Notes under the pieces: model-generated
The model's input: the letters and a program-made list of their open reading frames with translations, nothing else
Databases searched by the model: none
What the model was told of the DNA's origin: nothing
Assembly (NCBI GenBank): GCA_015478655.1
Contig: JADMIJ010000040.1
Location: 1 to 37,371, forward strand
Reading direction: 5' to 3'
DNA length: 37,371 nt
Source of the DNA: Acidimicrobiales bacterium
GTDB lineage: Bacteria; Actinomycetota; Acidimicrobiia; Acidimicrobiales; RAAP-2
Program-made: the position numbers and the translations under genes
In this document: positions 1-37,371 of the stretch, one piece after another
How positions within the stretch are numbered: the stretch's first letter is position 1
How the letters are laid out: each line of letters starts with the position of its first letter

Positions 1-110
1 ACGGCGACTGGAACTACACCGTCAGTGCTCAATCAGTCGTGGCGTGAGGCCTTAGATGCGGGTAGAGGAAGTTCCGGCATGTGGAGCCAGATCGTAAAGG
101 GAAATGGATC

Positions 111-476
111 ATGGAGCAGACCAGCGGTGACCAGGTGATTGACAGAGAAACTGAGACTGACGGCCAGGGACCGACGCCGGGCGACGTGCTCCGCTCCCTT
201 CCCTCCGAAGCGCAGCAGCGGGGTACCCGGTTCGTCTCAGCGCAGGCCATGCAGGCCAAGCTCTTCTCGGTCTACGACGCGGCTACGGCGGCGGAGGACG
301 CGCTGGCCTTGGTACAACAGCAGCTGACCCTGACGTTGGATCGCAGTTACTACGAGGCCGACGAAATCGAGAGCATGGCCGCCCAGCTCGACTACCTGCT
401 CGCCCTGGATACGTTGGACTTGTCCGACGAGGATCTCGTGTCGGGACAGGACGAGGATCTGGTATCGGAGGAATAG
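111..476 (+). CDS. Small acidic protein of unknown function
   Basis: I do not recognise this 121-residue protein. I start it at ATG 111 because an AAAGGGA ribosome-binding-like stretch lies about 10 bases upstream; a GTG at 81 in the same frame would add ten residues. The middle (roughly residues 45-95) reads as helical, with Gln- and Leu-rich stretches and a DRSYYEADEIESMAAQ segment. The tail is very acidic and carries an exact-register duplication (DEDLVSGQ then DEDLVSEE). No signal peptide, membrane segment or cysteine is visible, so it is probably cytoplasmic. It converges on katG with an 85-base gap. Frame and composition look coding; function is unknown. Confidence 0.6.
   Translation: MEQTSGDQVIDRETETDGQGPTPGDVLRSLPSEAQQRGTRFVSAQAMQAKLFSVYDAATAAEDALALVQQQLTLTLDRSYYEADEIESMAAQLDYLLALDTLDLSDEDLVSGQDEDLVSEE
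426..473 (+). repeat. 24-bp tandem duplication at the 3' end of a gene
   Basis: Bases 426-449 and 450-473 are two copies of a 24-bp unit beginning GACGAGGATCT, diverged at a few positions. They encode the last 16 residues before the stop codon (DEDLVSGQ / DEDLVSEE). In-frame duplication of an acidic tail is the simplest reading. Confidence 0.75.
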
Positions 477-561
477 GCGCCGGCGCACTCGGATCATTCC
501 GGCCAGTGGTGGTCGGTGACTGGATGTCGTGAACCGCGACGCCAAGCTCCTACAAGGCGAT

Positions 562-2799
<2,238 letters not shown>

Positions 2800-3066
2800 T
2801 TACTTGTGAACACCTGGCGCACAGGCCCCGGACGATGACCTCGGCGTCTGATGGTAAAGCCCTGATGCTGGCGACGCCGGGAGGCGCACGCCGGCGAGGT
2901 CGCGGTGGACGGTGCGCAACGAGAGCGTCGGCATCTCCTCCCAAGCGGACTGGAACACCGAATGGGCGGTCGGATGGGGGCGCGTTGTCGTGCAGGATCC
3001 GGAAGATACACAGGCGTTGGGGCGTCGCCTTGAGACCGTATCCCGGAGCAGCTGCGTCAATTCCAT
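2800..3066 (-). pseudogene. furA: furA remnant (Fur-family peroxide/iron regulator), frameshifted and internally deleted
   Basis: Fragments of a FurA-type repressor are readable in order but not in one frame. From ATG 3066 the frame gives MELTQLLR; a one-base loss then moves YGLKATPQRLCIFRILHDNA into another frame; one extra base in a C run restores the first frame for HPTAHSVFQSAWEEMPTLSLRTV. After that about 60 residues are missing, including the winged-helix end and the family's His-rich metal site (HHHxxC). A last shift exposes AEVIVRGLCARC, the typical Fur C-terminal zinc motif, overlapping the katG start. The ATG frame runs 88 residues to TAA at 2800, against about 140-150 for a real FurA. 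Position directly before katG is the classic actinobacterial arrangement. The order of segments is seen; loss of function is inferred. Confidence 0.85.
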
Positions 3067-3079
3067 GGGTGTCTTCACC

Positions 3080-3096
3080 GTTGCTCCTTGAGCAAC
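3080..3096. promoter_or_regulatory. Inverted repeat upstream of the furA remnant
   Basis: GTTGCTC-CTT-GAGCAAC is a perfect 7-3-7 inverted repeat, 13 bases before the old furA ATG. On the minus strand a TATCAT (3114-3119) could be a -10 box, which would place the repeat just inside the transcript. It may be an old operator for the furA-katG unit or an mRNA hairpin containing the AAGGAG Shine-Dalgarno. Not a recognised Fur box. Confidence 0.4.
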
Positions 3097-3467
3097 AACC
3101 GTGGCTAGGCAGAATGATAGAGGCCGCGGCCCCCACTGACCATCGGACGCCTCAGGGGCGGACAAGGCCTGTTTTCGTGTATCAGGGCAGGTGGCTCGGC
3201 GATCGGCAAAAGACCCCTTGTCTGCCCGCAGGCGGTAAGCCCTGCCGGCACCACAGCCCCCGAGTCCCGGGCGTCGGGCGCACTGGATCGGGCATCGTCT
3301 GCTGCCCCTACCAACCCAGGTACCGGCTTCAGCATTGAAGCGAGAACAAACGGCTGTTGATTGGCGGATGTGGTCCGCAATTGCGCCCCGAATACAGCCG
3401 TCGGACCGCCCCGGACCGCCGGGCAGGTGGGGCAGGACCGCCTGGGGATTCTGACCCGATCTGGTGT
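3097..3467. other. Intergenic stretch without a convincing gene
   Basis: Between the furA remnant and the exported protein gene I see no reading frame with protein-like character, no tRNA T-loop signature and no riboswitch core I can name. The segment 3180-3310 is GC-rich and could fold, but I cannot assign it. The control region of the old furA-katG unit should lie at the left end. Confidence 0.5.
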
Positions 3468-4307
3468 CTACAGCCCGTTACACGTGATGGTCGGAGCCAG
3501 TTGGATGACTCCTCCTACGACGACCATGGTGACCGGCGGGCAGGATGCGTTCCCGGCGGATGCCCAGAATCGATACCTACCTGGCTTGAGGGTGAGCGTG
3601 TAGTGCCCATCGACGGCTTGGACGGCCATCGCTGGTGATGTGCGGATCACACTTGGCGGGTAGACCGCTTCGTACTGGATGGATCCCGAAATGGGCATTG
3701 GTCCAGTCGGTAGACCTGCCAACTGCGCCGTTCCGTTGACGATTCCGGGAGCTGGCAGTGAGGAGCGCGAGGTGGGCGCCAGCGTGTTGAGGGACCTCTG
3801 TGCAGCGGATCCGTAACCGCTTATCAACACATCTTTCGACGGAACGAACCAAAGGATGCCCGTGGGGGACTGACCTCTCTTTTGCACCACCTCGACATGG
3901 ACCCCATGGACCGTCATCCGACGAATCACGTGCAAATCCTTGGCCCTCGTTGGAGCGATGCTCATCATGACCTCGTGTTGGTCAAATCCGAATGCAGGGC
4001 AGTTCGCGATGAACCGAGGCGGACCGATGGTCAGTGTGCCCGGGAGTTGCCCGAAAGGGCAAGGGCTGAAGTAGGACACGTGCCACGCCCGCGGGACTGA
4101 GAGCTGGAGCCCATAGGCCGAGTGGGCCGTCCATCCTGCCGGAACGACCCCTGGATCGGTCACCGCTTCGGCATCACCTCCTCGTAGGACGGCCGTCAGC
4201 ATGAGAACGACACCGACGATGACAATGACTACCGGTAGGCGCCTGGTCATGAGGCTGACTGGGCTGGTGGCCGCTCGCAGGAGAATCCTCGTTGCTCTCG
4301 TCGTCAT
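3468..4307 (-). CDS. Membrane-anchored exported protein, function unknown
   Basis: Unrecognised 279-residue protein. An Arg-rich N-terminus (MTTRATRILLRAATSPVSLMTRR) is followed by a hydrophobic helix at about residues 25-41 (LPVVIVIVGVVLMLTAVL), which should act as a signal anchor or uncleaved signal with the rest outside. The exported part has two halves: a region with two cysteines near SPCPFG and NCPAFG, and a C-terminal beta-rich segment (DGHYTLTLKPGRYRFWASAG, then CPP and TITCNG) resembling carboxypeptidase-regulatory or transthyretin-like folds. The frame is open further upstream but that extension reads as noise. Start is uncertain: ATG 4307 or ATG 4250; neither has a clear ribosome site. 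Confidence 0.65.
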   Translation of the reverse strand: MTTRATRILLRAATSPVSLMTRRLPVVIVIVGVVLMLTAVLRGGDAEAVTDPGVVPAGWTAHSAYGLQLSVPRAWHVSYFSPCPFGQLPGTLTIGPPRFIANCPAFGFDQHEVMMSIAPTRAKDLHVIRRMTVHGVHVEVVQKRGQSPTGILWFVPSKDVLISGYGSAAQRSLNTLAPTSRSSLPAPGIVNGTAQLAGLPTGPMPISGSIQYEAVYPPSVIRTSPAMAVQAVDGHYTLTLKPGRYRFWASAGNASCPPVTMVVVGGVIQLAPTITCNGL

Positions 4308-4549
4308 TGGGTTTGTCGAAGTACACCCGTGGTCCTCCCGTGCACCACCGGCACTTACATCAACGGATACCGAGCGGGTTCGGTTGACACCCGAGCTGTG
4401 AAATTGCCTGCCAGCGCCTGCGCGGCTCGCCGTGCAGCTTGTCGATGCGGGGCGGGGAAGATGCGGGCAATCTCCCTGGTGGCGGCCCCTCAGCATCCTC
4501 TCGGTGCATTCCCGATACGTTCGACCCCCGACGTGATCGCCTCTTCGTC

Positions 4550-5599
4550 TCAGCCAGCCAGCTTCTTGACCGTGGCGATCAGATCGACCGGACGCTGATC
4601 CCCGACGGGCACCGGGGTCACCTGCAGATGGGACACGCCTGCTTGGCGGAAGGCGTCAATGCGCTCGGCCACGTAGCTCTCCGGACCGCACAGTGACGTC
4701 GCCTCGAGGAACTCGTCGGGAACGTGGGCCTCCGCCTCGGCTTTCTTCCCGCTGAGGTAGAGGTCCTGGATGGCCTCGGCCTCCTTCTCGAAGCCGTAGC
4801 GGCGGACCACGTCGTTATAGAAGTTCTTCCCCTTGGCTCCCATGCCACCCACGTAGAGGGCCACCATGGGCCGGGCCAGCTGGCGAAGGGCGATCACGTC
4901 GTCCCCCTCGCCGATGGCCAGCAGCCCCCCCACGGTGATCTGCAACGGACCGAGGCCGGGGTCCCGTTTGGCCGCTCCGGCGTCGAGTGACGCCCCCCAT
5001 ACCTCCCGTGCCTTCTCCGGGATGAACAGCATGGGGATCCACCCGTCGGCCAGCTCCGCCGTCATGGCCACGTTCTTCTCTCCCAGCGCAGCGACCCAGA
5101 TGGGGATGGAGGGCCGCACCGGATGGGCGATGATCTTGAGCGCCTTGCCCAGGCCGGTGCCCACACCGGGTTGCAGGGGCATGTTGTAGTGCTGGCCCTC
5201 GTGGACGAGCGGTGCCTCCCTCGCCCACACCTGCCGGCAGACGTCGATGATCTCACGGGTGCGGCCGATGGGCGACGAGAAGGGAACGCCATGCCAGCCC
5301 TCGACGACCTGCGGCCCCGACGAGCCGAGCCCCAGATGGAAACGGCCTTCGGACAGTGTGTCGACGCCGGCCGCCGTCATGGCCAAGAGGGTCGGGGTCC
5401 GGGTATAGATGGGCAGGATGGCCGAGCCGATCTCCACCCGCTCGGTGAGCGCGGCCAAGTAGCCCATCTGGCTGGGGCCGTCCAGCCCGTAGGCCTCGGC
5501 CACCCACACCAGGTCCAACCCCGCCTTCTCCAGTTCGACGACCTCTGCCGCGGCGGTGCGAAACCCTCCGGCATAGCTGAGCATGGTGCTGATCTTCAT
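4550..5599 (-). CDS. LLM-class F420-dependent oxidoreductase
   Basis: Luciferase-like TIM-barrel oxidoreductase expected to use coenzyme F420 (FMN is possible) in hydride transfer to an unknown substrate. The 349-residue protein starts MKISTMLSYAGGF and carries the family landmarks: LDLVWVAEAYGLDG, VEIGSAILPIYTRTP, the SEGRFHLGLGSSGPQVVEGWHG stretch and a C-terminal VGDQRPVDLIATVKKL. The start at 5599 is supported by GGGAGAACC just upstream; the longer open frame before it is rejected. It is the third gene of a minus-strand run behind an acyl-CoA dehydrogenase and a thioesterase, so a role in fatty or branched acyl degradation is plausible but inferred. Confidence 0.88.
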   Translation of the reverse strand: MKISTMLSYAGGFRTAAAEVVELEKAGLDLVWVAEAYGLDGPSQMGYLAALTERVEIGSAILPIYTRTPTLLAMTAAGVDTLSEGRFHLGLGSSGPQVVEGWHGVPFSSPIGRTREIIDVCRQVWAREAPLVHEGQHYNMPLQPGVGTGLGKALKIIAHPVRPSIPIWVAALGEKNVAMTAELADGWIPMLFIPEKAREVWGASLDAGAAKRDPGLGPLQITVGGLLAIGEGDDVIALRQLARPMVALYVGGMGAKGKNFYNDVVRRYGFEKEAEAIQDLYLSGKKAEAEAHVPDEFLEATSLCGPESYVAERIDAFRQAGVSHLQVTPVPVGDQRPVDLIATVKKLAG

Positions 5600-5710
5600 C
5601 GGTTCTCCCTGTTCCAATTCCCCGCCCCGCCCGTAGCGGCGACGGCGGGCACGGTCGCCCGGCAACGAGCCGGGGCGTGCCGATCGGCACCCCTCACGAC
5701 CGCACCGGCC

Positions 5711-6520
5711 CTACTCCCAGAATCGCACGCTCATCGACTGGCTGGCCGTGGCCAGCAACGTCCCCTGCTGCGACCACAGATGGGCGATCCCTTGGCCGTA
5801 GCCGCCGACCAGCGCCTGGATGCGAATGTCGCACAGCACCCACTCGGTGGGCTCCAGTTGCACCATCCTCAGGGTGTTGTCCAGGCTCCGGGACATGACC
5901 CTCCGGCCCAGCGGCTGGGACACGCCTCCGGAGACGTAGTCCCCGATGATCGCCAGCGTCGCCGCCGAGGGCTCCAGGTGGCCGGGGACCCGCGCCCACA
6001 GCGCGCTGGTGGGATCCCCGCCGGGGCCGCTACCCGCACTGATCTCCTCGAAGGACAGCCCCTTGGCCAGCCGCACGTCGATGCGATCGAAGATCGACGT
6101 GGAGTTGAAGTCGGGGAGTCGCCGGGGAGGGCACTCCTCGGGCGGGGGTACCTGCGGAGCGGTGATCCACACTCCTCCGGCATCGAGCCGCCCCGGCGGA
6201 CCGGCCGCGCCATTGACGGTGAGGATCTCCGTGTCGTCGACGTACCCGACCACCCGGCCCTGGGTGACCCGGCGGCCTACCGCCGCCAGCGTCACGGTGA
6301 GGTCGAGGATCGAGTGGGTCGGGGCATAGGAGAGGTACTGGGCCGTCGACCACACCGTCGGGCGCCCCGAAGCCGCCTCGAGGGCCACCAGCGCAGCACC
6401 CAGCCCACACCCTCCGAACAGGAAGTGGCCCGGTGTGGTGAGCTCGGGCACCACCTCGAGCCGCCAGTGCAACTCGTCACCCACCGGTTCCATGCCCAGG
6501 AAGTCGCGTGCGTCGGTCAC
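5711..6520 (-). CDS. Acyl-CoA thioesterase-like protein (double hot-dog)
   Basis: 269-residue protein of the TesB-like thioesterase superfamily expected to hydrolyse acyl-CoA. The N-terminal half contains GHFLFGGCGLGAALVALE and TVWSTAQYLSYAP, and the C-terminal half SRSLDNTLRMVQ and ATASQSMSVRFWE, the internal-duplication pattern of double hot-dog enzymes. I place the start at GTG 6520 (VTDARDFLGMEPVG); ATG 6493 is the next option. It lies 61 bases downstream of the acyl-CoA dehydrogenase on the same strand and is probably cotranscribed with it and with the LLM gene below. Substrate length is unknown. Confidence 0.82.
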   Translation of the reverse strand: MTDARDFLGMEPVGDELHWRLEVVPELTTPGHFLFGGCGLGAALVALEAASGRPTVWSTAQYLSYAPTHSILDLTVTLAAVGRRVTQGRVVGYVDDTEILTVNGAAGPPGRLDAGGVWITAPQVPPPEECPPRRLPDFNSTSIFDRIDVRLAKGLSFEEISAGSGPGGDPTSALWARVPGHLEPSAATLAIIGDYVSGGVSQPLGRRVMSRSLDNTLRMVQLEPTEWVLCDIRIQALVGGYGQGIAHLWSQQGTLLATASQSMSVRFWE

Positions 6521-6581
6521 CCGGGCGGAGTCCCGGCGGCGCACCGGCGCGAGGTTGGGGATGCCGAGTGGCCTGAAGTCA

Positions 6582-7778
6582 TCAGCTCCTCGGTACCTTC
6601 GACCACGGCATCTCCTTGTCCACCCGGACATCGCCGGGCAGGCCGAGTATCCGCTCGCCCAGGATGTTGCGCTGGATCTCCGACGTGCCGCCCTCAATCG
6701 AGTTGGCCCGCGAGCGGATGAACATCTTGCGGGCCGACCCTGGGGGACCCACCAGGCCCAGTGCCTCCGACCGCCGCATGGTGTAGTCGTAGTCGACCAG
6801 TGCCGACGGTCCCAGAAGATCGATGCAGAGCTCGTAGGTGCGCTTGTTGACCTCGGCGAACATGAGCTTGGCGATCGATCCTTCGGGGCCCGGATTTCCG
6901 GCCCTCCGGTTCTGGCTCGCCCGCATGTTGGTCAGCCGGAGGACCTCGGCCTCGATCCACGACCGCGTGAGCCGGTCCCGGTCGACGCGATTCTGACGGA
7001 AGCCGTCGCTCTTCCAGATGCGCAACGCTTCGGCGATGGACCCGGACCCGCGGGTCGGCGGCCCGCTGCCGCCGCCGATGGTGCTGCGCTCGTTGGAAAG
7101 GGTGGTCATGGCCACCCGCCACCCCTCGCCGACATCCCCGACCCGATCCCCATCGGGGACCCGCACCTCCGTCATGTAGACCTCGTTGAACTCGGCCTCG
7201 CCGGTCATCTGGCGTAGGGGCCGGACATCCACCCCCGGAGCGTGCATGTCCAGGGCGAAATAGGTCAGCCCTTTGTGCTTGGGCGCCTCCGGGTCGGTCC
7301 GTGCCACCAACATTCCCCGGTCCGCGATGTGGGCCAGCGTGTTCCACACCTTCTGCCCGGTGATGACCCATTCGTCACCATCACGGATGGCCCGGGTGGC
7401 CAGGCCGGCCAGGTCCGATCCCGACCCGGGCTCGCTGAACAGCTGGCACCACGACTCCTCGCCGGTGAAGGTCGGACGCAGGAGTCGCCGCCGTAGCTCC
7501 TCCGAACCGTGGGTGACCACCGTGGGACCGGCCATGGTCAACCCGAAGAACTCTCGGGCCCCGGGCGGTTGGGCACCGGCCTCGGCCAGTCGGCGGTCGA
7601 CCTCCCGTTGGAGGTCGGGTGGAAGGCCGAGCCCCCCGTAGCCCTCGGGGAAGGAGACCCAGGCCAGTCCGAGGTCGAATTGGCGGGAGCGGAATTCCTC
7701 CGCCTTCGCCGTCCGGGGGTCGATCTCGCCGAGCAGCTGGTCGGTCCGATCGCGCACCAGCGCCTTGTCGTCTGCCAT
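6582..7778 (-). CDS. Acyl-CoA dehydrogenase (FadE-type)
   Basis: FAD-dependent alpha,beta-dehydrogenation of acyl-CoA thioesters, 398 residues. Motifs: ESWCQLFSEPGSGSDLAGL (FAD-contacting), DEWVITGQKVWNTLAHIADRG, FNEVYMTEVRVP, and C-terminal SIEGGTSEIQRNILGERILGLP, which retains glutamate (about residue 362) at the MCAD-type catalytic-base position. I choose ATG 7778 (MADDKALV) rather than ATG 7790 because a TATGTT -10-like box ends exactly seven bases before it, the leaderless pattern seen at other genes here. First gene of a run with the thioesterase and LLM enzyme. Confidence 0.93.
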   Translation of the reverse strand: MADDKALVRDRTDQLLGEIDPRTAKAEEFRSRQFDLGLAWVSFPEGYGGLGLPPDLQREVDRRLAEAGAQPPGAREFFGLTMAGPTVVTHGSEELRRRLLRPTFTGEESWCQLFSEPGSGSDLAGLATRAIRDGDEWVITGQKVWNTLAHIADRGMLVARTDPEAPKHKGLTYFALDMHAPGVDVRPLRQMTGEAEFNEVYMTEVRVPDGDRVGDVGEGWRVAMTTLSNERSTIGGGSGPPTRGSGSIAEALRIWKSDGFRQNRVDRDRLTRSWIEAEVLRLTNMRASQNRRAGNPGPEGSIAKLMFAEVNKRTYELCIDLLGPSALVDYDYTMRRSEALGLVGPPGSARKMFIRSRANSIEGGTSEIQRNILGERILGLPGDVRVDKEMPWSKVPRS

Positions 7779-7785
7779 GACCAGA

Positions 7786-7791
7786 AACATA
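7786..7791 (-). promoter_or_regulatory. -10 box TATGTT for a leaderless start
   Basis: TATGTT on the minus strand followed by a seven-base spacer and ATG 7778 of the acyl-CoA dehydrogenase. Fits the TANNNT-N6/7-start pattern repeated across this window. Confidence 0.5.
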
Positions 7792-7832
7792 GTGCGCCCT
7801 CAATGGGGCGGCCGGGCTCCCGACCCACGGCC

Positions 7833-8444
7833 TCAGGGCTGGAGTCGGGTGATCTCCCACCCGGCCGAACCGCCGGTGTACCGGAGGCGGTCGTGGAGCC
7901 GGTCCTCCCGGTTCTGCCAGAACTCGAAGACCCGAGGGGAGACACGGAGCCCTCCCCACCACGCCGGCCGGGGCACCTCTCGACCTGCATAGTCGGCCTG
8001 CACCATCTCCACTCTGGCGTCCAACCCACCCCGGTCCTCGATGGCCTGGCTCTGGTGCGAGGCGTAGGCACTGATCTGGCCGCCCCGGGGCCGGGTGAGG
8101 AAGTAGGCATCGGACTCCCGGCCGTCGGTGCGCTCCACAGGCCCCTCGATTCGCACCTGACGACCGATCGGCTCCCAGTAGAACAGCAGCGCGGCGTGCG
8201 GGTTCTCGATGAGCTCGCGGCCCTTGCGGCTGTCGTAGTTGGTGTGGAAGACGAATCCCTCCTCGCCCCAGGCCTTGAGGAGCACCATCCGGGCCGACGG
8301 TCGTCCCTGGGCATCGGCGGAGGCCACCGCCATCGCCTCCGGGCTGGTCATGACCCTGGCCGCATCGTCGAACCATCGTCCGAACTGCACCAAGGGATCC
8401 GGATCGGCTGTCCTCTTGAGGAGGGGCTCGGTGGGTTCGACCAT
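7833..8444 (-). CDS. pdxH: Pyridoxamine 5'-phosphate oxidase
   Basis: FMN enzyme that oxidises pyridoxamine or pyridoxine 5'-phosphate to pyridoxal 5'-phosphate. The 203-residue protein has the family pattern throughout: GRPSARMVLLKAWGEEGFVFHTNYDSRKG, the ALLFYWEPIGRQVRIEG strand pair, SQAIEDRG, and the signature FEFWQNREDRLHDRLRY ending in ITRLQP. Start ATG 8444 is fixed by TAGGGT six bases upstream, implying a leaderless mRNA. It is divergent from a PLP-dependent class-V enzyme; the two starts are 95 bases apart, so cofactor maker and cofactor user share a control region. Assignment is firm. Confidence 0.94.
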   Translation of the reverse strand: MVEPTEPLLKRTADPDPLVQFGRWFDDAARVMTSPEAMAVASADAQGRPSARMVLLKAWGEEGFVFHTNYDSRKGRELIENPHAALLFYWEPIGRQVRIEGPVERTDGRESDAYFLTRPRGGQISAYASHQSQAIEDRGGLDARVEMVQADYAGREVPRPAWWGGLRVSPRVFEFWQNREDRLHDRLRYTGGSAGWEITRLQP

Positions 8445-8450
8445 TGTTCG

Positions 8451-8456
8451 ACCCTA
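8451..8456 (-). promoter_or_regulatory. -10 box TAGGGT for pdxH (leaderless)
   Basis: TAGGGT, six-base spacer, then ATG 8444. No Shine-Dalgarno is present in between. Confidence 0.6.
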
Positions 8457-8526
8457 GCGACGAGCCAGACGGTGACACACATCCGGCCGACGGCCGGTGC
8501 CGATCGGTCGATGACACCACCATTGC

Positions 8527-8532
8527 TAGATT
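8527..8532 (+). promoter_or_regulatory. -10 box TAGATT for the class-V PLP enzyme (leaderless)
   Basis: TAGATT, seven-base spacer GCGCGAC, then GTG 8540. It supports the GTG start over the longer open frame that begins at 8444. Confidence 0.6.
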
Positions 8533-8539
8533 GCGCGAC

Positions 8540-9742
8540 GTGACCGGCACCATCGACGTGGCCGCCGAGCGGGCCGCCACTCCGGGCTCCTCCAAGGTGG
8601 CCCATCTCAACAACGCCGGGGCGGCCCTGCCCTCGACGGCCACGGTCGAGACCATGGTGGACCATCTCCGATTCGAATCGGAGCGGGGCGGCTACGAGGC
8701 TGCCGATGCCGTTGCCGACCGGCTGGCCACCATCCGGTCAACGGCGGCCCGATTGCTCGGAGCCGACGACGGCGACGTGGTGCTGACCGGATCGGACACC
8801 CAGTCGTGGACCAAGGCCATTTGGGGATTCGCCCTCGGAGGGGGCGTCGGCCGCGGTGACCGCCTCGTGGTCGACCGGATCGCCTATGACAGCCACTACC
8901 TCGGACTGCTCCAGGTGGGCGAGCTGACCGGGGCCACCATCGAGGCCGTGCAGAGCACCGAGGACGGGACCGTCGACCTCGACGGGCTGGCGTCAGTCCT
9001 CGGCTCTGGCCGCGTCGCCCTGGTCGCCCTCACCCACATCGGCACCCACCGCGGCCTCATCAATCCGGTCGAGGAGGCCGGCGCCGCCTGCCGCCGCGCC
9101 GGTGTCCCCTTCTTCCTCGACGCCTGCCAGAGTGTGGGGCAGATCCCGGTGAGCGTCGGCCGGATCGGCTGCGACGTGGCCACTGCCACCGGCCGCAAGT
9201 GGCTGCGGGGTCCCCGCGGGACCGGGCTCCTCTTCGTGAGGGGGGAATTCGCGGACCGGCTCCGCCCCCCGGGCATCGGATGGAGCTCGGCGTTGTGGGA
9301 GGACGCCGATCACTACCGACTGCGGGAGGGAGCCGACCGCTTCCTCGACTTCGAGGTTCCCGTAGCCGCCCACCTGGGCCTCGGCGTGGCCATTGACCAC
9401 GCCCTGACATTGGGCCTCGACGCCATCGCCGGCCGGGTGGGTTACCTGGGCGAGCAATTGCGCGAGCACCTGCTGGACATCCCGGGCGTGGTGGTCCACG
9501 ACGGCGGGACCCGTCGCAGCGGCATCGTCACCTTCACCATTGCCAACCGCGCCCCGGCCACCGTGGCCGGGTCTGTTTCGGCCTTGGGCATCAACGTGTC
9601 GGTGAGCGAGGCTCCGTGGGCCCGGCTCGACATGACCCCCCCGAACCCGACCTCGGTGGTGCGCGCCTCGCCCCACTACTACAACGACGAGGTGGAGCTC
9701 GATCGATTGGTTGACGCGGTGCGAATGATGGCCACCGCCTGA
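8540..9742 (+). CDS. Class-V aminotransferase-fold PLP enzyme (cysteine desulfurase/kynureninase-like)
   Basis: 400-residue PLP-dependent enzyme of the class-V (NifS/CsdB/kynureninase) fold. Visible landmarks: LNNAGAALPS at the N-terminus, VLTGSDTQSWTKAIWG for phosphate binding, VALTHIGTHRGLINPVEE, FFLDACQSVGQ with the pyridine-pairing aspartate, and the Schiff-base lysine in ATATGRKWLRGPRGTGLLFVR. No catalytic cysteine loop of the SufS kind is evident in the C-terminal domain, so a desulfurase role is not supported; an aminotransferase or beta-eliminating lyase is as likely. Start GTG 8540 from the leaderless promoter. Divergent from pdxH, which supplies its cofactor. Confidence 0.88.
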   Translation: MTGTIDVAAERAATPGSSKVAHLNNAGAALPSTATVETMVDHLRFESERGGYEAADAVADRLATIRSTAARLLGADDGDVVLTGSDTQSWTKAIWGFALGGGVGRGDRLVVDRIAYDSHYLGLLQVGELTGATIEAVQSTEDGTVDLDGLASVLGSGRVALVALTHIGTHRGLINPVEEAGAACRRAGVPFFLDACQSVGQIPVSVGRIGCDVATATGRKWLRGPRGTGLLFVRGEFADRLRPPGIGWSSALWEDADHYRLREGADRFLDFEVPVAAHLGLGVAIDHALTLGLDAIAGRVGYLGEQLREHLLDIPGVVVHDGGTRRSGIVTFTIANRAPATVAGSVSALGINVSVSEAPWARLDMTPPNPTSVVRASPHYYNDEVELDRLVDAVRMMATA

Positions 9743-9743
9743 G

Positions 9744-9764
9744 GGCCGCACCGACGACGCGGCC
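9744..9764. terminator. Hairpin between convergent genes
   Basis: GGCCGC (9744-9749) and GCGGCC (9759-9764) form a six-pair stem with a nine-base loop directly after the class-V enzyme stop, in the gap before the convergent amine oxidase. No U tract, so termination is only suggested. Confidence 0.35.
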
Positions 9765-9800
9765 GACGACCGTTCCGACCCCATCCGCCCAGGACCCGTC

Positions 9801-11162
9801 TCACGACAGAGCGGACAGGACGTCATCCGCGACCTGCTCGCCCGAACGGACGGCCCCCTCCATGTACCCGTTCCACACCGGGGAACACTCTGCTCCCGCC
9901 CAATGGACCAGCCCGACCGGTTGGTTGAGCGCCTGACCGTAGTCACCCCAGACCCCGGGGGTGAAGTGGGCGCCGTAACACCCCCGGCTGAACTCCTCGG
10001 CCATCCAATCGCGTTCGATGTACTCGAGAGGACTGGCTGCCCGGGGGCCGAAGTAGCGAACGAAGCAAGCCACTGCCGCGGCGCGACGATCCGCCAGTGG
10101 CAGGCGGGCTGCGGCGCGGCCGTCGTTGGCCTCCATGAATCCCATGAGCACGCCGGGCCTCCCGCTGGGTGGCGAGTTGTCGAAGGTCACCTTGATCGGG
10201 CCCTGGTCTGAAGCGGCCTGTCCGGTGAGTCCCTCCTGCCGCCAGAACGGCTCGTCGTAGACGGCATACAGCTTGATGACCGAACCGGCGGGAAGACGCT
10301 GGGTGAGCTGGTCGCGCCACGATGGGAGGATCGGGTCGTAGTCGAGGCGGCCCGCCAAGGTCGGGGGAAGGGTCACGATGACCCGATCGGCTTCGAAGAT
10401 CTCTCCGCCCCGGGTCGTCACCGACACCCGATGGCCGTGTTGCTCGATGCGGCGCGCCGGGCTGTCCAGCAACACCCGGTCCCCGAGTCCCACCGCCATG
10501 GCCTCGGACACGAGTACCGAGCCACCGACGATCCGATCTTGCTGGGCGCCTCCGTCGGTACTCAGGAGACCCTCCAGGTCGGTCCCGGAGTGAGCGTAGA
10601 ACAGGGCGTGGAGGGCCGAGAGGTTGCCGCTCTCCGCCGAGAACACCGCCTCGGTCGCCACCCTGAAGTAGTCGCGGGCCGTCCGGGTCCGGAGCGTACG
10701 GACGATCCAGGTCTCGAAGGTCTGGTTGTCGAGGGCCCTGGCTCCCGGTGCCGCCCACGGCTGGTCCAGTGGCACCCGGTCGGCCAGACGCTTGAAGCGG
10801 GTCATGCCCTGGAAGAGATCGGCCAGCACGAACGGATTGAGCTTGGGCACCGCCCCGCGGTGGGAGGCCATCCGACTCCGAGATCCTCCGAGCTGAATCA
10901 CGTGCTCACCCGTGTTGAACGTGGGGAAGGTCTCGAGGCCCAGCTCCTCGACGAGGGCATACATGCGGGTCTGGGTGGGTCCGATCCACTGACCGCCGAG
11001 CTCGACGGGGGTCCCGTCCGCCGTGGCCCCGCCCTCGGTGCGACCTCCGACCCGTGACCGCGCCTCGAGCACGGTCACCTCCACTCCTGATGCCTGGAGG
11101 GCGCGGGCGGCGGCGAGCCCAGACAGCCCGGCTCCGATCACGAGTACCTCAGTGTCGGTCAT
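9801..11162 (-). CDS. Flavin monoamine oxidase
   Basis: FAD-dependent oxidation of primary amines to aldehydes with release of ammonia and peroxide. The 453 residues open with the Rossmann dinucleotide motif VLVIGAGLSGLAAARAL, then VLEARSRVGGRT and ELGGQWIGPTQ. The MAO-type lysine is in SVIKLYAVYDEPFW (about residue 297) and the FAD-linking cysteine context SRGCYGAHFTPG (Cys about 395) matches the MAO A/B pattern, so covalent flavin is likely. The C-terminus has VHWAGAECSPVWNGYMEGAVRSGE. Its ATG lies inside the end of the upstream Ntn-hydrolase gene (14-base overlap), so translation is probably coupled. Confidence 0.93.
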   Translation of the reverse strand: MTDTEVLVIGAGLSGLAAARALQASGVEVTVLEARSRVGGRTEGGATADGTPVELGGQWIGPTQTRMYALVEELGLETFPTFNTGEHVIQLGGSRSRMASHRGAVPKLNPFVLADLFQGMTRFKRLADRVPLDQPWAAPGARALDNQTFETWIVRTLRTRTARDYFRVATEAVFSAESGNLSALHALFYAHSGTDLEGLLSTDGGAQQDRIVGGSVLVSEAMAVGLGDRVLLDSPARRIEQHGHRVSVTTRGGEIFEADRVIVTLPPTLAGRLDYDPILPSWRDQLTQRLPAGSVIKLYAVYDEPFWRQEGLTGQAASDQGPIKVTFDNSPPSGRPGVLMGFMEANDGRAAARLPLADRRAAAVACFVRYFGPRAASPLEYIERDWMAEEFSRGCYGAHFTPGVWGDYGQALNQPVGLVHWAGAECSPVWNGYMEGAVRSGEQVADDVLSALS

Positions 11163-12357
11163 CTGACAGCTCCTCGTCCAGACCAGCCGCTCGATCGATG
11201 GTACGCCACGCGCGTCGGACCCATGCCGGTCGAGCGTCGCTCATGTGGGCACCCCGGATGTCGTCCAACCACCGGCGTTCGAGTTGGTCGGCGGCCCGGA
11301 ACGACGATTCGGAGGGAGGCGGGTCGGCGATCCAGCGGGCCTCGGTTCGATGGCGCCCGTAGCGGTAGCGGGGCATCAGGGTCGAGTAGGCGACCATCGT
11401 GCTCCGGTGGAGAAGCTCGTGCCGCCACCACAGGGTCCGAGGATCGAAGACATTGGTCGGCTCCGGCCCGCAGTCCACAGGTACGCCGACCTCGATGGGC
11501 TTGAAGAGGGAGGTGCAGGGAGCGGAGGTGGCCGTGGCCCAGTGCCTGCTCCCGTGCCGCAGGTCCGACACCCACGACGACGTCGTCTGGCTCGACGCCA
11601 GTATGCCGCCGCCGTGGACACAGGGCGCCACCAGGCCACCGTGGACGAGGGACCAGCGCGGACCACCCGCAGTGCCGTGGCTTCGAAGCGCCTCCATCAG
11701 ATCGCCCGGCCCGGTGGCGCCGCAAGCCGACGTCCGGGTAGCACGTCGCCGAGCGGAGGCGGAGGCCACCCAGGTGCGGGCGGAATTGCCATGAGCCTTG
11801 GCGAACATCGGGATGGTGAGGCCGTTGGAGATGCTCCGCCCCGGGCCGGTGACGCGCTCGACGGCCCACTCCCTGCCGGCCGTCTCCAAGACCACGGCTC
11901 CGTTCGGATCGACCACCAGAAAGCTGTTGTCGTAGGTGAATCCGGGGCGTTCGTGGCTGCAGGGACCCCCCTGCCCGTGACGCTCCAGCAACTCGACGAT
12001 GACCGACACGGCCGCATCGGCCGTGTCGGCTCGCTCGAGGGCGAGGCGGAGGAGATCCATCCCCAGAAGAGCCTTCTCACCACGGGATCCCCTGGTGAAC
12101 ACCGCCTCGTTGCCGATCACGACGTGATGCTCATTGGCCCCCATCTCCGCTCCCCACATCCACCAGGGCCTGGAGAGCACCACGGCGTGGGTATGGCGAG
12201 ACTGAGGAATGTCGATCCACGTGCACGACACACGATCGCCGGCCGGATGGTCAGCTGCCGCCACCCACTCCAGCAGCTGGGCCTCGTTGGGATCCCGATC
12301 GCTGTTTTTGGCGAACATGACCCCGTCATCAGCGAGGGCAACGAGGCAGTCACACAT
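11149..12357 (-). CDS. Secernin-like C69-family Ntn hydrolase
   Basis: 402-residue protein beginning MCDCLVALADDGVMFAKNSDRDPNEAQ, the hallmark start of the secernin/U34-C69 dipeptidase branch of N-terminal-nucleophile hydrolases; Cys2 or Cys4 would be the nucleophile, and the KNSDR motif is typical. GFTYDNSFLVVDPNGAVVLETAGREWAVERV and RSISNGLTI are also family features. It should cleave an amide bond in a small peptide or acylated amine. The start at 12357 has CGGAGAACG six bases upstream. It precedes and overlaps the monoamine oxidase gene: a hydrolase that frees an amine followed by an amine oxidase would make sense, but that link is inferred. Confidence 0.85.
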   Translation of the reverse strand: MCDCLVALADDGVMFAKNSDRDPNEAQLLEWVAAADHPAGDRVSCTWIDIPQSRHTHAVVLSRPWWMWGAEMGANEHHVVIGNEAVFTRGSRGEKALLGMDLLRLALERADTADAAVSVIVELLERHGQGGPCSHERPGFTYDNSFLVVDPNGAVVLETAGREWAVERVTGPGRSISNGLTIPMFAKAHGNSARTWVASASARRRATRTSACGATGPGDLMEALRSHGTAGGPRWSLVHGGLVAPCVHGGGILASSQTTSSWVSDLRHGSRHWATATSAPCTSLFKPIEVGVPVDCGPEPTNVFDPRTLWWRHELLHRSTMVAYSTLMPRYRYGRHRTEARWIADPPPSESSFRAADQLERRWLDDIRGAHMSDARPAWVRRAWRTIDRAAGLDEELSDDRH

Positions 12358-12412
12358 CGACGTTCTCCGGCCCGGAGTGGTGCGCCGCCACCGAACGCCA
12401 TTGGCTGCTCCT

Positions 12413-12424
12413 GCACTCGAGTGC
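12413..12424. promoter_or_regulatory. 12-bp perfect palindrome upstream of the Ntn hydrolase
   Basis: GCACTCGAGTGC lies about 55 bases upstream of ATG 12357 in the 231-base gap behind the PPOX gene. It could be an operator for the hydrolase/amine oxidase pair; chance is not excluded. Confidence 0.25.
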
Positions 12425-12588
12425 CCGAGTCCGGGTCACGAGGCCCATGCCTACCATCCTCTCACCGCGGACTTCCGCCAGGACACCCGCCCAGGGCGCC
12501 CGCCGCTCGGAGACGCCCTGCCGCTCCGGGACACACGGTGCCACTCGTACCCGGACGCCATCGGGACCCGCCTGGTGGAAATCGGTGC

Positions 12589-13017
12589 TCAGACAGGAGA
12601 GGCGGACCAGCCCACGATCTCCGTGATCCGAAAGGCCAACACGTCGGCGAAGGTGTGGCCCTCGTACTGCGAGTACTTGAGTCGCAGCAGCGATTCGAAC
12701 TCCGCACGCCCGTCGGGGTCGACGGCGGCCCGGACCATCGACGTCCGGACCCACCACAACGTGGACCACTCCGAGCGGTCCCAGTGTTCACACAGGAGTG
12801 CGGCGCGCGGATCATGGTCGAGGTTCCGGGTCCTCTGCAGGTCCACGGAAGACTTTGGCTTCACCCGATCAATGGGAAGGGCGACGGCCCGGGCCGCCGG
12901 GTCCACGACGAAGCATGTCGGGACGGCGTCGACACCCCGCTCGGGGTGCAGCGTGGTGAGCACGCCGTGGTCGGAAGCCTTCAGTAGCTCCTCGCAACGA
13001 CCGGCGGCCAGTCTCAC
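12589..13017 (-). CDS. PPOX-class, probably F420-dependent, split-barrel protein
   Basis: 142-residue flavin-reductase-like split barrel. The order LLKASDHGVLTTLHPERGVDAVPTCFVVDP, then IDRVKPKSSVDLQRTRNLDHDPRAALLCEHWD, then WWVR and a C-terminal FRITEIVGWSA matches the actinobacterial Rv0121-like branch of the PPOX/F420 family. It is expected to bind F420 or FMN and reduce an unknown small molecule. GTG 13017 is the first possible start after an in-frame stop two codons upstream; no ribosome site is visible. It is 32 bases downstream of tag on the same strand. Confidence 0.82.
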   Translation of the reverse strand: MRLAAGRCEELLKASDHGVLTTLHPERGVDAVPTCFVVDPAARAVALPIDRVKPKSSVDLQRTRNLDHDPRAALLCEHWDRSEWSTLWWVRTSMVRAAVDPDGRAEFESLLRLKYSQYEGHTFADVLAFRITEIVGWSASPV

Positions 13018-13048
13018 GGGCTACCGACCAGCTCAGCCCTCACGGTGC

Positions 13049-13636
13049 TCACGTGAGTGGTCCTCCGGCTGCCGGGCAGGTGACGAGGTGGTCGTTGACA
13101 ATACCGACGGACTGCAGGTACGAGTAGATGATCGTCGAGCCGACGAAGGTGAACCCTCGCCTCTTCATGTCCTTGCCGATGCGGTCCGACAGGTCCGTGC
13201 GAGCAGGCAGATCGGTCATGGATCGAGGTCGGTTGGCAATGGGAGTTCCATCCACCCACCTCCACATGTACTCGGCGAACGAACCGAATTCGTCAACCGT
13301 GGCGAGAAACGCCTGTGCGTTGGTCACTGTCCCCCGGACCTTGAGGCGGTTGCGGACGATGCCGGGATCCTCGAGCAGCTCCGCCAGCTTCGCTTCGCCA
13401 TAGTGGGCGATGGGGTTGGGGTCAAAGCCGTCGAACGCCCGCCGATAGCCGGCTCGCTTGTTGAGGATGGTCAACCAGGAGAGACCCGCTTGCGCCCCCT
13501 CGAGGATCAGCAGTTCGAAGAGATGCCGGTCATCGTGGGACGGGACCCCCCACTCCTCATCGTGGTAGCGCCGCATCGCATCCGAACCCTCGGCCCACGG
13601 GCACCGCACCCCGCCGATTCCACCTGCGTCGCTCAT
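13049..13636 (-). CDS. tag: DNA-3-methyladenine glycosylase I
   Basis: Base-excision repair enzyme that removes 3-methyladenine from alkylated DNA. The 195 residues match the family from RCPWAEGSDAMRRYHDEEWGVPSHDDRHLFELLILEG onward, including AGLSWLTILNKRAGYRRAF. The structural zinc ligands are all present: Cys in RCPW, His in RYHDEEWG, and His and Cys in NDHLVTCP near the C-terminus. Start ATG 13636 is the natural one before GGIGGVRCPW. It is probably cotranscribed with the PPOX gene downstream. Confidence 0.95.
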   Translation of the reverse strand: MSDAGGIGGVRCPWAEGSDAMRRYHDEEWGVPSHDDRHLFELLILEGAQAGLSWLTILNKRAGYRRAFDGFDPNPIAHYGEAKLAELLEDPGIVRNRLKVRGTVTNAQAFLATVDEFGSFAEYMWRWVDGTPIANRPRSMTDLPARTDLSDRIGKDMKRRGFTFVGSTIIYSYLQSVGIVNDHLVTCPAAGGPLT

Positions 13637-13661
13637 GGGGAAGGAAGGCGGTGCATCCGCC

Positions 13662-13678
13662 CGGCACCGCCGGTGCCG
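13662..13678. terminator. Hairpin between cupin gene and tag
   Basis: CGGCACC-GCC-GGTGCCG, a perfect seven-pair stem with three-base loop, 60 bases after the cupin stop and 25 bases before the tag start on the minus strand. No U tract. Confidence 0.3.
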
Positions 13679-13737
13679 TTCCTCATGCCTGGTCGGTACG
13701 TGTCGTTGCCCACGGCCATGAACCTATCGCCCCCGGC

Positions 13738-14070
13738 CTAGCCCCGGCCTGGCTCCGTCGGAGCTCGCACCACCAACCAGCTGGTATCGGGAATGGTCGA
13801 CACCAGGCGGTGCGGTACGCCGCCGGGAAGCAGCACCCACTCCCCCGTCGAGAGGGTGAAGGACTTCTCCTCGAGGACCAGGTCTGCTCCCCCGGCCAGA
13901 ACGACCACCCATTCGTCGTGGTCCTGGAGATAGTCGATCGGCGCGACGAGCTCACCGCTGAGTATCTGCTCGATGCGGACTCCCGACACCACGGCCACCG
14001 TCTCCACCGCCTCGCCCCGCTCGGGCGCCGCGTTGGCGTTCTGAAGCCGACCCTTCCGGAGCTCGGTCAT
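13738..14070 (-). CDS. Cupin-domain protein
   Basis: 110-residue single-domain cupin. The middle carries the cupin pattern: DYLQDHDEWVVVLAGGADLVLEEK for motif 1 and LSTGEWVLLPGGVPHRLVS for motif 2, including DHDEW and GVPHR positions that can bind metal. Proteins of this size act as small metalloenzymes or ligand sensors; the substrate cannot be read. ATG 14070 is preceded by TACAGT with a six-base spacer, so the mRNA is probably leaderless. Its nearest neighbours (tag, YjbQ) give no clear clue. Confidence 0.85.
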   Translation of the reverse strand: MTELRKGRLQNANAAPERGEAVETVAVVSGVRIEQILSGELVAPIDYLQDHDEWVVVLAGGADLVLEEKSFTLSTGEWVLLPGGVPHRLVSTIPDTSWLVVRAPTEPGRG

Positions 14071-14076
14071 CGGCTC

Positions 14077-14082
14077 ACTGTA
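14077..14082 (-). promoter_or_regulatory. -10 box TACAGT for the cupin gene (leaderless)
   Basis: TACAGT, six-base spacer, ATG 14070, no Shine-Dalgarno between. Confidence 0.6.
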
Positions 14083-14185
14083 CGCGGTGGTGTCGCTCAG
14101 CGACCTGGCCCACCGGGTCCAAACATCAGGGTTGGGGCGGACGGTGCCTCTGATGGGGTGCTCTCAGCGAGCGCGATGATGGGGA

Positions 14186-14587
14186 ATGGACTCCTCGCTC
14201 ATCGCCATCGACACCACCGACCGGACGATCATCGACCTGACCGGCGAGCTCGAGCGCTTCTGTGCCCCCCTCGGCGATGGACTGGTGAACGTATTCGTAC
14301 CCCACGCCACCGCGGGCCTGGCCCTCATCGAGGTGGGCTCGGGCTCGGAGTATGACCTTGAGGCGGCGCTGCGCCGAGTCCTGCCGCGTGATGATCGCTA
14401 CCGCCACCGCCACGGTTCCGAGGGCCACGGGGCCGATCATGTCGTCCCGGCGTTCGTGAGCCCTTCGGCATGCCTCCCCGTCATCGGTGGGAAGCCACAG
14501 CTGGGTACTTGGCAGAGCCTGGTGCTGGTGGACACCAACCGCGACAATCCGCGCCGCCATGTCCGCCTGAGCTTCTTGGCCGGCTAG
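14186..14587 (+). CDS. YjbQ/UPF0047 family protein
   Basis: 133-residue member of the YjbQ family, whose E. coli member has weak thiamine-phosphate synthase activity. Conserved features are present: GLVNVFVPHATAGLALIEVGSG, then HGADHVVPAFVSPSACLPVIGG and GTWQSLVLVDTNRD near the end, including the conserved His residues. ATG 14186 follows GGGGA directly, too close for a normal ribosome site; the GATGAT at 14175-14180 could be a weak -10 for a leaderless start. Biological role in this organism is unknown. Confidence 0.88.
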   Translation: MDSSLIAIDTTDRTIIDLTGELERFCAPLGDGLVNVFVPHATAGLALIEVGSGSEYDLEAALRRVLPRDDRYRHRHGSEGHGADHVVPAFVSPSACLPVIGGKPQLGTWQSLVLVDTNRDNPRRHVRLSFLAG

Positions 14588-14709
14588 AAGCCGGAGTCAC
14601 CATTTGCCCTCTTGAGCCCCCGGCAGCGGCGACGAAGGGTTCGCCCAACTCGCCGGGGCATCGCTACGCTGAGCGGAACCCCGACACCGAATGCGAGGTT
14701 CACGGCTGG

Positions 14710-15273
14710 ATGGACAGAACATTCCGGATCTTGCTCATCCCAGGAAGCCTGCGGGGAAGGTCGACGAACGTGGCCGTGCTCCGTACTGCGCAGTCGTTGG
14801 CACCGGCCGGCAGTACCGGCCTTCTCTTCGAGGGCCTGGCTGACCTTCCCCCCTTCAATCCCGATGCCGACGCTGAGCCCCTGCCCCCCGCCGTCGCCGA
14901 CCTCCGCGGCCAGATCCGGGGATCGGATGCATTGCTGTTCTCGGCGCCGGAGTACGCGGGAGGTCTCCCCGGCTCGTTCAAGAACCTCCTGGACTGGACC
15001 GTCGGGGACGACCAGGTCGGGTCGATCTACGAGAAGCCCGTGGCGTGGATAAACGCCTCTCCCCGAGGGGCGCCCAACGCCTACGAGTCACTGCGGAAAG
15101 TGCTGGGCTATGTGAAGGCCGACATCGTGGAGTCGGCGTGTGTTCACATCCCTGTCACGGAAGTACTGATCAACGATGAGGGCCAGATCTCCGATGCCTC
15201 GGTACGCGAGCCTGTCTCCCATTCCCTCACCGAGCTCATTCGTGGGGCTGCCGGCAGCCCATCGGGCCCGTGA
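14710..15273 (+). CDS. NADPH-dependent FMN reductase family protein
   Basis: 187-residue flavodoxin-fold reductase. RILLIPGSLRGRSTNVAVLRTA is the FMN-phosphate loop, FSAPEYAGGLPGSFKNLLDWT is the family signature, and KPVAWINASPRGAPNAYESLRKVLGY follows as expected. It should reduce FMN, quinones or azo compounds with NAD(P)H. The frame is open upstream, but ATG 14710 is the start that places the glycine-rich loop at the normal distance (about 10 residues). It stands alone between YjbQ and the phosphoesterase. Confidence 0.9.
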   Translation: MDRTFRILLIPGSLRGRSTNVAVLRTAQSLAPAGSTGLLFEGLADLPPFNPDADAEPLPPAVADLRGQIRGSDALLFSAPEYAGGLPGSFKNLLDWTVGDDQVGSIYEKPVAWINASPRGAPNAYESLRKVLGYVKADIVESACVHIPVTEVLINDEGQISDASVREPVSHSLTELIRGAAGSPSGP

Positions 15274-15401
15274 CCCTCAGCAGCCGACCCTATGGGCCGG
15301 CACCGCTCCCGGACGAATCGCCGTGCCCGCCCCGGACCGCGCTCGCCGCCTATCGTCGGCCCGGGAAGAGTCGAGCGTCGGCCTAAAGGATGGGAATTTC
15401 G

Positions 15402-16748
15402 ATGAGACTGAGTCGACGGCAGCTGCTCGGTGGCGGGTTGGCCGGTGCATCGTTGGTGCTGGGGGCCTGCGGGGGGAACTCGTCCTCTCCGACCACCACC
15501 GCCACCGCGACGAGGAGAGTGCGATCGGCAGGTTCGATGCCTCGACCCAGTCTGGCCGCCGGCACAGACCTGGTGCCACAGATCGAACACTTCGTGGTCG
15601 TGATGATGGAGAACCACTCCTTCGACAACGTGTTGGGACTCATCGGGAGGGGCGACGGGTTCACCATCGGGACCGACGGCCAGCCGACGGCCACCAACCC
15701 CGATGGCCAAGGAAACCTCGTCCATGCATTCCACATGCCGACCGAGTGTGCGACGAACGGCATCGGCAATGACTGGAGGGTGGCACACGAGGCCTACGAC
15801 GGCGGCACCTGCCAGGGATTCGTGACCGGTACGACCGCGGAGGCCATGGGTTATTTCACCAAGGAGGATCTCCCCTTCACCTGCGGGATGGCGGAGACGT
15901 TCCCCATCGGCGATCGGTACTTCTCCTCGGCCATGATTCAGACTGATGGGCAACGCCGGTATCTCATCGCAGGCACGTCCATGGGCCTCATCAACGACAC
16001 CTTCCCCCCTGCGCTACCTCCCAACGGCGTGATCTTCGAGCAGTTCAACAAACACGGGATCACCTGGAAGGACTACTACACGTCACTGCCGACCCTCGGA
16101 GTGTTCCTACCCCTGTTGCAGGACAAGGTGCTCACGCAGGGCCTGGCCCCCATCGACCAGTTCTACCTCGATGCGGCCGCAGGCACGCTTCCCTCCTTCT
16201 GTCTGGTAGAAGAAGACTTCGGACACCAATCGGAGGAGAATCCTCAAGACATCCAGTTCGGCGATCAGTTCGTGGGCAAGGTGGTCGAGGCTGTCATGTC
16301 GAGTCCCAATTGGCCGACCACCATGCTGATCTGGACCTACGACGAACACGGGGGTTACTACGACCATGTCCCTCCGCCGGCCGCACTACCCCCCGACGAC
16401 GTCCTGCCGGTCCTCGGGCCTGGTGACCCACCCGGTGGATTCGACAGATATGGCTTCCGAGTGCCGGCCGGAGTCGCCAGTCCCTACGCCAGGCGGGACT
16501 TCGTGTCGCACACGGTCTACGACCACACCTCGATCCTCAAGACCGTCGAGGAGAAGTGGAACCTCCCCGCCCTCACCCGCCGCGACGCCAACGCCAACAG
16601 TCTCTTCGACATGCTGGACCTCCACAGCAAACCGGCCTTCTTGAAGCCGCCAGTGCTCCCAGCTGCCTCCGATCCCACGGCAAAGTCCGGGTGCCTGAGT
16701 ACTGGGGCAGGCACCATTCCCCCACCTTCAGCCGTCACCAAGGCCTGA
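15402..16748 (+). CDS. Tat-exported lipoprotein phosphoesterase (phospholipase C/AcpA family)
   Basis: 448-residue alkaline-phosphatase-fold hydrolase of the phospholipase C/acid phosphatase AcpA group. The N-terminus is a twin-arginine signal (RLSRRQLLGGG) running into a lipobox LGAC with Cys at about residue 23, so it should be folded in the cytoplasm, exported by Tat and lipid-anchored outside. Catalytic landmarks: FVVVMMENHSFDNVLG near residue 65 and TYDEHGGYYDHVPPP for metal binding, then the SPYARRDFVSHTVYDHTSILKTVEEKW motif. I take ATG 15402 with GGATGGGAA upstream; ATG 15390 is four codons earlier. It likely scavenges phosphate or cleaves phospholipid head groups. Confidence 0.92.
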   Translation: MRLSRRQLLGGGLAGASLVLGACGGNSSSPTTTATATRRVRSAGSMPRPSLAAGTDLVPQIEHFVVVMMENHSFDNVLGLIGRGDGFTIGTDGQPTATNPDGQGNLVHAFHMPTECATNGIGNDWRVAHEAYDGGTCQGFVTGTTAEAMGYFTKEDLPFTCGMAETFPIGDRYFSSAMIQTDGQRRYLIAGTSMGLINDTFPPALPPNGVIFEQFNKHGITWKDYYTSLPTLGVFLPLLQDKVLTQGLAPIDQFYLDAAAGTLPSFCLVEEDFGHQSEENPQDIQFGDQFVGKVVEAVMSSPNWPTTMLIWTYDEHGGYYDHVPPPAALPPDDVLPVLGPGDPPGGFDRYGFRVPAGVASPYARRDFVSHTVYDHTSILKTVEEKWNLPALTRRDANANSLFDMLDLHSKPAFLKPPVLPAASDPTAKSGCLSTGAGTIPPPSAVTKA

Positions 16749-16814
16749 GACGCCTCCCACGTTCCGGCCGCGGTCGGACCTGCCGGCAGCGGCGCCTTAG
16801 GAGGCCGTCAGCCC

Positions 16815-17846
16815 CTATCGGCGTGGTCGACGACGGAGGCGGGGGTTGGCCAGGACCGACGGGCTCCACCCGGCGTCCTCGGGATTGACATTGGTCCCGG
16901 GAGCGACGATCTCATCGATGCGGTCCAACACCGCGGGGTCCAAACGGACCTCGGGCGCCGAGAGCTGGGATTCGAGCTGCTCCATCGTGCGGGGCCCGAT
17001 GATGGCGGCACTGACCGCGGGGTGCTCGAGCACGAACGAGAGGCCCAGCTCGATGATGGTCACTCCCGCTTCCTCGGCCACCGATGCCAGCTCCGTCACG
17101 ATGGCGAGCTTGCGCTGGTTCTCCGGCGTGCTCAGGTCGTACCGGCCGGGGACCATGGCCGCCCGCCGACTGGTGTTCTCCTTCCCCTCGCCGAACTTTC
17201 CGGCCAGCCAACCGCCGGCCAACGGGCTCCATGGGATCACGCCCATCCCGTAGGACTGGGCGACAGGGAGCACGTCGCGCTCGATGCCGCGCACCAAGAT
17301 GGAGTACGGCGGCTGCTCGGTCATGAATCGTTCGCGTCCCCTGCGCTCAGCCACCCACTGGGCCTCGACGATCTGCTCGGCGGGGAACGTCGAGCTGCCG
17401 AACGATCGGATCTTCCCGGCGTGAACGAGATCGCTGAGGGCGCCGAGAGTCTCGTCCACATCCACCGTCTCGTCAGGTCGGTGGACCTGGTACAGATCGA
17501 TGTAGTCCACGCTGAGGCGGCGGAGGCTGTTGTCGCACTCGGCGATGATCCACCGGCGTGAGTTCCCTTGGGCATTGGGGTCGTCCCCCATGGGAGCATG
17601 GACCTTCGTGGCCAACACGACTCGTGACCGGTCCACGGCAGCCAGCGCTTCACCCACGATGACCTCGGACTCTCCACCCGAGTAGACGTCGGCGGTGTCT
17701 ATGAAATTGATGCCGGCGTCGAGAGCGCGATGGATGATGCGGATGGCGTCGTCGTGATCGGGATTGCCCCATGCCCCCAACATCATCGCCCCCAGGCAGA
17801 GAGGGCTGACCTTGATCCCGGTCCTACCGAGTGTGCGGTTCTTCAT
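16815..17846 (-). CDS. Aldo/keto reductase
   Basis: 343-residue NADPH-dependent TIM-barrel reductase. The catalytic tetrad is visible: Asp in NFIDTADVY, Tyr in VYSGGESE, Lys in VLATKVHAP and His in LYQVHRPDE. The cofactor region reads WSPLAGGWLAGKFG and SAAIIGPRTMEQLESQL. It belongs with the YghZ/voltage-channel-like, general stress AKR branch. ATG 17846 follows TAGTGT by seven bases, indicating a leaderless transcript. Convergent with the phosphoesterase and divergent from the unknown gene at 18089. Substrate unknown. Confidence 0.93.
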   Translation of the reverse strand: MKNRTLGRTGIKVSPLCLGAMMLGAWGNPDHDDAIRIIHRALDAGINFIDTADVYSGGESEVIVGEALAAVDRSRVVLATKVHAPMGDDPNAQGNSRRWIIAECDNSLRRLSVDYIDLYQVHRPDETVDVDETLGALSDLVHAGKIRSFGSSTFPAEQIVEAQWVAERRGRERFMTEQPPYSILVRGIERDVLPVAQSYGMGVIPWSPLAGGWLAGKFGEGKENTSRRAAMVPGRYDLSTPENQRKLAIVTELASVAEEAGVTIIELGLSFVLEHPAVSAAIIGPRTMEQLESQLSAPEVRLDPAVLDRIDEIVAPGTNVNPEDAGWSPSVLANPRLRRRPRR

Positions 17847-17853
17847 GGGACAG

Positions 17854-17859
17854 ACACTA
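17854..17859 (-). promoter_or_regulatory. -10 box TAGTGT for the aldo/keto reductase (leaderless)
   Basis: TAGTGT, seven-base spacer CTGTCCC, ATG 17846. Confidence 0.6.
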
Positions 17860-18088
17860 CGGCTGCCTGTCTGAAGGTCAAACGCCGAAAGCCGGCGGGA
17901 CGTCGGAACCGGAGCTCACCACCTTCCGGAGCACACGCGCTGTGATCCCGATCTGCGAGAGTTCATCGCCCCGTAGCCTTCCCGTTCGTTGCTGTTCACC
18001 TTCGGCCACTAATTTTGGCGTGCCGTGCACACCGTCGTGCGGAAAACCGCAGGTCATGGCGGCCGCTCCCACCGACTCAAGGAGGACG

Positions 18089-18622
18089 ATGACTCCCACC
18101 AGCAAGCTCCGCGTGGCAACTCCCGATGTGGCCGACGCCCTCGATGTCGTGAAGGTCGAGGTGGAAGGGGCGACAGGCTTCTCCGTTGAACCGCAGTTCC
18201 AGGAGATCGACTGCGCTGACCTCGTCGTGGAGATGCGGCTCACCGACTCCTATGACGCCGAACCGGGGCTGGTGGCCCGGGCCATCGAGCGTTCGGCCTC
18301 GGGCCTCGAGGTCCTCAGCACCTGGAGGGAGGTGCCGGCCTCCCGGGCACCCGCACCGCGGTCGAGCCACCAGGTCTTCGACCGCCCTGACGCCCCCATG
18401 CCGGAGGTGGCTCGGCGCGCCCTGCACGACGCCATTCCCACCGCCCAGTGGTTCGGGGCCGGAGAGGGCACAACCGGAGGAGTCACGTCCCAGTGGCATC
18501 TGGCCGTGCCGGTGGTGAGGTCCGATGGTCTGTCGATCGTGGGAGTGCAACGGCGCCGGGGGTACACCCGCCGTTTCTGCATCCGTGACGCCGCCGCGGG
18601 GCGGATGGGCCTGGCGTCCTGA
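18089..18622 (+). CDS. Protein of unknown function
   Basis: Unrecognised 177-residue soluble protein. It begins MTPTSKLRVATPDVADALDVVKVEVEG and alternates predicted strands and helices; one cysteine pair is present (DCADLV and RRFCIRD). No signal or membrane segment. ATG 18089 is preceded by a strong AAGGAGG with a short three-base spacer; an in-frame ATG at 18056 would add 11 residues. A TAATTT at about 18010-18015 may be its -10. The codon pattern and strong ribosome site support a real gene. It is divergent from the aldo/keto reductase and convergent with marR. No function is claimed. Confidence 0.7.
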   Translation: MTPTSKLRVATPDVADALDVVKVEVEGATGFSVEPQFQEIDCADLVVEMRLTDSYDAEPGLVARAIERSASGLEVLSTWREVPASRAPAPRSSHQVFDRPDAPMPEVARRALHDAIPTAQWFGAGEGTTGGVTSQWHLAVPVVRSDGLSIVGVQRRRGYTRRFCIRDAAAGRMGLAS

Positions 18623-18784
18623 CCGTCGGGTCCGCTCGTTCCTCACCCGTCAGCGACCCCGACGCAAACGGCTGGCTCGTCCAAGAGGGCGGGAGATCGG
18701 TGCCCGGAACCTGAGGGGGCGCGGTGATCGAGCCGGATTGTGGGAATGGGCACGGTCAGCGTCGGGAATACTTCGGCGGGCTCT

Positions 18785-18803
18785 CGTGGGACACAACCCC
18801 ACG
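18785..18803. terminator. Hairpin after the MarR gene
   Basis: CGTGGG (18785-18790) and CCCACG (18798-18803) with a seven-base loop, starting seven bases beyond the MarR stop on the minus strand. A candidate terminator in the gap between convergent genes. Confidence 0.35.
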
Positions 18804-18809
18804 CGGCTG

Positions 18810-19289
18810 TCAGGTCCCGTGGTTAACTGCAGGAGTACCGGGCGCCCGCGCGAAGTCGTCAACCACCCGCTCGAGCGCGCCCGCCAGCTCGCGCAATTCG
18901 GCAGACGTCCATCCGGCAAACGTCTCGGTCACGATGTCATCGGTGGCGGACCGGTAGGCGCCGAAGGCGGCCGTGCCCGCGGGTGTGAGCGTGACGATGG
19001 CAGCCCGCCCGTCGGAGCGGTCCCCTCGGCGGGCCACGTAGCCGTCCTCCACCAGGCGCCGGATCTCGCGACTCACCAGCGGCGGCTCGAGCCCGGTCTG
19101 GCGGGCGATGTCGGTCACCCGCAGCGGGCCCCGGGCGTGGACCGCGGCCAGGATGGCGATACCCGGACGGGAGATCCGGACGCCCGAACGCTCGGCCCGG
19201 ATCCTCGCCGCCTCCCGCCCATTGCCGATCCTCCCCATCCGGGTGATGGCCTGTTCCACCCGACGAAGGTCGTCACGCCGTCGCGCCAT
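18810..19289 (-). CDS. MarR-family transcriptional regulator
   Basis: 159-residue winged-helix regulator. SRPGIAILAAVHARGPLRVTDIARQTGLEPPLVSREIRRLVEDGYVARRGDRSDGRAAIVTLTPAGTAAF is the complete MarR DNA-binding core: helix-turn-helix, recognition helix, then the DxRxxxxxLT wing. Dimerisation helices lie at both ends. It is transcribed away from the four-gene operon starting at 19416, the usual position for a repressor of that operon that responds to its substrate. The 126-base gap between them is noticeably AT-richer than its surroundings and has repeated TATTTGA elements. Confidence 0.93.
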   Translation of the reverse strand: MARRRDDLRRVEQAITRMGRIGNGREAARIRAERSGVRISRPGIAILAAVHARGPLRVTDIARQTGLEPPLVSREIRRLVEDGYVARRGDRSDGRAAIVTLTPAGTAAFGAYRSATDDIVTETFAGWTSAELRELAGALERVVDDFARAPGTPAVNHGT

Positions 19290-19300
19290 TGGGCCGAGGC

Positions 19301-19341
19301 TATACCTATTTGATTGACCAAGTTATTTGACTCGGTACATG
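19301..19341. promoter_or_regulatory. AT-rich divergent control region, candidate MarR operator
   Basis: TATTTGATT (19307-19315) and TATTTGACT (19324-19332) are near-identical direct repeats 17 bases apart, flanking the imperfect dyad TTGATTGACCAA. TTGACC (19314-19319) and TACATG (19336-19341), 16 bases apart, could form the plus-strand promoter, so bound regulator would cover it. The region is strikingly AT-rich for this genome. Confidence 0.5.
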
Positions 19342-19415
19342 ACCTCTGGCAAGGTGACCGTATGCCCAACGGAGGCCATGGCAATGGGTGACCTCATGGG
19401 CAGGGACCGCCTCCG

Positions 19416-20645
19416 ATGACGGAGGGGCGGCGGCGCATCCGGTACGCCGGAAGCGTGCACGACGAGCGGGAGATCGCCGCCGTGGTCGAGGTGCTGCGCG
19501 ACGGCCCCACCGGCCTGCGCATCGGCCGTCGCACCCGCCAGTTCGAGGAGCGGGTCGCCTCCCTCATGGGCAAGCGTCGGGGTGTGATGTGCAACTCCGG
19601 CTCGTCGGCGCTGTACCTGGCCATCGAACTGCTCGGGCTCGAGCCTGGCGACGAGGTGATCACCCCGGCCCTGACCTTCTCCACCGACATCGCCGCCATC
19701 CTCCGGTCCGGTGCGGTGCCGGTCTTCGTGGACGTCGAGCCCGACACGTTCAATATGGATGTAGGGGCCGTCGAGGACATGGTGGGGCCGAGGACCCGAG
19801 CCATCCTGGCCCCGAACCTGATCGGCAATGCGCCTGACTGGGACCGGCTCCGAGACCTCGCCGATGTCCACCGCCTCCAGCTCGTCGAGGACTCCTGTGA
19901 TGCCCTCGGGCTCACGCTGGGGGGCCGGCCCACCGGAGCCCGGGCGGACATCTCGGTCACCAGCTTTGCCCTCTCGCACATCATCACCGCGGCCGGTACC
20001 GGGGGGATGATCTGCCTCGACGATGCCGAAATGCTGGATCGGTGCCTCGTGCTCAGGCGGTGGGGACGGCGATCGGAGGTGCAGCTGTTCGGATCGCGCC
20101 GGGATAGCGGCGACCGCTTCTTCTCCGACCTCGACGGGATGGAGTACGACGACCTCTTCATCTTCGACGAGGTGGGCTGGAACTTCGAGCCATCGGAGGT
20201 GTCGGCGGCATTCGGGCTGGTGCAACTGGACAAGCTCGATGAGAACCTGGCCCGCCGGAAGCGCAACTTCCAGATCCTCTTCGAGCACCTGGGGATGCGC
20301 CCGGATCTGTTCGTGCGACCCCGCACCCTTACCGGCCTGGACACGGCATGGCACATGTTCCCGTTCCTCGTCCAGGAGGACGGCCTGCGGCGTAGCGCCC
20401 TCCAGCAATGGATGGAGTCCCGCGGGGTCGACACCCGCATGGTGTGGAGTGGCAATGCAACAAGGCAGCCGGCATTCCGGAACCGACCACACCGGGTACC
20501 GAACGGGGGACTTCCCAACGCCGACGCGGTGATGGCCCGGGGCTTGGTCCTCCCGTGCAATCATGGTCTCGAGGACGAGGACATGGCGTACATCTGCGAG
20601 ACGCTTGACCAGTTTGTGGAACAGACGGGCGAGATGGCTTCGTGA
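19416..20645 (+). CDS. DegT/DnrJ/EryC1/StrS-fold PLP/PMP enzyme with His at the lysine position (ColD/RfbH-like)
   Basis: 409-residue fold-type I enzyme of the sugar aminotransferase family. CNSGSSALYLAIELLGLEPGDEVITPALTFSTDIAAI and the pyridine-pairing Asp in LVEDSCDALG are normal. The Schiff-base lysine position is His188 (TSFALSHIITAAGTGG), as in the 3-dehydrases ColD and E1/RfbH, which use a histidine and PMP chemistry. The segment from RRWGRRSEVQLFG to FDEVGWNFEPSEVSAAFGLVQLDKL also follows the E1/RfbH pattern, but the four iron-sulfur cysteines of E1 are absent, as in ColD. A dehydrase or dehydratase, not an aminotransferase, is therefore expected. It overlaps the next gene by four bases and faces MarR; no sugar genes are nearby. 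Confidence 0.85.
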   Translation: MTEGRRRIRYAGSVHDEREIAAVVEVLRDGPTGLRIGRRTRQFEERVASLMGKRRGVMCNSGSSALYLAIELLGLEPGDEVITPALTFSTDIAAILRSGAVPVFVDVEPDTFNMDVGAVEDMVGPRTRAILAPNLIGNAPDWDRLRDLADVHRLQLVEDSCDALGLTLGGRPTGARADISVTSFALSHIITAAGTGGMICLDDAEMLDRCLVLRRWGRRSEVQLFGSRRDSGDRFFSDLDGMEYDDLFIFDEVGWNFEPSEVSAAFGLVQLDKLDENLARRKRNFQILFEHLGMRPDLFVRPRTLTGLDTAWHMFPFLVQEDGLRRSALQQWMESRGVDTRMVWSGNATRQPAFRNRPHRVPNGGLPNADAVMARGLVLPCNHGLEDEDMAYICETLDQFVEQTGEMAS

Positions 20646-21874
20646 TCCCTCCGGCAGCCACCCAGCCGAAGGGTGGGGAGCGCTACACCTTGATATCCAG
20701 CGACTGCCACGCCGGCGGGAACCACCAGATGTACCGCGACTACCTCGAGGCGCGGTATCTGGATCAATTCGACCACTGGCGATCGCAGTACTCGAACCCG
20801 TTCCGCGATCTCACCAACGACACCCGCGACCGCAACTGGAACGACGAACGCCGGATCGCCGAGCAGGAGGCCGACGGCTGCGTGGCCGAGGTGGTCTTCC
20901 CCAACACCATTCCCCCGTTCTTCCCGACAGGCGCCGTGGTGGCCCGCCCGCCCACGCCCGAGGAGTACGAGCTGCGCCTGGTGGGGCTGCGGGCCCACAA
21001 CCGGTGGTTGGCAGACTGGTGCGCCGCCCACGCCGTCCGCAGGGCGGGCATCGGCCAGATCCTCCTCAACGATCTCGACGATGCCATCGCCGACGTCCGG
21101 TGGTGCGCGGACCACGGACTCCGTGGCGGCGTGCTCCTGCCGGGGGTCCCCGACGACATGGCCCATCTGCTGCCGCTCTACGCCCCGGCGCTCGACCGGC
21201 TGTGGGCGGTCTGCGAGGAGCTCGGTGTGGTGGTGAACGCCCACTCGGGAGGATCGGGGATGCCGGACTACGGCCCCTACCGGGCGGCCTCTCAGCTGTG
21301 GATCGTCGAGACGTCATTCTTCTCCCGCCGACCACTCAGCCACCTGCTGGTCGGTGGGGTCTTCGAGCGCTTCCCCGACCTGCGGCTGGTGGTGGTGGAG
21401 CAGGGCGCCTCATGGATCCCGCCGCTGCTCGACCAGCTCGACGGCTACTACGAGCAGATCCGGTCGGTCGGCCGGATCGGCGAGCTCAAGTACTCCCCCG
21501 ACGAGGTGCCGCCGATACGCCCGAGCGAGTACTTCTCCCGCAACTGCTGGGTGACGGCCAGCTTCCCCTCGCCGGTTGAAGCGGAGAGCAGGCACCGGAT
21601 CGGGATCGATCGATTCCTGTGGGGAAGTGACTACCCTCACGACGAGTCGAGTTTCCCCAACACCCGCGAGGCGCTGCGACGCTCGTTCGCAGGCGCCGGC
21701 GAGGCCGAGTTCCGCCAGTTGCTCGGGGGCAACGCAGCCGAGGTATACGGATTCGATCTCGAGGCTCTGCGACCCCGTGCGGACGCGGTCGGGCCCACCG
21801 TTGCCGAATTGGCCGAGCCCTACGCCGGCGGAGTTCCCGCAGGCAACCGCAGCCCCGCGTTCACCCGGCCATGA
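20642..21874 (+). CDS. Amidohydrolase-2 family metal-dependent hydrolase/decarboxylase
   Basis: 410-residue TIM-barrel protein of the amidohydrolase-2 group (relatives include ACMSD-type decarboxylases and ring-cleavage hydrolases). LISSDCHAGG supplies the N-terminal metal motif in a D-x-H form, VVNAHSGGSG a second histidine, LVVVEQGASWIPPLLDQLD the typical strand-six region, and FLWGSDYPHDESSFPNT the C-terminal metal aspartate. GTG 20642 overlaps the upstream stop (GTGA), and its own stop overlaps the next ATG, so three proteins are made in tight coupling. The substrate is likely that of the adjoining ColD-like enzyme. Confidence 0.9.
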   Translation: MIPPAATQPKGGERYTLISSDCHAGGNHQMYRDYLEARYLDQFDHWRSQYSNPFRDLTNDTRDRNWNDERRIAEQEADGCVAEVVFPNTIPPFFPTGAVVARPPTPEEYELRLVGLRAHNRWLADWCAAHAVRRAGIGQILLNDLDDAIADVRWCADHGLRGGVLLPGVPDDMAHLLPLYAPALDRLWAVCEELGVVVNAHSGGSGMPDYGPYRAASQLWIVETSFFSRRPLSHLLVGGVFERFPDLRLVVVEQGASWIPPLLDQLDGYYEQIRSVGRIGELKYSPDEVPPIRPSEYFSRNCWVTASFPSPVEAESRHRIGIDRFLWGSDYPHDESSFPNTREALRRSFAGAGEAEFRQLLGGNAAEVYGFDLEALRPRADAVGPTVAELAEPYAGGVPAGNRSPAFTRP

Positions 21875-22770
21875 CCGGTCCCGGCCCTGGTCCCGCAGCC
21901 CGGCCCGGTCCCACCACGGTTCGGTTCGCCGGCCGGCGGGCCATCGTGACCGGCGCCAGCCGCGGCATCGGTGCCGGCGTCGCCGTGCGCCTGGCGGCGG
22001 AGGGTGCCGACGTGGCTATCGTGGCCCGGACATTGGATCACCATCCGAGCCTACCCGGCAGCCTGCGGGCGACCGCAGCACGGATGGCCCCGTTCGGTGG
22101 GCGGGTCGTCACCGTGGTCGCCGACCTCTCCGACGATGATGACCGCGGCCGCGTCGTCCCTGAGGCTGTGGCCGGGCTCGGTGGGCCGGCCGACATCCTG
22201 GTCAACAATGCCGCCGCCGCCATCTACCAGCCCCTGGCCGATTTCCCTCTGCGTCGTCGGCTGCTCACCTTCGTCCTCAACGTCGAGGCCCCCCTCGACC
22301 TCATGCAGGCCGTCCTGCCGTCGATGCGCGCCGCCGGCCGGGGGTGGATCGTCAACCTCTCCAGCGCCACCGCCCGTCCACGACCCGGTCCTCCCTTCGT
22401 GAAGGGCGCGCCTCCCACCATGGCCGTGTACGGAGCCTCCAAGGCGGCTCTGAACCGCCTCACCAACGCACTGGCCGACGAGGTCTGGGGTGAGGGCATC
22501 CGGGTGAACACCGTGGAGCCGCGGGCGGCGGTCATGACCGAGGGGGCCACTGCCCTCATCGGCGACATGGCCGAGGACCGAGTCGAATCACTGGAGACCA
22601 TGGTGGAGGCGGCCGTGGCCCTCTGCGACTGCCCGGCCGAGCGCACCGGCCAGGTGGTCGTGAGCCTCGATCTGCTCGCCATGCTCGATCGACCGGTATT
22701 GTCCCTCGATGCGCGACAGACGATGGCGACCTCTCCTGCGGGTTCCGAGCCCGAGCCCTCATCGGCGTGA
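21871..22770 (+). CDS. Short-chain dehydrogenase/reductase
   Basis: 299-residue Rossmann-fold NAD(P)-dependent oxidoreductase. Cofactor loop VTGASRGIGAGVAV, NNAAA in place of NNAG, catalytic Ser in NLSSATA and the YGASK motif with Tyr and Lys. An insertion (RPRPGPPFVKGAPPTM) separates Ser from Tyr more than usual, and about 30 residues of low-complexity tail follow the last strand. ATG 21871 overlaps the upstream stop (ATGA). Third gene of the MarR-facing operon. Confidence 0.92.
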   Translation: MTGPGPGPAARPGPTTVRFAGRRAIVTGASRGIGAGVAVRLAAEGADVAIVARTLDHHPSLPGSLRATAARMAPFGGRVVTVVADLSDDDDRGRVVPEAVAGLGGPADILVNNAAAAIYQPLADFPLRRRLLTFVLNVEAPLDLMQAVLPSMRAAGRGWIVNLSSATARPRPGPPFVKGAPPTMAVYGASKAALNRLTNALADEVWGEGIRVNTVEPRAAVMTEGATALIGDMAEDRVESLETMVEAAVALCDCPAERTGQVVVSLDLLAMLDRPVLSLDARQTMATSPAGSEPEPSSA

Positions 22771-22861
22771 CCGTCGCCCACCACGGCCTTCCCGCCCGAT
22801 CCGGGAGCATGGCCTCGTCGCTGTCAACGCCATGAGCCGGCCACGAGGGAGGCGGTAGGGC

Positions 22862-24091
22862 GTGGACTTCGACGACACCGCCGAGGAGGCCGCGTTCCGA
22901 GCAGAGGCCCGGGCATTCCTGGTGCAGCATGCGCCACCCCGGACCTCGGACACCACCAGCCGCCTGCTTCGCCACGATCCCGACCCGGAGGTGGTGGCCG
23001 AGCACGTCCGCCGATGCAAGGAGTGGCAACACACCCTGCACGCCAACGGCTGGGCCGGCATCACCTGGCCCGAGGAATTCGGCGGGCGGGGCGGAACCGG
23101 TGTGGAGCAGGCCATCTTCGACGCCGAACAGTCATCGTTCGACGTGTCCACCGGGGTGTTCGCGGTCGGCATCGGGATGGTCGGACCGACGCTCATCGCC
23201 CACGGCAGCCAGCAACACAAGGACAGGTACCTCGGGCCCCTCCTCCGTGGCGAAGAGATCTGGTGCCAGCTCTTCAGCGAGCCGGGCGCCGGCTCGGACC
23301 TGGCCGGACTGTCCACCAAGGCGGTCCTCGACGGCGACGAGTGGGTGGTGGACGGACAGAAGGTGTGGACCAGCGGCGCCCAGCACAGCGACATGGCCAT
23401 CCTGTTGACCCGCACCGACACCTCGGTGCCCAAGCACGCCGGCATCACGTACCTGGTGGTCGACATGGCCTCACCCGGCATCGACGTCCGGCCCCTCCGC
23501 CAGATCAACGGTTCCTCGCACTTCAACGAGGTGTTCCTCTCCGGCGTCCGGATCCCGGCCGGCAATGTCGTCGGGGAGGTCGGTGACGGCTGGCGGGTGG
23601 CCCGGACCACGCTGTCCAACGAACGCGGCCTCATCGGAGGTGGGGGTGCCGCGGCCGCCGGCTTCGCCGACGTCCTGGATCTGGCCCAGCGTTCGGGCCG
23701 GAGCGCCGATCCCCTCGCCCGCCAGAGCCTGGCCTCCCTGTTCGTCCGGACCGAGATCCTCCGGTTCCTGGGTCTCCGGGCCCGCACCGCGGCGAGCCGG
23801 GGGCAGGCGCCGGGCGCGGAGAGCTCGGTGATGAAGCTGGCCTACTCCCAGCACGCCGCCCTCACCGGCAACCTGGTGTTGGACCTCCAGGGGCCGTCGG
23901 GGGCCCTCTCCGGCAAGTCGGCGGCCGATCAGGGCTTCTGGCAGCAGCAGTTCCTCGGGCAGTGGTCCGTGCGCATCGGCGGGGGCACGGACCAGATCCA
24001 GCGCAATGTGATCGGTGAGCGGGTCCTCGGCCTGCCGCCCGAAGCCAGGGTTGACCGAGGCCGGCCGTTCAGCGAGCGTACCGAGGCCTGA
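22862..24091 (+). CDS. Acyl-CoA dehydrogenase, catalytic Glu position changed to Gly
   Basis: 409-residue flavoprotein of the actinobacterial FadE type. FAD and substrate motifs are standard: EEIWCQLFSEPGAGSDLAGL, DEWVVDGQKVWTSGAQHSDM, FNEVFLSGVRIPAGNVVG. The C-terminus reads RIGGGTDQIQRNVIGERVLGLP: the MCAD-type catalytic glutamate is replaced by glycine (about residue 373), unlike the homologue at 6582-7778. It may use a base from another helix, as in LCAD/IVD, or be the non-catalytic partner of a heteromer. GTG 22862 has GGGAGG upstream. Last gene of the operon, 91 bases after the SDR. Confidence 0.92.
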   Translation: MDFDDTAEEAAFRAEARAFLVQHAPPRTSDTTSRLLRHDPDPEVVAEHVRRCKEWQHTLHANGWAGITWPEEFGGRGGTGVEQAIFDAEQSSFDVSTGVFAVGIGMVGPTLIAHGSQQHKDRYLGPLLRGEEIWCQLFSEPGAGSDLAGLSTKAVLDGDEWVVDGQKVWTSGAQHSDMAILLTRTDTSVPKHAGITYLVVDMASPGIDVRPLRQINGSSHFNEVFLSGVRIPAGNVVGEVGDGWRVARTTLSNERGLIGGGGAAAAGFADVLDLAQRSGRSADPLARQSLASLFVRTEILRFLGLRARTAASRGQAPGAESSVMKLAYSQHAALTGNLVLDLQGPSGALSGKSAADQGFWQQQFLGQWSVRIGGGTDQIQRNVIGERVLGLPPEARVDRGRPFSERTEA

Positions 24092-24147
24092 GTGAGGCGC
24101 ACCGGGCCCTCGCCAACACCGACCCGTACCCGGCCGCCTCGTCCGGC

Positions 24148-24906
24148 TCAGCGGACGGTGGCTCCCCCGTCGACGGCGATGACCTGTCCGGTGACGTAGC
24201 TGGTCTCAGCACTGAGCAGGGACATCATGGTGGCGCCGATCTCCCCCGCCTGTCCGACGCGACGCAACGGAAGGTCGGCGGAGACCGACTCGGCCGTGGA
24301 CGGGTCGGCGAACGCCGCCCCCATCCCCTCCCCGGCGGTGGCACCTGGGCAGACGCAGTTGACCCGGACACCGCGGGGGCCGTACTGGACGGCCGCCAAC
24401 CGGGTGAGGGAGATGACCCCTCCCTTGCTGGACGTATAGGCCGGACCGAAGCCGTGACCCCGGAGCCCGGCGGTGGAAGCCACCGTGACCACCGACGAGC
24501 CCGACCCGAGGTGGGGAAGGGCGGCCCGGAGGGTGAGGAAGGTCCCTCGGAGGTTGACGCCGATGACCCGGTCGAAGGTGGCCAGCTCCACCTTTTCGAT
24601 GTCGGCCAGATCCTCCGGGTCGAAGATGCCGGCACAGGTGGCGACACCGTCGATCAATCCGAACCGCGACAAGACCGAGGCCACCGCGGCGGCAATCGAT
24701 GCCTCGTCGCCGACGTCGGCCACCACGGCGAGCGGCTGGCCGACTCCGGTGGTCCCGATGGCTGCGGCGGTCTCCTCGAGCCGGGGGCCATCGCGGTCGA
24801 CCATGGCCACGCCCGCGCCCGCCTCGGCCAGACAGGCTGCAGTGGCGCGTCCGATGCCGCTGGCCGCCCCGGTCACCAACACGACGCGGCCGTTCATATC
24901 GGGCAT
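24148..24906 (-). CDS. Short-chain dehydrogenase/reductase
   Basis: 252-residue NAD(P)-dependent oxidoreductase. VLVTGAASGIGRATAACL is the cofactor loop, MVDRDG follows strand two, and the catalytic Ser (VASTAG) and YTSSK are intact. The usual NNAG is ATCAG, a mild deviation. The C-terminal YVTGQVIAVDGGATVR is classic. ATG 24906 has GGAGGAGG four bases before it; the long open frame upstream is noise. Convergent with the acyl-CoA dehydrogenase and 91 bases downstream of the SRPBCC gene on the same strand. Confidence 0.92.
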   Translation of the reverse strand: MPDMNGRVVLVTGAASGIGRATAACLAEAGAGVAMVDRDGPRLEETAAAIGTTGVGQPLAVVADVGDEASIAAAVASVLSRFGLIDGVATCAGIFDPEDLADIEKVELATFDRVIGVNLRGTFLTLRAALPHLGSGSSVVTVASTAGLRGHGFGPAYTSSKGGVISLTRLAAVQYGPRGVRVNCVCPGATAGEGMGAAFADPSTAESVSADLPLRRVGQAGEIGATMMSLLSAETSYVTGQVIAVDGGATVR

Positions 24907-24997
24907 GGGGCCTCCTCCAGGATTGCTAGTGGATCCGGATAGGCGAGCGTCGTGACGGGGCCGACCGGTGTACGGAGCCAGGACGGCCCGGGTCGGG

Positions 24998-25483
24998 CTA
25001 GGCCGACGCGCCGGGTGCGCTCCTGGCCACGGTCCGGTCGAGGATGCCGAGCGTGGCCCGGAGGGCGCCCTCCGAGATGACGGGGAAGATCCCCGCGTCC
25101 CTCCAGACCGGGTCGATGGCCGACCAGTCGTAATACGAGGTGACGAGCGTGCCCTCCTCGACGGGCTCCAGCTGGTACCCGTAGACGTGGCCGATCTGGG
25201 GGCGGATCTGGCCGAGGATGGTCCAGGCGATCTCACGGTCGGGAACAAACTCGGTGATGGTGACGGTCACGTCGTAACGGCCCATCGGGTAGTCGTTGAG
25301 GGACTCGCGATCCATGTGGACGACGAACGTGTCGCCGATGGCCGACACCGGCCCGCCGGTGGCATCCATCAGCATGCCGGAACTGTCGATGGCCACGTGT
25401 CCCTGCGGGTCGGACAGCACCCTGAAGATGGCTGCAGGGTCTGCGGCAATCGTCCTCTGGACCTCCAACCGTTCGCTCGTCAT
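24998..25483 (-). CDS. SRPBCC (START/Bet v1-fold) family protein
   Basis: 161-residue helix-grip protein. LEVQRTIAADPAAIFRVLSDPQGHVAIDSSG is the standard N-terminal strand and helices, followed by MGRYDVTVTITEFVPDREIAWTI and YGYQLEPVEEGTLVTSYYDWS, and a long C-terminal helix. Such proteins bind hydrophobic ligands or act as cyclases/aromatases; the ligand is unknown. ATG 25483 follows AGGATGAGGAG. Its promoter overlaps that of the divergent hydrolase gene. Probably cotranscribed with the SDR downstream. Confidence 0.88.
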   Translation of the reverse strand: MTSERLEVQRTIAADPAAIFRVLSDPQGHVAIDSSGMLMDATGGPVSAIGDTFVVHMDRESLNDYPMGRYDVTVTITEFVPDREIAWTILGQIRPQIGHVYGYQLEPVEEGTLVTSYYDWSAIDPVWRDAGIFPVISEGALRATLGILDRTVARSAPGASA

Positions 25484-25518
25484 CTCCTCATCCTGCCACG
25501 GACCTCCCGTTGCCGGGG

Positions 25519-25528
25519 ACCCTAGAAT
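25519..25528. promoter_or_regulatory. Back-to-back -10 boxes sharing a TA step
   Basis: ACCCTAGAAT contains TAGAAT on the plus strand (25523-25528, six bases before GTG 25535) and TAGGGT on the minus strand (25519-25524), which would give the SRPBCC gene a short leader with a ribosome site. The two boxes share bases 25523-25524, so the divergent promoters should compete. Confidence 0.55.
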
Positions 25529-25534
25529 CCCCGA

Positions 25535-26668
25535 GTGCCACCACCGGCGGCCTCGGGACGCTGCGACCCCGCCTTCGCCGATGTGCGAGAGGCGTTCCTC
25601 GCCAACTTTGCCGATCGCGACGAGGTCGGTGCGTCGGTTGCGGTCAGCGTCGAGGGCCGGACGGTGGTGGACCTGTGGGGAGGATCAGCCGATGGCCAGG
25701 GCCGGCCGTGGAGCCGCGACACCCTGGTCGACGTCTTCTCGGTGGGCAAGGCCATGGTGGCCCTGTCCCTCCTGGTCCTCATCGACCGGGGGAGGCTGGA
25801 CTTCGACGACCCCGTGGCCCGGCACTGGCCGGAGTTCGCCGCCGCCGGGAAGGGCGCCGTCACCGTGGCCCAGCTGCTCAGCCATCAGGCGGGACTGCCG
25901 GGCCTCCGACAACTCCTCGTCCCGGGTGCGGTGTACGACTGGGAACGGATGACCGGGGCCCTGGCCGCCGAGCCGCCGTGGTGGGATCCGGGCTCGGCTC
26001 ACGGCTACCACGTGAACACCCTCGGATTCCTGGGTGGAGAATTGGTCCGACGGGTGAGCGGAACGAGCTTCGCCCGCTTCTTCGCCACCGAGGTGGCCGG
26101 GCCTCTGGGAGCTGACGTCCATTTCGGTGTCGACCCTCACGACGACCGTCGGGTGGCGGACTTTCTCTTCCCCGGCGAAGCGGCCCTTCCACCTCCCGAC
26201 CCCGGCAACGACTGGTCGCTCGTCTACAACAACCCGCCGGGAGCGTCCGGATTGGGCACCGTCAACAGCCGGGATTGGCGGCGGGCGGTCCACCCCTCGA
26301 CCAACTGCCACTCCCATGCCCGCGGCGTGGCCCGGGTGTACGCGCTGCTCGCCGCCGGTGGTGGCCTCGGAGGCCTTCATCTCCTGGGGCGCTCGGTCAT
26401 GGCCGGAGCCACATCCGAGCTGGCCGTCGGGCCCGACCGGATCCTGGAGCGCAGCACGCGCTTCGGTTTCGGCTTCCAGCTCACCCAGCCCGAGCGTCCC
26501 CTCGGTCCGGGGCCGGAGAGCTTCGGTCACTTCGGGGCCGGCGGTTCTCTCGGCATGGCCGACCCTGTGGCCGGACTGGCCTTCGCCTACGCCATGAACC
26601 GTTTCGGTCAACGCTGGCAGGATCCGCGGAACCAGTCACTCCTGGCCGCCACCTACGCCTGTCTCTGA
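25535..26668 (+). CDS. Beta-lactamase-fold serine hydrolase (EstB-type esterase)
   Basis: 377-residue serine hydrolase of the class C beta-lactamase/EstB esterase group. The nucleophile motif SxxK is FSVGKAM (Ser about residue 69), the tyrosine motif is HGYHVNTLG and the third motif is HFGAGGS. LLSHQAGLPGL is the usual segment after the first motif. Activity on esters, not antibiotics, is typical for this subgroup. No signal peptide, so cytoplasmic. GTG 25535 is fixed by the leaderless TAGAAT box. It converges on the DinB gene. Confidence 0.92.
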   Translation: MPPPAASGRCDPAFADVREAFLANFADRDEVGASVAVSVEGRTVVDLWGGSADGQGRPWSRDTLVDVFSVGKAMVALSLLVLIDRGRLDFDDPVARHWPEFAAAGKGAVTVAQLLSHQAGLPGLRQLLVPGAVYDWERMTGALAAEPPWWDPGSAHGYHVNTLGFLGGELVRRVSGTSFARFFATEVAGPLGADVHFGVDPHDDRRVADFLFPGEAALPPPDPGNDWSLVYNNPPGASGLGTVNSRDWRRAVHPSTNCHSHARGVARVYALLAAGGGLGGLHLLGRSVMAGATSELAVGPDRILERSTRFGFGFQLTQPERPLGPGPESFGHFGAGGSLGMADPVAGLAFAYAMNRFGQRWQDPRNQSLLAATYACL

Positions 26669-26717
26669 CTGTGGGCGCACCGCACCGACCCGTGCTCGGC
26701 GATCCCCACCTCAATGA

Positions 26718-26743
26718 TCGTTCCGGGGCCTCAACCGGAACGA
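26718..26743. terminator. Bidirectional terminator-like hairpin
   Basis: TCGTTCCGG (26718-26726) and CCGGAACGA (26735-26743) form a perfect nine-pair stem with an eight-base loop, midway between convergent genes ending at 26668 and 26765. The best terminator candidate in the window. Confidence 0.6.
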
Positions 26744-26764
26744 CATTCTGGAACGTGGTGGTGA

Positions 26765-27241
26765 CTACCGGCCCACCTGGCCGTCGGCCAGCTCACGGAG
26801 GATGTCGGCATGGCCGGCGTGTCGTGCCGTTTCCTCCAGCAGGTGCATCAGCACCCAGCGGAGGTTGACGGGTGCCTGTCCCCCGAGCTCGCGGCACGTC
26901 TCCTCGAGGCTCGGTGCCGCCGCCACGACGCTGTCGACGCGTTCCCAGGTGTGACGGTAGTGATCGACGGCCATTGCCACCGTGTCGTCCGAGCCCACCG
27001 TGTCGCGGGGGAGATCGACCTGCTGCCCGGCGAAGCGACGCACGATCCAGAGCGTCTCGGCCAGCGACATGTGCTTCACCAACCAGAGCAGTGTCGTGCC
27101 GCTGCCCACAGGAGACCTCCGCGCCGCCTCCTCGTCGACGCCGGCGACCTTGCGGACGAGCGAATCCCGCTGGTACTGGAGGAGCGCCCGCAAGGTCTCC
27201 CGCTCGGAGCCCTCGAGCCGGGGCGGCTTCTGATCAGGCAC
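26765..27241 (-). CDS. DinB-family (DUF664-like) protein
   Basis: 158-residue four-helix bundle of the DinB/YfiT type. The three histidines expected to hold a divalent metal are visible: LVKHMSLAE early, and HLLEETARHAGHAD near the end. Relatives include thiol-dependent transferases, such as mycothiol S-transferases in actinobacteria, so thiol-linked detoxification is a reasonable guess. GTG 27241 lies inside the last codons of the upstream SDR (eight-base overlap), implying coupled translation. Confidence 0.9.
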   Translation of the reverse strand: MPDQKPPRLEGSERETLRALLQYQRDSLVRKVAGVDEEAARRSPVGSGTTLLWLVKHMSLAETLWIVRRFAGQQVDLPRDTVGSDDTVAMAVDHYRHTWERVDSVVAAAPSLEETCRELGGQAPVNLRWVLMHLLEETARHAGHADILRELADGQVGR

Positions 27242-28019
27242 CGGGACTGAACACCTGGTCGAAGATCCCGTCGACCCCCGAGCCGTGGAGGGTCATCCCT
27301 CCGTCGACGACGACGTTCTGGCCTGTGATGAACCGCGCCAGGTGCGAGCACAGGAACACCACGACATCGGCGACATCGTCCGGCTGCCCGATCCGGCCCA
27401 GCGGGGTGACCCGGTCGAACCGCTCCCGTTCGTGGGGAAGGAATTGCACCAAGGGCTCGGTGAGGGCGGTGAGGATCATCCCCGGGGAGACCGAGTTCAC
27501 ACGGATCTGCGGTCCGTACTCCAGCGCGGCGGACGCGGTGAGGGCGGCCACGCCTGCCTTGGCCGCCGAGTACGGCGCCTCACCCGCCGCCGGGCGCGTA
27601 CCGCTGATCGAGGCCGTGGACACGAGGCTGCCCCCACCGGATGCCCGGATATGCGGAACGGCGGCACGGAAGCCCAGGTAGACGCCGGTCAGGTTGACGG
27701 CCAGGATCCGGTTCCATTCCTCGGGTGCCCACTCGTGGAGCGGCGAGAGGCCACCGATCCCCGCGTTGTTGAACATGATGGTGATGCCGCCCATCGCCCC
27801 CGCCGCAGCATCGACGGCCGCGCGCAACCCTTCCGGATCCGTGACGTCGGCTGCGTAGGCGGTTCCGTCGATCTCCTCGGCAACCTCCCGGGCCGCCTCA
27901 ACGTTGACGTCGACGACGGCCACCGCGGCACCCTCTTCTGCCATCCGCCGGGCCGAGGCGCGCCCGATGCCGGATGCACCCCCGGTGACGACCGCTCGCT
28001 GACCGTCCAGCAATCCCAC
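27234..28019 (-). CDS. Short-chain dehydrogenase/reductase
   Basis: 261-residue NAD-dependent oxidoreductase. AVVTGGASGIGRASARRM, acidic VVDVN after strand two (NAD preference), NNAG in IMFNNAGIGG, and catalytic Ser and YSAAK are all present. The C-terminus ends in FITGQNVVVDGGMTLHGSG plus a short extension. GTG 28019 has GGAGG five bases upstream. Two-gene unit with the DinB protein. Confidence 0.93.
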   Translation of the reverse strand: MGLLDGQRAVVTGGASGIGRASARRMAEEGAAVAVVDVNVEAAREVAEEIDGTAYAADVTDPEGLRAAVDAAAGAMGGITIMFNNAGIGGLSPLHEWAPEEWNRILAVNLTGVYLGFRAAVPHIRASGGGSLVSTASISGTRPAAGEAPYSAAKAGVAALTASAALEYGPQIRVNSVSPGMILTALTEPLVQFLPHERERFDRVTPLGRIGQPDDVADVVVFLCSHLARFITGQNVVVDGGMTLHGSGVDGIFDQVFSPGA

Positions 28020-28158
28020 CGCTACCTCCGCTCCGTCGCAACCGATGGACGATTCTCAGGCCTTGTGCCCGCGGTCATCAGCTGACAACCCGACCGATCA
28101 CCGAGACGGCGATGGCACCGGCGACCAGTGGGGCACTCCGTGAGCCGGCAGTCCCCAG

Positions 28159-28174
28159 GGCCCTTCGAAGGGCC
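28159..28174. terminator. 16-bp perfect palindrome downstream of the four-cysteine protein gene
   Basis: GGCCCTTCGAAGGGCC can fold into a six-pair stem with a UCGA loop. It lies 28 bases beyond the stop of the minus-strand gene at 28203 and before the next gene in that direction. No U tract. Confidence 0.45.
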
Positions 28175-28202
28175 GCGGCCCTGACTCCGACGCTGATTGA
28201 AT

Positions 28203-28451
28203 CTACGAGTCCTCGGGGATCGCATCCCACCACTGACACCACCACTCGGCGCCGACCAGGATCCGCAGTTTCTGGTGCCAGCAGTAGGAGATCTCGTTGT
28301 AGGGCTCGAGGTAGTAGCGGCAGTTCTCACACTTCTCATCGCCCGAAGGCTTTCCCTTCAGCACTGCGTTGGAGGCGAGATGCCGCAGTTCCATCGACAA
28401 GGTCTCATCGATCTCTTTGGGCTCGGGCTCCGGAATCACGTAGTCGGACAT
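28203..28451 (-). CDS. Small four-cysteine protein, HiPIP/BssB-like iron-sulfur candidate
   Basis: 82-residue soluble protein with exactly four cysteines at 41, 44, 57 and 72: CENC, then SYCWHQKLRILVG, then AEWWCQWW. The CX2C-X12-C-X14-C spacing and the aromatic residues around the last Cys match high-potential iron-sulfur proteins, and the CWH...RILVG...WWCQWW context resembles the small beta subunit of benzylsuccinate synthase (BssB/TutG), which carries a HiPIP-like [4Fe-4S] cluster. No glycyl-radical enzyme is in the window, so it stands alone as a possible electron carrier. ATG 28451 follows TAGATT by six bases. Cluster binding is inferred from spacing only. Confidence 0.82.
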   Translation of the reverse strand: MSDYVIPEPEPKEIDETLSMELRHLASNAVLKGKPSGDEKCENCRYYLEPYNEISYCWHQKLRILVGAEWWCQWWDAIPEDS

Positions 28452-28457
28452 TTCAGC

Positions 28458-28463
28458 AATCTA
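28458..28463 (-). promoter_or_regulatory. -10 box TAGATT for the four-cysteine protein (leaderless)
   Basis: TAGATT, six-base spacer GCTGAA, ATG 28451. Shows the small gene has its own promoter. Confidence 0.6.
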
Positions 28464-28715
28464 ATGCCCCGGACCAACCCGCTCTACCCGGCGAGGCCTC
28501 CTCGGCCAACCTGTCGGGGACCCGTTCGAGGGGGAAGCCTGCGGCCGGCGGGTGCGTCCGTCAGATGAATTTTGTGGGTCGGCGCCATCCGGGGACGGGA
28601 CCGCTCCGAACATCTACCCGGTGGCGCCCGGTGACGGGACCACGCCGCAGACGTACCGATGGACAAGACATGCGTGCCCGAACCGAACTGCCCCTTTCCT
28701 GCCAAGGAGGTCCCG

Positions 28716-29024
28716 GTGAGTGATTTCAGCCGACGTTCGTTCCTGAAGGGTGGCTCGGCGGCCGTCGTCGCCGCCGGTGCCCTCTCCGCCATACCCGGCC
28801 TGCCGGCCGTGCTCGGCGTGGTCGAGACGCAGGGGCCGGCTGACGTGGGGGCGGCCGATGCGGCGATCGCCGATGCCGAAGCCTCCCCCACCGTGCTGAG
28901 CGAGCCGCTTGTCGCCCACATCCGGGATCTCGGCACCGGAGAGATCGGCCTGTTCTCGGGGACGCGGGAGATCATCCTGCATGATCCGCAGCTGGCCGCC
29001 CGACTGGCCCGGGCCGTTCCGTGA
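28716..29024 (+). CDS. Tat-exported mini-protein, function unknown
   Basis: 102-residue protein with a clear twin-arginine signal (FSRRSFLKGG followed by a hydrophobic stretch rich in Ala to about residue 40). The exported part is short: an acidic Ala-rich linker and then LVAHIRDLGTGEIGLFSGTREIILHDPQLAARLARAVP, a compact strand-turn-strand-helix module. There are no cysteines, so a bound cofactor or a partner should be the reason for Tat export. GTG 28716 has a strong AAGGAGG five bases upstream; earlier in-frame ATG is rejected. It precedes the DUF4331 gene by 111 bases. Function unknown. Confidence 0.85.
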   Translation: MSDFSRRSFLKGGSAAVVAAGALSAIPGLPAVLGVVETQGPADVGAADAAIADAEASPTVLSEPLVAHIRDLGTGEIGLFSGTREIILHDPQLAARLARAVP

Positions 29025-29025
29025 C

Positions 29026-29085
29026 CTCGTTCCTCTCTCTTCCACCCATACTCCTGTCCGTCCCCCACATCCCCTTCCCGATCGT
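29026..29085 (+). promoter_or_regulatory. C/T-rich, G-poor leader, possible Rho site
   Basis: The start of the gap between the Tat mini-protein and DUF4331 is strongly pyrimidine-rich, with only a handful of G over about 60 bases. Unstructured C-rich RNA of this kind is what Rho binds. It could lower downstream expression when the first gene is poorly translated. Composition is seen; function is a guess. Confidence 0.3.
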
Positions 29086-29135
29086 CGGTTGCCCGCCCCT
29101 GGCGGCCCCGACCCGAGCAGAACCAGAGGTATCCC

Positions 29136-30566
29136 ATGTCATCGCATCGTGAAGCCCCCGAGATCGCCAAGGACCCGGTTGCCGACTCGACCGACGTCTA
29201 TGCGTTCGTCAGTCCCGACCAGCCCGACACCGTGACGCTCATCGCCAACTACGTCCCCCTCGAGGGCCCCGACGGAGGGCCGAACTTCTACGAGTTCGGT
29301 GACGATGTGCTCTACGAGATCCACGTCGACAACGACGGGGACGGCCTGGCCGACGTCACCTACCAGTTCCGGTTCACCAACCAGGTCACCAATCCCAACA
29401 CCTTCCTCTACAACACCGGCCCGATCCGGAGCCTCACCGATCCAAGTTGGAACCGCCGCCAGACCTACTCGGTCACCCGGGTGGACAGCAGCGGGACCTC
29501 CCAGGCCATCGCCTCGGGCGTCCCGTGCCCGCCGTGCAACATCGGGCCGCTCTCGACGCCTGAGTACCCGGATCTGGTCGATGCGGCCATGACCCGCATC
29601 GGCCCACGGACCCGTGTGTTCGCCGGCCAGCGCGCCGAGGGCTTCTACGTCGACTTGGGCGCCATCTTCGACCTCGGCGATCTGAGGCCATTCGAACAGG
29701 CCCACACCACGTTCGGCCTGAAGGACACTGGTCTCGGCAAGATGGCCAAGGGTGTCAACTCGACAGCCGGGGTGAACGTCCACAGCATCGCCATCCAGGT
29801 CCCCATCAACCAGCTGACGGCGAACAGCTCGCGACCGAAGAGCGTGACCGACCCGGCCGCAGTCATCGGCGTCTGGACGACCGCCAGCCGCCAGAAGGTG
29901 CGAATGTTCGAGAACAGCCCTGGCGTGAACTTCAATTCAGGTCCCTTCGTCCAGGTCTCGCGGCTTGGCAACCCATTGTTCAACGAGGTGATCGTCCCCA
30001 TGGCCGCCAAGGACTACTGGAACTCGCAGGCGCCGGCCGGTGACAGCCAGTTCGCCTCCCACGTGGCCAGTCCCGAGTTGGCCGCGCTGCTTCCCGTGCT
30101 CTACCCGGGCGTCTTCCCGAACCTCGCCGCCCGCGTCAAATCCGGCGCTCCGAGGGCCGACCTGCTGGCCATCCTGCTGACGGGGATCCCCACTGGAGTC
30201 GTACCCGGATTCCAGAACTTCACGGGGACGACCCAAGCCGACATGCTGCGGCTCAACGTCGCCATTCCCCCCACCACGTCGCACGCCTCGAACCTCGGAT
30301 TGATCGGCGGGGACCCGGCCGGGTTCCCCAACGGCCGGCGGGTCTTCGACGATGTGGCCACCATCGAGGTGCGAGCCATCGCCGGGGCCACGCTCCCCCT
30401 GGTAGAGAAGTCGTTCCATCCGGATGCCGCGGCCGGAGCCGTGTCCATGGGCCTCACGTCCGGGCCCACCGATCAATCCGCCCGGGGCTCGGAGGCGTAC
30501 CTCCACGAGTTCCCCTATCTGGGCACACCGCACTCCGGGTTCGCCGCCCACGTCCAGGCGAGCTGA
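29136..30566 (+). CDS. DUF4331 family protein
   Basis: 476-residue member of the DUF4331 family, of unknown function. It begins MSSHREAPEIAKDPVADSTDVYAFVSPDQPDTVTLIANY, the family's hallmark N-terminus, and has a calcium-loop-like DNDGDGLADVTYQFRF at about residue 66. The fold appears beta-rich and the C-terminal part retains RRVFDDVATIEVRAIAG. No signal peptide is visible, unlike many secreted homologues, so it is either cytoplasmic or exported with the Tat-tagged neighbour. ATG 29136 has AGAGG a few bases upstream. The next gene begins three bases after its stop. Confidence 0.93.
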   Translation: MSSHREAPEIAKDPVADSTDVYAFVSPDQPDTVTLIANYVPLEGPDGGPNFYEFGDDVLYEIHVDNDGDGLADVTYQFRFTNQVTNPNTFLYNTGPIRSLTDPSWNRRQTYSVTRVDSSGTSQAIASGVPCPPCNIGPLSTPEYPDLVDAAMTRIGPRTRVFAGQRAEGFYVDLGAIFDLGDLRPFEQAHTTFGLKDTGLGKMAKGVNSTAGVNVHSIAIQVPINQLTANSSRPKSVTDPAAVIGVWTTASRQKVRMFENSPGVNFNSGPFVQVSRLGNPLFNEVIVPMAAKDYWNSQAPAGDSQFASHVASPELAALLPVLYPGVFPNLAARVKSGAPRADLLAILLTGIPTGVVPGFQNFTGTTQADMLRLNVAIPPTTSHASNLGLIGGDPAGFPNGRRVFDDVATIEVRAIAGATLPLVEKSFHPDAAAGAVSMGLTSGPTDQSARGSEAYLHEFPYLGTPHSGFAAHVQAS

Positions 30567-30569
30567 CCG

Positions 30570-30908
30570 GTGGAAGGACGCACGCCGACCGAAGCGGTGC
30601 TCCCACCCAGCGGTGAAGGGACCGTCGTCCTCGACATCGGTGGTGAGAGCGGAGCAGCGGTCATCTACGTCCCCGCTGCTCTTCACGGCGAGGAGATGGA
30701 GATCCGGGCCGTGGGCCAGCCCTGGAACGGAGCCCACACCGGCATCCGAGAGCGCACTCTGCGGGACGGAGCCTGCTTTGCGGCCGTGTTCGGGGCCCTC
30801 GACCATGGTGACTACCAGCTGCGGATCCGGGGCGCCGAGACGGACCAGATGGTGGACGTCTCGGTCGCCGGTGGCGGAATCACTGAGGCTCGGTGGCCCG
30901 AGCGCTGA
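30570..30908 (+). CDS. Small beta-rich protein linked to DUF4331, function unknown
   Basis: 112-residue soluble protein. The order GEGTVVLDIGGESGAAVIYVPAALHGEEMEI, then AVRER-like IRERTLRDGACFAAVFGALDHGDYQLRI, ending in VAGGGITEARW suggests a single beta sandwich of the kind seen in ligand- or carbohydrate-binding modules. No catalytic motif is obvious. GTG 30570 lies three bases behind the DUF4331 stop, so the two are surely cotranscribed and probably function together. The frame is well supported by this spacing; function is unknown. Confidence 0.78.
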   Translation: MEGRTPTEAVLPPSGEGTVVLDIGGESGAAVIYVPAALHGEEMEIRAVGQPWNGAHTGIRERTLRDGACFAAVFGALDHGDYQLRIRGAETDQMVDVSVAGGGITEARWPER

Positions 30909-30953
30909 GGCCGGCGTCCCCGAACCGTGCCGATCGGGACGGCGCGCAGAAAC

Positions 30954-30959
30954 TAGGAT
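30954..30959 (+). promoter_or_regulatory. -10 box TAGGAT for the amidotransferase-like gene (leaderless)
   Basis: TAGGAT, seven-base spacer, GTG 30967. It fixes the start well inside a much longer open frame. Confidence 0.6.
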
Positions 30960-30966
30960 TGGCCGG

Positions 30967-31698
30967 GTGGCAGCGCCCACGAGAGGGACCGGGGTGTGGA
31001 TCGCCGTCATCGGCGACCGCATGCCGGGCTTCGAACCGCAGGATGCCATCGCCGGCTCCATCGACGATGCCGCCAACCATCTGGGCTGCCCGACGCCGGA
31101 GGTCCGGTGGATCGCCACCGAGCTGCTCGACCGCGACGGGCCAGACGTCCTCATCGGCGCCTCTTCGGTGTGGTGCGCACCGGGCAGCCCGTTTCGGAGC
31201 CTGACCGGCGCGCTCGCCGGCATCCGTTGGGCCCGGGAGGAGGGGATCCCCTTCCTGGGCACGTGTGCAGGTTTCCAGCACGCGGTGATCGAATATGCCC
31301 GGAACGTGCTCGGACGCGAGCGGGCGGCGCACGCCGAGTACGGGCCCGCCGACGCGGGCGACCTCTTCATTGATGAGTTGCTGTGCAGTGTGGTCGGGAC
31401 GACCATGGAGGTCGACATCGTCAACTCGCGGCTGATCGAGCTCTACGGGACCGCCCATCCCAAGGAGCGTTACTACTGCCGCTTCGGCCTGAACCCCGCG
31501 TGGCGGGAGCCCCTCGACCGTGCGGGCCTCCTGGTTGCCGGCGTCGACGCCGCCGACGGCGACGTGCGCTTGATGAGTCTGGCCAGCCACCCGTTCTTCG
31601 TATTGACGCTGTTCGTCCCACAGACCTCGTCGTCCCCGGGGAGTCCCCATCCTCTGGTCACCGGCTACCTCCGAGCCGCTCTCGGCCCGATCGGGTAG
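30967..31698 (+). CDS. Class-I glutamine amidotransferase-like protein (CTP-synthase C-terminal-region related)
   Basis: 243-residue protein matching the glutaminase half of CTP synthase without the synthetase half. The nucleophile elbow is FLGTCAGFQHAVIEYARNVLG with Cys100. The usual HPE triad motif reads ASHPFFVLTLFVPQ: His208 is kept but the glutamate is Phe210. YYCRFGLNP in the middle parallels the CTP synthase barrel. Some relatives carry selenocysteine in this family; here the codon is an ordinary Cys. A glutaminase activity is doubtful without the acid; a different thiol chemistry or a sensor role is possible. It has its own promoter although it follows the DUF4331 pair. Confidence 0.85.
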   Translation: MAAPTRGTGVWIAVIGDRMPGFEPQDAIAGSIDDAANHLGCPTPEVRWIATELLDRDGPDVLIGASSVWCAPGSPFRSLTGALAGIRWAREEGIPFLGTCAGFQHAVIEYARNVLGRERAAHAEYGPADAGDLFIDELLCSVVGTTMEVDIVNSRLIELYGTAHPKERYYCRFGLNPAWREPLDRAGLLVAGVDAADGDVRLMSLASHPFFVLTLFVPQTSSSPGSPHPLVTGYLRAALGPIG

Positions 31699-31713
31699 TC
31701 AGGTCGGACGGAT

Positions 31714-31731
31714 GGTCACCCGCGGGTGACC
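31714..31731. terminator. 18-bp perfect palindrome at convergent gene ends
   Basis: GGTCACCCGCGGGTGACC spans the stop codon of the adenylate cyclase gene, 15 bases after the stop of the convergent amidotransferase gene. It can fold into a stem with a CGCG loop and might end transcription from both sides. It also encodes the last residues of the cyclase, so it is constrained. Confidence 0.4.
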
Positions 31732-32801
31732 TGGTGGAGCTCGACCTCACCGGGAATCCCGTCCAGATGGTGGGTTCCCGCCGGTTCGAAGCGCAACCCG
31801 GCGTCGGCCTCTCCACCAAAGGCCGCCATGACCTCACCGGGGTGGGCAACCTTCACCACTCGGGCGGCCAGGTTCACGACGGATCCGAAGACGTCGCCAT
31901 CGCGGAGCATGACCCGTCCAGTGGCCAACCCGGCCCGCACCGGGGGAACGACCGGGTGGCGACGGAAGGTTTCCGCCAGGTCGAGGGCGATGGCCGAGGC
32001 CGATGCGGCGTCCGAGGCGGTGTACATGATCTCGTCACCGATCAATTTGACGACCCGTCCGCCACCGGCGGTGACGGCATCGACCGCGATGTGCTCGAAC
32101 TCGGTCAGCACGGACCCGAGATCACTCATGGTCAGCTCCTCTCCTAGTTGGGTCGAACCCACCAGGTCGACGAACCCGACGACGAGACGTCTCGTCTCGA
32201 ACCCGACCAGGTCCTCGTCGGTGTTGCTCGTGCGTTGTGCTGCCAGCAGGTGCTGGCGGAACAAGGCGTCCAGGGCGGGAGCGACCAAGGGGAGCAACGC
32301 GGTCGCCTCCACGTTGGCGCGGGCGACGGCCAGACCGATCTCATCCTGGCGCCGAGCCTGGGGCTCGACGTTGACCAGAAAGGAGGACACCACCGCGTCG
32401 GCCACACGAGCCATGGCCGATCCCAGAACGCGCACCAGCTGATTCCGTCCTTCCTCCCCGAAGACGGCGGTGACTTCGGCCATGCCGGCGGCAAAGGCCA
32501 CGAACGGAGGGGCGAACACGGGTACTCCGGGACCCGGGTCAGGAAGTCCGGCGGCCCGGGCCAGCGCTCGCATTTCCTCCACGCCGACGCCGGCCTCCGC
32601 GGCCGCCTCTTCCAACGTCAGCGCCGGCCCACCCCTGATGGTGAGCACACCGGCCAGGGCGGGAAGCGCGTCCTGGAAGGCCACCAGGTCTTCCGTGCTG
32701 GCCCCGAGGCCCACCAGGTACTGCAGCAACTCGAGTCGCGCCTCGGCGTGCTGGTCGTTGGGGTCGTAGACGCCGAGAGCCGCCAGTTCGTCCGGTTCCA
32801 C
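31716..32801 (-). CDS. Class III adenylate cyclase with Rv1264-type regulatory domain
   Basis: 361-residue soluble cyclase producing cAMP. The N-terminal ~190 residues (LTLEEAAAEAGVGVEEMRALARAAGLPDP, then a helical bundle) resemble the pH-sensing autoinhibitory domain of mycobacterial Rv1264. The catalytic domain has all class III residues: metal Asp in VGFVDLVGST, Lys and second metal Asp in VVKLIGDEIMY, the base-selecting Asp in GDVFGSVVN, and Asn and Arg in VNLAARV. It should work as a homodimer. GTG 32801 is preceded by TACTTG with a six-base spacer, one base off the leaderless consensus. Likely couples pH or ligand to cAMP. Confidence 0.92.
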   Translation of the reverse strand: MEPDELAALGVYDPNDQHAEARLELLQYLVGLGASTEDLVAFQDALPALAGVLTIRGGPALTLEEAAAEAGVGVEEMRALARAAGLPDPGPGVPVFAPPFVAFAAGMAEVTAVFGEEGRNQLVRVLGSAMARVADAVVSSFLVNVEPQARRQDEIGLAVARANVEATALLPLVAPALDALFRQHLLAAQRTSNTDEDLVGFETRRLVVGFVDLVGSTQLGEELTMSDLGSVLTEFEHIAVDAVTAGGGRVVKLIGDEIMYTASDAASASAIALDLAETFRRHPVVPPVRAGLATGRVMLRDGDVFGSVVNLAARVVKVAHPGEVMAAFGGEADAGLRFEPAGTHHLDGIPGEVELHQVTRG

Positions 32802-32946
32802 AATTCACAAGTACACACGACCCACGACTCGACTCGCTACCGCTCGTTGCAACTCATCACTTCCGAGGTGGTCGCCGTCCCTCGGTCCGCGCACAGTGAT
32901 GTGACCGTGACCGTCAGGCGTCGCACCGAGGAGGACGACGATCGGT

Positions 32947-34095
32947 TCACAGCGTCCGGCGACGGTTGGCCCGCCACGCCAGCCTCCCCGCGGCGGCGAG
33001 TGCCACCACGAACAACACCACGAACAGGATCGGTCCGGCGATCCGGATGAGCCACTCGAACCCGGAGACGAAGCCGCTCACGCTGTCATGCCACGCCGCG
33101 CTCAGGCCTGACCGCGGCGGCGGAGCCGGCGGCGGGTGGTGACCGGCCTCGGCCAGGGAAACCGTCAACGTGCCGTAGGTGGTCTGGCTGTTGAGTACGT
33201 CGAGCTGGCCCTGCAGCTGTTCGATCTGACTCTGCAGGGAGTCGAGCTGACTCTGGACGGCCAGGATGTCCCCGATGGACGTGGCTCGGGACAGAATCGT
33301 CAGGTACTGCTGCCGGCTGGCCTGGAGGGCGGTTATCCGTGACTGGAGGTCGACGTATTGACCGGTGACGTCGGTCGAGGTCGACGTAGACGATTCGACC
33401 TTGGTGATCGCTTGGACCTGCGTGACCAAGGTCCCGTACGAGGACTGGGGAACCTGGAGGACCACCGTGCCGGACGAGGAGGTTCCGGTGACCGGGCTAC
33501 CGACCTGCACCTGGGACTTGGCCACGAACCCACCGTCACCGGTCGCAATGGTCGTGAGCCTCGTCACCACGGACTGGATGGATCCGTTGCCGATGGTCAG
33601 GTCGACCGAGCCAGTGGTCACCACCTTGGGCGACTGACCGACGGCGCCCGGGGGCAGGGGCGCAATGGACGTCGGGGTCGTCGGCGTCCCCGGCGCCGGC
33701 GCCGGGCTGCGCGGTGACGCGGTCGAGCCGGCGCCAGACGGCGCGGAATTCGAACTCCCTCCCGTCGTGGGAGTCTGGCCGGCCCCGGAGATGGAAGGGG
33801 CGGGACCGGCGGCGCCGCCTGCGGTGGACGCCGCCGTCTGACGCAACGACGGGCTGGAGCCGGGGTAGAGGAGGGTGACTCCCCCGGCAACCAACACCAC
33901 GGCGGCGGCGGCGATGGAGACCACCCGTACCCGACGACTGTGCGGAATGACGGCACCAAGGGAGACCCGTGGTGCGTCTGAGGTCGCCGACCGTGCGGCC
34001 GCCAGCACACGGTCTTGGGCCTCGGTGGGGACGTCGAAGGCGTCGGCGACTTCGCCGAGCGCCCTTCGCAGGCGGTCTTCCTCGATCACGGTCAT
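32947..34095 (-). CDS. DUF4349 protein with two membrane helices, possible anti-sigma factor
   Basis: 382-residue membrane protein. Residues 1-55 are cytoplasmic and charged (MTVIEEDRLRRALGEVADAF), a helix spans about 57-76, then a long Ser/Pro/Thr/Gly linker to about 150, the DUF4349 domain with a coiled coil (LQSRITALQASRQQYL to LQGQLDVLNSQT, about 255-320), and a second helix near 347-370 followed by a basic tail. The start overlaps the ECF sigma stop (ATGA), the usual layout of sigma/anti-sigma pairs. No HxxxCxxC zinc motif is present, so this would be an atypical anti-sigma factor sensing the envelope. DUF4349 and topology are well supported; the regulatory role is inferred. Confidence 0.85.
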   Translation of the reverse strand: MTVIEEDRLRRALGEVADAFDVPTEAQDRVLAAARSATSDAPRVSLGAVIPHSRRVRVVSIAAAAVVLVAGGVTLLYPGSSPSLRQTAASTAGGAAGPAPSISGAGQTPTTGGSSNSAPSGAGSTASPRSPAPAPGTPTTPTSIAPLPPGAVGQSPKVVTTGSVDLTIGNGSIQSVVTRLTTIATGDGGFVAKSQVQVGSPVTGTSSSGTVVLQVPQSSYGTLVTQVQAITKVESSTSTSTDVTGQYVDLQSRITALQASRQQYLTILSRATSIGDILAVQSQLDSLQSQIEQLQGQLDVLNSQTTYGTLTVSLAEAGHHPPPAPPPRSGLSAAWHDSVSGFVSGFEWLIRIAGPILFVVLFVVALAAAGRLAWRANRRRTL

Positions 34096-34679
34096 CGGAG
34101 GTCCCCTGATTCTGACAATCGATCGCTTCCGGTCTCCGCCATGAGAGCCGGATGTTCGCCCAGCAGTCGTCGGCCTTCGTGGAGACGGGACTTCACGGTG
34201 CCCACCCGTCGACCTATGGCCGTGGCAATCTCCCGCTCGCTCAAGTCGGCGTAGTAGCGCAGGACGACGACGACCCTCAGATGCAGCGGCAGGTCCTGCA
34301 GGGCGCGGGCCACGTCCTGTGACCGCGCCACGCGGCCCGGCAGGTCCTCGATCGATGACACGCCTTCGAGGTGGTCGCCGTCCGCCCGCCGGTCCCGGTG
34401 AGGAATCTCGTCGCGCAACTTCGAATTGCAGGTGTTGACGACGACCCGGTACAGCCAGGGCTTCACGTCAGCCCCGGTGGCGAGCGAGGCGCGGAACCGC
34501 CAGGCCCGGAGATAGGCCTCCTCGACGGCCTCCTCGGCGTCCGAGCGATTGCCGAGGATCAGACACGCGGTGCGAAAGGAGCGGGCATAGCCCTCCTTCA
34601 ACCAGCCCTCAAGCTCTTCCACATCCTCGTGACTGCGCACTCGCCCGATCCTCGTCCTCACCGGATCCTCGTCCCTCAT
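34092..34679 (-). CDS. ECF sigma factor
   Basis: 195-residue RNA polymerase sigma factor of the extracytoplasmic-function type. Region 2 reads FRTACLILGNRSDAEEAVEEAYLRAWRFRASL then VKPWLYRVVVNTCNSKLRDE; region 4 reads ALQDLPLHLRVVVVLRYYADLSEREIATAIGRRVGTVKSRLHEGRRLL, with no extra C-terminal domain. An upstream GAACC-N16-CGTCT motif is a typical ECF promoter, so it probably activates its own transcription. It is coupled by a four-base overlap to the DUF4349 membrane protein, the presumed regulator. ATG 34679 is the only sensible start. Confidence 0.95.
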   Translation of the reverse strand: MRDEDPVRTRIGRVRSHEDVEELEGWLKEGYARSFRTACLILGNRSDAEEAVEEAYLRAWRFRASLATGADVKPWLYRVVVNTCNSKLRDEIPHRDRRADGDHLEGVSSIEDLPGRVARSQDVARALQDLPLHLRVVVVLRYYADLSEREIATAIGRRVGTVKSRLHEGRRLLGEHPALMAETGSDRLSESGDLR

Positions 34680-34711
34680 TCATTCGGCAACCAAGCGGAC
34701 CCACTTGATAC

Positions 34712-34737
34712 AGACGCTGTGGCGATCGAAAAGGTTC
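34712..34737 (-). promoter_or_regulatory. Predicted ECF-sigma autoregulatory promoter
   Basis: On the minus strand GAACC (34733-34737) and CGTCT (34712-34716) are separated by exactly 16 bases, the classical AAC...CGTC ECF promoter geometry. Transcription would start about 25 bases upstream of ATG 34679. Confidence 0.6.
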
Positions 34738-34915
34738 GCGGAGATTTCCGGTCACGCCTGGCACGCCCACGACACGGGCCGGCGCAGCCTGAGGCACCAC
34801 TGAATGTGCCGATCAAGCTTCTGAGCGCGCGAATCTGGGACGGGTTGGGCCATTGCCGAAAGAATGACCCCGTGGGACTGCGTGACGGGCCAGCGGGGTG
34901 AGACGCCCCGGAGCG

Positions 34916-35293
34916 ATGCAACGCTGGAGTGCTGAGGCGCGGCCGTTCCTCACTGCTCTGATCGGGGCTGAGGACGAGCTCATCTCGAGATCCGAACGAC
35001 CCGCCGTCGTGGTGCGGGCACTGTGTGACCAGCTCGACACGGCCGTCGTGCACGCGCGGACCTGGCACGTGAACCACCGCTGCCCCGATGCCAAGCTCGG
35101 CGTGTACTTCAATGAGCTGATCTCGGCGTCGCAGGGCATGTCGGCCATCATGCAATTGGTGGCCATGGAGGCGCCGGGTGGAGGATGGATCGAGAACCGC
35201 GAGGTGGCTGACAAGGTCGGCGCCAACCTCATGGACCGCATCGCCCAGGCGACGAGGGCCCGGCGATACCTACGGGAGTGGCAGTATCGGTGA
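34916..35293 (+). CDS. Soluble alpha-helical protein of unknown function
   Basis: Unrecognised 125-residue protein, probably all helical: QRWSAEARPFLTALIGAEDELISRSERPAVVVRALCDQLDTAV, then AKLGVYFNELISASQGMSAIMQLV, and a final helix ending in ARRYLREWQYR. There are two cysteines, no signal and no membrane helix. ATG 34916 has CCGGAGCG upstream. It is divergent from the ECF sigma gene with 236 bases between, and may share that control region. The frame has normal third-position GC bias, supporting coding. No function is claimed. Confidence 0.6.
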   Translation: MQRWSAEARPFLTALIGAEDELISRSERPAVVVRALCDQLDTAVVHARTWHVNHRCPDAKLGVYFNELISASQGMSAIMQLVAMEAPGGGWIENREVADKVGANLMDRIAQATRARRYLREWQYR

Positions 35294-35540
35294 GGCGGAC
35301 AGCTGAGGAGTCCAGGCTCGCTGCGTGGGACAATGCGCCCGTTGGGCAAGGCTGCCGGTTTCGGCCTAGATTTGCCATGGCCACGAGCCGCACGTTGGAA
35401 TGTCGGGATATCTGTCGAGGTGGCACGAGGGCAATCGGCTTTTCACCGAAGGGATAGGGCCGTGACGGTTGGCCCACCAGCGGCAAGGATCGACCAACGC
35501 CGAACAGGAAGCGTCCGCTAGGACCATCAAGGGGGTCGGA

Positions 35541-35666
35541 ATGCTGAAGGACTGGATACAGGCCCTCAACAGCATGCTGAAGAACTGGATGAAGGTCCTC
35601 AACAGCAAGGGCTGGACAAAGGCCCTCACCGGCGTGGTGAAGGACTGGATAGGGGCCCTCAAGAAG
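35541..35666 (+). repeat. Four tandem ~33-bp units encoding an amphipathic 11-mer
   Basis: Units at 35541-35573, 35574-35606, 35607-35633 (27 bp, lacking the first two codons) and 35634-35666, each with the core AAGGACTGGAT-like sequence followed by a GCCCTC-like Leu codon. Differences keep the reading frame and the hydrophobic pattern. Confidence 0.8.
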
Positions 35667-36116
35667 GGACTGGCATGGTCGGCCGGCAACTCCCCGCTAC
35701 CCGATCGACGCTCGAAGGTGATGCTCGCAGGCACGCTGGCGTTCGTAGCCGTTCTCCTGTTCGGTCTGGTGGTGTTTGGCAGCTCGACCAAGACGGCCCC
35801 TCGCCGCGCCGCACCCGGGCTCAGCTATGGCGTGGGTTTGTCGCCCCTGACCACGACCACGACCACGACTGCACCGCTCTCGTCGGCTCCCGCGGCCGCT
35901 GCCGCCGCGGCCAAGACTGCCGGAAAGACCGCTGCCAAGTCCCGAGTTGCCCACCATCGCCAAGCGGCACGACGTGCCGCGGCAGCGCTGACGGCGACCC
36001 ACTGGTACACGGTAAGGACCACGACCTTTACCCGGGGAACCGGCCGGAAGCACCTACACCACCGTCCAGCAACCCATTCACATCGGACAGCACGGATCTC
36101 ACTCGGCGGGGGTTGA
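35541..36116 (+). CDS. Membrane protein with N-terminal 11-residue amphipathic repeats
   Basis: Unrecognised 191-residue protein. Residues 1-42 consist of four imperfect copies of an 11-residue unit (MLKDWIQALNS, MLKNWMKVLNS, a nine-residue copy KGWTKALTG, VVKDWIGALKK). Each places Trp, Ile/Met and Leu on one helix face with Lys on the other, so the segment should lie on the inner membrane surface. DRRSK then precedes a membrane helix at about 61-80. The remainder is low complexity: seven consecutive Thr, an Ala run, and a very basic His/Arg/Lys-rich tail. ATG 35541 has AAGGGGG upstream. The low complexity makes homology hard to judge; translation is well supported by the ribosome site and repeat periodicity. 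Confidence 0.65.
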   Translation: MLKDWIQALNSMLKNWMKVLNSKGWTKALTGVVKDWIGALKKGLAWSAGNSPLPDRRSKVMLAGTLAFVAVLLFGLVVFGSSTKTAPRRAAPGLSYGVGLSPLTTTTTTTAPLSSAPAAAAAAAKTAGKTAAKSRVAHHRQAARRAAAALTATHWYTVRTTTFTRGTGRKHLHHRPATHSHRTARISLGGG

Positions 36117-36154
36117 CCCAGCGCCACAATGGTGTCGATCTGATCGGTCACCCG

Positions 36155-36160
36155 TAAGAT
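36155..36160 (+). promoter_or_regulatory. -10 box TAAGAT for the SRAP gene (leaderless)
   Basis: TAAGAT, six-base spacer, ATG 36167. Leaderless start confirmed by the obligatory Met-Cys N-terminus of the protein. Confidence 0.65.
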
Positions 36161-36166
36161 CGGGTC

Positions 36167-36850
36167 ATGTGCGGCCGAATCGCCCTCTACTCGGAACCTG
36201 ATCGCATCGCACGGATTCTCGATGCTCAGCTGGCGCTCGATGGGAGCGATTGGCAGCCGTCATGGAACGTGGCCCCTACCGACGCCGTTCTCGGCGTCTC
36301 GGAGCACTCCGACGGCACCCGGTTCCTCCGGGCCTACCGGTGGGGGCTCGTGCCGATCTGGGCCAAGGAACCGGCCGCGCTCAAGACGACGTTCAATGCC
36401 AGGGCGGAGTCCGTGGCCACGAAGTCCACCTTCAGCGCCGCATTCCAGCGCGGTCGGATACTGGTGCCCGTCGACGCCTTCTACGAGTGGAAGTCCGAGG
36501 GGAAGGTGAAGACCCCGAACCTGTTCACCCGTGCAGACGGCCAGCCAATTGTCTTCGCCGGGCTGCGCGACCGTTGGAAGTGCGCCGACGGCTCCTTCAT
36601 GCATTCGGCCACGATCATCACCACCGGTGCCGGACCGGACATGGACGGAATCCACACCCGAATGCCCGTCGTGCTGGAGCCGGACACCTGGGAACATTGG
36701 CTCGATTCGGCCGTCGTGGATCGCGACGAGCTGGAGTCGGTACTGCGGCCTGCCCCGGCCGGGACCCTCGTGCATCACGAAGTCGGTCGTGGTGTCGGAA
36801 ACGTCCGAAACGACGGTCCGGAGCTGATCGGGGCCGTGAACTCGCTGTAG
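36167..36850 (+). CDS. SRAP-domain protein (HMCES/YedK), abasic-site crosslink factor
   Basis: 227-residue SOS-response-associated protein that shields abasic sites in single-stranded DNA through a thiazolidine link to its N-terminal cysteine. Cys2 follows the initiator Met (MCGRIALY), and the other catalytic residues are present: Asn77 in TTFNARAES, Glu107 in DAFYEWK and His163 in GIHTRMPV. Length is normal. The start is unambiguous because Cys2 must be exposed after Met removal, and TAAGAT six bases upstream gives a leaderless mRNA. No LexA box was recognised in the short upstream region. Confidence 0.96.
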   Translation: MCGRIALYSEPDRIARILDAQLALDGSDWQPSWNVAPTDAVLGVSEHSDGTRFLRAYRWGLVPIWAKEPAALKTTFNARAESVATKSTFSAAFQRGRILVPVDAFYEWKSEGKVKTPNLFTRADGQPIVFAGLRDRWKCADGSFMHSATIITTGAGPDMDGIHTRMPVVLEPDTWEHWLDSAVVDRDELESVLRPAPAGTLVHHEVGRGVGNVRNDGPELIGAVNSL

Positions 36851-36981
36851 GCGTGAGACCGATGGCCGCGCACGTCGTTCAGGGCAGCAGTGTTTGAAGC
36901 GGGAGTGAACCAATTGTGATGCGAGGGTGAACTCGCGAGCACGCAGAGCGTTGCACCGGTCTTTGTGTCACAGCGAACAGC

Positions 36982-36987
36982 TACAGT
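36982..36987 (+). promoter_or_regulatory. -10 box TACAGT for the small broken gene
   Basis: TACAGT, seven-base spacer CACGCGT, ATG 36995. Identical hexamer to the one before the cupin gene. Confidence 0.5.
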
Positions 36988-36994
36988 CACGCGT

Positions 36995-37295
36995 ATGGCA
37001 GGGGAACCAAGGGGGACTGCACAGCTCCGCGTGATGTGCGAATCGGGATGGGATCACTACGAACCTTCGGTTCTACGGGTCGGACGAATTCGTTGTTCCC
37101 TGCTGGTGGATCGGTATCTTCGACGCGGCAGGCGACCTGCGGGCAACCGGGGTGCTGCAAGGGATGGATCGCACACCTGATGATGTTCTGCGTTGGCTCA
37201 AGCCAATCGCGGGCGCCGACGTGGCCGGAAGGTTGGTGGGGTTCGCCATGGAAGCAGCGCGGGAAGGGCGGCGCGGGCGCCGTCAATCGGCGTGA
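36995..37295 (+). pseudogene. Small gene interrupted by a frameshift, function unknown
   Basis: The frame from ATG 36995 reads MAGEPRGTAQLRVMCESGWDHYEPS and then turns into Arg-rich noise. From about 37071, the frame shifted by +1 reads FYGSDEFVVPCWWIGIFDAAGDL and continues with RTPDDVLRWLKPIAG to TGA at 37293-37295, with protein-like composition but no start codon of its own. Joined across about 37070 they would make a roughly 99-residue protein. A promoter box of the local type sits in front of the ATG. It is either a recent pseudogene, a sequencing error, or a programmed shift; I do not recognise the family. Confidence 0.55.
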
Positions 37296-37334
37296 AGGGG
37301 CGCCGCCACTCGGCGCCAGACCGGGATTACTGAG

Positions 37335-37371
37335 ATGATGGGCACACGGCACCCCCAGAAACAGGATCTGA
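37335..37371 (+). CDS. Possible 5' end of a gene leaving the window
   Basis: ATG 37335 opens a frame MMGTRHPQKQDL that runs off the end. Only 12 codons are visible, too few for assignment. The MMG start is loosely reminiscent of some transposase N-termini, which would need the neighbouring sequence to test. Confidence 0.2.
   Translation, partial: MMGTRHPQKQDL

Follow-up and report, generated by a model that had tools for sequence, protein, structure and literature searches.

The gene at positions 19416-20645 (+ strand) of the 37,371-nucleotide stretch of Acidimicrobiales DNA analysed here (the window) starts with ATG and encodes a 409-residue protein of the DegT fold, a homologue of the His-type (E1/ColD-like) PMP dehydrases. 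Judged by sequence, it belongs to a real and conserved clade of such homologues that lacks the E1 Fe-S cluster and lies outside sugar clusters; the identity of this clade, and its relationship to E1 and ColD, are well supported. We suggest, with confidence and doubt about evenly balanced, that a lineage of CDP-hexose 3-dehydrases without the E1 cluster moved into small catabolic operons, with chemistry like that of ColD.

The His-type PMP dehydrases E1, ColD and SpnQ make deoxysugars for surface polysaccharides and antibiotics and, in the excerpts of the source consulted, share their first steps: PMP condenses with the 4-keto group, the histidine deprotonates the cofactor and the 3-hydroxyl is expelled (PMC8987622). 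According to the same excerpts, E1 and SpnQ then take electrons via an Fe-S cluster; ColD, which has no such cluster, hydrolyses the intermediate, and glutamate regenerates PMP. A ColD-type cycle is also run by Campylobacter enzymes (excerpts of PMC10440746). SpnQ, the spinosyn 3-dehydrase of an actinomycete, resembles the window protein in its His-type PMP chemistry and differs from it in having an Fe-S motif and a dTDP-sugar substrate, a comparison made by its description in the excerpts of PMC8987622 and not by sequence. In the open-access literature searched, we found no description of a catabolic His-type PMP dehydrase.

Over its full length the window protein matches PF01041 (DegT_DnrJ_EryC1; 284.5 bits against a Pfam gathering score of 19.8), and its closest solved relative is E1 (3bcx; 1.2e-57, residues 4-400 aligned). 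As originally predicted, a histidine, His188 (codon at 19977-19979, + strand), replaces the PLP lysine. It falls in the column of E1 His220, which is His in the wild type (3bcx) and Lys in the H220K mutant (3bb8), and of ColD His188, which is His in 2gms and Asn and Lys in the mutants 3b8x and 3gr9, respectively. All 74 clade rows of the alignment have His in this cofactor column, and none has Lys. The 35 rows outside this clade and its sister clade (see below) comprise 23 with Lys and 12, of the E1 and ColD types, with His; the Lys, E1 and ColD types were assigned from residue, motif and PDB matches, and the Lys group of the motif comparison was picked by its Lys, so that its 20/20 Lys is no independent test. 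A single-gene artefact was rejected because 73 relatives carry the same residue. Also invariant in the 74 rows are Asp159, Ser183, Trp216-Gly-Arg218, Ser220, Glu221, Trp312 and Gly346-Asn347-Arg350, the last group forming the GNxxR motif (residues 346-350; 20451-20465, + strand) that is common to E1/RfbH and present in 4/4 E1-type rows. Asn256 is kept in 73 of the 74; together with D159 and S183, it presumably marks a cofactor ligand position.

The gene recurs in many genomes, as these 73 relatives show. A contig scan of genomes kept 80 loci, 52 of which (L006-L057) code for relatives with a BLAST identity of at least 50%, the other 28 being at 33% or less. Within the order, 40 of 148 genomes gave a match at 1e-30, and 19 (the window's genome counted) have a copy that is at least 49% identical; a sample of the phylum gave matches at 1e-90 in 6 of 296 genomes, including a single genome from outside the order. 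Among the best 60 of 583 matches in plasmid records, 25 were at 45.6-57.2% identity and 35, mostly annotated RfbH, at no more than 37.3%. The clade alignment held 71 members at first and later 74, namely the window protein plus 73 relatives that are 48-71% identical over the alignment. Record titles and kinship labels assign most of these to Actinomycetota (Acidimicrobiia above all) and Myxococcota, and some to Chloroflexota and Pseudomonadota MAGs. Left out of the alignments were L011, the genes of L050 and L057, which are truncated where their contigs end, and any gene already present under another locus number; in L011 (645-1955) the DegT gene splits into two ORFs, which makes it either a pseudogene or a product of misassembly. 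L018, a contig whose bin is labelled Bifidobacterium breve, has a DegT gene almost identical to that of L015, a Lake Baikal Acidimicrobiia MAG (end branches of 0.013 and 0.012 in the first tree below), and is probably a mislabelled MAG. Another contig (L128, 3098-6936) carries two clade members with a P450 gene between them.

Cysteines C193, C251, C253 and C261 of E1 are those that we take to be the cluster ligands (motif CX57CXCX7C), a role with which their conservation in all seven RfbH-type rows agrees. The original prediction that these cysteines are missing stood for three of them, S220, V222 and S231 of the window protein replacing C251, C253 and C261, and failed for C193, which is kept as C161. 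The loss of all four was thus rejected, the C193 column being kept and the C257 column being conserved in one of the seven RfbH-type rows. Cys occupies the C193 column in 66 of the 74 clade rows (including the window's), in 3/7 sister rows and in 5/5 ColD-type rows. At the C251, C253 and C261 columns, in contrast, no clade row of the alignment has Cys (0/74); Ser stands at C251 in every one, and any Cys at all within residues 216-240 occurs in a single row. With three of the four cysteines that define E1/RfbH gone from the window protein and its clade, an E1-type cluster is unexpected there. The loop itself, from WGR up to G226 (WGRRSEVQLFG, residues 216-226; 20061-20093, + strand), is kept in the clade with S220 and V222 in place of C251 and C253; it is absent in the Lys types and mostly absent in ColD-type rows.

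E1/RfbH (3bcx, CDP-6-deoxy-L-threo-D-glycero-4-hexulose-3-dehydrase) is the best match of the window protein both in sequence (1.2e-57) and in structure (TM 0.89), and shares with it the His at the cofactor, the WGR loop, the GNxxRQP motif and a Cys in the C193 column. It differs in possessing C251, C253 and C261, in lacking an extra residue after the His and in its rfbF/rfbG neighbours. Against the NCBIfam RfbH equivalog the window protein scored 285.1 bits, below the cut-off of 423, whereas the RfbH controls L138 and L156 scored 691.5 and 729.1. A plain RfbH was therefore rejected by score, cysteines and neighbours. ColD (2gms, GDP-4-keto-6-deoxymannose-3-dehydratase), a maker of surface sugars, shares His188 and, throughout the five ColD-type rows, the Cys in the C193 column; in having the His and no cluster the window protein fits ColD as far as its residues tell, although, unlike the window protein, ColD-type rows are without WGR and most of the S220-G226 loop. 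Because E1 C251, C253 and C261 are absent from 74/74 rows, a ColD rather than an E1 route is favoured, and the window protein probably works like ColD. Membership thus fails for E1/RfbH on cysteines, score and context, and for ColD on the tree.

An AlphaFold2 model built from 52 aligned sequences (mean pLDDT 93.6, pTM 0.92) gave E1 chains (3bcx, 3bb8; TM 0.89) as its top three Foldseek matches, followed by GDP-perosamine synthase (3bn1, TM 0.85), with ColD (2gms) also at TM 0.85. GDP-perosamine synthase and other Lys-type sugar aminotransferases are like the window protein in the modelled fold and have Lys at the cofactor instead; dehydrase and aminotransferase are not separable by fold alone. 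The DegT phylogeny that had been called for was run twice, and in both trees the window protein lay with E1 and ColD, outside the 20 and 21 Lys-type rows sampled. In tree 1 (99 rows, 20 of them Lys-type aminotransferases), the window's clade formed one side of a branch with 100/100 support; the order of E1, ColD and the clade was unresolved, and a long-branch warning named E1 and the clade. Tree 2 (85 rows) added plasmid members and used 21 Lys-type rows as outgroup; thinning at 80% identity left 42 rows of the clade, to which 3 new ones were added, and L060 and L110 were omitted for their long branches. The His types (E1, ColD and kin) split from the Lys types at 100/99 in tree 1 and 100/100 in tree 2. 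Rooted on the Lys outgroup, tree 2 separated the ColD type, the E1 type and a pair made up of a sister clade (7 rows, 100/99) and the window's clade (45 rows, 99/96), joined at 100/100. The join of E1 with this pair was weak (86/66), so that the order of ColD and E1 is tentative. ColD-type rows formed a clade of their own (100/97 in tree 1, 100/96 in tree 2) that does not include the window protein. The predicted assignment to PMP dehydrases rather than aminotransferases is thus supported by residue and tree, and an ordinary sugar aminotransferase, in which a Lys forms the aldimine, was rejected because His fills the cofactor column (74/74) and the clade lies outside the Lys-type branch. Two loci from the same order (L108 and L113) represent a further His-type group, with motifs SFYYAHHLTT and GGGNQxRQP, that joins the ColD type in both trees via a very long branch of about 3 changes per column.

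The sister clade consists of seven alphaproteobacterial proteins (L145, L146, L147, L148, L149, L151 and L152) from Sinorhizobium, Ensifer, Roseibium, Palleronia and Leisingera replicons. Like the window's clade, they have the His, a Ser at E1 C251 and no Cys at C251, C253 or C261. Unlike it, their genes lie directly behind rfbF-rfbG in 7/7 loci, within polysaccharide clusters; the figure for the window's clade is 0/73 in the flank available up to 4 kb (phmmer, seeded in both cases with rfbF and rfbG of annotated sister-clade records). In the Palleronia, Roseibium and Leisingera records, the sister gene is followed by methyltransferase, oxidoreductase and glycosyltransferase genes; three annotated sister-clade records are labelled aminotransferase. 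The sister proteins are predicted to act as CDP-hexose 3-dehydrases independently of an Fe-S cluster or a reductase. Because a clade with equal cysteine loss sits in CDP-sugar clusters, such loss does not imply a catabolic setting, and a catabolic role for the entire group lacking these cysteines was rejected.

No sugar genes lie beside the DegT gene of the window, just as had been predicted. Instead, it opens an operon of overlapping genes for the DegT protein, an Amidohydro_2 family hydrolase (20642-21874, + strand; PF04909) and an SDR oxidoreductase (21871-22770, + strand; PF00106), in which the DegT stop and amidohydrolase start overlap as GTGA (20642-20645) and the amidohydrolase stop and SDR start as ATGA (21871-21874). 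An acyl-CoA dehydrogenase gene follows 91 bases past the SDR gene (22862-24091, + strand). Divergent from the operon is a MarR-family regulator gene (18810-19289, - strand), and 126 bases (19290-19415) form the divergent promoter region. A convincing palindromic operator was not found in 19280-19425, where two arm pairs of 9-10 bases lie 32 and 69 apart. Pfam matches confirmed the amidohydrolase, SDR, acyl-CoA dehydrogenase and MarR assignments of the original prediction, and the partners look catabolic. The closest solved structures to the amidohydrolase, one of 20 Amidohydro_2 matches in the window's genome, are DitZ (8uyr) and PtmU3 (6omp); the latter, which we take to be a diterpenoid thioesterase, hints at terpenoid or CoA-bound substrates. 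Two structures match the SDR at 1e-25 or better, 3sc4 and HSDL2 (3kvo). A window ORF at 15390-16745 has a homologue in L122 (9422-10762), both within a few kb of a DegT gene, and a second such pair (window 13052-13636, L122 10860-11489) indicates wider synteny between the two genomes.

The absence of sugar genes extends across the clade. Apart from the missing rfbF/rfbG, a sugar-nucleotide or glycosyltransferase seed match within 4 kb was found in one of the 73 clade loci (L120, a weak RmlA match of 43 bits), flanks of at least 4 kb on both sides being available in 46 of the 73. By comparison, 5 of 6 RfbH-type controls (L138, L139, L153, L156 and L157) have sugar-nucleotide genes within this distance. 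In the sixth, L140, the nearest sugar match is rfbF-like and about 5.7 kb off, which shows that RfbH genes are not always beside sugar genes. Within 4 kb of the DegT gene in 70 clade loci we counted SDR in 38, Amidohydro_2 in 19, MarR in 15 (on the DegT strand in many), P450 in 10, zinc ADH in 9 and acyl-CoA dehydrogenase in 3, on labels from single-seed phmmer searches of ORFs, which miss divergent members, and with SDRs common anyway. None of the sampled families occurred within 4 kb in 10 of the 70, some of which have short flanks; MAG contigs and plasmid annotation are also incomplete. Two RfbH controls scanned alongside add nothing to these counts. In the same loci, SDR (15.4 vs 5.1 per 100 kb), Amidohydro_2 (6.9 vs 1.7) and MarR (5.0 vs 0) genes were denser near the DegT gene (0-2 kb) than far from it (4.5-7 kb). 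There was no enrichment near the DegT gene of acyl-CoA dehydrogenase (0.4 near vs 1.3 far) or AMP-binding genes (0.8 vs 1.3).

Nine distinct loci (the window, L011, L014, L016, L019, L030, L036, L120 and L135) combine the DegT gene with both a window-type amidohydrolase (at least 48% identity) and a window-type SDR (at least 44%). The order of the three genes varies and they are sometimes on opposite strands, which argues for a functional linkage. Extrapolated starts place the amidohydrolase at the DegT stop, or barely within the DegT gene, in the window, L007, L011, L014 and L122, and 133 bases past the stop in L057. It lies upstream of the DegT gene in L030, L035, L036, L120, L126 and L130, and on the opposite strand in L016, L019, L042 and L135. 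For the SDR, such a start at the DegT stop or barely within the DegT gene is seen in 13 distinct loci, repeats of one gene being counted once. A survey of the DegT-amidohydrolase overlap across genomes, as had been proposed, therefore found it kept locally and not conserved broadly; as a conserved unit it was rejected, DegT/SDR pairing being commoner and gene order varied.

It was also of interest where a sugar nucleotide might come from. A CDP-glucose 4,6-dehydratase above 150 bits, a line that we chose, was found in one of 20 clade genomes (G113, 450 bits); the next best match had 103 bits, and the best in the window's genome 73. The curated cut-off of 278 bits is too strict here, because RfbH-type genomes scored 174 and 184 bits, and a further one (G090) only 106. 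Glucose-1-phosphate cytidylyltransferase exceeded its cut-off in 4/20 clade genomes (G019, G042, G077 and G113), whereas G000 reached 195 bits against a cut-off of 300 and also has generic NDP-sugar epimerase-like matches. As the window assembly is 92.9% complete, the absence of sugar genes is no proof, and with sugar-nucleotide-type genes elsewhere in the window's genome an NDP-sugar substrate could still be made in trans.

The view that the enzyme is still an NDP-sugar 3-dehydrase, its sugar genes elsewhere and its operon neighbours either incidental or finishing a deoxysugar, draws on these matches in G000, on the CDP-sugar clusters of the sister clade, on the retained E1-like GNxxR and W312 and on the distance from sugar genes seen for the control L140. 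We nevertheless think it unlikely, given that within 4 kb rfbF/rfbG occur in 0/73 clade loci and any sugar seed match in 1/73, that 19/20 clade genomes lack a CDP-glucose 4,6-dehydratase match above 150 bits, and that the linkage to amidohydrolase and SDR recurs in rearranged form. We would give somewhat less credence to a His-type transaminase that aminates an SDR-made ketone. Its precedent is SpnQ, a His enzyme that can use glutamate without a reductase and has aminotransferase activity under those conditions; E1 and ColD are without such activity under similar conditions (both from the excerpts of PMC8987622), and the aminotransferase Lys is never present in the clade. If a CoA-bound or alicyclic ketone underwent some other PMP/PLP chemistry, such as a dehydration with no net reduction, an isomerisation or a C-C cleavage, the analogy to E1/ColD would hold for the cofactor and not for the product; this alternative seems to us improbable to the same degree. 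It could explain why A185, F257 and E258, some of them close to His188, are specific to the clade, and why MaoC hydratase and SDR genes precede the DegT gene in operons of Myxococcota-type loci. One extra residue between His188 and GG, found in 74/74 clade and 7/7 sister rows vs 0/12 E1- and ColD-type rows, might seem to favour it too; the longer turn is, however, common to the CDP-sugar sister clade and, at equal length, to 10/23 Lys-type rows, and is therefore no pointer to a new reaction. For the same reason it was rejected as a mark of the clade.

The recruitment of a cluster-free CDP-hexose 3-dehydrase into catabolism remains our preferred reading, to which the gene context points. The original prediction of a new catabolic use of E1/ColD chemistry is partly supported: the partners look catabolic, and the catabolic role is read from context. 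Variable neighbours, the lack of enrichment of acyl-CoA dehydrogenase and AMP-binding genes and the weak E1 node (86/66) count against it. More specifically, and tentatively, the clade may be a widespread catabolic family that uses PMP and glutamate to strip an α-hydroxyl reductively from a non-sugar ketone, which might be alicyclic, terpenoid-like or CoA-bound. We infer the catalytic steps, the glutamate donor, the substrate class and the roles of the neighbours as follows. Glutamate would aminate bound PLP to PMP; the operon's SDR would make an α-hydroxyketone, possibly from a diol; and PMP would condense with its ketone. His188 would then take the cofactor proton and the α-hydroxyl would leave. 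Because there is no cluster to supply electrons, hydrolysis of the enamine, as in ColD, would yield PLP and release the deoxygenated ketone together with ammonia, and the amidohydrolase would process the ketone.

If this is true, a large clade in degradation-type operons would extend this C-O cleavage chemistry to catabolism, and proteins filed as aminotransferases would gain a testable reaction. The clade might also be a source of deoxygenases that work with neither Fe-S cluster nor reductase. The CDP-sugar sister clade would serve as a bridge, both for the change of substrate and for the question of whether the E1 cluster was gained or was lost in this lineage.

The neighbour families differ among subclades and include MaoC-SDR, Gfo/Idh/MocA-SDR, P450, SMP-30, Opp transporter and FMN_dh genes. 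In L127, the neighbours are an FMN dehydrogenase and a 3-ketosteroid-dehydrogenase-like flavoprotein, the latter below its family cut-off. These hints disagree on any one substrate, and the family may have spread to several. Relatives in L158 and on plasmid pLRE138 of Rhodococcus erythropolis R138 (L144; R138 homologue H351_RS30465) lie near genes for oligopeptide-type ABC transporters. Some 8-10 kb upstream of the Rhodococcus copy there are, in addition, iolC, Gfo/Idh/MocA and sugar-isomerase genes; as R138 is a named strain, it may be open to genetics. In L006, a gene for a Cas_GSU0053 CRISPR-associated protein (3190-4467, - strand) adjoins the clade member.
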